The notes under the pieces: model-generated
The model's database searches: none
Told to the model about the DNA's origin: nothing
Seen by the model: only the letters and a program-made list of their open reading frames with translations
Program-made: the position numbers and the translations under genes
In this document: positions 1 through 61,226 of the stretch, one piece after another
Numbering within the stretch: position 1 is the stretch's first letter
Layout of the letters: each line of letters opens with the position of its first letter
NCBI GenBank assembly: GCA_022071945.1
Contig: JAJVIN010000031.1
Coordinates: forward strand, 1 to 61,226
Origin: Thermoanaerobaculia bacterium
Lineage (GTDB): Bacteria > Acidobacteriota > Thermoanaerobaculia > UBA5066
Length of the DNA: 61,226 nucleotides
Direction: 5' to 3'

Positions 1-149
1 CCGTAGAAGGTCTCGCACTGGCGGAGGATCCTGCGGAAGGTCTCCTTTTCGGGATCGCCGAGGATGAACCTCCGGTCGACGACCCGCGACAGGCAGTGAA
101 AGAACCCCGCCTGCGACCCCTCCTCCAAAAACGCCCTCGCCCGCCTCAC
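1..149 (-). CDS. REP-associated tyrosine transposase (RAYT, Y1_Tnp), 5' part only
   Basis: A minus-strand frame opens at a GTG at 149, just after an in-frame TAG, and runs off the left edge. Its first 50 residues include GFFHCLSRVVDRRFILGD followed by EKETFRRILRQCETFY. This matches the N-terminal YHVxxRxxxR...F-gD...k..f lead-in of Y1-family REP-associated transposases, which act on palindromic REP repeats. The catalytic HUH and Tyr residues lie outside the window, so activity cannot be judged. It is upstream of and codirectional with no visible partner. A REP-like double hairpin occurs at 36364-36407 and could be a substrate of this family (inference). Confidence 0.72.
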   Translation of the reverse strand, partial: MRRARAFLEEGSQAGFFHCLSRVVDRRFILGDPEKETFRRILRQCETFY

Positions 150-218
150 CCCACCACTCTACCCCATAACCAGGAAGATAACCGGGAAAATTGCCTGTCC
201 CTTAACAGGGGGAAACCC

Positions 219-253
219 AAAAAAGCGTAGGGGCCAGTCTTGGCCCCTACGCT
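219..253 (-). terminator. Rho-independent terminator of ppdK
   Basis: A perfect 13-bp stem (224-236 pairing with 241-253) with a GTCT loop is followed on the minus strand by six T residues. It lies 27 nt past the ppdK stop codon, as expected for an intrinsic terminator. Confidence 0.9.
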
Positions 254-279
254 GCATCATCCAACCAGGTTACCCGGGA

Positions 280-3033
280 TTAGTTGACCTTGGCGCCCTC
301 CCGAACAGCAGCCTGCGCCGCCGCCAGACGGGCGATCGGAATCCTGAACGGAGAACACGAGACGTAGTCCAGCCCCGTCCGGTGGCAGAACTCCACGCTC
401 GAAGGCTCTCCCCCGTGCTCGCCACAGATGCCGATCTTCAGCTTGTTTCGGGTCCCACGGCCGAGCTGAACGCCCATCGCAACCAGCTTGCCGACTCCAC
501 TCTGGTCGAGCTTCTCGAACGGATCCGAAGGCAGGATCTCGCGGCGGACGTACTCCGGCAGGAACTTCCCCGCATCGTCACGGGAAAGGCCGAAGGTCGT
601 CTGCGTCAGGTCGTTCGTCCCGTAGCTGAAGAACTCGGCCACCGTGGCAATCTCGTCGGCGGTCAGAGCGGCGCGTGGCAGCTCGATCATCGTCCCGACA
701 AGATAGGGAACCTCGACGCCCTGAGCCTCGAAGACCTCCTTCGCCGTCCTGCGCACGATCTTCTCTTGGTCCTCGAGTTCCTTCACGTGCCCGACGAGCG
801 GGATCATGATCTCCGGGCTGACGTCCACGCCTTCCTTCTTGACGATGCACGCCGCCTCGAGGATCGCCCGCGCCTGCATCTTGGTGATCTCGGGATACGT
901 GATGCCGAGCCGGCAGCCGCGATGCCCGAGCATCGGGTTCATCTCGTGGAGTTCGCTGACCTTCTGCGCGACGGTCTCGGCCGGAACGCCGAGCTGCGAG
1001 GCGACTTCTTCCTGGTCTTTCTTCGTGTGCGGCAGGAACTCGTGGAGCGGCGGGTCGAGCGTCCGGATCGTGACCGGCCGCGGCCCCATTGCCTTGAAGA
1101 CGCCCACGAAGTCCTCGCGCTGCATCGGCAGGAGCTTCGCCAGCGCCTTCTCGCGGTCCTCTACCTTGTCAGCCAGGATCATCTCGCGCACCGCGGTGAT
1201 CCGAACTCCCCCGAAGAACATGTGCTCGGTGCGGCAGAGACCGATCCCCTCCCCTCCAAACGCCACGGCGTTCGCGGACTGGTCGGGCTGGTCAGCATTG
1301 GCGCGAACCTTCAGACGGCGAACCTTGTCGGCCCAGCCCATCAACGTCGCGTAGAGCTGGTAGACCTCGCTCTCCTCCGGCTTGAGACTCTTCTCGAGGA
1401 GCACCTGGAGCACCTCGGAGGGCTTCGTCGGAATCTTCCCTTCGATGACTTCCCCCGTGGAGCCGTCGATCGAAACCCAGTCCCCTTCCTTGATGACCCG
1501 GCCCTTGGCGTCGTTCTTGACCACCATCGTCTTGGTGACGTAGTCAATCCGGAGCGGCTCGCAGCCGACGACGCAGACCTTCCCCATCTGACGCGCGACG
1601 AGGGCCGCGTGAGACGTCATGCCGCCACGCGCCGTCAAGATTCCCTCGGCCGCGTTCATCCCCTTGATGTCCTCGGGACTCGTCTCCTCGCGGACGAGCA
1701 GGACCTTCTCCCCCTTCTTCGCCCACTCGAAGGCATCCTGCGCGTGGAAGACGACACGGCCCGTGGCCGCGCCCGGACCAGCATTGAGGCCCTTCGTCAG
1801 GTAATGGCCGGACTCGACCATCTGCCTCTTCGCCTTCGGGTCGAAGATCGGCCGGAGGAGCTGGTTGAGGGAGTCGGGGTTCACGCGCAGGAGGGCTTCC
1901 TCCGGCGTGATGCGCCCGTCGCGCTGAAGCTCGACCGCGATCCTGACTTCGGCAAAGCCCGTCCGCTTGCCGGTACGGGTCTGCAGCATGAAGAGCTTTC
2001 CGCGCTCCACCGTGAACTCGATGTCCTGCATGTCGTGGTAGTGCCGCTCGAGGATCTCCCGGATCTCGAGGAGCTGCTTGTACATGGCGGGCATCTTTTC
2101 GCCGAGGGTGGCGATCTTCTGCGGGGTGCGGATCCCCGCAACGACGTCCTCGCCCTGCGCGTTGATCAGATACTCGCCATAGAACGTGTTCTCGCCGGTG
2201 GCCGGGTCTCGTGTAAACGCGACTCCGGTTCCACAGTCCTCGCCGAGGTTGCCGAAAACCATCGACTGCACGTTGACGGCCGTCCCCCAGCTCTCGGGGA
2301 TGCCGTTGAGCTGGCGGTAGACGATCGCGCGCTCATTCATCCAGGACCCGAAGACGGCCCCGATGGCGCCCCACAACTGATCGATGGGGTTCTCGGGGAA
2401 GTCGTGGCCCGTCCGCTTCTTGATCTCGGCCTTGAACTCCGCAACGAGTTCCTTGAGGGCCTCAACCGTCAGCTCGGTGTCGAGGTGGACCCCGTTCTTC
2501 TCCTTCTTCGCCTCGAGAATCACCTCGAACGGATCGCGCTCCTCCTTCGTCGCGGGCTTCAGATCGAGAACGACGTCGCCGTACATCGCGACGAATCTCC
2601 GGTAGCAGTCCCAGGCGAAACGAGGATTCCCGGACCCTTCCGCCAACCCCTCGACCGTGACGTCGTTCAAGCCGAGGTTGAGGATCGTGTCCATCATGCC
2701 CGGCATGGACGCCCGGGCACCAGACCGGACGGAGACGAGAAGCGGGTTCTTCGGATCTCCGAACTTCTTGCCGAGGAGAGACTCGACCGTCGCGAGGTGG
2801 GCCGACACCTCGTCGTGGAGACCGCCAGGGTACTTCTTCCCATTGGCGTAGAAGTACGTGCAGACCTCGGTCGAGATCGTGAAGCCGGGAGGCACCGGGA
2901 GCCCGATACGGGACATCTCGGCGAGGTTTGCGCCCTTGCCACCGAGCAGTTCTTTCTGGCTGCCTGCGCCTTCGGCCTTACCGTTGCCGAAGGAGTAGAC
3001 GTATTTGGGACTGGAAGCGGCGGAATTCGCCAT
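280..3033 (-). CDS. ppdK: Pyruvate, phosphate dikinase
   Basis: Interconverts pyruvate, ATP and phosphate with PEP, AMP and PPi in the cytosol, in glycolysis or gluconeogenesis. The order is an N-terminal ATP-grasp domain ([10 protein letters not shown] near residue 30), the central phosphohistidine domain with [16 protein letters not shown] (His about 473), and a C-terminal PEP/pyruvate barrel ending with GICGEHGG, whose Cys is the conserved acid/base (about 870). The 917-aa length is normal for bacterial PPDK. I chose ATG 3033 because TAAGGAG lies 6-7 nt upstream; the GTG two codons earlier overlaps this ribosome-binding site. It is last in a minus-strand run after ispG and a bacilliredoxin and is followed by a strong terminator. 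A pyruvate:ferredoxin-type metabolism is consistent with the oxidoreductase at 15.8-18.6 kb. Confidence 0.98.
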
Positions 3034-3113
3034 GGTCACTCCTTAGATTGCCCGGGGCCGGCGGAATCCGTCCGGATCACGATGCGTGAGCTCGGAAGGA
3101 TTGCTCCCCGGTT

Positions 3114-3548
3114 CTACGCAGTTTGTTTTTCAGGCTGGTGAGCGTCAATCATCGCCGAGAGATCGGCCGCCACGGCGCGGGCATCCCGGCCCTCGATTCT
3201 GTGCCGCGGGATGAAGCCCACGACCTTTCCATCCTTCCAGAACGCGAAGGACGGGCTTGACGGGCTGAACTCAGGAAAGTAGTTTCGCGCCCTCTTTGTC
3301 GCCTCGACGTCGACACCCGCGAACACCGTGACCACTCGATCGGGCTGGGGGCCTTCAGAAAGCGCCAGGCGCAACCCGGGACGCGCGGAGCCGGCCGCGC
3401 ACCCGCAGACCGAGTTGATCAGCAGAAGGGCCGTTCCCTTCTGGCCGGCCACGAACGCATCCACGGCCTCGGGGGTCGTCAACTCCTCCACCCCTATCTC
3501 CGTCAGCTCGTGTCTCATGGGTTCCGTGAACCTGGGGTCATACATCAT
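3114..3548 (-). CDS. Bacilliredoxin (BrxA/BrxB, YphP/YqiW family)
   Basis: A small thioredoxin-fold cytosolic protein of 144 aa, the usual family length. The diagnostic CGC motif is at residues 48-50 (INSVCGCAAG) in place of the thioredoxin CxxC, and the TVFAGVD and ARNYFPEFSPSSPSFAFWKDGK segments are family signatures. Known members remove bacillithiol from S-bacillithiolated proteins or act as thiol-disulfide isomerases; whether this organism makes bacillithiol cannot be told from the window. The frame opens with two consecutive ATGs; AGAGGTGATG lies upstream. It sits 74-80 nt upstream of ppdK and 60 nt downstream of ispG and may be cotranscribed with both. Confidence 0.93.
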   Translation of the reverse strand: MMYDPRFTEPMRHELTEIGVEELTTPEAVDAFVAGQKGTALLLINSVCGCAAGSARPGLRLALSEGPQPDRVVTVFAGVDVEATKRARNYFPEFSPSSPSFAFWKDGKVVGFIPRHRIEGRDARAVAADLSAMIDAHQPEKQTA

Positions 3549-3608
3549 CTGGTCATCACCTCTGCGGATTTCGGATCCTCCGGCCGCGCTGGCCCCTATT
3601 GGCCCACT

Positions 3609-4889
3609 TCAGGTCGCAGCGAGGACCTTCCTTTCGCGGCGCGGATACTTCGCCGCCACGTAGTCATCGACGAGCCGCCGGAACGCCACCGAGAGCTCGT
3701 CGGAGTTGCCCTTCAATGTCGTGAACTTCTTCCCGTCTATGAAGACCGGGCAGCTTGGCGCCTCGCCCGTTCCCGGGAGACTGATTCCGATGTTGGCCGA
3801 CTTGGATTCCCCCGGACCGTTCACGATGCAGCCCATCACGGCGAGCGTCATGGTCTCGACACCTTCGTGCACGTGTTTCCACTCGGGCATCTTTTCCCTT
3901 ACGTAGCCTTGGATGCTCTCCGCCAGCTCTTGGAACGTGGTCGAAGTCGTCCTCCCGCACCCCGGGCACGCGGTCACGCTCGGCGCAAAGCTCCGGAGTC
4001 CGAGCGACTGCAAGATCTCCCACGCGGCGTACACCTCTTCGCGCCGGTCCCCGCCTGGCCTCGGCGTGAGCGAGACCCGGATCGTGTCTCCGATCCCCTC
4101 GTTGAGCAGGATTCCCATCGAGACCGCGGACCAGACGAGGCCCTTCGTCCCCATCCCGGCCTCGGTGAGGCCGAGGTGGAGCGGCTGCCCGGTCCGCCGG
4201 GAAAGATCCCGGTAGAGCGCCACGAGATCGAGCGGACGCGAGATCTTGCACGAGATGACGATCTGCTCTCTCGAGAGCCCGCATTCGAGGGCGAGCTCCG
4301 TCGACTCGAGCGCGGAGAGGACCATGCACTCCGCCAGAATCTCTTCGGAGGTCAGCCCGAGATCGCGATCGGTGTTCTCCTGCATCTTGCGCATGACGAG
4401 CTCTTGATTCAGCGAGCCGCCATTGACACCGATGCGCACGGGCTTTCCGTTGTCGCGTGCGACCTTGCAGATCGTGGCGAACTGCTCGTCTCTCAGGCGC
4501 CCCGCCCCGACGTTGCCGGGATTGATGCGGTACTTGTCGAGCACCGCCGCGCACTCGGGGAACTTCGTCAAGAGGATGTGACCGTTGTAGTGAAAATCGC
4601 CGATCAGGGGGACGGCGCAACCGGCATCGAGCAGGCGCTTTCGAATCTCGGGAACGGCACGAGCCGCCTCTTCGAGATTGACGGTCACTCGAACGAGCTC
4701 GGAACCAGCTTCCGAAAGCTCCCGGCATTGACGGGCGGTGCCGGCGACGTCGGCGGTGTCGGTGCTCGTCATGGATTGCACCACCACCGGCGCTCCCCCT
4801 CCGATCAGGACACCCCCGACCGCAACCCCCACCGTCTTTCCACGCTCCCGGGCGGCCGCCCGGCCCGCTTGTGCGGTTTCTTGTTCCAT
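3609..4889 (-). CDS. ispG: 4-hydroxy-3-methylbut-2-enyl-diphosphate synthase (GcpE)
   Basis: A [4Fe-4S] enzyme of the MEP isoprenoid pathway, converting MEcPP to HMBPP. The N-terminal TIM barrel starts with [20 protein letters not shown]-like sequence, and the C-terminal cluster domain carries ACPGCGRT near residue 310 and [11 protein letters not shown] near 352, giving the Cys-x2-Cys and Cys ligands. At 426 aa from the ATG at 4889 it matches the bacterial short form. The frame stays open upstream to an ATG at 4934 that overlaps the divergent start at 4933 within CATG; no start has a strong ribosome-binding site, so 4889, 4922 and 4934 all remain possible. A polyprenyl synthase at 8.3 kb would use its downstream product. 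Confidence 0.96.
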
Positions 4890-4932
4890 CAACGCCCGAG
4901 TCGGGCCGGGAGAATTTACCATTCCACGGCGC

Positions 4933-6453
4933 ATGACGAGACTCTACGCGGCCGTCTTTCTCTCAGGTTCCGCCTTCATGGGATTCGAAATCGCGGCCAG
5001 CCGCGTCTTGGCGCCCGTTTTCGGCACATCGGTTTTCACCTGGGGAGCTCTCATCACCGTCTTCCTCGCCTCCCTCTCGGTCGGCTATGCCGCGGGCGGA
5101 CGCCTCGCCGACCGGTGGCCGAAGCCCGAGCTCCTCGCCTCGATCCTCATGGCCTCGGGCACGGCGCTCTGGCTTCTGATGTACCGGCCGGGACCCGTGA
5201 TGAGCTGGGCGGCCAGCACCGCCTTGCCGGAGCGCTATCGCTCTCTCCTCGCCTGTCTCGTCCTCTTCACACCTCCGAGCATCCTGATGGGAATCGTCAC
5301 TCCGTTCGCGACCCGTCTGGCTGCCCGCGAGCTCCACTCGATCGGCCAGACGGCGGGGTGGCTGGCGGCGGTGTCCACAGGCGGCTCGATCGTCGGGACT
5401 TTCGCCATGACCTTCCTCCTCATCCCGGAGTATCCCCTCGAGATCCTTCTCTACGGGAGCGGGGCGGTCCTCGTCCTCACCGGAGCCCTGGCCGTCCCGG
5501 GAGCCCTCCACCCCTTGCGGACCGCAACGGCATTGGGCCTGACGGGCGTTTCCGCGGCGTTGTTCCTGCTCGCTCCTGAACCGGTCAAGGTTCCGGGTGC
5601 CGCCGGCAAGATCGTGTTCTCCAAGCAAACGGCTTATCACCGGATCCTCGTCGTCGACGAGGGACTCCGGAGAAAGCTCTACTTCGACCGCCTGTCCCAG
5701 GGCAGCCTTCGCCACGATGGGAAGCGGGACGAGCTCGAATACCCGGATGCGATGTGCCTGTCCCTCACTCTCCGGCCGGCCCTGCCGAAGAGCGCCGTCG
5801 TCATCGGGCTCGGAACCGGCATGATCCCGGGACTCCTGACTCGCGCGAGACCCGAGATCAAGGTGACGACGATCGAAATCGACCCGCAAGTCGTCGATGT
5901 GGCTCGTCAGTACTTCTCCTTTTCCCCGGACGCCAACGACACCGTCCTCGTCGGAGACGGAAGGCAGAAGCTCGCCGAGCTGCCGGGCACCGTCGACGCG
6001 ATCTTCAGCGACGCCTTCTTTGCCGACAGCGTTCCCTACCACTTGACGACGCGTGAGTTCTTCGAACTCTGTTCCGCGAAACTGACACCGGATGGGGTCC
6101 TGGCTGGCAACTTCATCGGCTACATGACGGGGCGAAACAACGAGCTCTTCTGGGCCATCTACCGGACCCTTCGCGAGGTCTTCCCCACCGTCTACATCGT
6201 TTCTCCGGAGCTCGCCAGGGGTCAGATGCCGTTTCGGGGCAACGCCTTCCTCATCGCGAGCAAGGCAAAGGTCCGGAGAGGCACCGACGACCTCGCCAGG
6301 AGCGCCCAGGAAACGGCACGGCTCTTCGACAATCCCAACATCCTGAATTGGCTCCCCTTCGTCTACACGGGCGTCATCCCCGAAACCCCCGTTCCCATCC
6401 TGACGGACTCCTACAGCCCGACCGACGCGCTTCAGCACTTCGAACGGAAGTAG
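4933..6453 (+). CDS. Membrane-fused spermidine synthase-like protein
   Basis: 506 aa. The N-terminal half is a polytopic membrane domain (for example [20 protein letters not shown] and [19 protein letters not shown], residues about 3-215) of the kind fused to spermidine synthases and often called fused MFS/spermidine synthase. The C-terminal half is a Rossmann aminopropyltransferase-like domain with the nucleotide motif [14 protein letters not shown], the acidic [13 protein letters not shown] and VGDGRQKL. The acidic catalytic segment reads [17 protein letters not shown], resembling but not identical to spermidine synthase DxxD, so the substrate is uncertain. The ATG at 4933 gives the expected membrane N-terminus; open sequence upstream overlaps ispG on the other strand and is discarded. 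Confidence 0.88.
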
Positions 6454-6490
6454 TGCGGGTCCCTGGCGCCGGCCGCCGCGCCGAGAGGCC

Positions 6491-8284
6491 TCACTGGAGG
6501 TAGCCGAGGGATTTCAGGTTCTCGATGTACTCCCTGGAGTCGAGCTCGACCGTCCTTGCCCGCTCGGGTTCACCCCAGCTCCCGACCCATCTCACATCCT
6601 CCGGTCCCTCGAGGAGCCCCGGTATCGGACGGCCGGCCGCGGCACGAGACGCCGGCACCCCGAGAACGTGGAGAACCGTCGGCAGGATGTCCTCTGGCTT
6701 CACCTGCCCTCCCCTCGCTCCCGCGCGAACGAGCCGGCCCGCCAGCACCACACGGCCCGAGGAGCTCTGCCTGCCTCCGTCGAGGATGAGGATCGTCAGA
6801 TCGACATCGGCCGCGAGGGCTTCGCCGGTGTGGTTCCGGATCCGTTCCGCTCGCGTGATCAGAGCGCGGGCCAGGGCGGAACGCTCTTCCGTGGACCGGG
6901 ATGGCTCCGCCAGGGCCGTCGTGAGAATGTCCAGACCCGGCAGATAGACGAGGGAAAGGCGGGGGGATCCCTTCTTCCTCAGATACGTCGAGGCCGCCAT
7001 TGCGAAGGAGTCGATGCCAGAAGCCTCCGAAATCAGCCGTTCGAGGTCGCGAGCGGGCGCCGGAGCGGGGCGGAACGCCTCGGTCACGGCGCGGAGATCC
7101 GCCTCCGGCCACCCTTCCCCGGTCAGACTTCCCCGGTCTCGTGCCGCAAAAAAGAGGTGATTCGACAGGACCGTCGCCCCGCCCGGGCTGACGGGATAGC
7201 TCGTCCACCAGTTCACGGTCACCGAGGGAATCCCGGCTCTCTGAGCGATTTCCCAGGCGGCGGGGACCCTGCGGGCCGCCGATGTGGCCGTCTCGCGCCG
7301 GGCCATCCCAAGCGCTGGCAGGAGCCTCGTCAGGTAGAGGGCCGAGGCCGGGCCGGGCTGTACCGGCTTGGAGACGCCTCGCAACCGGACCAGATCGATA
7401 GCTCCGATCCCATGCTTTCTGGGAGTCTCGGCGGTCACGATCGAGGTCCAGAACGCGGCCGGGTCGCGGCGCTCCTTGGAGTACGAAAGCACGACGGCAT
7501 CCGCCGGGAAGCGAACGGGTGTGTCGAAGAGCTCATCGGCCCAGCCATCCACGCCCATGATCTGAACCCGCGCCTTCGAGGGCCTGACGAGAAGCGGCTC
7601 GGCTGCCGGCGGCTCCTCCGGACGCCCGGCCGCCAGGGCCGCCAGGATCACCCCGATGGAGAGGACGGAAGCGCTGATGATCCCGGTCCGGCGGTGTCTT
7701 CCCAGGAGGTTCTTCCCGGCCGTCAGAGCCATCGTCAGGCTGAGGCTTCTCGCGATTCGCACGGCGAGAAAGACCAGAAGACCCGTCGAAGCCAGGATGG
7801 CGGCTGCGGCCCACGCTCCTCCCTGCCGGAGCGCAGGGAGGGCAGCGGTGGCGCCCAGCAACCCGGCCAGAAGGCCGAACACCACTCCGAGCTCGGTCGG
7901 CACGGCATCGCTGTCGCGCCTCAACCGCAAGAGGGACCAGGCGGCGAAGAGCAGGATGCCAACCCCGAGCAAGGCCGCCAGGCCCGACCCGAGAAGGAGC
8001 CAGAGGAAGAGAATCGCCGTGCCGGAAGGTCCGAGCCGGGAAAAGGCGGCGCGGGACACCGTCTCGGCAACGGCCAGCGCCAGGGCCAGGAGCGCGCTGG
8101 CGATGATGGCGGCCCGCACCACGCCCCTCGTCCGGGTGCGAGCGGCGACGACGCCCTTCAGAACCGTGCCCTCGAAGCCCCGGTCCAGATAACCGCGCGC
8201 CCGGAGACGCTCGCGCGCCTCCGCGAGGCTCATCGGCGCGGGCTCTTGCGAGGGTGAGGGCTCCTTTTCCTCTTCCTGATTCAC
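6491..8284 (-). CDS. Membrane protein with degenerate alkaline-phosphatase-fold domain
   Basis: 597 aa. An acidic N-terminal segment is followed by about five transmembrane helices (residues roughly 55-215; AAIIASALLALALAVAE, AILFLWLLLGSGLAALLG, LGVVFGLLAGLLGATAAL, AAAILASTGLLVFLAV, GIISASVLSIGVILAAL). The remaining soluble part resembles the type I phosphodiesterase/sulfatase superfamily: MGVDGWADEL near the first metal site, FWTSIVTAETPRKHGI for the nucleophile strand, VYLPGLDILTTAL, and the closing NLKSLGYLQ tail seen in many sulfatase-like proteins. The later D-H-G metal motif is ILILDGGRQ, so the second metal site looks lost and it may be a pseudoenzyme. It is 10 nt downstream of the polyprenyl synthase and likely cotranscribed with it. 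Confidence 0.72.
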   Translation of the reverse strand: MNQEEEKEPSPSQEPAPMSLAEARERLRARGYLDRGFEGTVLKGVVAARTRTRGVVRAAIIASALLALALAVAETVSRAAFSRLGPSGTAILFLWLLLGSGLAALLGVGILLFAAWSLLRLRRDSDAVPTELGVVFGLLAGLLGATAALPALRQGGAWAAAAILASTGLLVFLAVRIARSLSLTMALTAGKNLLGRHRRTGIISASVLSIGVILAALAAGRPEEPPAAEPLLVRPSKARVQIMGVDGWADELFDTPVRFPADAVVLSYSKERRDPAAFWTSIVTAETPRKHGIGAIDLVRLRGVSKPVQPGPASALYLTRLLPALGMARRETATSAARRVPAAWEIAQRAGIPSVTVNWWTSYPVSPGGATVLSNHLFFAARDRGSLTGEGWPEADLRAVTEAFRPAPAPARDLERLISEASGIDSFAMAASTYLRKKGSPRLSLVYLPGLDILTTALAEPSRSTEERSALARALITRAERIRNHTGEALAADVDLTILILDGGRQSSSGRVVLAGRLVRAGARGGQVKPEDILPTVLHVLGVPASRAAAGRPIPGLLEGPEDVRWVGSWGEPERARTVELDSREYIENLKSLGYLQ

Positions 8285-8294
8285 GGCCTTCCCC

Positions 8295-9200
8295 TCATGT
8301 GCTCCGATCTCTCAGGAAGAGGGCGAACTCGACGAGCCGCTCAGCCCGGCTCCCGAAGACTCCGATCGCCTCCACGGCGTGCGCGGAAAGCTCGTGGACG
8401 AGCTGGCGGGCTCCCTCGGCGCCGAGGTGGCGGGTGAAGGTCGGCACCGGGGCCCGGCGGGATGACTTCCCGGTCTCGGAGTCGTCCTTCTTTTCGAGCA
8501 GATCGTCGACGATCTGGAAGGCCAGCCCGATGTTGCGGGCATACGAGCGGACCGCGCCGAGCTCCTTCTCGCGAGCGTGGCCGAGAACCGCGCCAAACTC
8601 CGCGCTCGCCACGAAGAGCGCTCCGGTCTTGCGGGCATGAATCGTCTCGAGACGCTCGAACGTGGCCTCTCCTTCCCCCGTCCGCAGGTCGAGGGCCTGG
8701 CCCGACGACAGCCCGGCCACGCCGCAAGCATCGGCGAGCCGCGCGACGAGATCGAGGGCCAGCGAAGGAGAGATGGCCGCGCGCGGAGCCCCCCTGAGTG
8801 CTGCCTCGGAGAGAACGCCGAACGCCCGCGTCAGGAGCGTGACCGCCGCGAGGATGGCCATGTCCTCACCGTGTACCGTGTGGAGGGCCGGACGGCCGCG
8901 CCTGAGGACGGCATCGTCCATCGCTGGGAGATCATCCAGGACGAGGGAGGCCGCGTGCACCATCTCGACCGCGCAGGCCGGATCGAGCAAGAGGGCCTCC
9001 CTGGCGCGAAAGAGCTCCCCCGTGAGGAAGACGAGAGCGGGACGGACGCGCTTGCCCGGTGAGAGCAGGGCTTCCCGCGCGGCGGGCGGCAGGGCGTCCA
9101 GGGGATCCATGCCGGCGCCCGGAGGCGGAGTGAGCAGGTCCGGCAGTCTCCGGTCGACGGAACCGCGAACATCTGAAAGGAACCCCAAGAGCCGGTTCAT
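8295..9200 (-). CDS. Polyprenyl (farnesyl/geranylgeranyl) diphosphate synthase
   Basis: A trans-isoprenyl diphosphate synthase of 301 aa that condenses IPP with allylic diphosphates in the cytosol. The FARM motif is DDLPAMDD at residues 89-96, and GKRVRPAL (49-56) is the substrate-binding element. The second Asp-rich motif is QIVDDLLEKKDD (residues 229-240), where the usual fifth residue Asp is Glu. Chain length (C15, C20 or longer) cannot be assigned from motifs. It is divergent from the chemoreceptor fusion across a GC-rich 52-nt gap and immediately upstream of the phosphatase-fold membrane protein. Confidence 0.93.
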   Translation of the reverse strand: MNRLLGFLSDVRGSVDRRLPDLLTPPPGAGMDPLDALPPAAREALLSPGKRVRPALVFLTGELFRAREALLLDPACAVEMVHAASLVLDDLPAMDDAVLRRGRPALHTVHGEDMAILAAVTLLTRAFGVLSEAALRGAPRAAISPSLALDLVARLADACGVAGLSSGQALDLRTGEGEATFERLETIHARKTGALFVASAEFGAVLGHAREKELGAVRSYARNIGLAFQIVDDLLEKKDDSETGKSSRRAPVPTFTRHLGAEGARQLVHELSAHAVEAIGVFGSRAERLVEFALFLRDRST

Positions 9201-9252
9201 GCCGTGACTGAGCCCGGGCCCGCCCGAGGCGGGTCAGTGTAGCATCGTACAG

Positions 9253-12200
9253 ATGTCTCCCGTCAGAACGAACGAGAAGGCACGCCGTCCCGGAGGCTTG
9301 CTGATCGCCCTGCCTCCCGTGATCGTGGCCGCCGCTTTCGGCCTGCTCTCACTCGACGCCTCCCCGACGAGACTCCGCATCCTCATCATCGGCGCCCTGA
9401 CGGCCGCGGCCGTCGCGGCCGTGAACATCCTCGTCATGGGACGAGAGCAGCGCGCCCGGGACGCGCTGAAGGACGCCCTTCACCGGACGGCAGCCGGCGA
9501 CTTGACCCTCTCTCGCCGCGAGCTGCGCAGAACCGGCGATCCGGAGCTCTCGCGCGCCCTTCACGGCCTGCTGGTCGGCATGGAGCGGATCCTGACCTCC
9601 TTCGTCCGAATGTCCGAGGCCGTTTCCGGCGTGGCCAGGGAGCTCTCTCTCAGGGGCCGGGACCTCTCACGCGCGGCGGTCGTCCAGACGAGACGCGCCG
9701 AGGAGACCGCCCTTTCGATCGAGCGGACGGACAGCGCGATCAATTCCTTGAAGGTCGCGATGGAGACGCTCTCTGCCGCCACCGAGAACGCCAGCTCCTC
9801 GATTCACGAGATGTCGGCCTCGATCACCGAGGTCTCGCGCAGCGCCTCCGGCCTGAGGAACTTCGTCGACGAGACATCGCTCTCGCTCAACCAGATGCTG
9901 CAGAGCCTCGGCGAGGTCTCGCGCGCGGTCGGCAACGTCGCCCGCCTCGCAGAGGAGACGGCGCGCGCGACCTCCTCGATCAAGGAAGCCACCGAGGACA
10001 CAGACCGGCAGACCCGGACGGCCGCCCGGCTCGCCGAGCGCGTCACGGCCGCCACGCATGCCGGCAAGGTCGCGGTGAGCGGCACGGTCCAGGGGATCAA
10101 TGCCATCCGGCAGACCGTCTCCGGCGCGGCCGAGGCCGCGGCCATCCTGGCCGAGCGCTCGGAGAGGATCGGCGAGATCCTCAGGGTCATCGAGGAAATC
10201 GCCGGAGAAACGAATCTCCTGGCGCTCAACGCCTCCATCATCGCCGCGCAGGCGGGCGAGAGCGGGCGCGCCTTCTCGACTCTCGCCATCGATATCCGGG
10301 ACCTCTCGGAACGGACCGCTCTCTCGACCGAGGAAGTCCGGAGTCTCGTCACGGCGGTGGACGAGGGCGTGCGGGACGTTCGAAAACTCCTTCTGGAGGC
10401 CAGAAACCGAACCGAGGAAGGCGTGGAGCTCGTCCAGACGGCGGACGGCACACTCGACGACATCCTCGAGCTCTCGGCCGAGTCGAAAAAGGCTTCCGAG
10501 GGCATCGCCAGCTCGGCCGCGATGCAAGCCAACGACGTCGCCCGAGTCTCGGAGGCCTCGACCAGGGTCTCCGAGGAAGTCGACCGGATCTTCCGCGCCA
10601 CCGAGGGACACGTCCAGACCGCGGAGGCCGTGGTCTCGAAGGCCGAGCGCGTCAAGGAGCTGACCGAGCAGCTCTCGCGCGCCATGGAGGAGCAGGCGAC
10701 CGGAGGAACCCTCCTCCTGCAGACGATGAGCAACATCTCCTCGACCACGGGCCGGATCTCCCTGGCGACGACGACGCTGAGAGAAGGATCGGCCTCGGTC
10801 GTCCGGTCGATGGAGGGGATCCGCGAGGCCACGGCCCAGAACGAGTACGCCGCCAGCGCGATGAACCAGACGGCCCTCGCTCTCGAGCAGGAAGCGCTGT
10901 CCTTAAACGCCCGCTCGTCCGTCTTCCGGTTCCCGTCCGCGGCCCCCGGAGGCAGGATCCGGGCCGCGCTGCGCTACCTGAACGAAGAGGACTACGACCC
11001 CGCTTTCTCTCAGACCGTGCCTCACGCCATCCTCGTCAAGACGTGGGGGGAGAGCCTCGTCCGGTTCGCTGAGGGAACTCGCGTTCTCCCCGAGCTCGCG
11101 GAACGCTGGGAAGTCGACTCGACCGGAACGCTCTTCACGTTCCACCTTCGCAGGGGCGTCCGCTTTCACGACGGACTCCTCCTCAGCTCGACCGACGTCA
11201 AGAACACCCTCGAGCGCTTTCTCTCGCCCGCCCTCGGGGCCCTTCTGGCGGGGCTCTTCGAGGCGATCGAGGGGGCACCCGAGTTCCTGGTCGGCAACAC
11301 CACATCGATACCCGGCATCGAGACGCCCGATCCCTCCACGGTGCGGTTCCGGTTGAGCCGCCCCCTCCCCTTCTTCCTGCACCTCTTGACGCTTCCCGAC
11401 ATCTCGATTCTCCCGCCGTCCCTCGTCAACGACCGGAGCCGGGCACGCCTGTCGCCCTGCGGGACGGGACCGTTCGTCGTCAAGGACCTCAGATTCGGAA
11501 AAGCCGCGCGATTCGACCGGTTCGATTCCTACTGGGACCGTTCCCACGTCGCCCTGGACGGGGTCGATCTCGACCTGACGGAAGACTCGGAGGCCGGCGT
11601 CTTTCAACGGTTCCTCGACGGCCAGCTCGACGTCATCTGGGACATCCCGATCTCGCAAGCCGCTCGCCTGTCGACCGATCCCCAGTGGCGCGCCTACATC
11701 GATTCCACGGTCCAGCTGCACACGTCGTTCGTCGTCCTCAGGTGCGACCGCGCCCCCCTGAACGATCCGCGTCTCAGGCGGGCCCTCAACCACGCGGTCG
11801 ACAGGAACGAGCTGAACCAGAAGCTCTTTTCGGGCTTGACGGTCGTGGCCTCATCGATCCTCCCGCCTCACCTGCTGGGCCACGACTCCAACCTCAGACC
11901 CCTGAGGTACGACCCGGAGGAGTCCAGGCGCCTGATGGCGGAGGCTGGATTCAAGGACGGCATGAATCTCGTGGCCTGGATGACGCCGACCGACGTCACG
12001 GATCCGATGAATCCCATGAAGGGAATCGCCGCGATGCTCGAAAAGGCGGGTGTCAAGGTCGCTATCGAGATCCTGAGCGGCGAGGAGATGAGCGCGAGGC
12101 GCAAGCGCGGAGAGTGGCCTCACCTTCGCCTCTCGCGCTGGTTCGCGGACTTCCCGGACCCGGACTCGTTCTTCAACTCCCTCTTCTACTCGAAGTCGGA

Positions 12201-12450
12201 AGACGTTGCGGAGTTCGGATTCAGCAATCCCGAGATCGACCGGCTGGTCGAGAGGGGCGCCCGCACCTCGGACACGAGGGAGCGCGAACTCATCTACCGG
12301 GAGCTGAATCGCCGGATCCAGCACGAGGCGCCGGCGATCTTCCTGTTTCACAACCGCGGGTTCGTCCTGCATGCCCCGAAGGTCCGCGGCGTGAGGGCCT
12401 TTCTCCTGCCTCCGCCCGTGAGGTGGGCCGACCTGTCCTTCGAGGTGTGA
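9253..12450 (+). CDS. Chemoreceptor-ABC substrate-binding protein fusion (MCP + SBP_bac_5)
   Basis: A 1065-aa protein with three parts. Two hydrophobic helices (about 15-33 and 41-62) are joined by only a few residues, with basic flanks on both outer sides. An MCP signalling coiled coil spans roughly 70-555; its hairpin tip reads ETNLLALNASIIAAQAGE near 320, close to the consensus but with Ile in place of the usual Glu after NAS. From about 566 to the end is a family 5 peptide/nickel-binding domain (LAERWEVDSTGTLFTFHLRR, GVRFHDG, NHAVDRNELNQ). By the positive-inside rule the binding domain would be cytoplasmic, unlike normal periplasmic SBPs. No signal peptide is seen and there is no adjacent Opp/Dpp permease. 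Function is inferred as sensing or scaffolding; ligand unknown. Confidence 0.9.
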   Translation: MSPVRTNEKARRPGGLLIALPPVIVAAAFGLLSLDASPTRLRILIIGALTAAAVAAVNILVMGREQRARDALKDALHRTAAGDLTLSRRELRRTGDPELSRALHGLLVGMERILTSFVRMSEAVSGVARELSLRGRDLSRAAVVQTRRAEETALSIERTDSAINSLKVAMETLSAATENASSSIHEMSASITEVSRSASGLRNFVDETSLSLNQMLQSLGEVSRAVGNVARLAEETARATSSIKEATEDTDRQTRTAARLAERVTAATHAGKVAVSGTVQGINAIRQTVSGAAEAAAILAERSERIGEILRVIEEIAGETNLLALNASIIAAQAGESGRAFSTLAIDIRDLSERTALSTEEVRSLVTAVDEGVRDVRKLLLEARNRTEEGVELVQTADGTLDDILELSAESKKASEGIASSAAMQANDVARVSEASTRVSEEVDRIFRATEGHVQTAEAVVSKAERVKELTEQLSRAMEEQATGGTLLLQTMSNISSTTGRISLATTTLREGSASVVRSMEGIREATAQNEYAASAMNQTALALEQEALSLNARSSVFRFPSAAPGGRIRAALRYLNEEDYDPAFSQTVPHAILVKTWGESLVRFAEGTRVLPELAERWEVDSTGTLFTFHLRRGVRFHDGLLLSSTDVKNTLERFLSPALGALLAGLFEAIEGAPEFLVGNTTSIPGIETPDPSTVRFRLSRPLPFFLHLLTLPDISILPPSLVNDRSRARLSPCGTGPFVVKDLRFGKAARFDRFDSYWDRSHVALDGVDLDLTEDSEAGVFQRFLDGQLDVIWDIPISQAARLSTDPQWRAYIDSTVQLHTSFVVLRCDRAPLNDPRLRRALNHAVDRNELNQKLFSGLTVVASSILPPHLLGHDSNLRPLRYDPEESRRLMAEAGFKDGMNLVAWMTPTDVTDPMNPMKGIAAMLEKAGVKVAIEILSGEEMSARRKRGEWPHLRLSRWFADFPDPDSFFNSLFYSKSEDVAEFGFSNPEIDRLVERGARTSDTRERELIYRELNRRIQHEAPAIFLFHNRGFVLHAPKVRGVRAFLLPPPVRWADLSFEV

Positions 12451-12455
12451 GTGAA

Positions 12456-12480
12456 GCGAGCCGGCTGACGGCCGGCTCGC
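12456..12480. terminator. GC hairpin between convergent genes
   Basis: A perfect 10-bp stem (12456-12465 with 12471-12480) and a TGACG loop lie between the convergent chemoreceptor fusion and STAS genes. No T tract follows on either strand, so it may only protect 3' ends or act with Rho. Confidence 0.5.
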
Positions 12481-12492
12481 CTCGGGACGTGC

Positions 12493-12834
12493 TCAGAAGC
12501 CCTCCAGGGCCTCCGCTTCGCTGGTGTAGACATCGAAGACCGTGATCAGCTGGGTCACGGTGAGGACGTCGTTGATCTTCTCGGGAAGGTTGGCCAGACG
12601 GAGTTTGGCCCCCTTGTTCGTCGCCGTCGTGTAGCACCCGACGAGTTCTCCGACGCCGGTCGAGTCGATCGTGGTGACTTCTTTCATGTTGATCAGGATC
12701 TTCTTCGCCCCGCCGGCCAGCGTCTGGTGAATCGCCTCCCGCATGTGGAGGTCGCCGGCTCCGATCGTGATCTTCCCCTTCAGGTCGAGGACCTTCACAT
12801 CGCCAGCGTCGCGGACGGTCACGTTCTTGTTCAT
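12493..12834 (-). CDS. Anti-sigma factor antagonist, STAS domain (RsbV/SpoIIAA-like)
   Basis: 113 aa, a single STAS domain. The phosphorylatable serine is in IDSTGVGEL (Ser 58), the signature site phosphorylated by RsbW/SpoIIAB-type kinases. The unphosphorylated protein normally binds the kinase and frees a sigma factor. The gene follows a cognate HATPase kinase at 12860 on the same strand with 25 nt between them, so they form a partner-switch pair. No sigma factor gene is adjacent, so the output is unknown; other such modules control secretion or cyclases instead of sigma factors. GAAAGGGAGCAAG upstream of the ATG gives a good ribosome-binding site. Confidence 0.93.
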   Translation of the reverse strand: MNKNVTVRDAGDVKVLDLKGKITIGAGDLHMREAIHQTLAGGAKKILINMKEVTTIDSTGVGELVGCYTTATNKGAKLRLANLPEKINDVLTVTQLITVFDVYTSEAEALEGF

Positions 12835-12859
12835 GGACTTGCTCCCTTTCGTTTTCGTT

Positions 12860-13300
12860 TCAGGGCTTCTTGTTCTTGAAATTCTTGGTCATGGTCACGA
12901 TGGTACCCCCGCCGCCGTCTCCGTTCTGAAACGTGACGAGATCCATGAACGTCTTCATGTAGAAGATGCCACGGCCGGACGGGCGAAGCTGATTCTCGGG
13001 AGCGAGGGGATCCGCGACGCTTCCGGAGTCGAACCCCGGACCCTCATCACCGACCCTGATGGTGATGTCATCCCCCTTGACGTCAAACGAGACCATCACG
13101 CGCTTTTCGGGATCCTGCCGATTCCCGTGCTTGATCGCGTTCGCGACAGCCTCGCGCAGGGCCATCCCGATCCAGTGCTCCATGTCGTTTTCGATGCCCG
13201 AGTTGCGGGAGACTTCTTCGAGAGCCGCCATCGCCAGTTCGATGTTCTCGTACCGGCTGGAAAGCCAGAGAACGACGGGGGACCGGGACGATTCTGTCAT
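12860..13300 (-). CDS. Anti-sigma factor serine kinase (RsbW-like HATPase)
   Basis: 146 aa from the ATG at 13300. The GHKL ATPase fold shows the N box as LREAVANAIKHGN, the G1 box as VGDEGPGFD and the G2 box as RPSGRGIFYMKTFMD. Members phosphorylate the STAS antagonist encoded just downstream and sequester a sigma factor. The frame continues upstream ten codons to a GTG at 13330; neither start has a clear ribosome-binding site, and 13300 is preferred for its ATG. It is divergent from the secreted HExxH protein. The pair follows directly after a chemoreceptor fusion on the opposite strand; a functional link is only suggested by position. Confidence 0.9.
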   Translation of the reverse strand: MTESSRSPVVLWLSSRYENIELAMAALEEVSRNSGIENDMEHWIGMALREAVANAIKHGNRQDPEKRVMVSFDVKGDDITIRVGDEGPGFDSGSVADPLAPENQLRPSGRGIFYMKTFMDLVTFQNGDGGGGTIVTMTKNFKNKKP

Positions 13301-13399
13301 GTTGGAAACCCCGGACGCGAGAACGCCCACAAGTCTTCACCGCTCGCCCCCTTTCAATCCCGGGGCCGGGCAATGCCGCCCTGCTAAGCTCTCGCCCCG

Positions 13400-14788
13400 A
13401 TGCTCACCTCCTCGAAGCGCTCGAAAAGCGGCGCGATGATATGCGCAACCGCGCTCTGGCGTCCACTTCCGCGCCACCCGGCTCCCACCGTGGTTCTCCT
13501 CGTCGCGCTTCTCCTCGCCCCGGCCGCCTTCGGGAGCGAACCGCCCGCCGCCTCCGAGGAAAAGAGGCTCTCCACGGCTGTCGCGGAGGCGCAGAAGCTC
13601 GTCGAGCGAGTCCGCGGTGTGAGGTTCAGGGAACCCATTCGCTCCGAGCAGATCGAGGAGCGGGATCTTCCTCCCTTCCTCGAGCGCAAGCTCGTCGAGG
13701 ACCTTCCCGCTCCCTTCCCGAAGTACGCCGCGGCGCTCGCCGCGCTTGGCCTCATCGATCCGACCCCCTCGCTGCAGAAGAAGGTCGTGAATCTTTACTC
13801 ACGCCAGGTCGCCGGCTTTTACGATCCCGAGGAGAAGAAGTTCTACATCGTGCCCGGACGGACGAAGGTCGCCTCGGAAGAGGAACCCGGCGACGCCCCG
13901 CTCGGCACCTTGATCGAGGAGTCCCTCCTCGTGCACGAGCTGACCCACGCTTTGCAGGATCAACGCCTCGGGCTCGCGGCCAGGATCCGCAAGCTCCGGG
14001 ACTCGACCGACTCGCTCATGGCGCTGCAGGCGGTCCTGGAAGGCGAGGCAACGGTCGTGATGGCCGAGGCCCTCTTCGAACGGTTGCCGGCAGAGACCCG
14101 TGCCAGCTTCTCGGGAGAATCCCTCGCCTCGATGATGTCCAACCTGGCCACCAGCTCGGCCGCCTCCGCGATCGAAGGGGCGGAGGGAGTCCCGGAGTTC
14201 TTCATCCGCGAGCTCCTCTTTCCGTACTCGGCCGGAACAGCCTGGATCCAGCATCAGCGGGCCGGGAACAAGGGGTGGACCGCCCTAGATGAAGGCTATG
14301 GGCGCTTTCCCGCCACCACCTCGGAGATCCTCAGACCAGGACGGACCGGACCTCGAAACCGCCTTCCCTCGGATCGAGCCAGCTCGCCGCCGTTGCCCGA
14401 GGGTTGCCGCTTTCTCTTCGCCGACACCCTCGGAGAGTGGGTTCTGGGTTTTCTCCTCGAGCGTGCCGGCGCGGGCGAGGGCGCCTCGAAGCTGGCCGAA
14501 TCCTGGAACGACGACAGGATCGTCTTCTTCGAGCCCCGCCATGCCTCCGGCGCTCAGGTCGGATTCACCTGGCGGATCCGGACATCGAACCGAGCCGCCG
14601 CCGTGAAGCTCGCCGATGCGCTCGCACCCCTCTACACGGCCCGGCCAGCCCGGCTGAGGCCCACGATCGAGGTCAGGGACGACATCGTCGAGATTTCGCG
14701 GGGACCAGCTCCGGCCGCCCTGTCCCCTAGCCTGGCTGGACCACCCGAAGAGCCGCCGGAAGCACCACGAAAAGCTGAACCGCGTTGA
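13400..14788 (+). CDS. Secreted HExxH metallopeptidase-like protein
   Basis: 462 aa. A hydrophobic segment (PTVVLLVALLLAPAAFGSE, about residues 29-47) followed by a charged mature region indicates export. Near residue 176 is LLVHELTHALQDQ, a zinc HExxH motif, and about 35 residues later is LEGEATVVM, whose Glu would be the third ligand as in gluzincins. The sequence YGRFPATTSEILRP later in the chain recurs in uncharacterised proteins of this type. The start at 13400 leaves a long n-region; ATG 13436 is an alternative. The last 62 nt overlap the convergent CPBP gene. Substrate unknown; no named family could be assigned with certainty. Confidence 0.75.
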   Translation: MLTSSKRSKSGAMICATALWRPLPRHPAPTVVLLVALLLAPAAFGSEPPAASEEKRLSTAVAEAQKLVERVRGVRFREPIRSEQIEERDLPPFLERKLVEDLPAPFPKYAAALAALGLIDPTPSLQKKVVNLYSRQVAGFYDPEEKKFYIVPGRTKVASEEEPGDAPLGTLIEESLLVHELTHALQDQRLGLAARIRKLRDSTDSLMALQAVLEGEATVVMAEALFERLPAETRASFSGESLASMMSNLATSSAASAIEGAEGVPEFFIRELLFPYSAGTAWIQHQRAGNKGWTALDEGYGRFPATTSEILRPGRTGPRNRLPSDRASSPPLPEGCRFLFADTLGEWVLGFLLERAGAGEGASKLAESWNDDRIVFFEPRHASGAQVGFTWRIRTSNRAAAVKLADALAPLYTARPARLRPTIEVRDDIVEISRGPAPAALSPSLAGPPEEPPEAPRKAEPR

Positions 14789-15509
14789 ACGTCCCGTGGG
14801 CCACCATCGGCGCCAGGACCGAGCCCGTCCGCTCGAAGGCGGCCGCCAGAATCACGGTGATGCCCAGAATCCCCGCGAAAAAGAGCGGCTCGCCATACCC
14901 GGCGTGCGCGAGCAGGAAGAAGACCGAGGCGGCCACCGGACCCAGACGCCGCTGCAAGAACGAGCGGAAGTAGAACTCCTCGACCGTCATCGCCGACAGG
15001 ACGATCACGGCGCGCTTCCACGGCGCCAGGCCGGCGATCCAGACGATCAGGGGAGGCACGGAGTCCGGCGCTCCGAGCTTCAGGAGCGCCGCGAGACCCG
15101 CCACGATGACGCCCAAGAGAAACGTGACCCCCCACCCGATGAAGCCGAGGCACAGCCCCGCGCCCGCCTCGTTCAGCGGGTTTGCAGGCCGCAGCGCAAG
15201 GAACTCGAGCGCCGGAGGCCGGCCCGAGAGCAACCACCAACAAACGAGAAAGGCCAGAAGCAGCCCCTGTGAAGTGAACACCTCGTAGTACTTCAGCCGG
15301 GCCGTGTCGACACTTCTTCCGTCCGCCGCGGCGGGCAGGAGCACGGTTGACAGAAACACGAAAAAGAGAAGCGAAAAGGCGGTCGCGCGGCGCGCGGGGG
15401 ACGGGAACTCATCGATCCTGAAGGCTCCCCGGCGGATGGCCACGATGAGGATCCCGGCAAGTAAGGGAACACCGGCGCCGAAAAGCAGAAAACGATCTAG
15501 ACTTCCCAA
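14727..15509 (-). CDS. CPBP family intramembrane metalloprotease (CAAX protease-like)
   Basis: 260 aa, with six to eight hydrophobic helices. The Abi/CPBP motifs are present in order: EEFYFRSFLQ (motif 1, EExxxR, about residue 172), a FFLLAHAGYGEP helix with His (motif 2), and APMVAHGTFNAVQ (motif 3). Relatives are Rce1-like glutamic/metallo proteases that cleave prenylated or other substrates within the membrane; a target cannot be inferred here. Its 3' end overlaps the convergent HExxH gene by 62 nt, leaving no room for separate terminators. It is divergent from the 2-oxoacid oxidoreductase operon. Confidence 0.88.
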   Translation of the reverse strand: MGSLDRFLLFGAGVPLLAGILIVAIRRGAFRIDEFPSPARRATAFSLLFFVFLSTVLLPAAADGRSVDTARLKYYEVFTSQGLLLAFLVCWWLLSGRPPALEFLALRPANPLNEAGAGLCLGFIGWGVTFLLGVIVAGLAALLKLGAPDSVPPLIVWIAGLAPWKRAVIVLSAMTVEEFYFRSFLQRRLGPVAASVFFLLAHAGYGEPLFFAGILGITVILAAAFERTGSVLAPMVAHGTFNAVQLFVVLPAALRVVQPG

Positions 15510-15758
15510 GCCAATCAGAGCTTATCAGGCTTTGAAAGCAGCCGCGGGAGCCCGCCCCGCGGCCACGAAGAGGCTGCTCATTCCGCAAACGCCCCTCGGG
15601 GCGGCGATGCAGAAACGCGCCCGCCGCTTTCTAGAACGAATTTGAAGCCGTTTGTCAATGAACCATTTGCACGGCATCCGCATGAATCATCGGATTTGCA
15701 CGATTAGGCGCGATCGAGGGCTTCGAAAGGCCTAGGATTAGGGGTGAGGAGCACCGGT
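15510..15758. promoter_or_regulatory. Divergent intergenic region with repeated ATTTGCACG boxes
   Basis: The gap between the CPBP protease and the oxidoreductase operon is relatively AT-rich from 15630 to 15720. It carries a GC hairpin near 15543-15563 and the 9-bp direct repeat ATTTGCACG at 15665-15673 and 15694-15702, spaced 29 bp apart (nearly three helical turns). This is a plausible binding site for a regulator of the operon. A strong ribosome-binding site (GGGGTGAGGAG) follows before ATG 15759. Confidence 0.35.
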
Positions 15759-17171
15759 ATGCCTCAAGTCAAAGAGAGACCAAAACCCTTCCTCTTCCCG
15801 GAGTTCTGCAAGGGCTGCGGGAGGTGCATCAGCGCCTGCCCCAAGCACTGCATCGCCATGGGCGAGGAAGTCAATCCCATGACAGGACTCGTTCCAGTCG
15901 TCCTGGATCTGGAACAGTGCAACGGCTGCGCGCTCTGCATCGACGCCTGCCCGGAACCCTACGGCCTCCAGCCCACCCCGGCCGAAGTCGCGGACTTCGA
16001 GCTTCAGGACCCGGAGAAGCTGTTCGGCCTGCGCCACACGGAAGCCCCCGCCCCTGTCGACATCCCCGATGAGTGGATCCCCCTGCCCGCGTGCGAGCCA
16101 CTCGTCATCAAGGGCAATTACGCCGCAGCCATCGGCGCCCTTCTGGCCGGGTGCCGCCACTTCTTCGGCTACCCGATCACGCCCTCGACCGAGGGAGCCG
16201 AGCTGATGGCAAAGTTCCTGCCGAAGCTCGGCGGGACCTACCTGCAGGCCGTCAGCGAGGTCGCGACCGTCAATCACATGTACGGGTGCGGCGGCGCGGG
16301 ACTCCGCTGCATGACGTTCACCTCGGGCCCGGGCTTCAGCCTGATGGTCGAGGGAATCTCCTACATGATCGGCGCCGAGGTCCCCGGAGTCTTCGTCAAC
16401 ATCATGCGCGGCGGACCCGGCCTCGGGAACATCGCTCCCGAGCAATCGGACATCAAGCTCGCCTGCCGCGGGCTCGGCCACGGCAACACGCACGCCGTCG
16501 TCCTGACGCCCTCGACGCCCCAGGAGATGCTCGACCTCACCCTCCTGGCATTCGACCTCGCCTTCAAGTACCGCAACCCCGTGATCGTCCTGGGAGACGG
16601 CTATCTCGGGCAGATGACGGGAAAGGTGAAGCTCCCCCCGAAGATGCTCAAGCCGGGTCTTCCCTCCTGGGCCGTCTACGGAGACGAGATGCACAGGAAG
16701 AACCTGATCTCGTCGATCGACCTCGACGAGCACGACCTCGAGCTGCACAACCTGGACATCAACCGCAAGTACGAGGCGATGAAGTCCGAGGCGAGGGCGG
16801 ACCTCTTCATGTGCGAGGACGCCGAAACGGTCTTCGTGGCATGCGGCACCCCGTCCCGAATGGCGAAGGGGGCCGTCGAGGACCTCCGCAAGGAAGGGAT
16901 CAAGGCAGGACTCTTCCGGCCCCTGACGGTCTGGCCCTTCCCGCTTCCGCAACTCCTGCCGCTCCTTCCCCGGGCCCAGCGCATCGTCGTCGTCGAGGCG
17001 AGCCCCGGGCAGCTGAGGGACGAGCTCCTTCTCGCCCTCTCTCAGGAAGGCATCAGCAAGTACCCGAGGATCGAAAGCGTCACGCACATGGGCGGCATCC
17101 TGCCCCAGCAGCACGAGATCATGGCCGCGGCCCTGGGCCGCCAGGAAGCCCTCCAGGAGGTCCACGCATGA
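15759..17171 (+). CDS. 2-oxoacid:ferredoxin oxidoreductase, ferredoxin-alpha fusion subunit (KorA/VorB type)
   Basis: 470 aa. Residues 17-27 (CKGCGRCISAC) and 54-64 (CNGCALCIDAC) are two [4Fe-4S] motifs of a delta-type ferredoxin domain. This is fused to an alpha subunit with pyrimidine-binding sequence (YPITPSTEGAELMAKFLPKL, GGAGLRCMTFTSGPGFSLM, GGPGLGNIAPEQSD) and the C-terminal transketolase-like domain. The complex decarboxylates 2-oxoacids with CoA and reduces ferredoxin; sequence resembles 2-oxoglutarate or branched-chain enzymes rather than pyruvate enzymes, but substrate is inference. ATG 15759 is preferred over the in-frame GTG at 15744 because GGGGTGAGGAG lies directly upstream. The stop overlaps the beta subunit start (ATGA). 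Confidence 0.93.
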   Translation: MPQVKERPKPFLFPEFCKGCGRCISACPKHCIAMGEEVNPMTGLVPVVLDLEQCNGCALCIDACPEPYGLQPTPAEVADFELQDPEKLFGLRHTEAPAPVDIPDEWIPLPACEPLVIKGNYAAAIGALLAGCRHFFGYPITPSTEGAELMAKFLPKLGGTYLQAVSEVATVNHMYGCGGAGLRCMTFTSGPGFSLMVEGISYMIGAEVPGVFVNIMRGGPGLGNIAPEQSDIKLACRGLGHGNTHAVVLTPSTPQEMLDLTLLAFDLAFKYRNPVIVLGDGYLGQMTGKVKLPPKMLKPGLPSWAVYGDEMHRKNLISSIDLDEHDLELHNLDINRKYEAMKSEARADLFMCEDAETVFVACGTPSRMAKGAVEDLRKEGIKAGLFRPLTVWPFPLPQLLPLLPRAQRIVVVEASPGQLRDELLLALSQEGISKYPRIESVTHMGGILPQQHEIMAAALGRQEALQEVHA

Positions 17172-18595
17172 GCACCACGGTTTTCTATGACCGCTTCGAG
17201 CGGCACTCGCACGGACAGGGCCTGAAGGGCCATGCGACCCACTACTGCCCCGGCTGCGGACACGGCCTCGCCCACAAGTTCCTGGCCGAGGCCATCGACG
17301 AGCTCGGCATCCAGAACCGCACCGTCGCCATCTCTCCGGTCGGCTGCAGCGTTTTCCTCTATTACTACTTCGACGTCGGCAACTCCCAGGCGGCGCACGG
17401 CCGGGCCCCCGCCGTCGCCATCGGCCACAAGCTCGCCAACCCCGAGTCGATCGTCGTTTCCTACCAGGGTGACGGCGACCTCGCGTCGATCGGCCTCGCC
17501 GAGATCGTTTCGACCGCTCAACTCGGAGTCCCGATCACCGTGATCTTCGTCAACAACGCGATCTACGGGATGACGGGCGGCCAGATGGCCCCGACCACCC
17601 TGATGGGGATGAAGACCGCCACGAGCCCCCACGGCCGCGACATCTACATGGGCAAGCCGATGAAGATGGCCGAGCTGATCGCCGGCCTCGACGGGCCCAT
17701 CTACGTCGAGCGCGTGGCCCTGTTCGACGCCAAGCAGCGCAACCGCGCCAAGAAGGCCATCCTCAAGGGCCTCAAACTGCAGGTCGAAAAACGCGGCTTT
17801 TCCTTCATCGAGGTCCTGGCCGAGTGCCCGACACACCTGAAGATGACGCCGGAAGAGACCGAAAAGTGGGTCAAGGAACAGATGCAGCCGAACTTCCCGC
17901 TCGGCGTGAAGAAAGACCTCACTCCCGACCCGTGGTTCGAGCCCCCGAAGCCGTCCTTCGAAATCGATCAACTCCTGAAGGTCGTCGGAGCCTCGTCCGA
18001 TGCGCCGATCCGGTCCGCGAAGGGCTTCCCCTCCCACATCGCCCCGCACGACATCGCGATCAAGCTGGCCGGTTCGGGGGGAGACGGCGCCCAGACCGCG
18101 GCCATGCTCATCGCGCGCGCCGGCATCAACGAGGGTTTCGACGCCACCCACATTCCGAGCTACGGGCCGGAATCGAGAGGGGGAACGTCCTACGCGGACG
18201 TGCACGTCGCCGAGACCGAGGTCCTCAACCCCGCGGCCCCCGCGCCCCACATCCTGATCGCCTTCAACGCGCCCAGCCTCGCCAAGTTCGGCCCGGCCGT
18301 CAAGGCGGGCGGGACCGTGCTCTACGACAGCTCCGTCATCCACGAGGTTCCCAAGGTCGCCGCGGGTGTGCGCGTGGTCGGGGTGCCCTTCGCCCAGATC
18401 GCCGTCGACCTCGGCAAGGCGATGGTGAAGAACATCGTCGCCCTGGGAGCCCTTCACGCCGCAACGGGGATCTTCCCAAAAGAGACGTTCCTGACGGCCA
18501 TCCGCCTGACACTGAAGGACAAATGCGCCCTCATTCCCCTCAACGAGGAGGCCTTCGCCTGGGGCATCAAGTCAGTTGAGGAGCCCGCGAACTAG
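17168..18595 (+). CDS. 2-oxoacid:ferredoxin oxidoreductase, beta-gamma fusion subunit
   Basis: 475 aa, translationally coupled to the alpha subunit by ATGA. Residues 20-285 are the TPP-binding beta subunit: HYCPGCGHGLAHK with the CxxC near 27-30, SPVGCSVFLYYYFDVG, and the TPP/Mg motif GDGDLASIGLAE...NNAIYGMTGGQ at about 101-139. From about 291 a gamma domain follows (HDIAIKLAGSGGDGAQTA, IPSYGPESRGGTSYADVHV). With the upstream protein this gives a complete delta-alpha/beta-gamma enzyme in two chains. A linker rich in Pro (LTPDPWFEPPKPSFEI) joins the domains. A small Cys-rich gene follows 21 nt later. Confidence 0.93.
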   Translation: MSTTVFYDRFERHSHGQGLKGHATHYCPGCGHGLAHKFLAEAIDELGIQNRTVAISPVGCSVFLYYYFDVGNSQAAHGRAPAVAIGHKLANPESIVVSYQGDGDLASIGLAEIVSTAQLGVPITVIFVNNAIYGMTGGQMAPTTLMGMKTATSPHGRDIYMGKPMKMAELIAGLDGPIYVERVALFDAKQRNRAKKAILKGLKLQVEKRGFSFIEVLAECPTHLKMTPEETEKWVKEQMQPNFPLGVKKDLTPDPWFEPPKPSFEIDQLLKVVGASSDAPIRSAKGFPSHIAPHDIAIKLAGSGGDGAQTAAMLIARAGINEGFDATHIPSYGPESRGGTSYADVHVAETEVLNPAAPAPHILIAFNAPSLAKFGPAVKAGGTVLYDSSVIHEVPKVAAGVRVVGVPFAQIAVDLGKAMVKNIVALGALHAATGIFPKETFLTAIRLTLKDKCALIPLNEEAFAWGIKSVEEPAN

Positions 18596-18616
18596 AGCGA
18601 GCCGAGAAAGAGCGTC

Positions 18617-18892
18617 ATGAAAGAAACCAGTGTTGCCGCGACCCTGACCCCGAAGGAGTGGCGCCTCATCGAGTCGTTGCGGGCCATTCCGGAAAGCCCC
18701 TTGAAGAGACGGGTGGACATCCTGCTCGAGGATCTCCTGGAGTTCATCAGGGAACCGAAGTGCCCCGAGATGCAGGCGGACGGAGTCCCGTGCACGAACG
18801 TCCATGCCAACTGCGATCAGTGCACCCACGTGACCGAGATGGTCGACTACCTCGCCATCAACGAGCTCGTCTCCAAGAAGCCCCAGGGTTAG
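18617..18892 (+). CDS. Small Cys-rich protein of the oxidoreductase operon
   Basis: 91 aa, not recognised. The N-terminal half is predicted helical (TPKEWRLIESLRAIPESPLK). The C-terminal half holds four cysteines and two histidines in CPEMQADGVPC, NVHANC and QCTHV, compatible with one metal or Fe-S site. It lies 21 nt downstream of the beta-gamma subunit with a GAAAGAGCG leader and is followed by a terminator, so it is the last gene of that operon. A role as an assembly or electron-transfer partner is inference. Confidence 0.75.
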   Translation: MKETSVAATLTPKEWRLIESLRAIPESPLKRRVDILLEDLLEFIREPKCPEMQADGVPCTNVHANCDQCTHVTEMVDYLAINELVSKKPQG

Positions 18893-18919
18893 GGACGCCC
18901 CGGCACTCCCATCGATCGA

Positions 18920-18955
18920 GGCGGCAGCCGTTTCCCGGCTGCCGCCCTTCTCTTT
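18920..18955 (+). terminator. Rho-independent terminator of the oxidoreductase operon
   Basis: A perfect 11-bp GC-rich stem (18920-18930 with 18936-18946), loop TTTCC, followed by CTTCTCTTT. It lies 27 nt after the stop of the small Cys-rich gene. Confidence 0.85.
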
Positions 18956-18999
18956 GGGGGGCGCCTGGTTCCGGGTGCTGCCAACCCGGCCGGATCACG

Positions 19000-19025
19000 C
19001 TCGATCTCGAGGGCTCGAGATCGAG
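19000..19025. terminator. Perfect inverted repeat downstream of the SpoIID-like gene
   Basis: CTCGATCTCGAG and CTCGAGATCGAG form perfect 12-bp arms separated by GG, 48 nt past the SpoIID-like stop on the minus strand. There is no T tract, and each arm is itself nearly palindromic. It may be a hairpin end or a protein site. Confidence 0.4.
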
Positions 19026-19072
19026 CCCTCCGCGCCGCTCCCCCCGGTCTCGCGCCGGCCGGCCCCTCGCGT

Positions 19073-20017
19073 TCAGGGCTGATGCACGGGGGCTGCGCCG
19101 GCGGGCTTTCTCGCCTGGGCCACGAGCGGCTGGAGACCAGAGAGGGGACGAACGTCCGCTCCCGCGTAGTAGTGGCCGAGGATCTCCTTCCAGGATTCCC
19201 CTCGGGCTGCCCTCTGGATCGCACCCACCTGACACAGACCAGCTCCATGGCCATGGCCCCGGCCCGTGATGACGTACCCGCCCGGCTCTTCCTCGAAGTC
19301 GAGGAGCGTCGAGCGGATCGAATCCCAGCCCCACAGCGACATCGCTGTCATCCGGAAATCGAACCCGCGCACGACGAGCGTCGCGCCCCCGGGAGCCGCC
19401 AGGCGCACCATGGAAACCCGCCCGCTCCCATCTCGCCCGTAGACCTCGAGATATCGCGAACCCGGCAGGCCGAGCTTCTGCCCGAGCTGCCCCACCTGAC
19501 TCCTGGAGAGCCGGAACACCCAGGGAGCCGTCGAGCGTTGCAGACAGGCGTCATCCTCGACGGGGGGAAGCTCGGGGACCTCCTGGTCGTCCCACACGTC
19601 GATGGGCCTCGTCGTGTGGCCCCCGCAATCTGCATGGAACGGCGCGGCCACCACCTTCTCGTCCATGGAAAGGACGAGACCCTTCGTCGCCAGAGCCGCC
19701 TGGCGGGACACCTTCGTCACGGCATGCCTGCCCCGGTAGACCTGGCAGTGCGTGCTGTCGCAGACGTCGGCATCGGCGGCGGAGTGGCGGCCGAGATGAC
19801 CGAGAACATAGGACCGGACCGCAATCGCCTGCGCCAGGAGCGCCTCCCTCGGCGCCCGGCCGATCTCGCCCGGCAGAACGGCGGCCACGTACTCCTCGAG
19901 CTCCACCCGCTCGACGTTCCCGGTTGCCGTCCTGAGAACCCGCACCTCGTCCGATGCCGCGGGCCCTGCCCAGAGAAAACCGGCAAGGGCCAGCGACAGC
20001 AAGAGACTCCACCGCAC
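19073..20017 (-). CDS. SpoIID/LytB domain protein (putative peptidoglycan lytic transglycosylase)
   Basis: 314 aa from the GTG at 20017. The N-terminus WSLLLSLALAGFLWAGPAASD is a signal peptide, so it is exported. The SpoIID domain shows VELEEYVAAVLPGEIG and AQAIAVRSYVLGH early, HADCGGHTT, and GRGHGHGAGLCQVGAIQRA near residue 270, the family's conserved catalytic/Zn region. SpoIID cleaves glycan strands lacking stem peptides; homologues in non-sporulators are involved in cell-wall remodelling or daughter-cell separation. It follows phnE by 27 nt on the same strand and may be read through from that operon. The continuous frame upstream overlaps phnE and is an artefact of high GC. Confidence 0.9.
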   Translation of the reverse strand: MRWSLLLSLALAGFLWAGPAASDEVRVLRTATGNVERVELEEYVAAVLPGEIGRAPREALLAQAIAVRSYVLGHLGRHSAADADVCDSTHCQVYRGRHAVTKVSRQAALATKGLVLSMDEKVVAAPFHADCGGHTTRPIDVWDDQEVPELPPVEDDACLQRSTAPWVFRLSRSQVGQLGQKLGLPGSRYLEVYGRDGSGRVSMVRLAAPGGATLVVRGFDFRMTAMSLWGWDSIRSTLLDFEEEPGGYVITGRGHGHGAGLCQVGAIQRAARGESWKEILGHYYAGADVRPLSGLQPLVAQARKPAGAAPVHQP

Positions 20018-20043
20018 GGTTGGGATTCTAATCGGACCCCGGA

Positions 20044-21117
20044 CTAGACGATCCGCTCCCGGATCTTCGCCGAGACGAGGTCCATCGCCCACACAGCCAC
20101 CGCGATCAGCAGGACGAGCGTGCTCACCTCCCCCCACTCTCCGAGATCGACGCGAGGCTTGAGGATGTACCCGATCCCGCCGCCGCCCACGAAGCCGATG
20201 ATGGTCGACATCCGGACATTGATGTCCCACCGGTAGATGGTGAAAGAGAGGAAGGGCGGGATGACCTGCGGGACGACCCCGTACCTGAGGACTTGCAGCA
20301 TCCCCGCGCCGGTCGCCGTGATGGCCTCCACCGCGCCGTTGTCGATGCTCTCGATCTGCTCCGAGTAGAGCTTCACGAGACCGGCGATCGAGTGGACCCA
20401 CAGCGCCAGGACCCCGGCGTAAGGCCCGATTCCGACCCACGAGATGAAGATCAGGGCCCACACCAGGGGCTCGACCGCGCGGGTGAAGTTCATGATGGTC
20501 CGCACGGCCGTGTACATCAGACGGGTCAGCCATGTCTTGCGCGTCAGGTTTCGCGCCGCCAGGAACGAAACCACGAATGCGGGCGGGATCGCGAACGCCG
20601 TCGCCATGAAGGCCAAGAAGAGCGTCTGAACGAGCAGGACGAGCCCCTCGAAGAGGACCGAGGACGCCGGGTGGAAGAGACCCCGGAGGACTCCCGCAGC
20701 CTTCGGGAAATTCGTCAGCAAGGTGTAGAGATCCACCTCCGTGACGACCCAGCCCGTGAAGAAGGTCAGCTCGACGAACAGGAGCAGAAACCAGCCCATC
20801 GTGGTCTGGCTCCAGGGCCGGTCCTTTTCTCCCTCGACCTGGTAGCCGCTGAACGCCAGGCCGGGAGAGCTCCCGACCGTCCCGTGGGCTCCCTGCCACA
20901 GCGCCGCCAGGATGGCGCTCCCGATGATCAGGGGCACGAAGCTCAGCTTGCCGAGGAGGTCCTGGGCGCTCTCGAGAACTCCGTCCCGCGCATCGAGAAA
21001 AAGGAACCAGACGAGGAACTGGACCATCAACCCGGCGCCGGTCAGAAGCGCCCCATCGGTGAGGAACGCCTGGATTCGGAGGGAAGGCGTGAGCTCTTTG
21101 ACAGGAGTGTTCATCAA
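20044..21117 (-). CDS. phnE: Phosphonate ABC transporter permease (PhnE family)
   Basis: 357 aa inner-membrane permease with at least six helices. Signature stretches are FGSWMAT-type cytoplasmic loops represented here by RAVEPLVWALIFISWVG, GPYAGVLALWVHSIAGLVKLYSE and the EAA loop IDNGAVEAITATGAGMLQVL. The protein is longer than the usual 260-290 aa; the N-terminal 100 residues add one or two helices and a periplasmic stretch (FSGYQVEGEKDRPWS). Together with phnC and phnD it forms an importer for phosphonate, phosphite or phosphate. No C-P lyase genes are nearby. The start is 13 nt after the phnC stop. Confidence 0.9.
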   Translation of the reverse strand: MMNTPVKELTPSLRIQAFLTDGALLTGAGLMVQFLVWFLFLDARDGVLESAQDLLGKLSFVPLIIGSAILAALWQGAHGTVGSSPGLAFSGYQVEGEKDRPWSQTTMGWFLLLFVELTFFTGWVVTEVDLYTLLTNFPKAAGVLRGLFHPASSVLFEGLVLLVQTLFLAFMATAFAIPPAFVVSFLAARNLTRKTWLTRLMYTAVRTIMNFTRAVEPLVWALIFISWVGIGPYAGVLALWVHSIAGLVKLYSEQIESIDNGAVEAITATGAGMLQVLRYGVVPQVIPPFLSFTIYRWDINVRMSTIIGFVGGGGIGYILKPRVDLGEWGEVSTLVLLIAVAVWAMDLVSAKIRERIV

Positions 21118-21130
21118 CGGATCTCCGCCT

Positions 21131-21904
21131 TCAACCGTGAAAGCCGAATTCGGCTTCGGCCCCGTAGATGTGCCGGAGCGTCTCGATCGTGAAGTCGGCC
21201 GGATCCCCCTCGTGAACGAGGCGCCCGTCCCGAAGAGCCACGCAGCGGGTCGCGTACCGGGTCACGAGATCGATGTCGTGGAGCGAACAGACGACCGTCA
21301 TCCCGGACTCCTTGTTCAGGGCCTCGATGTGGCGCATGACGGAATGGCGGAGAGCCGGGTCGAGCGACGCGACCGGCTCGTCGGCCAAGATGAGCTTTGG
21401 CTCTTGCATGAGGGCCCGGGCGATGGCGACTCTCTGCTGCTGTCCGCCAGAAAGCGCGTCGGCGCGGCTCGCCCCCCTCTCGCCGAGGCCGACCCTCGAG
21501 AGAGCCGTCTGGGCCCGCTCTCTTTCCTCGGCCGTGTAGGAGAGAAAGAGGGATCGAAACAGCCCCGCCCGGCCGAGCGATCCGGAGAGGACGTTGACGA
21601 GGACCGAGTGGCGCTTCACGAGGTTGAACTGCTGGAAGATCATCCCGATCTGGCGTCTGAGAGCCCGAAGCTCCGCGCCCTCCACCCGGGTGATGTCCCG
21701 CCCGAAGATCTCGATGTGCCCCGCCGTCGGGTCCAGGAGCCGGTTGATACACCGCAGGAGGGTCGACTTTCCCGAACCCGACAGCCCGAGGACGGCGAGG
21801 AACTCCCCTTCCTTGACCTCGAGATCCACCCCGTTGAGAGCCCGGACACCGTTGGGAAAGACCTTTTCCAGCCCCGTGATCCGGATGGCGCAGGTCTCGC
21901 TCAT
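21131..21904 (-). CDS. phnC: Phosphonate ABC transporter ATP-binding protein
   Basis: 257 aa ATPase. Walker A is GLSGSGKSTLLR (about residues 39-50), the Q loop is MIFQQFNLVKRHSV (a PhnC-type signature), the ABC signature is LSGGQQQRVAIARAL and Walker B is LILADEPVASLDP, with switch His in CSLHDIDL. The length is typical. Its ATG overlaps the phnD stop (ATGA), so the two are translationally coupled, and it is followed closely by phnE. Substrate within the phosphonate/phosphite/phosphate range cannot be set by the ATPase. Confidence 0.95.
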   Translation of the reverse strand: MSETCAIRITGLEKVFPNGVRALNGVDLEVKEGEFLAVLGLSGSGKSTLLRCINRLLDPTAGHIEIFGRDITRVEGAELRALRRQIGMIFQQFNLVKRHSVLVNVLSGSLGRAGLFRSLFLSYTAEERERAQTALSRVGLGERGASRADALSGGQQQRVAIARALMQEPKLILADEPVASLDPALRHSVMRHIEALNKESGMTVVCSLHDIDLVTRYATRCVALRDGRLVHEGDPADFTIETLRHIYGAEAEFGFHG

Positions 21905-23289
21905 TTCGTTCCCGCCCCCTTCTTCTGGGCTTCGCGCTTCTTCCTCAGCTTCTCTTCCTCGGCCTCCATCAGCGCGGTCGCGCTGATTCCGGCCGTCTTG
22001 AGCGCCTCCCGGAATCCATCCAGGGACGAGTCATCGCACCGCCGGGCCGTGACCGCGGCAACGAGGTCGAGGTAAGCCCGCTGTCCTTCGGGAGTCTCGA
22101 TGAACCGGAAGAGGGACTTCTCGAACCGGTCCCAGACTGCCTTGGAGAACCCTCTCCGAACGGCGCAGAAGTCGTTCGGGACGGGATCCGTCAGGGCGAT
22201 GACGCGGATCTCCTCCAGGAACTTCAGCTTCGACTGCTCGTCTGGCAGGCGCTTCATCAGCAGGTGGCGGGCGTCCGCGACGAACGACTTCTCCACCTCG
22301 TTGACCTTACCCGGAGGGGAATAGAACGCGGAGCCGCCGGCCACCTTTCCGTCCTGGACCGCCTGGATGACATTGGGGTGCCCTCCCGCGAACAGGACTT
22401 GCCCCAGCTTGACGCCGGACCGGTTCAGAAGATTGAGTGGAAAGATGTAGCCGGAGGTCGAGGTGGCGTCCGAGAAGGCGAAGGGCCGCCCGTTGAGATC
22501 CTCGAGCCGGCGGACTCCCGAATCCGCCCGGGCATAGACCGCTCCGAAGTAGGCCGTGACGAGCTCGTACGAGGGCTCGGCCGTCTTGAAGACGATCTTC
22601 GTCTTCTCGAGCGTGCCCGGCCGGTCGTATTCGAGCTCGTTTCTCCCGTTCCCCACGAGATCGAACGGACCTGCGAACACGTGGCTGCTGATGGCGCCCC
22701 TCACGGATTCGGAATCGAGCATGAGCCGGACCGCATCCTTGTCCGAATCCGCGGAAAGCTCGCGAAATCCGGGTGACTCCGCGTTGAGGACCTCGAGGAC
22801 TCGCTTCCTCAGTTCGGCGCTCAACGTCTTGGGTATGGCGATGGTCTGGCCCGAGAACCCCTTTGCGCTCTCGGCGGGATCCTGCTTGCGGGTCACGAGA
22901 ATGGCATGGCGTTCCGCCTGTCTGACGACCTGCAGCCTCGCCTCGCTTCCGAACCGGGCATTGGCGACGACGTAGGCGAAGGCAGGCATCCAGGCGATGT
23001 CCGCCTGACCCGTCCCGAGCGCCTGCACCACGGCGGCATAACTCGTCGGCACGGCGGACTTGATGACGATTCCGGCATCCGTGCGGACGAAATCGGCCAG
23101 CTCGTTCCCGCGCCGGGCCAGGGTCCCCTGTTCCACGGAAGGGACGAAGAGCATGCGGATGACGGGTTCGCCCGAGGTTTCCGCCCCTTGCCGCACCCTC
23201 AGTCCGATGACGAAGAAGAGAAAAAGCACGCCGGCGATCGTGAAACCGGCGCGGGCAAGCCACTCCCTCTTTTCTTCAGGTTCGGGCAT
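21901..23289 (-). CDS. phnD: Phosphate/phosphonate-binding protein, membrane anchored (PhnD-like)
   Basis: 462 aa. Residues 12-32 (AGFTIAGVLFLFFVIGLRV) form an uncleaved anchor rather than a lipobox. The PhnD/Phn-binding fold follows: IRMLFVPSVEQG, SYAAVVQALGTGQADIAWM, GQTIAIPKTLSAELRKRV, DATSTSGYIFPLNLL (the ligand-contacting S-T-S segment) and GKVAGGSAFYS. The last 45 residues form an extra Lys/Glu-rich tail (EAEEEKLRKKREAQKKG). It is longer than the usual 320-350 aa because of the anchor, an insertion and the tail. First gene of the transporter operon; its start overlaps the 3' end of a methyltransferase gene by 14 nt. Confidence 0.88.
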   Translation of the reverse strand: MPEPEEKREWLARAGFTIAGVLFLFFVIGLRVRQGAETSGEPVIRMLFVPSVEQGTLARRGNELADFVRTDAGIVIKSAVPTSYAAVVQALGTGQADIAWMPAFAYVVANARFGSEARLQVVRQAERHAILVTRKQDPAESAKGFSGQTIAIPKTLSAELRKRVLEVLNAESPGFRELSADSDKDAVRLMLDSESVRGAISSHVFAGPFDLVGNGRNELEYDRPGTLEKTKIVFKTAEPSYELVTAYFGAVYARADSGVRRLEDLNGRPFAFSDATSTSGYIFPLNLLNRSGVKLGQVLFAGGHPNVIQAVQDGKVAGGSAFYSPPGKVNEVEKSFVADARHLLMKRLPDEQSKLKFLEEIRVIALTDPVPNDFCAVRRGFSKAVWDRFEKSLFRFIETPEGQRAYLDLVAAVTARRCDDSSLDGFREALKTAGISATALMEAEEEKLRKKREAQKKGAGTK

Positions 23290-24094
23290 GGGGCGAGCCG
23301 CTCGGGGAGTCGTCCGGGTGGGCGGGGGCGAGGCGGACGTCGGCCTCTGGTTTCCGGGCGCAAGCCATGATCGTCACTCCTACTGGCAAGTCGATGAATT
23401 CGAGGAGGAAGGCTTCCAGGTAGAGGATCCGGGTCAAGACGGCGTTCAGGAGGCGCGGGGACCTGTGGAAGTCCGAAGCGGCCTCGCCGCGGTTCTCGCC
23501 TCGAGAAATCGCCCGGAGAAAGAGGCGGATGGCGAGGATGGGCACAAAAAGAAGGGTATTCGCAAAAGTGAGGCGCTCGATGTCGAACCCCGCCGCCCGG
23601 ATCTTCTCTCGAAAACCGCGCCGCGAGTAGCGCCTCACCGCGTGAACCGCTGAATCGTGTTCACTCTCGAGGATCTCGAGGGCGGCGGAGCTCACGAAGA
23701 GCCTGGCGCCCGTCCGCGCGACCCGGAAAAGCTCCGAGAACCCCGCGGCGTCATCGGGGACGCAGTACATCACGTCGTGGCAGGTCACGATGTCGAACGC
23801 CCCGTCGACGAAGGGGAGGCGGGTCAGATCCGCGACCAGAAGACCCGAGAGGCCCCGGCGTCTCGAGAACCGAATGGCCTCAAACGAGCGGTCTACCCCG
23901 GCGTGATAGCCCCCGGCTGCGTTGTCTCTGAGGTGAGCGAGGTTGGCCCCCGTCCCTGAGCCCGCATCCAGCAGGCGCCCACCCGTCATGGCGGAGGCAT
24001 CGGGAAAGACGGCCCGGGTGATACGCCGCATTCCCGCGTACCACCAGTACGTGTCCTCGACCGAGTACATCGTCTCGTACTCGCGAGGGTTCAT
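23276..24094 (-). CDS. Class I SAM-dependent methyltransferase
   Basis: 272 aa from ATG 24094. Motif I is GRLLDAGSGTGANLAHL, the acidic loop is HAGVDRSFEAIRFSR, and FVDGAFDIVTCHDVMYCVPD is the motif II/post-II region of methyltransferase family 11/23. The N-terminal YSVEDTYWWYAGMRRIT (E-x-x-Y-W-W) is typical of lipid or glycan-linked methyltransferases. A hydrophobic segment (LLFVPILAIRLFLRA) near residue 200 suggests membrane association. The 3' end overlaps phnD by 14 nt, linking it to the transporter transcript, but a functional link is not evident. Substrate unknown. Confidence 0.85.
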   Translation of the reverse strand: MNPREYETMYSVEDTYWWYAGMRRITRAVFPDASAMTGGRLLDAGSGTGANLAHLRDNAAGGYHAGVDRSFEAIRFSRRRGLSGLLVADLTRLPFVDGAFDIVTCHDVMYCVPDDAAGFSELFRVARTGARLFVSSAALEILESEHDSAVHAVRRYSRRGFREKIRAAGFDIERLTFANTLLFVPILAIRLFLRAISRGENRGEAASDFHRSPRLLNAVLTRILYLEAFLLEFIDLPVGVTIMACARKPEADVRLAPAHPDDSPSGSPHART

Positions 24095-24171
24095 CGAACG
24101 GCCCTGTGGTTCGTCACCACGCGGGGCGTGACCATACCGCAGGTTGCCCGGAAGCGGAACGGAGAGCGCGG

Positions 24172-25473
24172 CTAGATCTGGAAGTCCTTCGGGACGACGA
24201 CGATGTGATCCCGGCCGTCGAGGATCGGGAGGGTCTTCAGCCCCCTCCTCTCGTCCTCGGCCTGGTCGTACCCGATGGTGGTGTTCTCCGAGAGCCGCAC
24301 GTTCTTGTCGATGATGGCGTTGCGGATCCGGCACCGCCTTCCGATGTCGGTCTCGGTGATGAACCCGCCGCGCAGCGACCCGCCGAAGAGAACGGAGTGC
24401 TCGATGAGGGCGTAGCTGTGGACATAGATCCCGCACCCGAGGATCGAGTTCCTGACGGTGGCGCCGCTGACGATGGCCCCGTCCGCCACGATCGAGTTCA
24501 CCGCGACACCCGTGCGCCCCGGGATCTCGTGGACGAACTTCGCGGGCGGGAAGTGACCCGGACTCGAGAAGACCGCGAAGCGCTCGCCGTAGACGTTGAA
24601 CTTGGGGGCCGGAGAAACGAGGTCGAGGTTGGCGAGCCAGTACTGTTCGAGCGTCCCGACGTCTCTCCAGTAGTCGCAATCGCTCGCGACGGGCACGAGC
24701 TGCTTTCTCCGGATCCCGTCCGTGACCGTGTACTCCCACTCCGGGTACTTGTTCCGCAGGGTGAAGTCGTACCCGAAGACGGACTCGCCCGATGCGATGA
24801 GACTGGGAATGATGTCCTTGCCGAAGTCGAGTCCGTCCCCCGCGAGCGCCGCCTTCATGAAGTCACAGTCGAAAAGGTAGATGCCCATGGAGGCGAGGCA
24901 GTCGTCCGTGCCCGGGACGCGCTTGGGCTCGGCCGGTTTCTCCTCGAAGCCGACAACCCGGTCCTCCGAATCCACCTCGAGGACGCCGAAGTTCCCCCGG
25001 GCGACATCGACCGGGACCCGCATGCAGGCAATGGTCAGGCCGGCGCCGCGAGCTTCGTGGAACCCCTTCATGAGCCGGTAGTCCATTTTGTAGATGTGGT
25101 CGCCGGACAGGATGAAGACCAGGCGCGGCGTGGTGTCGTGGATGAACATCATGTTCTGCCGGATGGCGTCGGCCGTCCCGAGGTACCACTGATGCCCGGT
25201 CTGCATCTGGGCCGGGATCTCATCCACGAACTGGTCGAGCCGCCGGGTCAGGAAGCTCCACCCGGCCTTCAGGTGGTTCGAAAGCGAGTACGACTTGTAC
25301 TGCGTGAGGACCGCCACCCTGCGCAGCCCCGAATTGATGCAGTTCGAAAGAGTGAAATCGATGATCCGGAAGATGCCCCCGAACGGCACCGCGGGCTTGG
25401 CCCGAACATCGGTCAGGGGCCGCAGCCGCTCTCCCTGTCCGCCAGCCAGAACGAGTGCTACCGCGTCGTCCAT
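24172..25473 (-). CDS. glgC: Glucose-1-phosphate adenylyltransferase
   Basis: 433 aa. Makes ADP-glucose for glycogen from glucose-1-phosphate and ATP. The N-terminal nucleotidyltransferase domain has LVLAGGQGERLRPLT and RAKPAVPFGG (residues 7-33), the Asp-bearing SGDHIYKMDY and the glucose-phosphate segment GFEEKPAEPKR. The C-terminal left-handed beta-helix holds the allosteric site (GGFITETDIGRRCRIRNAIIDK). Start at ATG 25473 is supported by AGGAGAAGGGGG about 9 nt upstream. A TATAGT box lies about 50 nt upstream. No glgA or glgB is adjacent. Confidence 0.97.
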   Translation of the reverse strand: MDDAVALVLAGGQGERLRPLTDVRAKPAVPFGGIFRIIDFTLSNCINSGLRRVAVLTQYKSYSLSNHLKAGWSFLTRRLDQFVDEIPAQMQTGHQWYLGTADAIRQNMMFIHDTTPRLVFILSGDHIYKMDYRLMKGFHEARGAGLTIACMRVPVDVARGNFGVLEVDSEDRVVGFEEKPAEPKRVPGTDDCLASMGIYLFDCDFMKAALAGDGLDFGKDIIPSLIASGESVFGYDFTLRNKYPEWEYTVTDGIRRKQLVPVASDCDYWRDVGTLEQYWLANLDLVSPAPKFNVYGERFAVFSSPGHFPPAKFVHEIPGRTGVAVNSIVADGAIVSGATVRNSILGCGIYVHSYALIEHSVLFGGSLRGGFITETDIGRRCRIRNAIIDKNVRLSENTTIGYDQAEDERRGLKTLPILDGRDHIVVVPKDFQI

Positions 25474-25523
25474 GAAGGTGCCCCCTTCTCCTCGCGGGCC
25501 CGTCAAGACCCGGGACGGATGCC

Positions 25524-25529
25524 ACTATA
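25524..25529 (-). promoter_or_regulatory. Candidate -10 box of glgC
   Basis: TATAGT on the minus strand matches five of six sigma70 -10 positions, about 50 nt before the glgC start in otherwise GC-rich sequence. The -35 region is weak. Confidence 0.35.
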
Positions 25530-25556
25530 CGCTTGGTCGGGCTTCCTCACTCGCTC

Positions 25557-25594
25557 GCGGGGACGGGTTCGGCCAGAAGAGCGTCCGTCCCCGC
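25557..25594 (-). terminator. Long-loop hairpin downstream of acs
   Basis: Ten-base arms GCGGGGACGG and CCGTCCCCGC enclose an 18-nt loop, 77 nt past the acs stop on the minus strand. There is no T tract, so termination is only a possibility. Confidence 0.3.
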
Positions 25595-25670
25595 AACAAG
25601 GCGGCGTGATCCGCAAGGGAGGAGATTCGATCCTCGACGGGAGGTCACCTCGCAGGGCCGAGAGTCCGTC

Positions 25671-27629
25671 TCAATCCGCCATCGTCGAGAGGTCTCCGGG
25701 ATCCTCACCCATCTCGACCGCCTTCAGGTACCGCCGCATGATCTTCCCGGAGCGCGTCTTCGGGAGCGACGTCCGGATCTCGATCTCGGATGGCTGCGCG
25801 ATCGGTCCGAGGTCCTGCCTGACGTGGTCCTTGAGGCTCCCGATGAGGCCAGGGCCGGACTCGACCCCCGCCTTCAGAACGACGAAGGCCTTGATCTTCT
25901 CTCCCTTGACCGGGTCCGGGAGCCCGACCACGGCACTCTCCGCCACGGAGGGATGCCGGATGAGGGAACCCTCGACATCCGCCGTCCCGATCCGGTGGCC
26001 CGCCACGTTCAGGACGTCGTCGGCTCGGCCGAGGACGGCGAAGTACCCATCCGCATCCTTGACGGCGATGTCACCGGCCGCGTAGCAGCCCGGAATCTGC
26101 TGCCAGTACTTCTCGTAGCGCGAGTGGTCGTTCCAGACCGTTCGGAGCATGTAGGGAACGGGCTTTCTGAGGACGAGAAGTCCGCCCTCACCCTCACCCA
26201 GAGAGTTCCCCTGCCTGTCGACGACATCCGCGATGATGCCGGGCAACGGCTTCCCGACCTTTCCGGGACGGGCCTCGAAGGTGGGCAGCGTGCCGAGGAC
26301 GGGACCCGCGATCTCCGTTTGCCAGAAGTTGTCGACCACCATTCCGTTCGACTGCCCCACCAGGTTCTCCTGGCTCCACAAGTGCGCCTCGGGGTTGAGA
26401 GGCTCGCCCGCGCACGCGATCAGGCGCAGTCTCGACAGGTCGTACTTCGCGGGGAGAGAGGCCCCGTGGCTCATCCACATCCTCACGGCCGTCGGCGCGG
26501 TGAACAGGAGGTTGACGCCGAACCTCTCGCACAGTTCCCACGTCACCTCGGGAGACGGAAAGTCAGGAACGCCCTCGCGGCAGAAGACCGTGGCCCCGAC
26601 CGAGAGGGGCCCGTAGACGATGAACGAGTGGCCCACGATCCAGCCGATGTCGGAAGTCGACCAATAGATGTCGCGCTCGCCGATCTGGTAGAAGGCCCGG
26701 GAAAGGTAGTTCACGCCGACCATGTAGCCGCCGGTGGCGTGGACCACCCCCTTCGGGGTCCCGGTCGTTCCGGATGTGTAGAGAATGAAGAGCGGATCCT
26801 CGGAGTCCATGGGCTCCGGCGGACAGTGGATGTCGCGGGCCTTTTGGATGTCGTAGAAGTCGTGCTCCCGCTCGCTCTCGAACTCGAACGGCGCGTCGCC
26901 GGGCCGGGAACCCCTGCGGTGAACGACGACGTGCTCGACGAACGGCAGGTCCCTGACGGCCTCGTCGATCGTCGGCTTGAGCGGCAGCTTCTTTCCGCGG
27001 CGGAAGGTGAAGTCCGAGCAGACGATCACTTTCGCCCTCGAGTCGACGATGCGGGACTTCAGGGCCTGCGTGCCCATCCCCGCGAAGACCACCGAGTGGA
27101 TGGCGCCGATACGGGCACAAGCCAGCATCGTGATGACGCCTTCGGGCACGAGGGGCATGTAGATGATGACCCGGTCGCCCTTGGCGACACCGAGCCTCTT
27201 GAGGGCGTTTGCGAACCGGTTGACCTCGCGGTAAAGGCGGTTGTAGGTGTAGGCGTGCTCCTCGCCGTCCTCTCCCACCCAGAGAAGCGCGGCCTTGTTT
27301 CTCCTGTCGCCGTACACATGGCGGTCGACGCAGTTGAAGCAGGCGTTCAGCTTGCCGGAGAGGAACCACTCGTGGCGGGGCGGATCGAACCTGAAGACCT
27401 CCTTGAACGGCTCGATCCAGTCGATTCCACTTGCCTTGTGCGCCCAGAACCCGTCGGGGTCCATCTCGGCGTGAAGGCGCTCGACCGCGTCATTCGGAAG
27501 GACCGCCTCCTTGGCGAGCCAGATCGGCGGCTTGATGACGACCTCGTCCTTCGTCAGCTTCGAGATGGCGGCCTGCTGAGATTCGCTCAGCTCGATTCCC
27601 GCCTCGCGTCCGGGCTCTCCGTCCCTCAT
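25671..27629 (-). CDS. acs: Acetyl-CoA synthetase (AMP-forming)
   Basis: 652 aa, the standard Acs length. Activates acetate via acetyl-AMP to acetyl-CoA. The P-loop A3 motif is ILYTSGTTGTPKGVVH (about residue 265), A5 is NFWQTEIAGP, and the C-terminal A10 motif TRSGKIMRRYLK contains the Lys that is reversibly acetylated in known enzymes (near 625). The adenylation motif DIGWIVGHSFIVYGPL is also conserved. ATG 27629 is chosen because GGGAGGTTGTG lies just upstream and gives the normal N-terminus; the frame continues upstream 62 codons without homology. Transcribed divergently from the tyrosine phosphatase. Confidence 0.97.
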   Translation of the reverse strand: MRDGEPGREAGIELSESQQAAISKLTKDEVVIKPPIWLAKEAVLPNDAVERLHAEMDPDGFWAHKASGIDWIEPFKEVFRFDPPRHEWFLSGKLNACFNCVDRHVYGDRRNKAALLWVGEDGEEHAYTYNRLYREVNRFANALKRLGVAKGDRVIIYMPLVPEGVITMLACARIGAIHSVVFAGMGTQALKSRIVDSRAKVIVCSDFTFRRGKKLPLKPTIDEAVRDLPFVEHVVVHRRGSRPGDAPFEFESEREHDFYDIQKARDIHCPPEPMDSEDPLFILYTSGTTGTPKGVVHATGGYMVGVNYLSRAFYQIGERDIYWSTSDIGWIVGHSFIVYGPLSVGATVFCREGVPDFPSPEVTWELCERFGVNLLFTAPTAVRMWMSHGASLPAKYDLSRLRLIACAGEPLNPEAHLWSQENLVGQSNGMVVDNFWQTEIAGPVLGTLPTFEARPGKVGKPLPGIIADVVDRQGNSLGEGEGGLLVLRKPVPYMLRTVWNDHSRYEKYWQQIPGCYAAGDIAVKDADGYFAVLGRADDVLNVAGHRIGTADVEGSLIRHPSVAESAVVGLPDPVKGEKIKAFVVLKAGVESGPGLIGSLKDHVRQDLGPIAQPSEIEIRTSLPKTRSGKIMRRYLKAVEMGEDPGDLSTMAD

Positions 27630-27813
27630 CACAACCTCCCAAGAACACGGCGAATCCAGCCCGCATTGCCCATCCAGGAGAGACGTGAGAGCCCGTTCCG
27701 AGCGCCGTTCGCCGAGTTCGGCGGATTTTACGCGCCTCCCCGAATCGGATCCATCACCGGGCTGAAACTCCGCGGACTTGACGGCAGCCGGATCAGAGGG
27801 GAAGGATCCCTCC

Positions 27814-28347
27814 ATGCAGACCCCTCCGAGACCGATTCCGGAGTGTTACTGGGTGGTGCCCGGCCTCCTTCTCGCCGGCGAGTATCCAGGCGCCGTCGAC
27901 GTGGAACACGCGCGGCGCAAGATCGCTTCGATCCTGGATGCGAGGATCCGCTTCTTCATCGACCTGACTCGCGAGGGTGAGCTGGATCCCTACTCGGACC
28001 TGGTCGATGAGGAGGCAAAGAGACGCGGGATCGCCGCAACCCACCTCCGGCAGCCCGTGCGGGATCTGAGCGTCCCGAAGCCGTCCCAGATGGCGGCGAT
28101 CCTCGACCAGATCGATGCGAACCTGAAGGCCGGCGTCGGGACCTACTATCACTGCTGGGGCGGCGTGGGAAGGACCGGCACGGTCTCCGGGTGTTACTTC
28201 GTGAGGCATGGCCTGAGCGGCGAGGCGGCTCTTCTTCGCGTGGCGGAGCTCTGGAAGACCGTCCCGAAGCACTTCCGGGCGCCAGAGTCGCCCGAGACGG
28301 AAGAGCAGCGCGCCTTCGTCTTGGGCTGGAAGGAGCCCGAGAAATGA
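27814..28347 (+). CDS. Dual-specificity/tyrosine phosphatase-like protein
   Basis: 177 aa. The cysteine phosphatase P-loop is YYHCWGGVGRTGT (His 113, Cys 114, Arg 120), matching HCxxGxxRT, and the general-acid loop Asp is likely in PVRDLSVPKP (Asp 84). The N-terminal CYWVVPGLLLAGEYPG is typical of bacterial and plant atypical DSP/PTP-like proteins. ATG 27814 follows AGGGGAAGGATC; the frame extends 12 codons upstream. The stop overlaps the start of the PHP gene (ATGA), so both phosphoesterases are coupled. Substrate may be protein phosphotyrosine, inositol phosphate or another phosphate ester. Confidence 0.85.
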   Translation: MQTPPRPIPECYWVVPGLLLAGEYPGAVDVEHARRKIASILDARIRFFIDLTREGELDPYSDLVDEEAKRRGIAATHLRQPVRDLSVPKPSQMAAILDQIDANLKAGVGTYYHCWGGVGRTGTVSGCYFVRHGLSGEAALLRVAELWKTVPKHFRAPESPETEEQRAFVLGWKEPEK

Positions 28348-29186
28348 GCGAGGGAGATTTCGGGGGAGCCGACCTCCATTTCCACTCGACCTTCTCGGAC
28401 GGGGTCGAGAGCCCGGAACGCCTCGTCGAGATGGCCGTGGCCGCCGGACTCTCCGTCGTCGCGCTCTCCGATCACGATAGCCTCGAGGCCTTTCCACGGT
28501 TCCAGTCCGCCGCGTCGGCCGCGGGTCTCGTCTTCCTGAGGGCGGCCGAGCTCTCCACGGATCTTTCGGGCGAGGACATTCACATCCTCGCGTACTTCCT
28601 GGATGCCCCCCTGGGGGGCTTCGAAAGGTCCCTGAACGAGCTCCGGAAGAGCCGGCTCGACCGGGGCGAGGAGATGCTCTCGAGGCTCTCATCCCACGGG
28701 TTTCCGCTGGATCGAGACCGGATCCTGGCCTCGGCGTCGGGCGGAGCCTTCGGGCGCCCTCACATCGCGAGGGCCCTCGTCGAGGCCGGTCACGCCTCTT
28801 CCGTCGAGGAGGCCTTCCAGAAATTCCTCCAGAAGGGATGCGTCGCGTACGTGCCGAAGAGGGTGTGGCCCACGGCCGAGGCGATCCGGAGCGCGCGGGA
28901 CTCTGCCGGGATCACGTCTCTCGCCCATCCCGTCTGGTACCGCGACTCGATGGCCGTCCTCGACCACGCGGTGGCGGCCGGCCTTCACGCCATCGAGGTC
29001 TTCCACCCCGACCAGGAACCCGAGGAAGAGGCCCGGTTTCGGGCGGCCTCCTTCGAGCTCGGCCTCCTCATGACGGGGGGGTCGGACTTCCATGCGGAAA
29101 GCGAGGGAGACGCACTCGGATCGAGGCGGCTCGCCCTTCCGGAGTGGCGACGGCTCGAGGAGGTTCTCCGCGGCACGGGACAGTAG
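28344..29186 (+). CDS. PHP domain phosphoesterase (YciV/RNase AM-like)
   Basis: 280 aa. PHP motifs in order: ADLHFHSTFSDG (metal ligands His 12 and His 14), ALSDHDSLEAF, AAELSTDLSGEDIHILAYF, ITSLAHPVWYRD and TGGSDFHAES. This pattern fits the family that includes E. coli RNase AM and 3',5'-nucleotide bisphosphate phosphatases acting on pAp or short RNAs. The protein is coupled to the upstream phosphatase by ATGA and is followed by dnaB after 35 nt. Confidence 0.9.
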   Translation: MSEGDFGGADLHFHSTFSDGVESPERLVEMAVAAGLSVVALSDHDSLEAFPRFQSAASAAGLVFLRAAELSTDLSGEDIHILAYFLDAPLGGFERSLNELRKSRLDRGEEMLSRLSSHGFPLDRDRILASASGGAFGRPHIARALVEAGHASSVEEAFQKFLQKGCVAYVPKRVWPTAEAIRSARDSAGITSLAHPVWYRDSMAVLDHAVAAGLHAIEVFHPDQEPEEEARFRAASFELGLLMTGGSDFHAESEGDALGSRRLALPEWRRLEEVLRGTGQ

Positions 29187-29221
29187 ACCGGCGAGCCGAT
29201 TCGGGGAGAATAGCGGGTCCC

Positions 29222-30577
29222 ATGGCCTCCGCAGCACCCTATTCCGAAGAGTCCCTCCCGGGGCGTCCCGAGGCGGAACGAAGCCTCCTGGGCTCGGTCC
29301 TGATCGACGACGGCCTCCTGCCCCGGGTGATGGAGTTCCTGGTCCCCGACGACTTCGCGACCGAGCCGCACCGCCTGATCTACGAGGCGTGCCTTCGGCT
29401 CGCGGACCGCAAGGACGGAGTCGACCTCGTCACCGTCCGCCACGAGCTCGACAGGACCGGGATGCTGGTCCGGGCCGGGGGGCCCGCCTACCTGGCGAGC
29501 CTCGTGGATCTGGTCCCCGACGTCGAGAACGTCGAGTCCTACGCCCGCCTCATTCGCGAGGCCTCGATCCGAAGACAGCTGATCCGGAGCTCTCGCCGGG
29601 CGATCCGGGATGCCGTCGAGGCGGCGGACGCCCATTCCGTCCTCGAGGCCGCCCAGCGCGAGCTCGTCGAGATCGCCAAGGGCTCGATCCAGGGAGGCTT
29701 CGTCCAGCTCGGCGTCATCGCCGAGAAGAACGAGGAGGACATCCAGAAGATCCACGGCCGCGGCACGATGCTGACGGGGCTCCCGACCGGATTCGCCCGG
29801 ATGAACTCCTACACCCAGGGCCTCCAGCGCTCGGACCTCATCATCCTCGCGGCCCGGCCCGGCATGGGAAAGACCGCCTTCGCCCTCAACATCGCGACCC
29901 ACCTCACCATGCACGAGACGCATCCGGTCGGCTTCTTCTCGCTCGAGATGTCCTCGTCCCAGCTTGCGATGCGCATCCAGTGCTCGGAGGCGCGGGTGAA
30001 CCTCCAGCGCCTGCGCGAGGGACGCCTGACGAAGGAAGAGAAGAAGCTCCTCTTTCTGACGACCCAGCAGATGCGCGAGGCCAAGTTCTTCATCGACGAC
30101 ACCCCATCGATCACCCTTCTCGAGATGCGGGCCCGGGCGCTCCAGTTGAAACAGCGCAGCGGCCTGGACGCGATCTTCGTCGACTACATCCAGATCATGG
30201 GTTCGCGGACGAAGTACGAGAACCGCACCCAGGAGGTCGGTTCGTTCTCCCGGGGGTTGAAGGCGCTCGCCAAGGAGCTGGACGTCCCCGTCATCGCCCT
30301 CTCGCAGCTCTCGCGCCGGACCGAGCAGCGCGGCTCCGACAAGGAACCCCAGCTCTCCGACCTTCGCGAGTCCGGGTCGATCGAGCAAGACGCGGACGTC
30401 GTGATCTTCCTCTCACGGCCCGAGTACTACGATCCCGACACCGACCAGAAGAACCTCTGCGACGTCATCATCGCCAAGCAGAGAAACGGCCCCACGGGCC
30501 GCTTCACGCTCGGCTGGTTCGGGGAATACACGAAGTTCTCGGACCTCGCTCAGTTCGAGGAAGGCCAGGGAGCGTAG
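29222..30577 (+). CDS. dnaB: Replicative DNA helicase DnaB
   Basis: 451 aa. The N-terminal primase-interacting domain begins GRPEAERSLLGSVLIDDG, and the RecA-like helicase domain carries Walker A AARPGMGKTAFALNIA (about residues 211-226), FFSLEMSSSQLAMR, Walker B IFVDYIQIM and LSQLSRRTEQRGSDKEPQLSDLRESG. Length and motifs are complete and no intein is present. The ATG at 29222 starts the expected N-terminus; the ribosome-binding site is weak. Followed by alr after 8 nt, a coupling common in many bacteria. Confidence 0.98.
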   Translation: MASAAPYSEESLPGRPEAERSLLGSVLIDDGLLPRVMEFLVPDDFATEPHRLIYEACLRLADRKDGVDLVTVRHELDRTGMLVRAGGPAYLASLVDLVPDVENVESYARLIREASIRRQLIRSSRRAIRDAVEAADAHSVLEAAQRELVEIAKGSIQGGFVQLGVIAEKNEEDIQKIHGRGTMLTGLPTGFARMNSYTQGLQRSDLIILAARPGMGKTAFALNIATHLTMHETHPVGFFSLEMSSSQLAMRIQCSEARVNLQRLREGRLTKEEKKLLFLTTQQMREAKFFIDDTPSITLLEMRARALQLKQRSGLDAIFVDYIQIMGSRTKYENRTQEVGSFSRGLKALAKELDVPVIALSQLSRRTEQRGSDKEPQLSDLRESGSIEQDADVVIFLSRPEYYDPDTDQKNLCDVIIAKQRNGPTGRFTLGWFGEYTKFSDLAQFEEGQGA

Positions 30578-30585
30578 GGGACCCG

Positions 30586-31812
30586 ATGCACCGGCTACGC
30601 CCGACCCGGGCGGTGATCGATCTGGATGCCCTCTCGCGGAACTTCCATCGCATCGCCTCCGCGCTTCCCAGGGGCTGCGAGGTGATGCCCGTCGTCAAGG
30701 CGGACGCCTACGGGCACGGAGCCGAGGCCGTCGCGCCGCGGCTGGAAAAAGAAGGAGCACGGTCCTTCGCGGTGGCCGTCGTCGAGGAAGGCGTGGAGCT
30801 TCGCCGCGCCGGCGTTCTCTCCGAGATCCTGGTCATGGGCTGGACGGGCGACGGACAGCTGCCCGAGCTCCTCAGATTCGGTCTCGTGGCCAATGTCCAC
30901 AGGTTCGAGATGCTCGACGATCTCGCCTCGTTTGCACGGGGCCGGGGCGTCCGCGTGAGCGTCCACATCAAGTTCGACACAGGTTTCACCCGCCTCGGAT
31001 TCCGGCCAGAGGACCTCGGCGAGCTGATCGGCAAGCTCGAGATGAACCGGGACGTTCTCGAGATCAGCGGCGCGTTCCAGAACTTCGCCACGGCCGATTC
31101 GGAAGACAGGACCCAGGTCCACCAGCAGATCCGGACGTTCTCCGGGATGGTGGGCCGGCTCGGGGAGGCCGGATTCCGCCCTCCGGTCATCCATGTCTCC
31201 AACAGCGCGGGGACGCTGCGCCCCCCGCACTGGCCCGAGGACCTTCCCGCTCCGGCGCGGGTGCGGCCCGGCCTGATCCTCTATTCCCGATTTCCGGGAG
31301 TCTCGGGCCCCGAATTCGAGGACGTGATGTCCTTCACGACGGTCGTCGACCAGGTGAAGAGGGTCCCCGCCGGGACCCGGGTCGGGTACGGCGGGACGTT
31401 CCTGACCTCCCGGGCGTCGACGCTCGCCATCCTGCCCGTGGGCTATGCGGACGGGGTGCCGCGTTCGCTTTCCGGAAGGGGATCCGTCCTCGTCCAGGGA
31501 GCCCGGTGCCCGATCGTGGGACGTGTCTCGATGGACTTGACCGCCGTCGACGTCACGGACCTTCCCGAGCCCCCTTCCCCTGGAGACCCGGTGATCCTCT
31601 TCGGACGGCAAGGCGCGGAGAGGCTCGGGGTCGAGGAGATCGCCGAGGTCGCCGGGACGGTCGGCTGGGAGATCCTCTGCGGGGTTGGCCCGCGCGTCCC
31701 GCGGGTGATTCTGGAGGAAGGGCGGCCCCCCAGGGTCCTCACACGCTTCTACCCGGACGGCGACCTCGGATTCGACGGCAGCCCGGTAGGCTACTCTCAG
31801 GGACAAGAGTGA
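30586..31812 (+). CDS. alr: Alanine racemase
   Basis: 408 aa PLP enzyme that makes D-alanine for peptidoglycan. The PLP lysine is Lys 38 in VVKADAYGHG, and the second base Tyr is in GTRVGYGGTF. RVSMDLTAVDVTD and PVGYADG are family signatures. Length is slightly greater than the usual 360-380 aa because of the C-terminal region. The start follows dnaB by 8 nt with GCGTAGGGG upstream. The stop overlaps mlaE as TGATG, tying cell-wall precursor synthesis to the lipid-transport operon. Confidence 0.96.
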   Translation: MHRLRPTRAVIDLDALSRNFHRIASALPRGCEVMPVVKADAYGHGAEAVAPRLEKEGARSFAVAVVEEGVELRRAGVLSEILVMGWTGDGQLPELLRFGLVANVHRFEMLDDLASFARGRGVRVSVHIKFDTGFTRLGFRPEDLGELIGKLEMNRDVLEISGAFQNFATADSEDRTQVHQQIRTFSGMVGRLGEAGFRPPVIHVSNSAGTLRPPHWPEDLPAPARVRPGLILYSRFPGVSGPEFEDVMSFTTVVDQVKRVPAGTRVGYGGTFLTSRASTLAILPVGYADGVPRSLSGRGSVLVQGARCPIVGRVSMDLTAVDVTDLPEPPSPGDPVILFGRQGAERLGVEEIAEVAGTVGWEILCGVGPRVPRVILEEGRPPRVLTRFYPDGDLGFDGSPVGYSQGQE

Positions 31813-32576
31813 TGGCGGTTCTCGAGTTCTTCGGCCGGCTGCTTCTGGGGTTCCTGGAGGGGCTCGGGCGATTCTTCGTCCTCTTGGGCCAGACCCTCCG
31901 CGGGGTCTTTCGCCCCTGGGACCTGCGAGCACTGGCCGCGCAGATGATCCGGGTCGGCATCGACTCGGTGCCCGTCGTCTTTCTGACCGCATTCTTCACG
32001 GGCGGCGTCATGGCGCTGCAGACCTATACGGGCTTCGCCCGTTTCAACGCCGAGGGCTTCGTGGGCTCCGTGGTCGCGCTTTCCATGCTCCGGGAGCTCT
32101 CACCGGTCCTGACGGGCTTGATGGTGACGGGCCGCGCCGGAAGCGCCATGGCCGCCGAAATCGGATCGATGCGCGTCACCGAGCAGATCGACGCGCTCGT
32201 CGCCTTCGCGACGGATCCGGTCCACTACCTTTTCGTGCCGCGCGTCCTGGCCGCCATCCTCGTCGTGCCGATGCTGGTCGTGATCGGCAACGCCACCGGG
32301 ATCGCGGGCGGATACGTCATCGCGGTCCGAATCCTGGGCGCCAATCCCGTCGTCTACCTCTCGAACTCCTTTCAATACCTCGAGGCGAACGACCTCTGGT
32401 CCGGCCTCATCAAGGCCGCGGTCTTCGGGAGTCTCCTCTCGCTCATCGGGTGTCAGCAGGGCTTCGACACACGCGGGGGTGCCGAGGGGGTCGGACGCTC
32501 GACGACGTCAGCGGTGGTTCTGGGCTCGCTGGCGATTCTCATCGCCGATTTCTTTCTCACGAAGGTCCTCTTCTGA
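31812..32576 (+). CDS. mlaE: MlaE-type ABC lipid transporter permease
   Basis: 254 aa inner-membrane permease. The family core is present: FLTAFFTGGVMALQTYTGF, LSMLRELSPVLTGLMVTGRAGSAMAAEIGSM and EQIDAL, followed by RVLAAILVVPMLVVIGN and GCQQGFDTRGGAEGVGRSTT. MlaE with MlaF and an MCE protein moves phospholipids across the envelope. The start and stop overlap with alr (TGATG) and mlaF (TGATG), so these genes are translated as a unit. No mlaA, mlaB or mlaC is present. Confidence 0.95.
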   Translation: MAVLEFFGRLLLGFLEGLGRFFVLLGQTLRGVFRPWDLRALAAQMIRVGIDSVPVVFLTAFFTGGVMALQTYTGFARFNAEGFVGSVVALSMLRELSPVLTGLMVTGRAGSAMAAEIGSMRVTEQIDALVAFATDPVHYLFVPRVLAAILVVPMLVVIGNATGIAGGYVIAVRILGANPVVYLSNSFQYLEANDLWSGLIKAAVFGSLLSLIGCQQGFDTRGGAEGVGRSTTSAVVLGSLAILIADFFLTKVLF

Positions 32577-33340
32577 TGGCCGAACCGGTCCGCGTGAGGC
32601 TGTCGGGCCTGAAAAAGGCGTTCGGCCCGAAGAAGGTGCTCGACGGGCTCGACCTGACGATCGAGAAGGGCACGTCGATCGTGATCCTGGGCCGGTCGGG
32701 CATGGGCAAGAGCGTCCTTCTCAAGCACATGGTCGGGCTCCTGTCGCCCGACGCCGGAAAGGTCGAGATCGACGGCGAGGACCTCTGGAAGAGCCCATCG
32801 GGGAAGCGGAATAACCTGCGGAGCCGCTTCGGGATGGCGTTTCAGGAGGGGGCGCTTTTCGACTCGATGAACGTCGGCGAGAACATCGCCTTTCCGCTCC
32901 GAAGGCTGACGAAACTGAAGCCAGCCGACATCAAGAAGCGGGTGGCCGAGTGTCTCGAACTCGTCCACTTGCCCGGCATCGAATCCAAGCTCCCCTCGGA
33001 GCTGTCCGGAGGGATGCGCCGGCGAGTCGGTTTCGCCCGGGCGATCGCCCACCAGCCCGAGATCCTCCTCTTCGACGAGCCGACGACGGGACTCGACCCG
33101 ATCATGACCGACGCCCTCGTGAGAGTGATCGACGAGCTGAAGCGGCGGCTCGATCCGACGATGGTGACGATCACCCATGACTTGAAAGTCGCCTTTTCGA
33201 TCGCCGATCGCGTGGCCCTTCTGAACAACGGCAGGATCGTGGCCGACCTGCCCCCCAGGGAATTCGAGTCCTCGAGGGACCCGCTCGTCGCCGCTTTCGT
33301 CCGGGGCGACAGCCAGCTCGATCCGGACGCCGTAGACTGA
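32576..33340 (+). CDS. mlaF: MlaF-type ABC transporter ATP-binding protein
   Basis: 254 aa ATPase. Walker A is LGRSGMGKSVLLKHM (about residues 38-52), the Q loop is GMAFQEGALFDSM (MlaF-type), the ABC signature is LSGGMRRRVGFARAI, Walker B is ILLFDEPTTGLDP and switch His is in ITHDLK. Powers the MlaE permease. Coupled by TGATG to mlaE and 10 nt upstream of the MCE gene. Confidence 0.96.
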   Translation: MAEPVRVRLSGLKKAFGPKKVLDGLDLTIEKGTSIVILGRSGMGKSVLLKHMVGLLSPDAGKVEIDGEDLWKSPSGKRNNLRSRFGMAFQEGALFDSMNVGENIAFPLRRLTKLKPADIKKRVAECLELVHLPGIESKLPSELSGGMRRRVGFARAIAHQPEILLFDEPTTGLDPIMTDALVRVIDELKRRLDPTMVTITHDLKVAFSIADRVALLNNGRIVADLPPREFESSRDPLVAAFVRGDSQLDPDAVD

Positions 33341-33350
33341 GGAGCCCGGC

Positions 33351-34790
33351 ATGACCACGACAGCCAAAATCGGAGCCTTCTTTCTCGCCGTTCTCGCTCT
33401 CCTTGCCGTCCTGATCATCAAGATCGAGGACATCCCCGTCGGAAAGGGCAAGAAGCTCCAGTCGATCGAGATCCGCTTCGAGAACGTGGCGGGCCTCGAC
33501 GACAAGTCGGCCGTGAGGATCGCGGGCGTGAGGGTCGGGAAGGTCGATGGAATCCGGCTCCTGCCCGACGGCACGGCTCTCGCCCGGATCGTCCTCGACA
33601 CCGAGGTCGAGCTCAGAGACGGAGCCTCCGGCCAGATCCGCAACATGGGCATGCTGGGCGACAAGTACATCGAGCTTTACCCCGGACTCCCTTCGGGCAC
33701 GAAGCTCCCGGACGGCGCCCGCCTCGACGGCACGTTCCCGAAGGGGTTCGACGACATCACGAAGCTCGCGATCGAGATCGGCAAGGACGTCAAGGAGATC
33801 ACCGGGGCCCTGAAGAACTCCGTCGGCGGCGACCAGGGAACCGAGAAGCTCAACCGCATCGTCGACAACATCGGAGCCCTCGCCGAGGCCCTCCGGAAGC
33901 TCGTCGAGTCCAACCGCGAGAACGCCGACGTCACGATGGCGAATCTCCGCCAGTTCTCCGGAGAGATCCGGGAGACCCTCGCGCGCCTCGACCGGATCCT
34001 CGACGAAAACCGGTCGGGCGTGAAGAGCTCGGTTTCGAACATCGACGACATCACCGGAAAGCTGAAGAAGACGACGGACAACCTGAACTCCATCACGTCC
34101 AAGATCGACACGGGAGACGGCACGATCGGCAAGCTCCTCAACTCCGAGGAGACTCATCGCAACCTCAATGACGCCCTCCAGTCCGTCAAGTCCGGCGTGG
34201 ACTCGCTCAACACGACCCTGACGCGCATCAACCGGATCGAGCTGGACCTCGGCTTTCGCGGAGAGTTCATGTCCCGCGAGTCGGTCATGAAGGGCTACTT
34301 CACCGTGGACGTCACCCCGCGCGAGAACAAGTTCTACAGGGTGGAGCTGAGCGCCATCCCGGGCGGCCTCAGACGCGACACCACCGAGACGACGACCGTG
34401 ACCCTCCCCGACGGCTCGGAGACCATCACGAAGAAGAACATCGAGACCTACGAGGACAAGTTCGGCCTTTCCGTCCAGCTCGGATACCGCAAGAGCGACA
34501 CGATCCTGCGGGCCGGACTCTTCGAGTCACGCGGCGGACTCGGGCTCGACCAGTACTGGCTCGACGACAAGCTGAAGCTCTCGGCCGAGGCCTGGGACTT
34601 CGGCCGCCGGAATGCCTCGGCGCACTACAAGTTCTACGGCGAGTGGAGAGCGAGCCCGAGCGTGTTCCTCTCGACCGGAGTCGACGAGATCATGAACTCG
34701 GATAGGAGGTCCTGGTTCCTCGGAGCCGGCATCCGATGGAAGGACGAGGACATCAAGTCGTTCCTGGGCCTCGTGCCCCTGACGCGGTGA
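33351..34790 (+). CDS. MCE (MlaD) protein with C-terminal beta-barrel-like domain
   Basis: 479 aa. Residues 7-25 (IGAFFLAVLALLAVLIIKI) are an inner-membrane anchor; the MCE domain spans about 38-125 (IEIRFENVAGLDDKSAVRIAGV, VGKVDGIRL, NMGMLGDKYIELYPG). A helical stretch of about 150 residues follows (ITGALKNSV, TTDNLNSITSKIDTGDGTIGKLLNSEE). The last 180 residues alternate polar and aromatic strands (YFTVDVTPRENKFYRVELSA, FGLSVQLGYRKSDTILRAGL, HYKFYGEWRASPSVFLSTG, WFLGAGIRW), the pattern of outer-membrane strands. MlaD alone is about 180 aa. GAGGAG precedes the start. It may bridge both membranes; the barrel assignment is inference. Confidence 0.88.
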   Translation: MTTTAKIGAFFLAVLALLAVLIIKIEDIPVGKGKKLQSIEIRFENVAGLDDKSAVRIAGVRVGKVDGIRLLPDGTALARIVLDTEVELRDGASGQIRNMGMLGDKYIELYPGLPSGTKLPDGARLDGTFPKGFDDITKLAIEIGKDVKEITGALKNSVGGDQGTEKLNRIVDNIGALAEALRKLVESNRENADVTMANLRQFSGEIRETLARLDRILDENRSGVKSSVSNIDDITGKLKKTTDNLNSITSKIDTGDGTIGKLLNSEETHRNLNDALQSVKSGVDSLNTTLTRINRIELDLGFRGEFMSRESVMKGYFTVDVTPRENKFYRVELSAIPGGLRRDTTETTTVTLPDGSETITKKNIETYEDKFGLSVQLGYRKSDTILRAGLFESRGGLGLDQYWLDDKLKLSAEAWDFGRRNASAHYKFYGEWRASPSVFLSTGVDEIMNSDRRSWFLGAGIRWKDEDIKSFLGLVPLTR

Positions 34791-34811
34791 CCCGAAGACC
34801 TCGCACCTCCA

Positions 34812-34838
34812 CCGGCGCGGCGAGCCGGCTTTCCTTCC
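34812..34838 (+). terminator. Weak hairpin after the MCE gene
   Basis: A 5-bp GC stem (34812-34816 with 34824-34828) is followed by CTTTCCTTCC, 21 nt past the mlaD-like stop. It is weak but in the right place. Confidence 0.3.
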
Positions 34839-34871
34839 GCGTCGCGGGTGGACGGGCGGCGAGCTAGCGCG

Positions 34872-36245
34872 ATGGCCAAGAAGACAGAGTCCGTTTTCGT
34901 CTGTTCGGAATGCTCGGCGCAGAGCCCGCGCTGGCTCGGGCGCTGCCCGGAATGCGGGGCCTGGAGCTCGCTCGTGGAGACTTCACCCTCACGGGCGGAA
35001 AAGCGAGTCGGGACGACGGCCCGCGCGACGGCCATCCCGCTGGCCGAGGTCGAGACGGCGGAACGGCCGAGGACGATCACCGGGATCGGCGAGCTCGACC
35101 GCGTTCTGGGCGGCGGGCTCGTGCCAGGAGCCGTCATCCTTCTCGGCGGCGAGCCGGGAATCGGAAAGTCCACACTCCTGCTGCAAGCGGCCGCCCGGCT
35201 GGCGGCGGCGAAAGAACCGGTCCTCTACGTCTCGGCGGAGGAGTCCGCGCACCAGGTCAAGCTCCGATCGGATCGCCTCGGCCTCGACAGCCGAAACATC
35301 CTTCTCCTCTCCGAGACCGATCTCGACTCGATTCTTCAGGCGTGCGGCGCGAGCGCGCTCGGCGCCGTCATCATCGATTCCGTCCAGACGATCGCGACGA
35401 CGGCCCTTCCCTCCGGGGCGGGCTCGGTCTCCCAGGTGCGCGAGTGCGCGACCCGGCTGACGTCCTTCGCCAAGTCGTCCGGAGTGCCCGTTCTCCTCAT
35501 CGGTCACGTCACCAAGGACGGCTCGCTCGCCGGACCCAAGGCCCTCGAGCATCTCGTCGACGCCGTGATCTCGTTCGAGGGGGAGCGGTTTCACGCGCAG
35601 CGCGTGATCCGCGCCCTGAAGAACCGGTTCGGACCCGTGCACGAGCTCGGGGTCTTCGAGATGACGGGCACGGGACTCCTGGAGGTGAAGAACCCCTCGT
35701 CCCTCTATCTTTCGAGCCGGACCGGGGGCCGGCCGGGCTCGGCCGTTCTGGCCACGATGGAAGGGACGCGCCCGCTCCTCGTCGAGGTGCAGGCCCTGAC
35801 GGTCGCGACGAAATTCGGTCTCCCCCGCCGGACCTCCACGGGATTCGACCCCACGCGCCTCGCCTTGCTGCTCGCCGTCCTCGAGCGTCACGGGGCGCTG
35901 GCGCTGTCGGCCCATGACGTTTTCGTCAATCTCGCGGGAGGTGCCGAGAGCTCGGAGCCGGCGGCGGATCTCGCGGTTCTGGCCGCCGTGGCGACGAGCT
36001 TTCGCGGACAGGGACTCGCGCGCGAGTCGGTCCTTTTTGGCGAAGTTGGGCTTCTGGGCGAGATCCGGCCGGTGCCCGACGCGGCGCCCCGTCTGAAGGA
36101 GGCGGCGGGCCTCGGGTTCACGAAGGTCTACCTCGCGGCCGGGAATGCCGCCGAGGCTAGGAGCTTCCCCGGCCTCGATGTCTCACCGCTCAGAAACGTC
36201 GAGGAGTTCCTCAGGTTGACGGCCAGGGGCTCTCCTGCCCCGTGA
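34872..36245 (+). CDS. radA: DNA repair protein RadA
   Basis: 457 aa. A RecA paralogue that promotes branch migration during recombination. An N-terminal C4 zinc finger (Cys 11, 14, 25, 28: CSECSAQSPRWLGRCPEC) is followed by Walker A LGGEPGIGKSTLLLQ (about 93-107), the RadA-specific KNRFGP motif and a C-terminal Lon-like domain (GLPRRTSTGFDPTRLALLLAVLE). ATG 34872 gives the conserved MAKKTE-type start. Its last 50 nt are part of a 92-bp repeat whose other copy lies at the purC 3' end 3470 bp away; the gene itself is intact. Confidence 0.97.
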   Translation: MAKKTESVFVCSECSAQSPRWLGRCPECGAWSSLVETSPSRAEKRVGTTARATAIPLAEVETAERPRTITGIGELDRVLGGGLVPGAVILLGGEPGIGKSTLLLQAAARLAAAKEPVLYVSAEESAHQVKLRSDRLGLDSRNILLLSETDLDSILQACGASALGAVIIDSVQTIATTALPSGAGSVSQVRECATRLTSFAKSSGVPVLLIGHVTKDGSLAGPKALEHLVDAVISFEGERFHAQRVIRALKNRFGPVHELGVFEMTGTGLLEVKNPSSLYLSSRTGGRPGSAVLATMEGTRPLLVEVQALTVATKFGLPRRTSTGFDPTRLALLLAVLERHGALALSAHDVFVNLAGGAESSEPAADLAVLAAVATSFRGQGLARESVLFGEVGLLGEIRPVPDAAPRLKEAAGLGFTKVYLAAGNAAEARSFPGLDVSPLRNVEEFLRLTARGSPAP

Positions 36246-36287
36246 GGACGCGGAAGGCCTCGAGGTAGCGCTCCCGGGTGCCGGCGA
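36196..36287. repeat. 92-bp direct repeat, copy 1 (radA-purC 3' ends)
   Basis: Identical over 92 bp to 39666-39757. It contains the end of radA (stop at 36245) on the plus strand and, on the minus strand, the last 25 or so codons of purC (stop equivalent at 36211-36213). The purC part breaks off at 36287, so this copy carries only a purC tail. The two copies bracket the inserted segment 36288-39665. Confidence 0.95.
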
Positions 36288-36363
36288 AGGCCTCATCAGG
36301 AGGTCGGAACGCAATCCGAGCGCCGTATCCCCGCCGGGTGCACGACTGAAAAAGTGGAGGAGT

Positions 36364-36407
36364 CCTCCCCTCGCCTCGCGCCGCGAGAGAGGGTGGGGCG
36401 GAGCCCC
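36364..36407. repeat. REP-like double hairpin
   Basis: Two adjacent GC hairpins: CTCGCG/CGCGAG at 36375-36387 extended by CCCTC/GAGGG, then GGGGC-GGA-GCCCC at 36395-36407. This paired-palindrome form with a GGGCGGAGCCC core resembles dispersed REP/BIME elements mobilised by RAYT transposases, one of which starts this window. No second copy is seen in the window. Confidence 0.5.
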
Positions 36408-36689
36408 GGGTGAGAGGTCTCTAGCGTAGGTATTTTCGGATGCGCCTCATGCGGCACGAACGGCTGTTGGCTCGCACGGTATTCCGTGGCGGTTCCCGCT
36501 CTCGTTCGTCGGCGGCGGAGTGCGGAAGCGGACGCGCCGGCGGGCTGTGGAAGCCGTGGAAATCGCTCGCAAGTGGGTGCGCCAGTGTGAGATGCAGGGC
36601 GATTCCCACCGCTCCCACAGCGCTACTACTGCTGACTCTCTCTCCGGGTCTGCGAAGGACCCCATGACCGCCACGGTCACGGAGTTACT

Positions 36690-36880
36690 AGAGAGCCAAC
36701 AAACGGCTCTGCGCTGCCAGAAGTCCTCGAAGCGGCCGCTGAGACGGGAGCATCGAACGGGCGATGATGGCGTCGGCACCGGCGGAGGTCCAGTGCATGT
36801 CAGCTGGCTTGAGGCGGGTTCCGATGGCGACCTTGCAGCCGGCCTCGACGACCTCGGTCGAAGTTCAGAAGCCTCTGGCG
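36690..36880 (-). pseudogene. ISKra4-family transposase, C-terminal remnant with frameshift
   Basis: The minus strand encodes VVEAGCKVAIGTRLKP, MHWTSAGADAIIAR in one frame, then CSRLSGRFEDFWQRRAV in the next frame, with the shift near 36755. Joined, these match the conserved end of ISKra4-family transposases (GxVVEAGCK...SGMHW...GANAIIALRC...LSGRFEDFW). An in-frame TGA lies just upstream of the first segment, and the catalytic domain is absent. It is a dead fragment and marks earlier insertion-sequence activity in the insert. Confidence 0.82.
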
Positions 36881-36917
36881 CGCAAGGCCGGGTAGTCCAA
36901 ATCGGAGGGGGATCCGA

Positions 36918-36946
36918 TTGACAGCTAGCGACCTCGTCGCTACGCT
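36918..36946 (+). promoter_or_regulatory. Sigma70-like promoter of the secreted gene pair
   Basis: A perfect -35 hexamer TTGACA (36918-36923), a 17-nt spacer and TACGCT (36941-36946) as -10, 24 nt before the start at 36971. The spacer holds a perfect dyad AGCGAC-CTC-GTCGCT (36927-36941), positioned where a repressor would block RNA polymerase. Confidence 0.55.
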
Positions 36947-36970
36947 CATCTCGAGGCTCTTGCTAGACTC

Positions 36971-37279
36971 ATGTTTCGTTCATTTCTTGTTCTTACCTGC
37001 GTGCTCTTTCTCTCCTTGCTATTTACAGGCGCTGCAAAAGCCGAGGTCCGCTACAAGGATCCTGGGCCCTGGGACGGAGGCGGGGGCGGCGGATCCTGCT
37101 ATTCCGATTGCACACGATGCGGATTCGATTGCAATTTTGACACAGGTGTATGTCAGGAAAAGTGCTTCTATCACATTACAACGGGCGGCGGATGCGGATG
37201 CGATTGGGCATGGGTAGATGGAATCCAGGTCTGCCTGCCTGTCGGCACCTGTGAGTACGACCCCGGGCAGAATCCATAA
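36971..37279 (+). CDS. Small secreted Gly/Cys-rich protein
   Basis: 102 aa, not recognised. Residues 1-24 (FRSFLVLTCVLFLSLLFTGAAKA) are a clear Sec signal peptide with an AKA cleavage site. The mature part of about 78 residues begins with a Gly-rich run (DGGGGGGS) and holds ten cysteines with spacing C-x3-C-x2-C-x3-C-x6-C-x3-C-x9-C-x1-C-x9-C-x5-C, enough for five disulfides or a metal site. Other residues are acidic and aromatic (CDWAWVDGIQVC). The stop overlaps the next start (TAATG), so the two proteins are made together. It could be a structural surface peptide, toxin-like effector or modified peptide; none is demonstrated. Base composition differs from the chromosome flanks. Confidence 0.8.
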   Translation: MFRSFLVLTCVLFLSLLFTGAAKAEVRYKDPGPWDGGGGGGSCYSDCTRCGFDCNFDTGVCQEKCFYHITTGGGCGCDWAWVDGIQVCLPVGTCEYDPGQNP

Positions 37280-39495
37280 TGAAGGGCCCACGCGTGGGGT
37301 GGTTATTCCTCATGTCGAGGACGGCAAGTGTCCTCCTGCTCTTGGTGTCGGCCTCCCTCTCCGCTGAGCAGAAGAAACTAGACATCATAAGAAGGTTGAG
37401 TTCTGGACAGGTTCGTGGAGTAGTTCTAGTGCGGGCCGTGGGACAGGCGGACGAACCGATCCGTGTAGAGTTCTCTTGCGCGCCGGAGAGTCCGTGCTCG
37501 GTCAATCTGGATCTCTCAGTCGACCGGCTGTGGGAGGCCATGGTCGAGGCCCCTGGGCATGGAAGCGACTCCTGGACACCCGTCGAGAAGGGATCCCTCG
37601 CAATCTGGCCATCAATCGAGGCTGAAGGCAAGCTGCTGTTCCAAGGCGTGACGACCCCTCCGAGCGTGGTCTTCTTGAGATTCCGCGCGGAGTCGCCACA
37701 AGATCCTAACGAGGCCATAACCGGTGAGACCGCATGCTCCCTGTCAGATGCCCTCGTAAGATGCAGGGTACCGATTGGAGTTGTTGACCTGAGTATTCGT
37801 GTAAAGGGCTTTGTGACCGTCTACAAATGGCGTCAGCAAGCCAAGGCAGGGTCCGCACTCCAGCTGGGCGCGATTGAGCTGCGGAAGGGCGCGTCCCTGG
37901 TCGGCAACGTCATCTCGAAGAACCAGGGCGCCCCGAAGCCGGGAGCTTGCCTTGTGAGAATCCGTCCGGCGTCCAACAGTCCCATGAAGGCTGATTCGTC
38001 CCCACCAGCGCTTCCTTCTGGGACGGTGGATGGGCGCGGCTTCTTCCAACTTGAGGCGGTGCCGCCCGGTCAGTGGGAAGTGGTCGCCGAACAGGAAGGG
38101 TTCGCCTTTGACAAACAAGCGGTCCTCATCCTCGAGGGTACCGAGGCAAGGCTCAAGAACCCGCTCGTCCTGTCTCGGCCGGTGCGCCTCGATGTGAGTC
38201 TCGTTCCTCCGCAGGATCCCACAGGTAATCCATGGCGGGTTTCTCTTCACGAGATGAAGGCTGAGGGCAGAAGCGACCTCGTCTCGGAGTCGCCCGCTAC
38301 GGCAGGCGGGCAGTGGTCGAGGGAAGGTCTTCGTGAAGAAGGGAAGTACCAACTCGAGGTCCTGACAACCAGCCGACAGCGTTGGTGGGGAGATCCATCT
38401 TTCTTCACTCTTGCGGCAACCGGTGACCGGCGTACCGTGTTGCTGGACGTGGTAAAGGTGAACGGCTCGTTGTCGCTCGAAGGGGAGCCACTACGAGGGC
38501 GCGTTGTGTTTGGTGGAACGCACCGAACTCCGTCAGTAGCGCTAGAGTCGAACGACGATGGGAACATCGAGGGGTTCCTTCCACGGCTCGGGAAGTGGGC
38601 GGTCGAGGTGTTCAGTGAGTCGAAACAGGTCCGCCGCACACTCGAGACCGAGGTTCGTCGCAGACCGAACGGCGATGGCGAGTTCGCGATTCCCCTCAAC
38701 GGAAGGGTCATCGAAGGGGAGATCGTCTCCGAGAATGGCGAGCGGGCTGAAAAGTCCGTACTGCACGTCCTGAATCGCAACACCCTTGAGGATATAAGTC
38801 AGCGTGTTGAGGGCGGTGCGTTCCAGGTTGGGGGACTGGAGCCTGGGGTATACCGGCTGAGAGCCGCAACTCATCTGCTGGCGAGCGATGACGTGTTGGT
38901 GACCCTCCCAAAAGACGGAAACCCGGATTCGGTGCGGTTAGTGTTGAAGAAGAAGCCCAAGGTGACGATTCGCGTGATCGGACCGTCGGGAGCCGGCCTC
39001 CCGGGAGTCCCGGTCCACATGTTCACGAATGCACTCGTTGGAAGCGCTGATTCCAATTACACAGGCGCGGATGGTCGTCTCGAATTCGAGGCTCTGCCCT
39101 CGGCGGAATCGGGTTGTTTCTTGATTCGTCCGCCTGGCATGCCGCTGAAGTTTGCGGGCGTGCCTTTCGTGCCCGACGAGCAGACGATTCAGGTCGATAG
39201 GTCTGGCGGATCACTCGAGCTCGATTACCCGGACCCATCCCCTGAAAACTGGCCGAAGCTCGTCCAAGGCCCCTGCGGAATACCTCCTGGGATGCTCGCA
39301 CATATCCTGAGGTCGACAAACAAGAAGCTCTTCCCGAGCGTTGCCGCAGGTCAATACTCCCTGTGTAGTTATGCGACCGTGAACGGGCAGCAATCGCAGC
39401 GGGGAGCCTGCCGGTCGGGGACTCTTGCACCGTATGGCAACTTGAGATTGTCGTTGCTGTCGGCGGATGCCCAGAAAGCCACATCTGGACCTTGA
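37279..39495 (+). CDS. Secreted multidomain beta-sandwich protein (carboxypeptidase-regulatory-like)
   Basis: 738 aa. An N-terminal signal peptide (TASVLLLLVSASLSAEQ, to about residue 31) is followed by repeated beta-sandwich domains. Recognisable CarboxypepD_reg/Cna-B-like units lie at about 203-293 (GASLVGNVIS ... GRGFFQLEAVPPGQWEVVAE), 477-555 (VIEGEIVSENGERAEKSVLH ... FQVGGLEPGVYRLRAATH) and 557-634 (VTIRVIGPSGAGLPGVPVHM ... GADGRLEFEALPSAESG). The C-terminal 100 residues contain four Cys (GPCGIP, SLCSYA, GACRSG region). No catalytic zinc or sortase motif is seen. TAATG coupling to the Cys-rich gene suggests a carrier, anchor or partner role, which is inference. Third codon positions are markedly more A/T-rich than in neighbouring genes, suggesting transfer. 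Confidence 0.82.
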   Translation: MKGPRVGWLFLMSRTASVLLLLVSASLSAEQKKLDIIRRLSSGQVRGVVLVRAVGQADEPIRVEFSCAPESPCSVNLDLSVDRLWEAMVEAPGHGSDSWTPVEKGSLAIWPSIEAEGKLLFQGVTTPPSVVFLRFRAESPQDPNEAITGETACSLSDALVRCRVPIGVVDLSIRVKGFVTVYKWRQQAKAGSALQLGAIELRKGASLVGNVISKNQGAPKPGACLVRIRPASNSPMKADSSPPALPSGTVDGRGFFQLEAVPPGQWEVVAEQEGFAFDKQAVLILEGTEARLKNPLVLSRPVRLDVSLVPPQDPTGNPWRVSLHEMKAEGRSDLVSESPATAGGQWSREGLREEGKYQLEVLTTSRQRWWGDPSFFTLAATGDRRTVLLDVVKVNGSLSLEGEPLRGRVVFGGTHRTPSVALESNDDGNIEGFLPRLGKWAVEVFSESKQVRRTLETEVRRRPNGDGEFAIPLNGRVIEGEIVSENGERAEKSVLHVLNRNTLEDISQRVEGGAFQVGGLEPGVYRLRAATHLLASDDVLVTLPKDGNPDSVRLVLKKKPKVTIRVIGPSGAGLPGVPVHMFTNALVGSADSNYTGADGRLEFEALPSAESGCFLIRPPGMPLKFAGVPFVPDEQTIQVDRSGGSLELDYPDPSPENWPKLVQGPCGIPPGMLAHILRSTNKKLFPSVAAGQYSLCSYATVNGQQSQRGACRSGTLAPYGNLRLSLLSADAQKATSGP

Positions 39496-39665
39496 AACGA
39501 GGAGTCCGACTGATCGCGAGCCTGTACAGGTCTCCTTCCGCCTCTTCAGCCAGGCCCTTTGCGGTTCAGGGCTCGCGAGATAGGCTGACACGAACTCCGC
39601 GGCGTTGGGTGGCACGAGGAGCCCCCCTCTCCACGAAAACTCTGCGCGCATGCCGGAGTCTAAGT

Positions 39666-39757
39666 ACGTCGAGGAGTTCCTCAGGTTGACGGCCAGGGGC
39701 TCTCCTGCCCCGTGAGGACGCGGAAGGCCTCGAGGTAGCGCTCCCGGGTGCCGGCGA
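39666..39757. repeat. 92-bp direct repeat, copy 2 (radA-purC 3' ends)
   Basis: Perfect copy of 36196-36287, offset 3470 bp. Here the purC 3' end is complete and functional (stop 39681-39683) while only the last 16 codons of radA remain on the plus strand (stop 39713-39715). The 170 bp before it (39496-39665) hold no gene I can support. Confidence 0.95.
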
Positions 39758-40589
39758 CCACATCGGGCGGGAGCTCGGGTGCGGGAGGTGTCTTGTCCCA
39801 ACCGGACTTCTCGAGCCAGTCGCGCAGGAACTGCTTGTCGAAAGAAGGTGGCGACCCGCCGGGGCGGTACGACTCCCTGGGCCAGAACCGCGAGGAGTCG
39901 GGTGTCAGCGCCTCGTCGATGAAGACGAGCTTCCCGGCAGGGTCGAGCCCGAACTCGAACTTCGTGTCCGCGATGAGGATTCCACGCGTCTGTGCGTAGG
40001 CCGCCGCTTTCGTGTAGAGCGTCAGCGTCAACTCCCTCAGTCTCTGGGCGAGCTCCGTTCCGATTCGCGACTCCATCACCGAGAAAGGAACGTTCTCGTC
40101 GTGTCCCGTCGCCGCTTTCGTCGCGGGGGTGAAGATGGGCTCGGGAAGCGGGCTCGCCTCGAGGAGACCGGGCGAGAGAGGGACGCCACAGACCGCGCCC
40201 GTCTGCCGGTACTCCTTCCAGCCGCTCCCGGCGAGATACCCACGGGCGACACACTCGAACGGGACCACCGTGCACTTTTTCGCCAGTATGGACCGCCCGC
40301 GAAGGAGACCCTCGTGGGGAGCCAGGAGCCCCGGAAAGCGGGAAGAATCCGTCTCGATGAGGTGGTTTTCGACCAGACCGGCGAACCGCCGGAACCAGAA
40401 ATTCGAGATTTGGGTCAGAATAATGCCCTTGCCGGGAATCGGGGGCGAGAGAACGACATCGAAGGCCGAGATGCGGTCGGTCGCGACGATCAGAAGGGTC
40501 TCTCCCAGATCGTACACGTCGCGGACTTTTCCGCGCCGCGGCTCGGGCAATCCGGCAAGAGCCGTCGCCGAAACAGCAGGCGTAGTCAT
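39681..40589 (-). CDS. purC: Phosphoribosylaminoimidazole-succinocarboxamide synthase
   Basis: 302 aa SAICAR synthetase, purine pathway step 7, joining CAIR and aspartate with ATP. Signatures include RRGKVRDVYDLGETLLIVATDRISAFD (residues 18-44), ECVARGYLAGSGWKEY and LIADTKFEFGLD, with FIDEALTPDSSRFWP. Length fits the longer eukaryote/Acidobacteria-like form (about 300 aa). Its last 77 nt lie in the 92-bp repeat shared with the radA end. It is divergent from pepA. Confidence 0.97.
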   Translation of the reverse strand: MTTPAVSATALAGLPEPRRGKVRDVYDLGETLLIVATDRISAFDVVLSPPIPGKGIILTQISNFWFRRFAGLVENHLIETDSSRFPGLLAPHEGLLRGRSILAKKCTVVPFECVARGYLAGSGWKEYRQTGAVCGVPLSPGLLEASPLPEPIFTPATKAATGHDENVPFSVMESRIGTELAQRLRELTLTLYTKAAAYAQTRGILIADTKFEFGLDPAGKLVFIDEALTPDSSRFWPRESYRPGGSPPSFDKQFLRDWLEKSGWDKTPPAPELPPDVVAGTRERYLEAFRVLTGQESPWPST

Positions 40590-40659
40590 GAGGACATTCT
40601 AAGATCCGGCGGTCCGGCCCCTGACGACGGAGGCACCGGACCGGCCGAGGAGGAAACGG

Positions 40660-42189
40660 GTGAAAGTCGAGATTCGCGAACGGGGTAAGAAAGAGAGACG
40701 GCACGCCTACGTGGTGTTCGCCGCAAAGGACGATTCGAACGTCCTGTCAGGACTTCCAGAGGACGCCCAGGCGGCCCTGATGGGAGCTGTTCCGGCGAGC
40801 TTTGGCTCGGATGGGACATCCTTCACGACACCCCTGCCCAGCGACTCGCCCGCCTTGCGTCTGTACGCCTTCGGCACCGGAAAGTCGCTGACGATCACGC
40901 CTCGAAAGGCGCGGACACTCCTGCGCTCCGTCGCCAAGCTCCTCGAGAAGAACGGCGAGACGACCGTCCTCCTCGACCTGCCCTTCTCCCTGGAGAGGAT
41001 GAACCCGGCCGAGGGCCGCGAGTTCCTCCTGCGCCACCTGTTTCTCTCCAACTACTCGTTCACGCGTTACAAGACCGGCGAGGCGAAGGAAAAGAAGACC
41101 GAGCTGACATCCGTGAGGCTCTCGGCTCTTCGCGGACTCTGGACCGGTGTTTCCGAGAAGGACGCCGAACGGGAGGTCAGGGATGCCGAGATCGTCGCGG
41201 CCGCCTCGGCCCTCGTGAGAGACCTGGGCAACACCCCGTCGAACGACCTCTTACCCAGGCATTTCGCCGGCCACGCGGCCGCCGAGGTGAAGAAGCGCGC
41301 CCGGAAGAACCTGACGGTCACGGTTCTCGACAAGCAGGCGATCGAGAAGGAAAAGATGGGGGGCCTTCTGGCCGTGAACCGGGGCGCCACGGAGGAACCG
41401 CGCTTCGTGGTGATCCAGTACATGGGAGGCAGGAAAGGGCAAAAACCGGTCGCCCTCGTCGGCAAGGGCGTCACATTCGACTCCGGCGGAATCTCGATCA
41501 AGCCGGCCGAAAAGATGGGCGAGATGAAGTGGGACATGATGGGCGCGGCGACCGTTCTCGGGATCGTCCTGGCCGCCTCGGACCTCGGCCTCCCCGTGAA
41601 CCTCGTCGGGCTCACGCCCCTCACTGAGAACATGCCGTCCGGCTCGGCCTACAAGCCCGGCGACATCGTCACGTTCAGAAGCGGGAAAACCGCCGAGATC
41701 GACAACACGGACGCGGAGGGCCGCGTCATCCTGGCGGACGCCCTGGACTACGCCAAGACCTTCAACCCCGAAGTCGTCCTCGACTACGCAACCTTGACCG
41801 GGGCAGCCGTCGTCGCGCTCGGATTCGAGGCGGGCGCTCTCTTCTCCGAAAGCGACGAGCTCGCCGCCGGAATCGTCTCGGCCGGGGAGCGCACCGACGA
41901 TCGGATCTGGCGCCTGCCCCTGTGGGACGAGTACAAGGAGAACATCAAGTCGGACTGGGCGGACGTCAAGAACACCGGCGGCCGCTGGGGCGGCGCCATC
42001 AACGGCGCCATGTTCCTGAAGGAGTTCGCTCCCGAGGGAGCTCTCTGGGCTCACCTCGACATCGCTCCGACCGCAAACTATGACCGCGAGTACGCCGGCT
42101 ACGCCACGGGCGCCACCGGATACGGCATCGCCCTGACCCTCCGGTGGCTCAGGGACCGGCTGGCCTTGGCCGGCTCCTCCAAGAACTGA
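40660..42189 (+). CDS. pepA: Leucyl aminopeptidase (M17 family)
   Basis: 509 aa. Releases N-terminal residues from peptides in the cytosol. The M17 metal and catalytic motifs are VGKGVTFDSGGISIKP (about 267-282, Lys and Asp) and the signature NTDAEGRVILAD (about 347). The N-terminal domain is the usual variable region. The GTG start at 40660 follows GAGGAGGAAAC, a strong ribosome-binding site. Followed after 4 nt by recN, so both are likely cotranscribed. Confidence 0.96.
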   Translation: MKVEIRERGKKERRHAYVVFAAKDDSNVLSGLPEDAQAALMGAVPASFGSDGTSFTTPLPSDSPALRLYAFGTGKSLTITPRKARTLLRSVAKLLEKNGETTVLLDLPFSLERMNPAEGREFLLRHLFLSNYSFTRYKTGEAKEKKTELTSVRLSALRGLWTGVSEKDAEREVRDAEIVAAASALVRDLGNTPSNDLLPRHFAGHAAAEVKKRARKNLTVTVLDKQAIEKEKMGGLLAVNRGATEEPRFVVIQYMGGRKGQKPVALVGKGVTFDSGGISIKPAEKMGEMKWDMMGAATVLGIVLAASDLGLPVNLVGLTPLTENMPSGSAYKPGDIVTFRSGKTAEIDNTDAEGRVILADALDYAKTFNPEVVLDYATLTGAAVVALGFEAGALFSESDELAAGIVSAGERTDDRIWRLPLWDEYKENIKSDWADVKNTGGRWGGAINGAMFLKEFAPEGALWAHLDIAPTANYDREYAGYATGATGYGIALTLRWLRDRLALAGSSKN

Positions 42190-42193
42190 TCCC

Positions 42194-43924
42194 GTGCTCG
42201 CTTCGCTCCGGGTCCGCGACCTCGCCGTGCTCGAGGACGTCGAGGTCACCTTCGAGAAGGGTCTCAACGTCCTCACCGGCGAAACCGGGGCCGGGAAGTC
42301 TCTGGTCGTCGACGCCCTGAGCCTTCTGGCGGGCGAGCGAGCCGACGCCACTCTCATCCGCTCCGGCGCCGAGAAGGCCGTGATCGAGGGAGTCTTCGAG
42401 AGCTCGGACCGGACGCTCGCCGTCACCCTGTCGGAGGCCGGACTCCTCGAGGGCGATTCCCTGCCCTTCGATGTGATCGTCCGCCGCGAGATTGCCCGCA
42501 GCGGGAAAGGCCGCATCTCGATCAATGGCTCTCCCGCCGTCCTCAGGACCCTCACCGAGATCGCGCAACGTCTCCTCGTCATCTACGGACAGGCCGGCGC
42601 CCGGGAGCTCCTGGACGCTGGCGTGCCGCGAGAGCTCCTGGACCGCTTCGCGGGGCTCGTTCCCCGCGCCACCCTGACAGCCACGCTCCACCGCGAGTGG
42701 CGGGAACGCGAGGATGAAGTGCTCGGTCTTCTGGACCTGTCTCGCGAGTCCGGCCGCCGCCTGGACCTCCTCGAGTACCAGATCCGCGAGATCGACGCGG
42801 TCCACCCGGCCGAAGGCGAGGAGGAGTCCCTCGCCGCCGAGCGCCTCGCTCTCGGCAACGTGGAAAAGAGAGGAAAGCTCCTCTCTCAGATCTCCGAGGC
42901 CCTCGAGTCCGAGGAGGGCGGCTGCCTCACGAGCGCCGTCACCGCCCGGAAGGGCCTGCAGGCTCTCGCGGAGCTCGACCCCTCGGCCGAGCCCTGGCTG
43001 AAGTCCCTCGAGACAATCGAGGACGGCCTGGCCGATCTCGCCCGGGACGTCTCGCGGGCCCTGGAACGGCTCGAGGCCGATCCGGCCCGCCTGGCCGAGC
43101 TGGCCGAACGGCTCGACGCCCTCGCCAAGCTCAAACGGAAGTACGGACCCACACTCGGAGACGTCCTTCAACACCGAGAGACGATCGGCCGGGAAAGCGA
43201 CGAGTTGATCAACCTCGCCGGGCGCCTCGCGAAGGCCCAGGAAGAAGCGGCACGGGCGCTCGCGCGCTACGAGAGCGAAGCCCGTTCCCTTTCGAGCGCC
43301 CGCCGAGAGGCGGCTTCCCGCCTGGCTGCAGCCGTCGAGAAGCACCTGACGGACCTCGCTTTCCTTCAGTCCTCGTTCAAGGTCGACGTCAGCTTCAAAC
43401 CCGACCCGGAAGGCCCGCTCGAGATCGACGGAGTCCGGGTCTCCTGCTCCGAGACCGGTCTCGATCAGGTCGTCTTTCAGTTCGCGCCAAACCCGGGTGA
43501 ACCTGCCCGCCCCCTGGCCCGCATCGCCTCCGGAGGCGAGCTCTCGCGGGTCCAGCTCGCCCTCGCGGCCGCTCTCGATGCCGGAAAGTCCGGACCGGAA
43601 CCATCCCTGAAGACCCTCATCTTCGACGAGGTCGATACCGGCGTCTCGGGGTCCACCGCCGAGGCGGTCGGCCGCAAGCTCCGGCACCTGGCCGGGCATG
43701 AGCAGGTCTTGGTCGTCACGCACCTGCCCCAGGTCGCCGCTTCCGGCACCAGCCACTTCTCCGTGAAGAAGGAGGAGGCGATGGGCCGGACGAGGACGAC
43801 CGTTCTGGCTCTCTCCGTCGAGGAACGCGTCGAGTCGATCGCGGCCCTCCTGGCCGGATCGCGCATCGGGGAGGCGGCCCGACAGCAGGCCCGGCAACTG
43901 CTCGCGGGCTTCGAAACCAGGTGA
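42194..43924 (+). CDS. recN: DNA repair protein RecN
   Basis: 576 aa SMC-like protein for double-strand break repair. N-terminal Walker A is LTGETGAGKSLVVDAL (about 28-43), the C-terminal signature and Walker B lie in IASGGELSRVQLAL and TLIFDEVDTGVSGSTAEAVG (about 465-495), with a long Arg/Glu-rich coiled coil between (about 160-360). The GTG start is 4 nt after the pepA stop. Length and motifs are complete. Confidence 0.97.
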   Translation: MLASLRVRDLAVLEDVEVTFEKGLNVLTGETGAGKSLVVDALSLLAGERADATLIRSGAEKAVIEGVFESSDRTLAVTLSEAGLLEGDSLPFDVIVRREIARSGKGRISINGSPAVLRTLTEIAQRLLVIYGQAGARELLDAGVPRELLDRFAGLVPRATLTATLHREWREREDEVLGLLDLSRESGRRLDLLEYQIREIDAVHPAEGEEESLAAERLALGNVEKRGKLLSQISEALESEEGGCLTSAVTARKGLQALAELDPSAEPWLKSLETIEDGLADLARDVSRALERLEADPARLAELAERLDALAKLKRKYGPTLGDVLQHRETIGRESDELINLAGRLAKAQEEAARALARYESEARSLSSARREAASRLAAAVEKHLTDLAFLQSSFKVDVSFKPDPEGPLEIDGVRVSCSETGLDQVVFQFAPNPGEPARPLARIASGGELSRVQLALAAALDAGKSGPEPSLKTLIFDEVDTGVSGSTAEAVGRKLRHLAGHEQVLVVTHLPQVAASGTSHFSVKKEEAMGRTRTTVLALSVEERVESIAALLAGSRIGEAARQQARQLLAGFETR

Positions 43925-44012
43925 CCACTCGGCAGGGCAAGACCGCAAGGGAGCGGCCTCGGACCGGCGCAAGAGAGGCCGGCTCGGAGCCTCGTTGCGG
44001 AGCACGAGTTCG

Positions 44013-44639
44013 ATGACTCGAATCCTGGCTGTCTCTTCAGGCGAGGAGGCCGAAGCCGTCGCGGCACTCAGACAGGTCCTTGCAGGAGGAGGAGTCGCCG
44101 GAATTCCGACGGACACCCTCTACGGGCTCGCGGCCGACCCGCACTCGGAAAGAGGCGTCAACGCCATTCACGAGATGAAGGGACGGGACGCAGGCAAGGC
44201 CTTGCCCGTCCTCATCGGCGGCTTTGGAGACCTCGCCGGACTCGGAGTCATCCTCGACGCGCGTCAGGAGGCGTTTCTCAGACGCTACTGGCCCGGTCCG
44301 CTCACCGCCGTCCTGCGTTTACGCGCGGCGCATTTACGCGCCGCGGTGCCAGCGTCCGGGGGAGAGCAAACACTCGCCGTCCGCCTTCCCGGAAGCCCGT
44401 GGCTGAGGACCATGCTCTCCTTCAGCGGACCCGTCACGGCCACAAGCGCGAACCGGAGTGGTCATCCCCCGGCACGGACGGCGGCCGAGGTCGATTCCGC
44501 GCTCGGCCCTTCCCTTCAACTCATTCTCGACGCCGGACCTGCCGTCGAGACCCGCCCCTCGACGCTTGTGGACTTGACAACTCCTTCGCCCGTGATTCTG
44601 AGGGAAGGCCCCATTTTTCCGGATGTAACTCTTTTCTAA
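44013..44639 (+). CDS. tsaC: Threonylcarbamoyl-AMP synthase (Sua5/YrdC/YciO)
   Basis: 208 aa from ATG 44013 (a TTG six codons earlier is possible). Makes threonylcarbamoyl-AMP for the t6A modification of tRNAs reading ANN codons. Signatures: GIPTDTLYGLAADPHSE (about 28-44), KGRDAGKALPVLI, RYWPGPLTAVL, TLAVRLPGSPWLR and SGPVTATSANRSGHPP. After PGPLTAVLR the chain has a short insertion LRAAHLRAAV encoded by an imperfect 15-bp tandem duplication (44316-44345) with two TTA codons, rare in this genome segment. Downstream 150 bp contain no gene. Confidence 0.93.
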   Translation: MTRILAVSSGEEAEAVAALRQVLAGGGVAGIPTDTLYGLAADPHSERGVNAIHEMKGRDAGKALPVLIGGFGDLAGLGVILDARQEAFLRRYWPGPLTAVLRLRAAHLRAAVPASGGEQTLAVRLPGSPWLRTMLSFSGPVTATSANRSGHPPARTAAEVDSALGPSLQLILDAGPAVETRPSTLVDLTTPSPVILREGPIFPDVTLF

Positions 44640-44737
44640 TCAATGAGTTACGAATCCAACACATCCTGTGGAAAAGCCTGTGCAAAGCTCCCCTGGCGGC
44701 GTCCTTAACTCGGGCTTTACAACGTGTTAGATCGCGT

Positions 44738-44755
44738 TGCACACAAACGTGTGCA
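44738..44755. other. Palindrome in convergent tsaC-yjbQ gap
   Basis: TGCACAC-AAAC-GTGTGCA forms perfect 7-bp arms around a 4-nt centre between the 3' ends of tsaC and yjbQ. No T tract follows. It could be a hairpin end or a regulator site; nothing else in 44640-44790 is identifiable. Confidence 0.35.
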
Positions 44756-44790
44756 CGCCGAAGGGGCGCGGAAAAACCTCGGCGCGGCGG

Positions 44791-45213
44791 TCATTCCCCG
44801 ATGATTTTGACCAGGACGCGCTTGGGTCTTCTGCCGTCGAATTCGCCGTAGAAGATCTGCTCCCAGGGACCGAAATCGAGCTTGCCGTTCGTGACGGCGA
44901 TGACGACCTCGCGGCCCATGATCTGGCGCTTGTGGTGGGCATCCCCGTTGTCCTCGCCGGTCCGGTTGTGGCGGTAGCGCTGGGGGCTCGGATCGAAGGG
45001 AGCGAGCCACTCGAGCCATTTCTTGTAGTCCTCGTGTAATCCGGGCTCGTCGTCGTTGATGAAGACGCTGGCGGTGATGTGCATGGCATTGACGAGGCAG
45101 AGACCCTCCCGGATCCCGCTCGCTTCGAGCTCGGCCTGAACGTCACGCGTGATGTTGACGAAGTCCATGCGCGCGGGAACGTTGAAGGTGAGGTGTCGGG
45201 TGTGGCTCTTCAT
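44791..45213 (-). CDS. yjbQ: YjbQ family protein (UPF0047, secondary thiamine-phosphate synthase-like)
   Basis: 140 aa. The family pattern is complete: [73 protein letters not shown], including the conserved His and Glu residues. E. coli YjbQ has weak thiamine-phosphate synthase activity; the physiological role is unsettled. Members are small cytosolic trimers. It lies downstream of a hypothetical gene on the same strand (33-nt gap). Confidence 0.92.
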
Positions 45214-45245
45214 GGAGAGCCGAGTTTAGGAGATCGGGGGGGGTC

Positions 45246-45686
45246 TCACCCGACGAGGAGGGAGCCGCGCTGCCAGCGGGCGACCCACAGGGCGCGGAAC
45301 CGGATGGAGAAGTCGGCCCTGACGTCCTCTGTGATGTGGGTTCGGAGGAGATCTTCCTTGACGGCTTCGCCGAACCAGGCCGGGTCTGCGCGGACGACGA
45401 AGCGGTTGATGACGTCCTGAAGCTCGATGAAGCCGAAGGCCGCGGTCGGGGTTGGGAGGTCGGGCTGGAACTCCTCGGGCACTTCCGGGTGCCGTCCGAG
45501 GTTCTCGATCAGGAGGCCAACGAGGAGCGACTGCGCGAAGCCGCGGTCGTCGATGTTGAGCTCTCGGCCCAGCGTCTGGAGGTCCGTGGGAAAGAGGAAG
45601 CGAAAGACCGCGTTGGAATCCCTGGAATTCAGGAGCACCGCCTTGCCATAGAAGCGCGGCAACCGGGGGGTGAAGAGAATCGACAC
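45246..45686 (-). CDS. Hypothetical cytosolic protein
   Basis: 146 aa from the GTG at 45686; the frame extends 15 codons further to an ATG at 45731, but that part is Arg/Pro-rich and unlikely to be protein. Not recognised. The sequence (SILFTPRLPRFYGKAVLLNS, DLQTLGRELNIDDRGFAQSL, FGFIELQDVINRFVVRADP) is a normal globular composition without signal peptide, membrane segment or clear motif. It sits upstream of yjbQ and downstream of ahcY's terminator region. Confidence 0.6.
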   Translation of the reverse strand: MSILFTPRLPRFYGKAVLLNSRDSNAVFRFLFPTDLQTLGRELNIDDRGFAQSLLVGLLIENLGRHPEVPEEFQPDLPTPTAAFGFIELQDVINRFVVRADPAWFGEAVKEDLLRTHITEDVRADFSIRFRALWVARWQRGSLLVG

Positions 45687-45851
45687 GGGCCCTCCAAGAG
45701 GCCGGCGGCGCCAGGCGGGCCGGCCCTTCAACGGACAGTACAGCAGTCCTTCTCCCTATTCTCCCAGAGAGGACGCCGCCTTCACCACCCGCGTCCTCAT
45801 TTCGACGATTCGAGTTCCGGGGCTTGGCTCCCAGCCCGCCCCGAAACGAAA

Positions 45852-45880
45852 AGCCCGGAACGAAAGGATCGTTCCGGGCT
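45852..45880 (-). terminator. Rho-independent terminator of ahcY
   Basis: An 11-bp perfect stem (45852-45862 with 45870-45880) is followed on the minus strand by TTTTCGTTTC, 24 nt past the ahcY stop. Confidence 0.88.
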
Positions 45881-45903
45881 GATTCCGCTCGAGGGGCCGC
45901 GGC

Positions 45904-47400
<1,497 letters not shown>

Positions 47401-47570
47401 GTGCTCCTCGTAAATCTCAACGGGTGCGGAAAAAAAGCGATTCCCGCGCCCGCAACGCTGGATACGCGCGGCTTGCGATCTCCGGATGCAACGGTGCGCC
47501 TCCGGGGAAAAGTCCGCCAGAAAAACCTAATAGTGTAAGACGCCCGGACCCCTGGCCGCCGATGGCCCTC

Positions 47571-48398
47571 TCAGTCGGCCTTTTCCCAGACGAACGGGAT
47601 TGATTCGGGCACGCGGGAAATGTAGAGGCTGTCCTTGTCGCCGAAGTAGAGGCCGCCCGCGGACCGCTGAGCGAACCCGACCCAGGACTCGAACGGAACC
47701 TGGTTGATGACGTCCTCGATCGCGATCGTCTTCGTCTTCTTGTTGGGGTTGTCGCGAAGCTCCGCGTAGGCGTCCTCGTAGCGGCTGGCCGCGGCCGCTC
47801 CATGCTCCACGCCGCTGATCTCGGCGAAGCAGACCTGCCGGCAGACCTTGCCGGGCCGCCGGGTGGCGTACCAGGCGTACTCCGCCGGCGTCAGGTTGGA
47901 GAGCACGAGGATCTCGATCGGCGCGAAGAGGGCGTAGAAGCGCGGGGTCCTCTGCGGTGTGGCGGGCTGGCCCGCGGCGGCGGCGATGTCGGCCGGGCTC
48001 ATGTTCTCGTGGCACGGCGAGGCCTTCAGAGAGGCGACCTTCTCGAGCGGTTTCAACTCGAGGACCTGGCCGCCCGTCTTCATCAGGTAGCACTGCTCGT
48101 AGGCCGACAGGGGCGTGGCGCTGAAGGCGTTGTTGGAGAGCGCGGTCTTCGTCCTCTTGCCGCCCACGACGGCCTTGATGGCCACCCGGGTGTCGCCGTC
48201 CGCGTCCCGCCAGCCGCCCTCATTGAGGAATTTGAACTGAGGCGTGTCGCCCTCCAGCGCGAGGTCGACGAGGATGTTCCTGCTCTGGAAGAACTTGCCC
48301 GACCCGGGGCTCAGGTGGCGCGCGAGCCCGTCGATGCCGAGACTCGTGGCAACCAGCGAACCGTGCGGGATCGTCAAAACGAGGTTTACGTCTTTCAT
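47571..48398 (-). CDS. Hypothetical protein
   Basis: 275 aa from ATG 48398, supported by GGGAGCAAAG just upstream; the frame extends 11 more codons. Not recognised. No signal peptide or membrane helix is visible. It begins KDVNLVLTIPHGSLVATSLG, has a central stretch with three Cys (EQCYLM, SPCHEN, KVCRQVC) and ends in KDSLYISRVPESIPF. A hairpin near 48450 separates it from the LivK-like gene upstream. Codon use matches the chromosome. Confidence 0.65.
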   Translation of the reverse strand: MKDVNLVLTIPHGSLVATSLGIDGLARHLSPGSGKFFQSRNILVDLALEGDTPQFKFLNEGGWRDADGDTRVAIKAVVGGKRTKTALSNNAFSATPLSAYEQCYLMKTGGQVLELKPLEKVASLKASPCHENMSPADIAAAAGQPATPQRTPRFYALFAPIEILVLSNLTPAEYAWYATRRPGKVCRQVCFAEISGVEHGAAAASRYEDAYAELRDNPNKKTKTIAIEDVINQVPFESWVGFAQRSAGGLYFGDKDSLYISRVPESIPFVWEKAD

Positions 48399-48492
48399 CT
48401 TTGCTCCCGGGGATTCAGATTCCTCTGGCAAGCGGCGGTGCCGCCGTGCGTATCCGGCGAGGTTATTCGAGTTCGAGGGGCCGGTAAAGCCT

Positions 48493-49653
48493 TCAGGGTT
48501 CGATGGCGGTGACGAAGCTGCGCTTGCCCTGGTCGATCTTGACCATGATGGCGTTCTTTTCCGGATCTCCCGAGCCGGGCTTGAACGTCATCTTTCCCGT
48601 GACCCCCTCGAAGAGAGTCAGCCTCGTGAAGGCGTCGTGAATGGCCTCGCGATCCGGAGCGGTCGCCGTTGCGAGAACCTGCTTCAGAAGCATGATCGAG
48701 TCGAAAGTCAGGGCCGCGACGTCGTCCGGCACCTCGCCGCCGTACCGCTTCTTGTAGAGCTCCACGAACGCGGCCACGGACGGGACCTTCTGGTCGGGAG
48801 CGTAGTGCCCCGAGTGGTAGGCACCGTTGATGTCCTCGCCCGCGTTTTTCATCAACGTCGGGTCGCTCCAGTCGTCGCTCCCGAGGAACGGCACGGTGAG
48901 GCCGGCCTTGCGCGCCTGCTTCACCTGTTCGGTCACGTCACTGTAGTAGTTCGGCAGGAACAGAAAGTCCGGCTTCGCCTCCTGGATCTTCGTCAGGTAG
49001 GACGTGAAATCCTTCTCCTCGCGCTTGTACGACTCGAAGTAGACGACCTTCCCGCCGTGCTCCTCGAAGCTCGTCTTGAACCGCTCGGCCTGTTCCCTCG
49101 GGGCCTCGCGCTCCCCGCTGTAGAGGACGGCGGCCGACTGCTTCTTCATGAAGTCCGTCGCGAACTTGCCCAGGATCCTTCCCTGCAAGGAATCCGTGTA
49201 GCACGCTCTGAAGACGTACTTCCTCGGTGCGCCCGACCCATCGAGGCTCACCTTCGGCGCGGTCGCCGAGGGGGTCAGAAGAACCGTCTTGGCGGCCTCG
49301 GCGGCCTCCGCGGCCGCGATGGCGGTGCCGCTGATGTTGGGCCCGATGATGACGAGCGCCTTCTCGGTCTCGATGAGGCGCTTGGCCGCCTCCGTCGCCT
49401 GCTGGCGGTCGCCGCGAGTGTCTTCGATCACGAGGCGGAGGCCGTAGAGCTTCCCGGCGACCTTGACTCCCCCTTCCTCGTCGATGAGAGAGACCGCCAG
49501 TTCCGCGCCCTTCTTGCTCGAGGCGCCGATCACCGGTGTGTCACCGGAGAGCTCCGCGAGAACACCAATCGGAAGATCCATCGTTTTCCGCTGACACGCC
49601 GGCAGGACGAGGCCGAACGCCACGGCCGCGGTGAGAACACTTTTCCATCTCAT
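48493..49653 (-). CDS. Branched-chain amino acid-type ABC substrate-binding lipoprotein
   Basis: 386 aa. The signal peptide ends in the lipobox LVLPAC (Cys 20), so the mature protein is lipid anchored. The type I periplasmic-binding fold (Peripla_BP_6) shows IGVLAELSGDTPVIGASSKKGAELAV, LVIEDTRGDRQQATEAAKRLIE and IGPNISGTAIAAAEAAE. Related proteins bind Leu/Ile/Val, amides or urea; no permease or ATPase genes are adjacent, so it may work with a distant transporter or as a sensor partner. ATG 49653 is preferred as it directly precedes the signal peptide. Confidence 0.9.
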   Translation of the reverse strand: MRWKSVLTAAVAFGLVLPACQRKTMDLPIGVLAELSGDTPVIGASSKKGAELAVSLIDEEGGVKVAGKLYGLRLVIEDTRGDRQQATEAAKRLIETEKALVIIGPNISGTAIAAAEAAEAAKTVLLTPSATAPKVSLDGSGAPRKYVFRACYTDSLQGRILGKFATDFMKKQSAAVLYSGEREAPREQAERFKTSFEEHGGKVVYFESYKREEKDFTSYLTKIQEAKPDFLFLPNYYSDVTEQVKQARKAGLTVPFLGSDDWSDPTLMKNAGEDINGAYHSGHYAPDQKVPSVAAFVELYKKRYGGEVPDDVAALTFDSIMLLKQVLATATAPDREAIHDAFTRLTLFEGVTGKMTFKPGSGDPEKNAIMVKIDQGKRSFVTAIEP

Positions 49654-49690
49654 GAGGAAAAGACTAGGCAGTTTTGTGATCCAGGTCAAT

Positions 49691-50071
49691 TTACCTTCCG
49701 GCGCGAGACTCGGAAATCGCACCTTCTCCCGCCTCGCGGAAGGCTCGGGACACCCCTCCGACTCCCAACTTGACCCCTCCGAACACCCTCGAGACGGCGA
49801 GCCCGCCGAGTAGGTCTTCCTTTTTCAGGAGCTCGAGGAGGATCCGGCCCGGGTGTCCCACCTCGCCGTCATCCTTCGATTTCTCGGTGAACCCGCCGGA
49901 CTCCCCTTTCAACCGCACAGCCCAGCAGTGATGATTCGCCTTGCGGTGCTCGGCTCTCTGGACCTTGAGGATCTCCTCGACGTCCGCTTCGGACTCCGCA
50001 TGGAAGAGCACCGCGAAGAACCGGGAGCGTTCCACCGTGAGCTTGTAACGCGCAAGGACATTGACGGCCAT
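49691..50071 (-). CDS. IMPACT/YigZ N-domain protein (UPF0029)
   Basis: 126 aa, a single UPF0029 domain without the C-terminal DUF1949 found in E. coli YigZ. Family hallmarks are ERSRFFAVLFHAES, HRKANHHCWAVRL, SKDDGEVGHPGRILLELL and VSRVFGGVKLGVGGVSRAFREAG. Homologues are linked to translational control; the bacterial role is not defined. It is divergent from the GDPD gene with only 28 nt between starts. Confidence 0.85.
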   Translation of the reverse strand: MAVNVLARYKLTVERSRFFAVLFHAESEADVEEILKVQRAEHRKANHHCWAVRLKGESGGFTEKSKDDGEVGHPGRILLELLKKEDLLGGLAVSRVFGGVKLGVGGVSRAFREAGEGAISESRAGR

Positions 50072-50099
50072 TGCGGAAGACTACCGCGAGGGTGGCAGA

Positions 50100-50885
50100 A
50101 TGCGGGTCCTGCCGATGAGGTCGTACCCGATCTTCGAAGGACGTCCCCGGCCCCTGGTGATGGCCCACCGCGGGAGCTCCCGGGCAGCCCCGGAAAACAC
50201 TCTCGCCTCCTTCAGGAGGGCCTTCGCCGAGAAGACCGACATCCTCGAAACCGACATCCACGTCACCGCGGATGGCGAGTTCGTGTTGATCCACGACGCC
50301 ACCCTGGAGAGGACGACCGGGGAGGAGGGTCCCGTCTCGGACCGGACGTCGGCGGAGCTGAGGCGGATCCGGGCGAACCGCGGCTTTGGAGGTTTTGCGG
50401 ACGAGACCATCCCGATGCTCGACGATCTCCTCGCGATCCTCCCATCGGACACGGCGCTGGTTCTCGAGCTGAAGTCCGACACCTTTCTCGAGACAGAAGT
50501 CCTCACAAAGCTCTTGGGACTCCTCGAGCGCGCCCGCGTCCTCGACCGGTGCGGCGTGATCTCGTTCTCGGAGGCAAGACTCCGGGCGCTGAAGAGGCAC
50601 TCCCCGGCCATTCCCGCCGGCCTCATCTCGCTCTCGCGAGGCTGGCCGCCCTCCGGCCTCGAGATGACGGGGCCCTTCTGGCCGTTCCTCGTGATGAACC
50701 CCCTTTACGTGCCCATCGCGCACGCCCGGAACATGCTCGTCGCGCCGCTCGATCCCGCTCCCCACTCGAGGCTGTGGCTTTACCGCCTGCTCGGGTGCGA
50801 CGCGGTTCTCACCGACGATCCGGCGGAGACGAGGCGGTTGCTCTTCGGCCGTCAAGGTCGAGGCGATTCCAGAGGCGGAGCGTGA
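50100..50885 (+). CDS. Glycerophosphodiester phosphodiesterase
   Basis: 261 aa. GDPD motifs are VMAHRGSSRAAPENTLASFRRA (HRG and ENT) and ILETDIHVTADGEFVLIHDATLERTT (ExD and HD), with GLISLSRG and AVLTDDPAETRRLL at the end. Hydrolyses deacylated phospholipids to glycerol-3-phosphate and an alcohol. No signal peptide is seen, so it is cytosolic. ATG 50100 follows GCGAGGGTGG. A gap of 88 nt leads to the transporter gene. Confidence 0.92.
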   Translation: MRVLPMRSYPIFEGRPRPLVMAHRGSSRAAPENTLASFRRAFAEKTDILETDIHVTADGEFVLIHDATLERTTGEEGPVSDRTSAELRRIRANRGFGGFADETIPMLDDLLAILPSDTALVLELKSDTFLETEVLTKLLGLLERARVLDRCGVISFSEARLRALKRHSPAIPAGLISLSRGWPPSGLEMTGPFWPFLVMNPLYVPIAHARNMLVAPLDPAPHSRLWLYRLLGCDAVLTDDPAETRRLLFGRQGRGDSRGGA

Positions 50886-50973
50886 CGGAAACCCTGGACG
50901 GCCCGCGCCGTATCCCGAGAGACCCGGCCGCACGTACCGCGCCGGGACCGACCGGCGGAGCCGGGAAGCAGAG

Positions 50974-52281
50974 ATGAAGGGAAGCGGCACAGAGCGGTTC
51001 GGTGCGGTAGCGCCCGGCGAACTCCCGTCGGTCCTCTGGGCCGCGCTCTATTTCTTCTTTCTCCTGGCCGCGTACTACGTCCTTCGTCCGGTTCGTGATC
51101 AATTCGGGGTCGCGGCCGGAGGCCAGAGAACGCTGACGTGGCTCTACATGGGGACCTTGACCGGGACCCTGATCGTCTCGCCCCTCTTCGGCGCGATCGT
51201 GACGCGCTTTTCGCGGCGTGTCTTTCTCCCCGGCCTCTACGTCTTCTTCCTCGCCAACATCCTCGGGTTCTACTGGCTCCTCTCCTCGTCGTCGCCCGAA
51301 ATGCGGTCAGCCACCGCCAAGGGCTTTTTCGTGTGGACGAGCGTCTTCAACCTCCTCGCTGTTTCGGTCTTCTGGGGTTTGATGGCCGATCTCTTCGAGA
51401 GCGACCAGGCCGAGCGGGTCTTCGGACTGATCGGCCTCGGAGGCACCGTCGGGGGAATCTCCGGATCGGCGCTGGCCACGGTCCTCTCGCGCCCCATCGG
51501 CGTCCTCTCGCTCCTGCCGATCTCGGCGGTCCTCCTCGCCCTGTGTCTCGTCTGCCTCTCTCGCCTTCTCGCTTGTACCCCTTCCCGCCCCGCGAGAACC
51601 GTCGATTCCGGCACGCCGCCCGGAACGGGAGCCCTGGCTGGGATGTTCCTGGCTCTGAGGTCGCGCTACCTCCTCGCGATCTGCGGGTTCATGCTCCTGT
51701 ACCCCATCAGCTCGACCCTTCTGTACTTCGAGCAGGCGCGAATCGTGAGAGCTGCCTTCGAATCACCTGCTGCGCGGACCGAGTTCTTTGCCCGGATGGA
51801 CCTCTTCGTCAACATCCTGACTGGCCTCTCTCAGCTCTTTCTGACGGGCCGCCTGCTTCCCGCCCTCGGCTCCGGACCTCTCTTGACTCTGCTGCCCCTC
51901 ATCACGATCGGAGGTTTCGCCGGGCTCGTCATCCGGCCCTCGGCCGCGATGATCGCGTGGGTACAGGTCATTCGCCGCGCCGCCGAGTTCGCCCTCGTCA
52001 AGCCGGCCCGTGAGGTTCTCTTCACGGTCGTCTCCCGCGAGGAGAAGTACTCCTCCAAGGCCTTCATCGACACGTTCGTTTACAGGTCGGGCGACGCTCT
52101 CGGTGCCTGGGCGGAGCCCCTCCTGAAGCTCGTCGGGGCGGCCTCGGTCACGACGGCCGGCGCCTTCCTCCCCCTGGGCGTTTTCTGGCTCTGGCTCTGC
52201 CGCTACCTTGGAAAGAAGGAGAGGGAGCTCGCGGCGGGAGTGCCTCCCAAAACGGACTCCCCCTCCATGGAGAATCGATGA
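50974..52281 (+). CDS. Nucleotide transporter-like membrane protein (Npt/NTT-type MFS)
   Basis: 435 aa with 10-12 hydrophobic helices. It contains the pattern FLLAAYYVLRPVRDQFGVAAG and VRAAFESPAARTEFFARMDLFVNILTG, and RAAEFALVKPAREVLFTVVSREEKYSSKAFIDTFVYRSGDALGA near the end, typical of the AAA/NTT-related MFS group found in free-living Gram-negatives. True NTT proteins exchange ATP/ADP, but these relatives have unknown substrate. GGAAGCAGAG precedes the ATG. Coupled to the first M16 gene by ATGA. Confidence 0.85.
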   Translation: MKGSGTERFGAVAPGELPSVLWAALYFFFLLAAYYVLRPVRDQFGVAAGGQRTLTWLYMGTLTGTLIVSPLFGAIVTRFSRRVFLPGLYVFFLANILGFYWLLSSSSPEMRSATAKGFFVWTSVFNLLAVSVFWGLMADLFESDQAERVFGLIGLGGTVGGISGSALATVLSRPIGVLSLLPISAVLLALCLVCLSRLLACTPSRPARTVDSGTPPGTGALAGMFLALRSRYLLAICGFMLLYPISSTLLYFEQARIVRAAFESPAARTEFFARMDLFVNILTGLSQLFLTGRLLPALGSGPLLTLLPLITIGGFAGLVIRPSAAMIAWVQVIRRAAEFALVKPAREVLFTVVSREEKYSSKAFIDTFVYRSGDALGAWAEPLLKLVGAASVTTAGAFLPLGVFWLWLCRYLGKKERELAAGVPPKTDSPSMENR

Positions 52282-53657
52282 GAAAGACTCGAAACTGGCT
52301 TCTCTTCGGCGTCCTTGCTCTCGCCTTCCTCCTGTCTCCGCGGGCTCTTGCCGCGGACGGCCTCGACGTCCCGTTCGAGATGTTCACGCTGAAGAACGGC
52401 CTGACGGTCATCGTGCACGAGGACCACTCGGCCCCGATCGCGTCGGTCAACGTCTGGTACCACGTCGGCTCGGGACGCGAGACCCCCGGCCGGACGGGCT
52501 TCGCCCACCTCTTCGAGCACATCATGTTCAACGGGTCGAAGAACGTGCCCGAGGGCGCCTACGACCGGTGGCTCGAAGCCGTGGGGGGAAACAACAACGG
52601 TTCGACGACGAACGACCGGACGAACTACTGGATCAACATCCCGTCCAACGCGCTCGAAACCGCTCTCTTCGTCGAGTCCGACAGGATGGCTTACCTCCTC
52701 GACACGATGTCGCTGGCGCGGGTCGACCAGCAGCGCGACGTGGTGAAGAACGAAAGGCGGCAATCGTACGAGAACGCCCCGTACGGGATGGCTCCGATCC
52801 TCCTGACCGAGGCCATGTACCCGAAGGGCCATCCCTACAGCTGGCCCGTCATCGGCTACATGGCCGACCTGACCGCGGCGAGCCACGAGGACGTCTCGAA
52901 CTTCTTCAAGAAGTGGTATGGACCCTCCAACGCCGTCCTCGTGATCGCGGGGGACGTCACCACCGCGGAAGCCCGGAGATTGACCGCGAAGTGGTTCGAC
53001 GAGGTGCCGGCGACGCCGCCCGTGGCTCCTCTCGCGGCACAGCCGGTGCAGCTCCTGTCTGAAAAGCGGCTCCTTCTCGAAGACGACGTCGAGCTCCCGA
53101 GACTCTACATCTCATGGCCCGCACCGCCCGCGATGTCGGCCTCCGCCACGGCGCTCGAGGTTCTGTCCGGCCTCCTCGGAGACGGCAAGAACTCCAGGCT
53201 CCACAAGAAACTCGTGCACGAGCTGCAGATCGCGCAGAGTGTCGAGACCGGAGTCGATGCCGGCGCCCTGGCGTCGACGTTCGACGTCGTCGTCACGGCC
53301 CGCGAGGGACAGAGCCTGGAGAAGATCCGAGCCATCGTCGACGAGGAGATCCGCGCGGTCGCGACGACGGCCCCGCCGGCACGTGAAGTCGCCCGCGTCA
53401 AGAACCAGCTGGAATCGAGGTACCTGTCGCAGCTCGAGCGGATCGGCGGATTTGGCGGGAAGGCCGACCTCCTCAACGAGTACCTCTTCCGAACCGGGAA
53501 TCCGGGCTACTTCAGCCAGCACCTCGCCCTTCTGGGCGCCGTTTCCGGACGCGATCTCGCAACGCTCGCGGCCACGACGCTCGGCCCGGGCCGCGTCCTG
53601 CTCTCGGTCGTGCCCAAGGGCAAGAAGAACCTCGCCGTGCCGGAGGTGACGAAGTGA
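52278..53657 (+). CDS. M16 zinc metallopeptidase, active subunit
   Basis: 459 aa with a Sec signal (WLLFGVLALAFLLSPRALAAD). The inverted zinc motif is HLFEH at residues 77-81 (His 77, Glu 80, His 81), and the distal Glu is in ERRQSYENAPYG. The rest has the usual M16 paired domains. It is followed immediately by a second M16 protein lacking the motif (GTGA coupling), the typical active/inactive heterodimer of periplasmic processing peptidases. Confidence 0.93.
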   Translation: MRKTRNWLLFGVLALAFLLSPRALAADGLDVPFEMFTLKNGLTVIVHEDHSAPIASVNVWYHVGSGRETPGRTGFAHLFEHIMFNGSKNVPEGAYDRWLEAVGGNNNGSTTNDRTNYWINIPSNALETALFVESDRMAYLLDTMSLARVDQQRDVVKNERRQSYENAPYGMAPILLTEAMYPKGHPYSWPVIGYMADLTAASHEDVSNFFKKWYGPSNAVLVIAGDVTTAEARRLTAKWFDEVPATPPVAPLAAQPVQLLSEKRLLLEDDVELPRLYISWPAPPAMSASATALEVLSGLLGDGKNSRLHKKLVHELQIAQSVETGVDAGALASTFDVVVTAREGQSLEKIRAIVDEEIRAVATTAPPAREVARVKNQLESRYLSQLERIGGFGGKADLLNEYLFRTGNPGYFSQHLALLGAVSGRDLATLAATTLGPGRVLLSVVPKGKKNLAVPEVTK

Positions 53658-55123
53658 GAATCAAGGCCACATCCCTTTCGTTCTTTCTCGCGGCGGCGAG
53701 CCTCGCCATGGCGAGCGCCGCCATCGCCGCGGACGCTCCCGACCGGTCGGGACCCCCGAAACCCGCTCCCGCGCGCGCCCTCAAGCTCCCTCCCGTCCAG
53801 AAGTTCACACTAGAGAACGGCCTTGCGGTCTGGATCGTGGAGAACCACGAGGTCCCCATCGCGACGCTCGCCCTGGCCGTCCGATCCGGTGCCACGGCCG
53901 ACCCGGCCGGAAAGAGCGGGCTCGCCGCGATGACGGCCGAAATGCTCGACGAGGGAGCTGGCGGGAAGTCCGCCCTCGAGTTCGACGAGGAAGTTTCTTT
54001 TCTGGGGGCAAGCCTCGACAGCCGCGCCACCTGGGACTATTCCGTCGTCTCGGTCAAGACCCCCGTCAAGGCGCTCCCTCGCGTCTTGCCGCTCTTTGCG
54101 GCGGCCGCAACCAAACCGGACTTTCCACAAAAGGAGTTCGACCGGGTGAAAAAGCAGGCCTTGACCGGCTTTCTGTCGGCCCGCTCCGAGCCCAGGCAGA
54201 TCGCGGCCCACGCCCTTCTCAGGGGTGTCTTCGGAACCGCGCACCGCTACGGCATCCCGGTCGCGGGAACTGCGGCGGCCGTCGCTTCCTTCACCGTCGA
54301 GGACCTCCGCAAGTACCACCGGGAAAACTACCTCCCGAACAACTCGATCCTGATCGCCTCCGGGGATGTGACCTCCGCGGCGCTCCTGCCGGCGCTCTCC
54401 GAGGCGTTCGCCAAGTGGGAAAAGGCGAGCCTGAAACCCGTGGCGGTCCCGCAGCCGAAGGCCCAGAAAGGGCGCAGGGTCCTGATCGTCGACCGGCCCG
54501 GCTCGGCTCAGTCGGTCATCCGGATTGCCCTTACCGGGCCGTCTCGAGAGACCCCGGACTACTTCTCGATCGAGGTTGCCAACACGCTCCTGGGAGGGTC
54601 CTTCACTTCGCGCCTCAACAACAATCTCAGGGAACAGAAGGGCTACACCTATGGCGCGGGGTCGCGCTTCGACATGCGCAAGGCGGGCGGTCTCTTCACG
54701 GCGTTCTCGGACGTGGAAACCGGCGTGACGGGCCCCGCCCTCACGGAGTTCATGAAGGAGCTCGGGAAGATGCTCGAGCCCACGCCGGCCGCCGACGCCG
54801 AGCGGGCCCGGAATTACGCGGCTCTCGGTCTCGGCTTCGAGTTCGAGACCTCCGACGAGATTGCCGCCCATCTCGTCGAGCAGGCGGTGTACGGCTTGCC
54901 TTCCGACTACTTCGACACCTACGTCGCCCGGACACTCTCGGTCGACGGCGCGGCCATCCAGGAGGCGGCGAAAAAGTACCTCGACCTGTCGCGCCTCACG
55001 ATCATCGTCGTCGGCGATCGTGCGAAGATCGAAAAGCCCATTCGCGACCTGAAGCTGGGGGAAACCCAGATAGTTCCGCTTGACACGGTGATGGGTCCCG
55101 TGCCGGTCATCCCGGCCAGCTGA
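53654..55123 (+). CDS. M16 family protein, inactive partner
   Basis: 489 aa, GTG start overlapping the previous stop. A signal peptide (FFLAAASLAMASAAIAADA) indicates export. It has the M16 fold (KFTLENGLAVWIVENHEVPI, TLLGGSFTSRLNNNLREQKGYTYGAGS) but where HxxEH belongs it reads GLAAMTAEMLDEGA, so the zinc site is missing. The R/Y-bearing segment REQKGYTYG that binds substrate is intact. It should pair with the upstream subunit. Confidence 0.93.
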   Translation: MRIKATSLSFFLAAASLAMASAAIAADAPDRSGPPKPAPARALKLPPVQKFTLENGLAVWIVENHEVPIATLALAVRSGATADPAGKSGLAAMTAEMLDEGAGGKSALEFDEEVSFLGASLDSRATWDYSVVSVKTPVKALPRVLPLFAAAATKPDFPQKEFDRVKKQALTGFLSARSEPRQIAAHALLRGVFGTAHRYGIPVAGTAAAVASFTVEDLRKYHRENYLPNNSILIASGDVTSAALLPALSEAFAKWEKASLKPVAVPQPKAQKGRRVLIVDRPGSAQSVIRIALTGPSRETPDYFSIEVANTLLGGSFTSRLNNNLREQKGYTYGAGSRFDMRKAGGLFTAFSDVETGVTGPALTEFMKELGKMLEPTPAADAERARNYAALGLGFEFETSDEIAAHLVEQAVYGLPSDYFDTYVARTLSVDGAAIQEAAKKYLDLSRLTIIVVGDRAKIEKPIRDLKLGETQIVPLDTVMGPVPVIPAS

Positions 55124-56122
<999 letters not shown>

Positions 56123-56129
56123 GACCGGC

Positions 56130-56161
56130 GGCCGGCCGGGGAAGTGAGCCCCCGGCCGGCC
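56130..56161 (+). terminator. Very stable GC hairpin after pip
   Basis: Twelve-base-pair perfect stem (GGCCGGCCGGGG with CCCCGGCCGGCC), loop AAGTGAGC, 7 nt past the pip stop. It has no T tract; probably a 3' barrier or Rho-assisted end. Confidence 0.5.
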
Positions 56162-56263
56162 GGGGCCCGGGAGGGGGTTGCGTCGGGTCAGGCTTCATCT
56201 CCGCCGTTCGCATGTGAGCCCGTGTCGCCTACCATAGCGGCATGACGTCCGACCGGAGGAGAC

Positions 56264-58411
56264 ATGGAAACGCCGGCCCTTGAGAGGTTCGACCTCGTCG
56301 TTCTCGGCTCGGGACCCGCGGGGGAAAAGGGCGCGGCCCAGGCCGCTTACTTCGGCAAGAAGGTCGCCCTCGTGGAAAAGCGGGCCGCTCCCGGGGGCGT
56401 CTCTGTGCACACAGGCACCCTTCCGTCGAAGACGCTGCGAGAAGCGGCTCTCTACATCACCGGTTTCCGCCATCGCGAGCTCTACGGGATGACTTTGCGA
56501 ATCGACCGGGAAAAGAGCCTCCGGCAGCTCGTCGGCCGCCTGCAGGACGTCACGACCCGCCAGGTCCGTCAGATCACGCGCAACATCGAGCGGCACCGGA
56601 TCGAGCGGGTCCTGGGGAGGGGCACGTTCACGGGTCCGAGGGAGATCACTGTCACGGGCGAGGACGGCTCCCCGGTCAGGCGCCTCTCCGCTCCGGTGAT
56701 CCTGATCGCCGTCGGCTCCTCTCCCCTTCCGCCCCGAGGTATCGCTCTGGACGATCCAGATCTGGAGGACTCGGACAGCATCCTCGACCTCGACAGGATC
56801 CCGAAGACCCTCGCGGTCGTGGGAGGCGGAGTGATCGGGTGCGAGTACGCCTCGATCTTCGCCGCGCTGGGCACCGAGGTCACCCTCATCGAGGGCCGCG
56901 AGCGGCTGCTGGGTTTTCTCGACAGCGAGCTCTCGGCCGCCCTGAAGACCGCCCTGGAGAGGATGGGAACCGAGATCTTGCTGGGCGACGCCGTCGAGAC
57001 GGTGACGCGCGCCGAAGAACGAAAGACGAACGCCCTCGAGCTGAGGCTGAAGTCGGGACGGCTCATGGAAGCCGACAAGGTTCTCTTCTCGGCCGGCCGG
57101 AAGGGAAATACGGAGGGTCTCGGGCTCGATCTGGCCGGCGTGGTGACGGATGACAAGGGCCGGATCGTCGTCGACGAGAGCTTCCAGACCTCGGCCAAGG
57201 GCATCTACGCCGCGGGTGACGTAATCGGCTTCCCCTCGCTGGCCGCGACCTCGATGGAACAGGGCCGCGTCGCCATGCGCAAGGCGTTTGGAATCGGAAG
57301 AACCGACGGCTTCGCCCGGGTCTTCCCCTACGGGATCTACACCGTGCCCGAGATCTCGATGATCGGATCGACGGAAGAAGAACTCCGATCGGCCGGAGTT
57401 CCCTACGAGATCGGGCGCGCCCGCTACGAGAACAACGCGAGGGGCCAGATCAACGGGGACATCGACGGGTTCGTCAAGCTCCTGTTCGACCCCGAAAGCA
57501 AACGTCTCCTCGGGGCTCACCTCATCGGCGACGAGGCGACCGAGCTCATCCACGTTCCGCAGATGGTGATGACCCACGGTGGCGGGCTCGAGGACTTCCT
57601 GCAGGCGATCTTCAACGTCCCGACCCTCTCGGAGTGCTTCAAGTACGCCGCCTACGATGGACTGCAGAGACTGGCCCACAAGCATGGAGGCGCCCCGCTG
57701 GAGGCCAGCGAGTCGCACAGGGGCGAGAGGCTCCCGCCCGGGGCGCGGGCGTGGTTCGTCGGGGTGGATCTGACCGATCCGTACGCGCGGGAGCCTCGCC
57801 CGGTGACCGTCGCCTTCATGGACCGCTGGCGGCGCGTGCAGTTCCGAACGTGGACGTTCGACCCTCTCGGAACCGGCCTCCTCCCAGACGAGGTCCTCGC
57901 CGAGGGGTTCGTCCTGGCCATCGACGGCCCCCAGGGCCTGCCGCAGAAAGGTCAGAAGCTCCGACAGGCCGAGAAGCTCCTGAAGGGCTCGGGAAAGACC
58001 GCGTTCGCCCTCCCGAAACTCGAGGTCCCCTACCCGGGATTCGTCCCCGGCAGCGTGGCGCTCTTTTCGGCTCTGCGAGAAAAGGGCCACGGCGTCCTCG
58101 GCGAGGCGGGATACGACGAGACGGTCCTGATCGAGGCCTACCCGGACGACCTCTGGACTCGATGGACCGGACACAAACTCCCGAAGCGGATCTTGCCGAG
58201 CGGCCGCCGTGCTCGATTCGACTGCTTGAGAGGCTTCGGAGTCGAGCTCCCAGCGGGCGAGGACGCCACCACCCACGACCAGCTCGACGCGGCCGCGGCC
58301 GCCTTCGCCGCCTACCTCTGGGCCACGGGGCGGGCACGCGAGATCGGCGTCAAGCCGGAGTTCGATCCGGCGTTCGGCTTCTTGAGGGAGGGAACGATCG
58401 TCACCGTGTGA
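56264..58411 (+). CDS. Soluble pyridine nucleotide transhydrogenase fused to DUF429
   Basis: 715 aa. Residues 1-485 are a SthA-type flavoprotein: FAD motif LVVLGSGPAGEKGAAQA, NAD motif TLAVVGGGVIGCEYASIFAALG, second FAD motif GIYAAGDVIGFPSLA. The redox Cys pair of related reductases is absent (GGVSVHTGTLPSKTL), as in SthA. Residues about 492-715 form a DUF429 RNase H-like domain (FVGVDLTDPYAREPRPVTVAF, VLAIDGPQGLP, LIEAYPDDLWTRW, HDQLDAAAAAFAAYL) with the conserved Asp residues. GGAGGAGAC precedes the ATG. I know of no standard protein with this fusion. Confidence 0.88.
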   Translation: METPALERFDLVVLGSGPAGEKGAAQAAYFGKKVALVEKRAAPGGVSVHTGTLPSKTLREAALYITGFRHRELYGMTLRIDREKSLRQLVGRLQDVTTRQVRQITRNIERHRIERVLGRGTFTGPREITVTGEDGSPVRRLSAPVILIAVGSSPLPPRGIALDDPDLEDSDSILDLDRIPKTLAVVGGGVIGCEYASIFAALGTEVTLIEGRERLLGFLDSELSAALKTALERMGTEILLGDAVETVTRAEERKTNALELRLKSGRLMEADKVLFSAGRKGNTEGLGLDLAGVVTDDKGRIVVDESFQTSAKGIYAAGDVIGFPSLAATSMEQGRVAMRKAFGIGRTDGFARVFPYGIYTVPEISMIGSTEEELRSAGVPYEIGRARYENNARGQINGDIDGFVKLLFDPESKRLLGAHLIGDEATELIHVPQMVMTHGGGLEDFLQAIFNVPTLSECFKYAAYDGLQRLAHKHGGAPLEASESHRGERLPPGARAWFVGVDLTDPYAREPRPVTVAFMDRWRRVQFRTWTFDPLGTGLLPDEVLAEGFVLAIDGPQGLPQKGQKLRQAEKLLKGSGKTAFALPKLEVPYPGFVPGSVALFSALREKGHGVLGEAGYDETVLIEAYPDDLWTRWTGHKLPKRILPSGRRARFDCLRGFGVELPAGEDATTHDQLDAAAAAFAAYLWATGRAREIGVKPEFDPAFGFLREGTIVTV

Positions 58412-58515
58412 CCTGGATCAGACCAGGGCACGCTCGCGCCGTCCTCACGAGCAGCCGCGAGAACACCCGGTGCCGCCAGAGAGGGCCCGAACACCTCTCG
58501 CTGGGCCCCGAGAAA

Positions 58516-60108
58516 CTACGAACCCGGCGAGTGGAGGACCACGTCCGCACCCAGTACTGCCGCGTCGAGCCTCGGCGTCAGTTCCGCGCCCTCCCTGATG
58601 CCGTAAGTCCAGCTGGGGGCGTAGAGGGGCACGAGGGGCAGGTCCTCCAGCGCTCTTCTCATTGCCTGCCGGAGGAACCGCGCCCGGGCATTCGAGTTCA
58701 TCTCCACGGAGGCAGCCTGGATATCGTGGTCGAGTTCGGCGTTCGAGTACCCAGATCGATTCTCCGATCCGAATCCCCCTGGGCCACCCCGGGTGTGGAT
58801 GACGGGCTCGAAGAGTCCGGAGGCATCTCCGGAGATCGTCGACCAGAATCCGAGGACGAGGTGCGCGTTTCCCTTTTCGAGTTCCGTGAGTCTGTCGGGC
58901 CAGGGGCTGTCCCTCACTTCGAGCCGGATTCCGAGGGGGGCGAGCTGCCGGGCGATCTCGTTTCCCGCCAAGAGACTCCGTGACGAGACGAGGAGTCTTG
59001 CCTCGAAACCGGAGGGGAACCCGGCCTCGGCGAGCAGCCGCCGGGCCCGGTCCGGATCAGCCGGCGGTTGCTCCAGTCCCGGATCGAAGCCGTGGATGCC
59101 CGGCATGACGAGTTGCCAGGCGGGAATCGCCTCGTCTCCGAATGCCCGCGCGACGAGTGACGGACGGTCGATCGCGAGAGAGAGCGCTCGCCTCACGCGG
59201 CGATCGGCGAACGGAGAGGGCTTGCCGTTTGACATGGGCTGGAGCCTGCAGATGAGAAACCCGATCGTGACGGTGGGAGACCTCACGGCCCGATACCGGG
59301 CGCTCTCGGATTTCAGCGTCCCGAGTCCGCCGGACGGGAGCGGCGAGATGACTGTCGCTCCGGTCGCAGCCGTTGCCGCCAGCTCCTCATCACCGGCGAC
59401 ACACCGGATCTCCAGTTTCTCGTAGCCCGGCTTCGGGCCCCAGTAATCGTCGAACCGGTTCGCGCGGATATGAGTGAATCCACCTTCTCCACGGGACTGA
59501 GTGGTCCCCTGCATCACGAAGGGTCCGGTTCCGACCGGCTTGGTGATCTCGGCATCGTTGGTGTATCTGGAGAGGATCGGCGCCGTGGCGAGCCTGGCCA
59601 GTAGGAGCGGACGCGGCCGGTCCGTCACGAACTCGACCGTCAGGGGGTCCACCGTGCGGACTTCGATGATCGCGCGGACATCGGGTTCCACGCACGAGCG
59701 GTCGATCCGCTTTGCCCGTTCGATCGTGTGCCTGACGTCTTCCGCGGTCAGGGTGTGTCCATCGTGAAAGCGCACCCCTGGCCTGAGGCGGAAACGCCAG
59801 ACCGTCTCGGAGGGATTGCTCCAGTCCGTGGCGAGCCTCGGCCGGATCGCGAGGTTTCGGTCCAGTTCGACCAGGCCCTCGAAGAAATTCGCGAGGATGG
59901 CCCGCGTCTGGTCCTCGGAGTGCCTCTGCGGATCGAGAGTCAATGCGGGAGACGCGAAGACGAGACTCACCGAGGCCGCGGGAGTCGGCTGTTTCGGCTT
60001 ACCGCAGGCCGCCGCGACGAGCAAGAAGAGGAGCGCACACCCGTATCGCGCCGGGGAGGCGCCGGCGCTTCTCTGGCTTCGCCAGTACATCCAGCCTGTT
60101 CGAGTCAT
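58516..60108 (-). CDS. Peptide-type ABC substrate-binding lipoprotein (SBP family 5)
   Basis: 530 aa. Lipobox LLVAAAC (about Cys 35) after a long basic n-region places it in the membrane as a lipoprotein. Family 5 motifs are RLATDWSNPSETVWRFRLRPGVRFHDGHTLTAEDV and RRALSLAIDRPSLVARAFG, with AEAGFPSGFEARLLVS. No permease genes are nearby. AGAGGGCTGCAG precedes ATG 60108. It is divergent from the EFR1-like gene. Related in fold to the SBP part of the chemoreceptor fusion at 9.2-12.4 kb. Confidence 0.92.
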   Translation of the reverse strand: MTRTGWMYWRSQRSAGASPARYGCALLFLLVAAACGKPKQPTPAASVSLVFASPALTLDPQRHSEDQTRAILANFFEGLVELDRNLAIRPRLATDWSNPSETVWRFRLRPGVRFHDGHTLTAEDVRHTIERAKRIDRSCVEPDVRAIIEVRTVDPLTVEFVTDRPRPLLLARLATAPILSRYTNDAEITKPVGTGPFVMQGTTQSRGEGGFTHIRANRFDDYWGPKPGYEKLEIRCVAGDEELAATAATGATVISPLPSGGLGTLKSESARYRAVRSPTVTIGFLICRLQPMSNGKPSPFADRRVRRALSLAIDRPSLVARAFGDEAIPAWQLVMPGIHGFDPGLEQPPADPDRARRLLAEAGFPSGFEARLLVSSRSLLAGNEIARQLAPLGIRLEVRDSPWPDRLTELEKGNAHLVLGFWSTISGDASGLFEPVIHTRGGPGGFGSENRSGYSNAELDHDIQAASVEMNSNARARFLRQAMRRALEDLPLVPLYAPSWTYGIREGAELTPRLDAAVLGADVVLHSPGS

Positions 60109-60281
60109 CTGCAGCCCTCTCTCCGGGCGAGACGTGACCTTCGGGAGCCGCCCAGGAGTTCGACCGGTCGCAGTCGTGTCAGGCAGATTCTTGCACGGGT
60201 GGCCCTCGAGGCCTTCGTGGCGACGCGGGATGTTCCCGACCGGCGCGGTGGCGTGGACGTGAGGCGCCAAAGCCTGGAGAC

Positions 60282-61160
60282 GTGGCGGTGACGAAGGTGG
60301 AACGGCAGGCGCGTATCTTCTACTTCTCCGGGACGGGCAACGCCGCCCACATGGCCCAGTGCGTGGCCGGCACGATGCAGGAGGCGGGTGTGACCGCCGC
60401 GACGGTGAACATTGCCGGCTTGGACCGGCGCGCTCTCGCGGCGCCAGAGCCTGACGTCCTCCTCGGCTTCATCTCTCCCACTCACGGGTTCAACTTCCCG
60501 CCGGTCATGCTGTCCTTCCTTCTCGCCTTCCCGCGAACTCTCCACCGCAACCGGGTCTTCCTGATGAACACTCGTGCCGGGATGAAGCTGGGCAGGGTGT
60601 TCCTGCCAGGGCTCAGCGGAGCAGCGCTGCTCCTGGCCGCTGTCATCCTGATGGCCAAGGGCTACAGGATCGCGGGCATGCGGCCGATCGACATGCCGTC
60701 GAACTGGCTGTCGCTTCACCCGAGCTTGAGGCCAAAGGCAGTCGTGGCGATCACCAGGCGATGCGAGGCCGTGGCGAGACGCTTCGCGACGCGCCTGATC
60801 TCGGGTGGTACCGATTTCCGAGCGCTGTTGGATCTTCCCCAGGACCTTCTCATCGCACCCGTGAGCGTTCTCTATTTCCTCGCCGGGCGGTTCGTCTTCG
60901 CGAAGTCGTTCTACGCCAGCACGGCGTGCAACAACTGTGGCGCCTGCAAGGCTCACTGTCCCGTCAAGGCCATCGTGACGGTGCGGAACCGCCCGTTCTG
61001 GACGTTCTCCTGCGAGAGCTGCATGCGATGCATGAACGAGTGTCCGGCACGGGCCATCGAAACGGGTCACGGCTACGTCGCCGGCCTCATCTTCGTGGTG
61101 TCTTCAACGCTCGCCAGAAGTGATCCACGTGTGCTCGTGAGAAGTGATCCACCCGTGTAG
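60282..61160 (+). CDS. EFR1-type flavodoxin-ferredoxin, 3' end altered
   Basis: 292 aa from a GTG start. The flavodoxin part carries RIFYFSGTGNAAHMAQCVAG and the EFR1 family double cluster near the C-terminus: CNNCGACKAHCP and CESCMRCMNECP. Members are predicted electron-transfer proteins. After GHGYVAGLIFVVSSTLA the expected hydrophobic tail is replaced by RSDPRVLVRSDPPV, encoded by a 13-bp repeated AGAAGTGATCCAC (61116-61128 and 61140-61152). The sequence after 61111 therefore looks like the terminus of an insertion sequence and the native stop is lost. Confidence 0.82.
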   Translation: MAVTKVERQARIFYFSGTGNAAHMAQCVAGTMQEAGVTAATVNIAGLDRRALAAPEPDVLLGFISPTHGFNFPPVMLSFLLAFPRTLHRNRVFLMNTRAGMKLGRVFLPGLSGAALLLAAVILMAKGYRIAGMRPIDMPSNWLSLHPSLRPKAVVAITRRCEAVARRFATRLISGGTDFRALLDLPQDLLIAPVSVLYFLAGRFVFAKSFYASTACNNCGACKAHCPVKAIVTVRNRPFWTFSCESCMRCMNECPARAIETGHGYVAGLIFVVSSTLARSDPRVLVRSDPPV

Positions 61161-61226
61161 AGAGGGTTCTGATCAGCATCATCCGCCGAAGGCGCCTGAG
61201 GCGGGTCGACAGGACGGCCAGGGAAT
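61116..61226. mobile_element. IS21-like element terminus (partial)
   Basis: Two copies of AGAAGTGATCCAC spaced 24 bp apart and reading GTGGATCACTTCT on the minus strand resemble the multiple terminal repeats of IS21-family elements, whose ends bind IstA. The remaining 74 bp to the window edge contain no intact gene. The insertion likely interrupts the preceding EFR1-like gene. Confidence 0.5.

Follow-up and report, generated by a model that had tools for sequence, protein, structure and literature searches.

Chemoreceptors usually sense the outside of the cell, where they are fed by transport solute-binding proteins (SBPs), and family 5 SBPs are normally extracytoplasmic. Family 5 domains (SBP_bac_5) are also known as the sensors of cytosolic regulators, namely SgrR and DsvR (PMC13060122), and in a survey SBP profiles matched sensor domains and cytosolic proteins as well (PMC9602780). 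For archaeal receptors, C-terminal ligand-binding domains and SBP_bac domains have been reported (PMC9680633). A literature search of open-licence papers yielded no description of an SBP_bac_5 domain at the C-terminus of an MCP.

The window analysed here, a stretch of 61,226 nucleotides from a Thermoanaerobaculia bacterium, encodes a receptor that resembles several of these systems and departs from each. In common with the canonical MCPs Tsr and Tar (PF00015), it has a hairpin coiled coil, a conserved tip and a PF00015 match above the cut-off; unlike them, it has no periplasmic sensor, its sensor being C-terminal and predicted to be cytoplasmic, and it carries Ile330 and Gln333 at the tip, lacks an NWETF-type tail and has longer arms (218 + 222 residues). 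With Helicobacter pylori TlpD and archaeal class V receptors bearing a C-terminal ligand-binding domain (PMC9680633) it shares an intracellular sensor placed after the MCP coil, but that sensor is a 500-residue family 5 SBP domain, and most members of the family are anchored by a hairpin. SgrR and DsvR (HTH plus SBP_bac_5; PMC13060122) likewise use SBP_bac_5 as the sensor of a cytosolic regulator, whereas the output of the window receptor is an MCP coil, and the Pfam scan found no HTH in it. DppA, OppA and MppA (PF00496) agree with it in the full fold (Z about 35-38) and in the Asp that anchors an alpha-amino group; in contrast to them, the receptor has no signal peptide and no ABC partner that could be found, is fused to an MCP and does not keep DppA Arg355. 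Finally, proteins combining a kinase, AAA_16 and two SBP_bac_5 domains (L052, L119) belong to the same intracellular SBP group and share its W-x-A/G-D motif, but they pair a kinase output with two SBP domains where the window receptor has an MCP coil. The present analysis adds that the architecture is conserved across the phylum, that some versions are soluble, that the SBP domains group with those fused to kinases, that the amine anchor is retained and that a kinase partner can probably be named.

Domain architecture and the solute-binding domain

The receptor gene (9253..12450, + strand) is an uninterrupted open reading frame of 1065 codons without internal stop, supported by Pfam matches and full-length homologs, and its start codon matches that of close homologs. 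The encoded protein begins with a membrane hairpin of two helices, continues into a long MCP coiled coil and ends in a complete family 5 SBP domain. The initial annotation had proposed an MCP coiled coil with a C-terminal family 5 binding domain, and this was borne out within the one frame by PF00015 (MCPsignal) at residues 265-441 (102.5 bits against a cut-off of 34.6) and PF00496 (SBP_bac_5) at residues 611-981 (246.3 bits against 32.4). Judged by its MCP domain and tip, the protein is a chemoreceptor, and, because a signal peptide is missing from the sequence, it is not a transport SBP; among the flanking genes covered by the Pfam scan there are no ABC permease or ATPase genes. Between hairpin and coil, residues 62-117 (9436..9603, +) align as a HAMP-like connector with a GDL motif and gave no HAMP match in Pfam, while a short linker (10927..10953, +) ends in Gly566-Gly567, a pair invariant among the aligned homologs.

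The SBP domain itself comprises residues 568-1065 (10954..12447, +). In the structure prediction that the initial annotation had suggested, the domain, modelled alone with 29 relatives, adopted a confident two-lobe DppA/OppA fold (pLDDT 93), which matched PDB entries with Z scores of 34-40 across 458-494 residues. The matches are family 5 SBPs and extend over the whole length of the domain; they include YliB (1uqw, Z 39.9), MppA (38.2) and DppA (37.3), and the nearest solved relatives by sequence are a Mesorhizobium peptide-binding protein, a Haemophilus heme/glutathione-binding protein and DppA. The full-length receptor model, at pLDDT 64, was too weak to place the coil relative to the SBP domain.

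In DppA and OppA, the Asp numbered 408 in DppA binds the alpha-amino group of the ligand, and DppA Arg355 pairs with the ligand carboxylate. The receptor motif W963-F-A-D966 (12139..12150, +) is, by alignment, equivalent to the W405-D408 ligand anchor of DppA: W963 and D966 are invariant in all 39 aligned proteins, and D966 aligns with DppA D408, a position at which the charge-swapped DppA 8z1z_F has Arg. For Arg355, the receptor alignment holds no conserved equivalent, and the corresponding loop is of variable length, so that a ligand other than a free dipeptide is conceivable. The earlier idea of a peptide ligand is strengthened by the invariant D966; since D966 is kept and Arg355 is not, our best guess is a ligand that carries an amino group and differs from a free dipeptide. 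The variable loop and the unconserved Arg355, together with the fact that no ligand is known for the receptor, would also suit a domain that has lost small-ligand binding and persists as a scaffold or dimerisation module. Such a loss appears unlikely, given that the complete two-lobe fold is retained in the model and that the W963/D966 cleft motif is kept in 39 of 39 proteins and in the kinase fusions.

These kinase fusions share a sensor type with the receptor, for which we favour a ligand-binding role. One of them is encoded in the same genome (L052:5516-11197, - strand, on G000:C1) as a 1893-residue protein with a Ser/Thr kinase, AAA_16 and two SBP_bac_5 domains, and no membrane helix was found in the kinase-SBP fusions of the own and related genomes. 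Long SBP-bearing proteins resembling that of L052 also occur at L119, L120, L122 and L123. A tree built from 55 SBP domains set the MCP-fused and kinase-fused domains apart from the secreted SBPs with support of 100/99, and the MCP-fused group within it had weak support (60/11); because the secreted SBPs sampled were those of this genome alone, a single origin of the MCP-fused and kinase-fused domains is suggested rather than shown. The internal domains carry the motif W-x-A/G-D-Y/F, the kinase fusions showing W-x-A/G-D wherever the site is covered, and the motif is absent from the secreted SBPs of this genome, most of which have a signal peptide or lipobox.

Hairpin tip and proposed chemosensory coupling

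The N-arm of the coiled coil (9604..10260, +) and its C-arm (10261..10926, +), delimited by model and alignment, are constant in length: across the 39 aligned proteins, soluble and membrane-anchored alike, the former has 218 residues in all but two rows, where it has 219, and the latter 222. At the hairpin tip (residues 319-345; 10207..10287, +) the sequence reads NLLALNASIIAAQAGESGRAF. Most MCPs have Glu at the position of Ile330 and Arg at that of Gln333. In this family the tip pattern NLLALN..I..A.AGE..GR.F is conserved with E-to-I and R-to-Q at these two positions, Glu being found at position 330 in 0 of 39 homologs and Gln at 333 in 38 of 39. The replacement of a conserved Glu by Ile, to which the initial annotation had drawn attention, is indeed present and is not peculiar to the window protein: the Ile330/Gln333 combination is also found outside the family, at least in an ordinary MCP of genome G070 that possesses a periplasmic region, and this genome has the matching CheA. 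Since Ile330 runs through the family and recurs in an ordinary MCP, its reading as a defect or loss of function was rejected, and the Ile330/Gln333 pair is probably the signature of a receptor subclass. Neither the window protein nor the rest of its family f1 contains the strict methylation consensus; most members of the same-class family f8 have 2-3 sites, so adaptation may be lost in f1 or may differ from that in f8.

A candidate partner lies elsewhere in the genome. Contig C11 carries an operon for CheY, CheA, CheW, HEAT repeats, CheR and CheB and no MCP; the matching operon of genome G023 reads ribH, nusB, CheY, CheA, CheW, HEAT and CheR, and the operon is conserved in f8. At loci L034 and L041, a CheA/CheW/CheR/HEAT-repeat operon adjoins ribH-nusB, and in the genome of the window it has no MCP of its own. 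In that genome, a weak MCP-like match in a 396-residue frame (G000:C15:102293-102691) is present in related genomes too.

Among 61 genomes of the class, the C11-type CheA and the receptor occur together in 21, singly in 2 and 2, and 36 have neither (Fisher p 5e-12, from a hand tally with no phylogenetic correction, in which some mismatches are incomplete or fragmented genomes), such that both are present in 21 of the 25 genomes that have either. Of the 32 genomes in the phylum sample that hold the receptor, three of which have partial copies, 26 have a CheA that scores 500 bits or more; among the 364 others, 17 do. Furthermore, CheW domains are present in all 23 receptor genomes of the class, and in genome G003 the C11-type CheA/CheW pair is the only one.

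The immediate surroundings of the gene are less constant. A divergent polyprenyl synthetase (8295..9200, -), identified like the following genes by Pfam and neighbourhood comparison, is kept in f1, f8, f10 and f5 and conserved within the class only. A convergent STAS anti-anti-sigma-like gene (12493..12834, -) and an RsbW-like ATPase gene (12860..13330, -) are confined to f1. Further along, 6491-8284 (-) encodes a 597-residue protein, hydrophobic in its N-terminal region and weakly matching a phosphodiesterase, whose gene lies close to the receptor in several genomes of f1. In families f17 and f43 (L079, L066 and related loci), ACT-domain, DUF711 and RidA-like genes follow the receptor and RelA/SpoT is divergent in several, an association restricted to these two families. 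Because each neighbour is conserved in limited groups only, none of them explains the receptor, and the neighbourhood was set aside as a clue to function.

In none of the neighbourhoods examined do recognised che genes stand beside the receptor, which, together with the STAS/RsbW pair conserved next to it in its own family and the missing strict methylation sites there, could indicate an MCP-like protein that bypasses CheA and signals to another partner, for instance that very pair. We consider this improbable: the pair is lacking from the neighbourhood of other families, CheW domains accompany the receptor in 23 of 23 class genomes, the co-occurrence with one CheA type is strong, and an ordinary MCP with the same tip motif is found in a genome with that CheA type. 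Coupling to CheA is therefore retained as the preferred reading, and the orphan receptor most likely signals the presence of a cytosolic ligand of amino or peptide type to the receptor-less CheA/CheW/CheR/CheB operon. As to what lies downstream, no flagellin gene was found in the 61 class genomes, and the genome of the window has 8 PilT-family (ATPase) matches above the cut-off; type IV pili or another non-flagellar function are thus the probable output.

Predicted membrane topology and spread of the family

Two hydrophobic helices, residues 16-34 (9298..9354, +) and 43-61 (9379..9435, +), are recognised by hydropathy and modelled as helices; about 8 residues separate them and basic residues flank both, and a loop of this length leaves the membrane-form members no outside sensor. 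Hydropathy was scored with a simple window rather than a trained predictor, and by this measure most members carry the short hairpin, while in a few hairpin members helix 2 falls under the threshold and just helix 1 passes. Additionally, six loci in three families (f24: L068, L069 and L072; f34: L073; f76: L070 and L071) have neither a hydrophobic helix nor a signal peptide before the coil, and they keep the SBP domain and the same coil-arm lengths (218 + 222 residues). At L068 and L073 the open frame starts some 25-45 residues ahead of the HAMP-like region, so close that no helix is hidden by a wrong start.

With a two-helix hairpin or no helix at all, the SBP domain is predicted to be cytoplasmic, a placement that is well supported by sequence for both membrane and soluble forms and that would hold for the window protein. 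The cytoplasmic location proposed in the initial annotation is accordingly supported, the members showing a hairpin or zero helices instead of an odd number of spans. A periplasmic domain acting like a tethered transport SBP would agree with the usual extracytoplasmic location of family 5 SBPs, but it is very improbable: the helix number is even or zero, no signal peptide or lipobox precedes the domain although most other SBPs of the genome have one, and the domain follows an MCP coil that must itself be cytoplasmic for contact with CheA.

The receptor family, located by whole-genome search, is present in 23 genomes of the 61-genome class sample, most copies being full-length and the remainder interrupted by contig ends or a frame change. 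Identity to the window protein is 62-70% within f1 and 31-38% in f8, f10 and f5 of the same class. A pattern scan of genome contigs with the window protein gave just two partial single-domain matches, and no plasmid record matched at least 80% of the receptor length. When other genomes were surveyed for the same domain order, a check that the initial annotation had called for, full-length, single-frame MCP-SBP copies were found in 29 of 396 genomes of the phylum sample, one of which holds two. An assembly or frameshift artefact joining separate MCP and SBP genes can be dismissed, because the same junction recurs with constant spacing in these 29 of 396 genomes, spanning the own family, other families of the class and the wider phylum. 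Because the design recurs across the phylum, the receptor probably does sense something inside the cell.

Proposed mechanism and significance

Taken as a whole, the best explanation, which we hold to be somewhat probable, is a chemoreceptor with a cytoplasmic SBP sensor, coupled to CheA and having a non-flagellar output. In this model, the N-terminal hairpin, missing in some relatives, would serve as a membrane tether only, with no sensor outside, and sensing would fall to the DppA/OppA-type domain that follows the returning arm of the MCP hairpin. For ligand class, kinase coupling and output we infer the following: the cleft would bind a cytosolic ligand, probably a peptide, an amino-acid derivative or another amino-group compound, closing the two lobes; lobe closure would act through the short linker on coiled-coil packing and thereby change CheA activity at the tip; the kinase would likely be the CheA of the receptor-less CheY-CheA-CheW-HEAT-CheR-CheB operon; and the output would be non-flagellar, most likely type IV pili or another cellular function. 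More tentatively, and with slightly less than even confidence, the receptor may belong to a phylum clade of intracellular family 5 SBP sensors, fused to MCPs or to Ser/Thr kinase-ATPases, that informs chemosensory arrays and kinase signalling about a shared class of cytosolic amino-bearing ligands, such as peptides released by proteolysis or during recycling of the cell wall.

Because the coil is identical in length in the soluble and the membrane versions, C-terminal control of an MCP hairpin becomes directly testable. Here, a complete peptide-binding-type domain appears to be built into a receptor, inside the cell and phylum-wide, in organisms in which no flagellin was found, and such a receptor would connect the nutrient or cell-wall status inside the cell with chemosensory arrays.

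Follow-up and report, generated by a model that had tools for sequence, protein, structure and literature searches.

A SthA-like flavoprotein joined in frame to a DUF429 domain in one family of Acidobacteriota

A single open reading frame on the forward strand, at positions 56264 to 58411 of the window (the whole 61,226-nucleotide stretch of DNA analyzed, from a Thermoanaerobaculia bacterium), runs for 715 codons without an internal stop and has an ATG start preceded by GGAGGAG. The 715-amino-acid protein that it encodes matches Pyr_redox_2 (E 1.9e-54), Pyr_redox_dim (E 7.8e-27), and DUF429 (E 6.2e-11) together in Pfam; no RelA/SpoT family is among its 12 Pfam matches. The DUF429 match (PF04250) covers residues 550 to 695 with 42.9 bits against a gathering cut-off of 23, and the NCBIfam SthA equivalog NF003585 (Si-specific NAD(P)+ transhydrogenase) covers residues 8 to 471 with 547.4 bits against a cut-off of 465. 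Over residues 6 to 470 the protein is homologous to the solved SthA structure 9n4y (E 5.2e-99). The features of the gene are as follows.

56264..57673, + strand: SthA-like FAD/NAD(P) flavoprotein module, residues 1-470, with GSGPAG, GGGVIG, and a dimerisation domain (Pfam, NCBIfam, and alignment to 9n4y, residues 6-470)
56402..56419, + strand: S47-XXXX-T52, where soluble transhydrogenases have CXXXXT (alignment; motif as defined in the accessible part of PMC9460512)
57617..57634, + strand: V452-XXXX-E457, where the terminal YXXXXE is expected (alignment; motif definition from the same source)
57674..57742, + strand: variable linker without an in-frame ATG, GTG, or TTG (comparison of fused copies, codon reading)
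57743..58408, + strand: DUF429 domain, predicted RNase H-like, residues 494-715, followed by the stop codon at 58409-58411 (PF04250, alignment, model)
57767..57769, + strand: codon of D502, the first-strand Asp (D in 33 of 35 unfused DUF429 rows, with 2 gaps, and in 5 of 6 fused copies)
57923..57925, + strand: codon of D554, the fourth-strand Asp (D in 34 of 35 unfused rows and 6 of 6 fused copies)
58133..58135, + strand: codon of E624 (E in 35 of 35 unfused rows and 6 of 6 fused copies)
58286..58288, + strand: codon of D675, the Asp of the C-terminal helix (D in 35 of 35 unfused rows and 6 of 6 fused copies)

The search for other fused proteins that had been suggested in the sequence-only reading of this DNA returned five further copies, all in Acidobacteriota of the same family. 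All of them have the same in-frame join, in which 27 to 31 residues separate YDGLQR, where the flavoprotein ends, from WF[VL]G, in the first DUF429 strand (27 residues, to WFVG, in the window copy). All six copies pass the Pfam DUF429 cut-off (24.3 to 54.9 bits), and the DUF429 parts of the five relatives are 56 to 65% identical to that of the window copy; the copy of genome G006 is truncated at a contig start. With a single frame, both domains above curated cut-offs, and six genomes, the proposed SthA-like/DUF429 fusion is borne out as one protein, and a frameshift or lost stop codon at 57720 to 57740 dividing two genes, which had been raised as a possible refutation, is ruled out by the same in-frame join in the five other genomes. 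Although the five relatives are metagenome-assembled genomes, the source genome is a 69-contig draft, and no isolate is among the carriers, we reject with near certainty an assembly or sequencing artefact that joined two genes, because six assemblies share the join, in frame and in one position, with DUF429 parts that were 57 to 64% identical to that of the window copy in a separate comparison. We also considered that DUF429 might be translated on its own from a start within the gene, and reject this for the window copy and that of G005, whose linkers hold no in-frame ATG, GTG, or TTG; the first in-frame start codon after the linker of the window copy is a GTG within the first DUF429 strand. 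The linkers of G002, G003, G006, and G013 contain one or two in-frame start codons each, and in these four copies such translation may occur.

The fused domain was found in 6 of the 19 genomes of the order, all 6 inside one 14-genome family, and was not found in the 8 other family genomes searched, which are drafts. A search of 60 whole genomes with the DUF429 part matched six, including the source genome, all of the same family and with a single strong match apiece, in frames of 660 to 1096 residues. Across 396 genomes of the phylum, where the best seven candidates were scored in most genomes and weak matches may therefore have been missed (as in the SthA-like search, with the best 11 per genome), at least 11 genomes matched the DUF429 part. 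Three of these matches are fused copies (the source genome G000, G002, and G005), G005 having two unfused DUF429 genes besides; among the matches listed, the other eight are weak (E 3.0e-5 to 8.6e-4, frames of 209 to 411 residues). Other DUF429 matches in long frames (L049, L068, L073, and L086) contain DUF429 alone in Pfam. At L049:592-1824, a 411-residue frame carries DUF429 in the C-terminal half and matches nothing else in Pfam; it is either long by chance or an example of a different architecture. Beyond Acidobacteriota, coverage consisted of a contig scan and plasmid searches. The scan, by exact matching of species genome contigs to two short peptide patterns, hit 210 stretches, 5 of which encode relatives, the same five as above. 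Against plasmids, the DUF429 half gave no tblastn match at E <= 0.01, and no record reached 80% coverage among the best 5000 matches to the full protein; a search of viral contigs with the stand-alone DUF429 relative L085, in place of the fused domain, gave no confirmed relative.

Unfused relatives of the flavoprotein terminate at the fusion point. The frame extends 394 to 417 residues beyond the PSK motif stretch in 24 homologs without the fusion (L021-L044), against 645 to 647 residues in the fused copies, and the closest unfused homologs among the matches listed (about 50% identical) stop a few to about 20 residues past a shared ...YKYAAYDGLG. In a flavoprotein tree of 33 rows, the six fused copies form one branch (support 100/100). 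Adjoining this branch (90/89) are 13 family f7 rows, all unfused, and L025, which has a long branch; a separate group (100/99) comprises L035-L038, L094, and L095, an annotated sthA. The DUF429 halves of the fused copies likewise form one clade (support 0.979, 41 rows) and are 19 to 31% identical to 35 unfused DUF429 rows. For this sample, the simplest reading of the trees and frame ends would be one fusion event in which a C-terminal DUF429 was added to a SthA-like flavoprotein. A search for adjacent unfused pairs, also suggested earlier, found none: a SthA-like match (E <= 1e-90) co-occurred with an unfused DUF429 in 11 of 147 class genomes, and in 0 of the 11 were the two on one contig among the matches listed. 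There is thus no sign of an earlier functional pairing, a weak argument given that these genomes are drafts.

Selection was gauged from dN divided by dS in the 15 pairs among the six fused copies. Pairwise dN/dS was 0.18 to 0.35 for the SthA part (residues 59 to 470), 0.26 to 0.54 for the DUF429 part (residues 494 to 715), and 0.31 to 1.44 for the linker, a noisy range from 23 to 24 codons. The dN of the DUF429 part exceeded that of the SthA part in all 15 pairs. Judged by these ratios, both domains are under purifying selection and look used, DUF429 being constrained, though less tightly than the flavoprotein.

The flavoprotein half departs from the transhydrogenases in both of the motifs by which, according to the accessible part of PMC9460512, the soluble enzymes are marked (CXXXXT and a terminal YXXXXE). 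Aligned to 9n4y, the window protein has S47 in place of the Cys and V452 in place of the Tyr; with S47-XXXX-T52, it also has no redox disulfide CXXXXC. The first position of CXXXXT is S in four and T in one of the five fused copies that cover the region, and that of YXXXXE is V in four and F in two of the six. The 13 unfused f7 rows keep the Cys in 11 cases and already have F for the Tyr in 11, and the fused clade lies apart from the standard-motif rows in the 33-row tree. The NF003585 model is broad, since all six unfused homologs tested from other subclades pass it too. The "transhydrogenase" label of the sequence-only reading is accordingly supported by a score over the NCBI SthA cut-off but weakened by the changed hallmarks and the separate clade; with both motifs altered and the clade apart, transhydrogenase activity cannot be assumed. 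We call the protein SthA-like, its transhydrogenase activity being uncertain from the sequence. The accessible text of PMC9460512 mentions an SXXXXT transhydrogenase of Streptomyces avermitilis, describes Escherichia coli SthA as an octamer, and reports that in the E. coli C45A variant transhydrogenation was reduced and 37% of the hydride went to peroxide. By analogy with C45A, S47 would predict poor coupling, and an oxidase-leaning activity of the flavoprotein half is possible. The source genome has a second, unfused SthA-like gene (G000:C4:23041-24402, L093), over the NCBIfam SthA cut-off, in which RXXXXT replaces CXXXXT; the seven RXXXXT rows form one clade in the flavoprotein tree.

Comparison of open reading frames gave no gene neighbor common to all six loci. 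A homologous gene lies downstream in four of the five related loci (L011:7116-8519, L012:5207-6682, L013:7061-8452, and L014:2499-3929), the L011 copy matching DUF4147 and MOFRL in Pfam; we take this gene to be glycerate kinase-like. No homolog of it was found in L010 or in the window from 49000 to 61226. M16 peptidase genes lie near the fused gene (window 53654-55123), with homologous frames next to the fused copy on the opposite strand at L010:6662-9655, and a flavodoxin-like and 4Fe-4S protein is encoded close to the window end (60282-61160). The membrane transhydrogenase PntB (PF02233) was matched in one of the six family genomes with the fusion and three of the eight without it, too few for a conclusion on complementarity; the source genome gave no PntB match. 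The sole PntB-positive genome among the six is G006, which also holds the copy without D502. A defense role is without support, as there was no match to PADLOC-DB at E <= 0.01. Replacement of a housekeeping enzyme was considered too, and a stand-in for RNase HI or HII is unlikely because the source genome has matches to both families.

The four acidic residues of the DUF429 half, D502, D554, E624, and D675, recur in 33, 34, 35, and 35 of the 35 unfused rows, respectively, and in 5, 6, 6, and 6 of the 6 fused copies. The exception among the latter is G006 (L012:1303-1980), with A for D502 and with NL for the YP that follows E624 in the other five. The conserved Asp residues of an RNase H-like active site, remarked on in the sequence-only reading, are therefore kept in the window copy, but the first-strand Asp is lost in one of six copies; constraint on catalysis does not extend to all members, and the G006 sequence suggests that it may be dispensable in some lineages. 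As described in the accessible part of PMC3985635, DUF429 belongs to the RNase H-like superfamily, in a clade with RuvC, Tex, and Spt6, and has potential active-site residues in strands 1 and 4.

A model of the DUF429 domain (mean pLDDT 64.4, pTM 0.72) has the RNase H-like order of strands and helices, with low-confidence stretches between the core elements; the AlphaFold model of the whole protein was of too low a quality for use (mean pLDDT 50.3, pTM 0.34). Among the best 1000 Foldseek chains, the best structural match of the domain model was RuvC (Z 9.1, rmsd 3.5, 138 aligned), to be read against the comparison tool's own warning that a best Z of 7 to 8 is common. Below it came the IS110-type recombinases ISCro4 and IS621, MOC1, Spt6, and Tex and, further down, actin-like kinases and Hsp70 (Z 6.5 to 7.8). 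Foldseek itself gave no match at E <= 0.001 with the domain model (best E 0.044), and a sequence profile built from the six DUF429 parts gave nothing significant among solved structures (best E 0.14). The leading entries of the structure list agree with the published placement of DUF429 in the RuvC/Tex/Spt6 clade. An RNase H-like fold is predicted, mainly from family membership and to a moderate degree from the model.

In the literature covered, where the sources were available in part, one DUF429 has been tested. This is the domain of Mycobacterium smegmatis MSMEG_5849 (RelZ), with RNase HII activity (PMC4429107); RelZ, a hexameric protein in which DUF429 is fused to a (p)ppGpp synthetase, cleaves RNA:DNA hybrids and R-loops (PMC7591505, PMC4429107). 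Its domains were reported inactive once separated (PMC7591505), and by analogy an assay of the isolated DUF429 domain of the present protein could mislead. Most DUF429 proteins are said in the accessible part of PMC3985635 to be single-domain, the exceptions being fusions to Nudix and RelA/SpoT, and that of PMC3153485 adds phosphomethylpyrimidine kinase as a partner. The kind of fusion is therefore not new. A SthA-DUF429 fusion was not met in literature titles and abstract openings, where subscription journals are thinly covered. The joined form, described in the sequence-only reading as unusual, appears so in its SthA-like partner but is not so in joining DUF429 to a nucleotide enzyme. It is a lineage-specific new architecture made of known domains.

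Our preferred reading, which we put forward tentatively as something less than probable, is that of a two-domain protein from a single fusion, in which DUF429 would act as a metal-dependent nuclease and the flavoprotein as an oligomeric platform with an FAD/NAD(P)H response. A C-terminal DUF429 would have been joined once to a SthA-like flavoprotein in one Acidobacteriota family. From family precedent and residue conservation, we infer nuclease activity for the DUF429 half, which would be of the RuvC/RNase H type and act on structured nucleic acids, RNA:DNA hybrids for example. The flavoprotein half, from an oligomer-forming family, would be the scaffold and possibly, by analogy with RelZ, a redox sensor.

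The main alternative, unlikely but deserving of weight, is that DUF429 here has no catalytic role but binds nucleic acid or nucleotides and so serves to tether or regulate the flavoprotein. Such a role would suit the G006 copy, which stays in frame despite the loss of the first-strand Asp, the higher dN of the DUF429 part in every pair, and the presence of actin-like kinases and Hsp70 among the best 1000 Foldseek chains. It is opposed by the retention of D554, E624, and D675 in all six copies and of D502 in five, in the columns conserved in unfused DUF429 as well, a pattern expected if the chemistry is retained.

We think it rather unlikely that the fusion involves no coupling, the two domains working independently on a tolerated linker as an accident of the lineage. 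A linker that varies in length and sequence, a single origin, and the lack of a shared contig for the unfused genes in the 11 class genomes (drafts and listed matches only, hence weak) are in keeping with such an accident, against which stand the retention of the fusion in six divergent genomes and the purifying selection on both parts.

A stronger form of the preferred nuclease-on-a-flavoprotein reading, a redox-gated nuclease, appears improbable: the FAD/NAD(P)H or assembly state of the flavoprotein would switch the RuvC/RNase H-like domain, and R-loops or RNA:DNA structures would be cleared upon a shift in NAD(P)H balance, in the manner of RelZ, in which R-loop removal is linked with alarmone synthesis. 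Gating by redox state is conjecture; if true, it would give a direct link from cofactor balance to nucleic acid processing. The tie between NADPH/NADH balance and a nuclease suggested in the sequence-only reading is an inference. Still harder to credit is a DUF429 half whose substrate would be, in place of long nucleic acid, a small nucleotide or nucleotide-capped RNA linked to NAD(P)(H), with the flavoprotein recycling or sensing the same cofactor. The published DUF429 partners, as far as the accessible text of PMC3153485 and PMC3985635 goes, are nucleotide enzymes, and the partner here is a pyridine nucleotide enzyme, but the one DUF429 tested in the literature covered cleaves RNA:DNA hybrids. 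For a domain that occurs in bacteria and archaea and has one tested example in that literature, a conserved fusion whose expected FAD would be spectroscopically readable offers a handle on DUF429 function and on its control by an attached domain.

Among known systems, the protein resembles SthA/UdhA (9n4y) in its homology over residues 6 to 470, its lack of a redox-active disulfide pair, and its score over the NF003585 cut-off, and it differs in SXXXXT, VXXXXE, a clade of its own, and the extra C-terminal DUF429. Like stand-alone DUF429 proteins (PF04250; COG2410, COG4328, COG4923), the second half has a Pfam match over the cut-off and the same acidic columns, whereas it is only 19 to 31% identical to them (35 rows) and is joined to a flavoprotein. 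The DUF429 model resembles the Holliday junction resolvases RuvC and MOC1 in its predicted fold (best Z 9.1), with 10 to 16% identity among the matches listed. RelZ (MS_RHII-RSD, MSMEG_5849) has reported RNase HII activity, whereas the present fusion is known from sequence alone. In both, DUF429 is fused to a nucleotide-handling enzyme and is patchily distributed among related species; in RelZ, however, DUF429 is N-terminal and its partner a (p)ppGpp synthetase, and here it is C-terminal and its partner a SthA-like flavoprotein.
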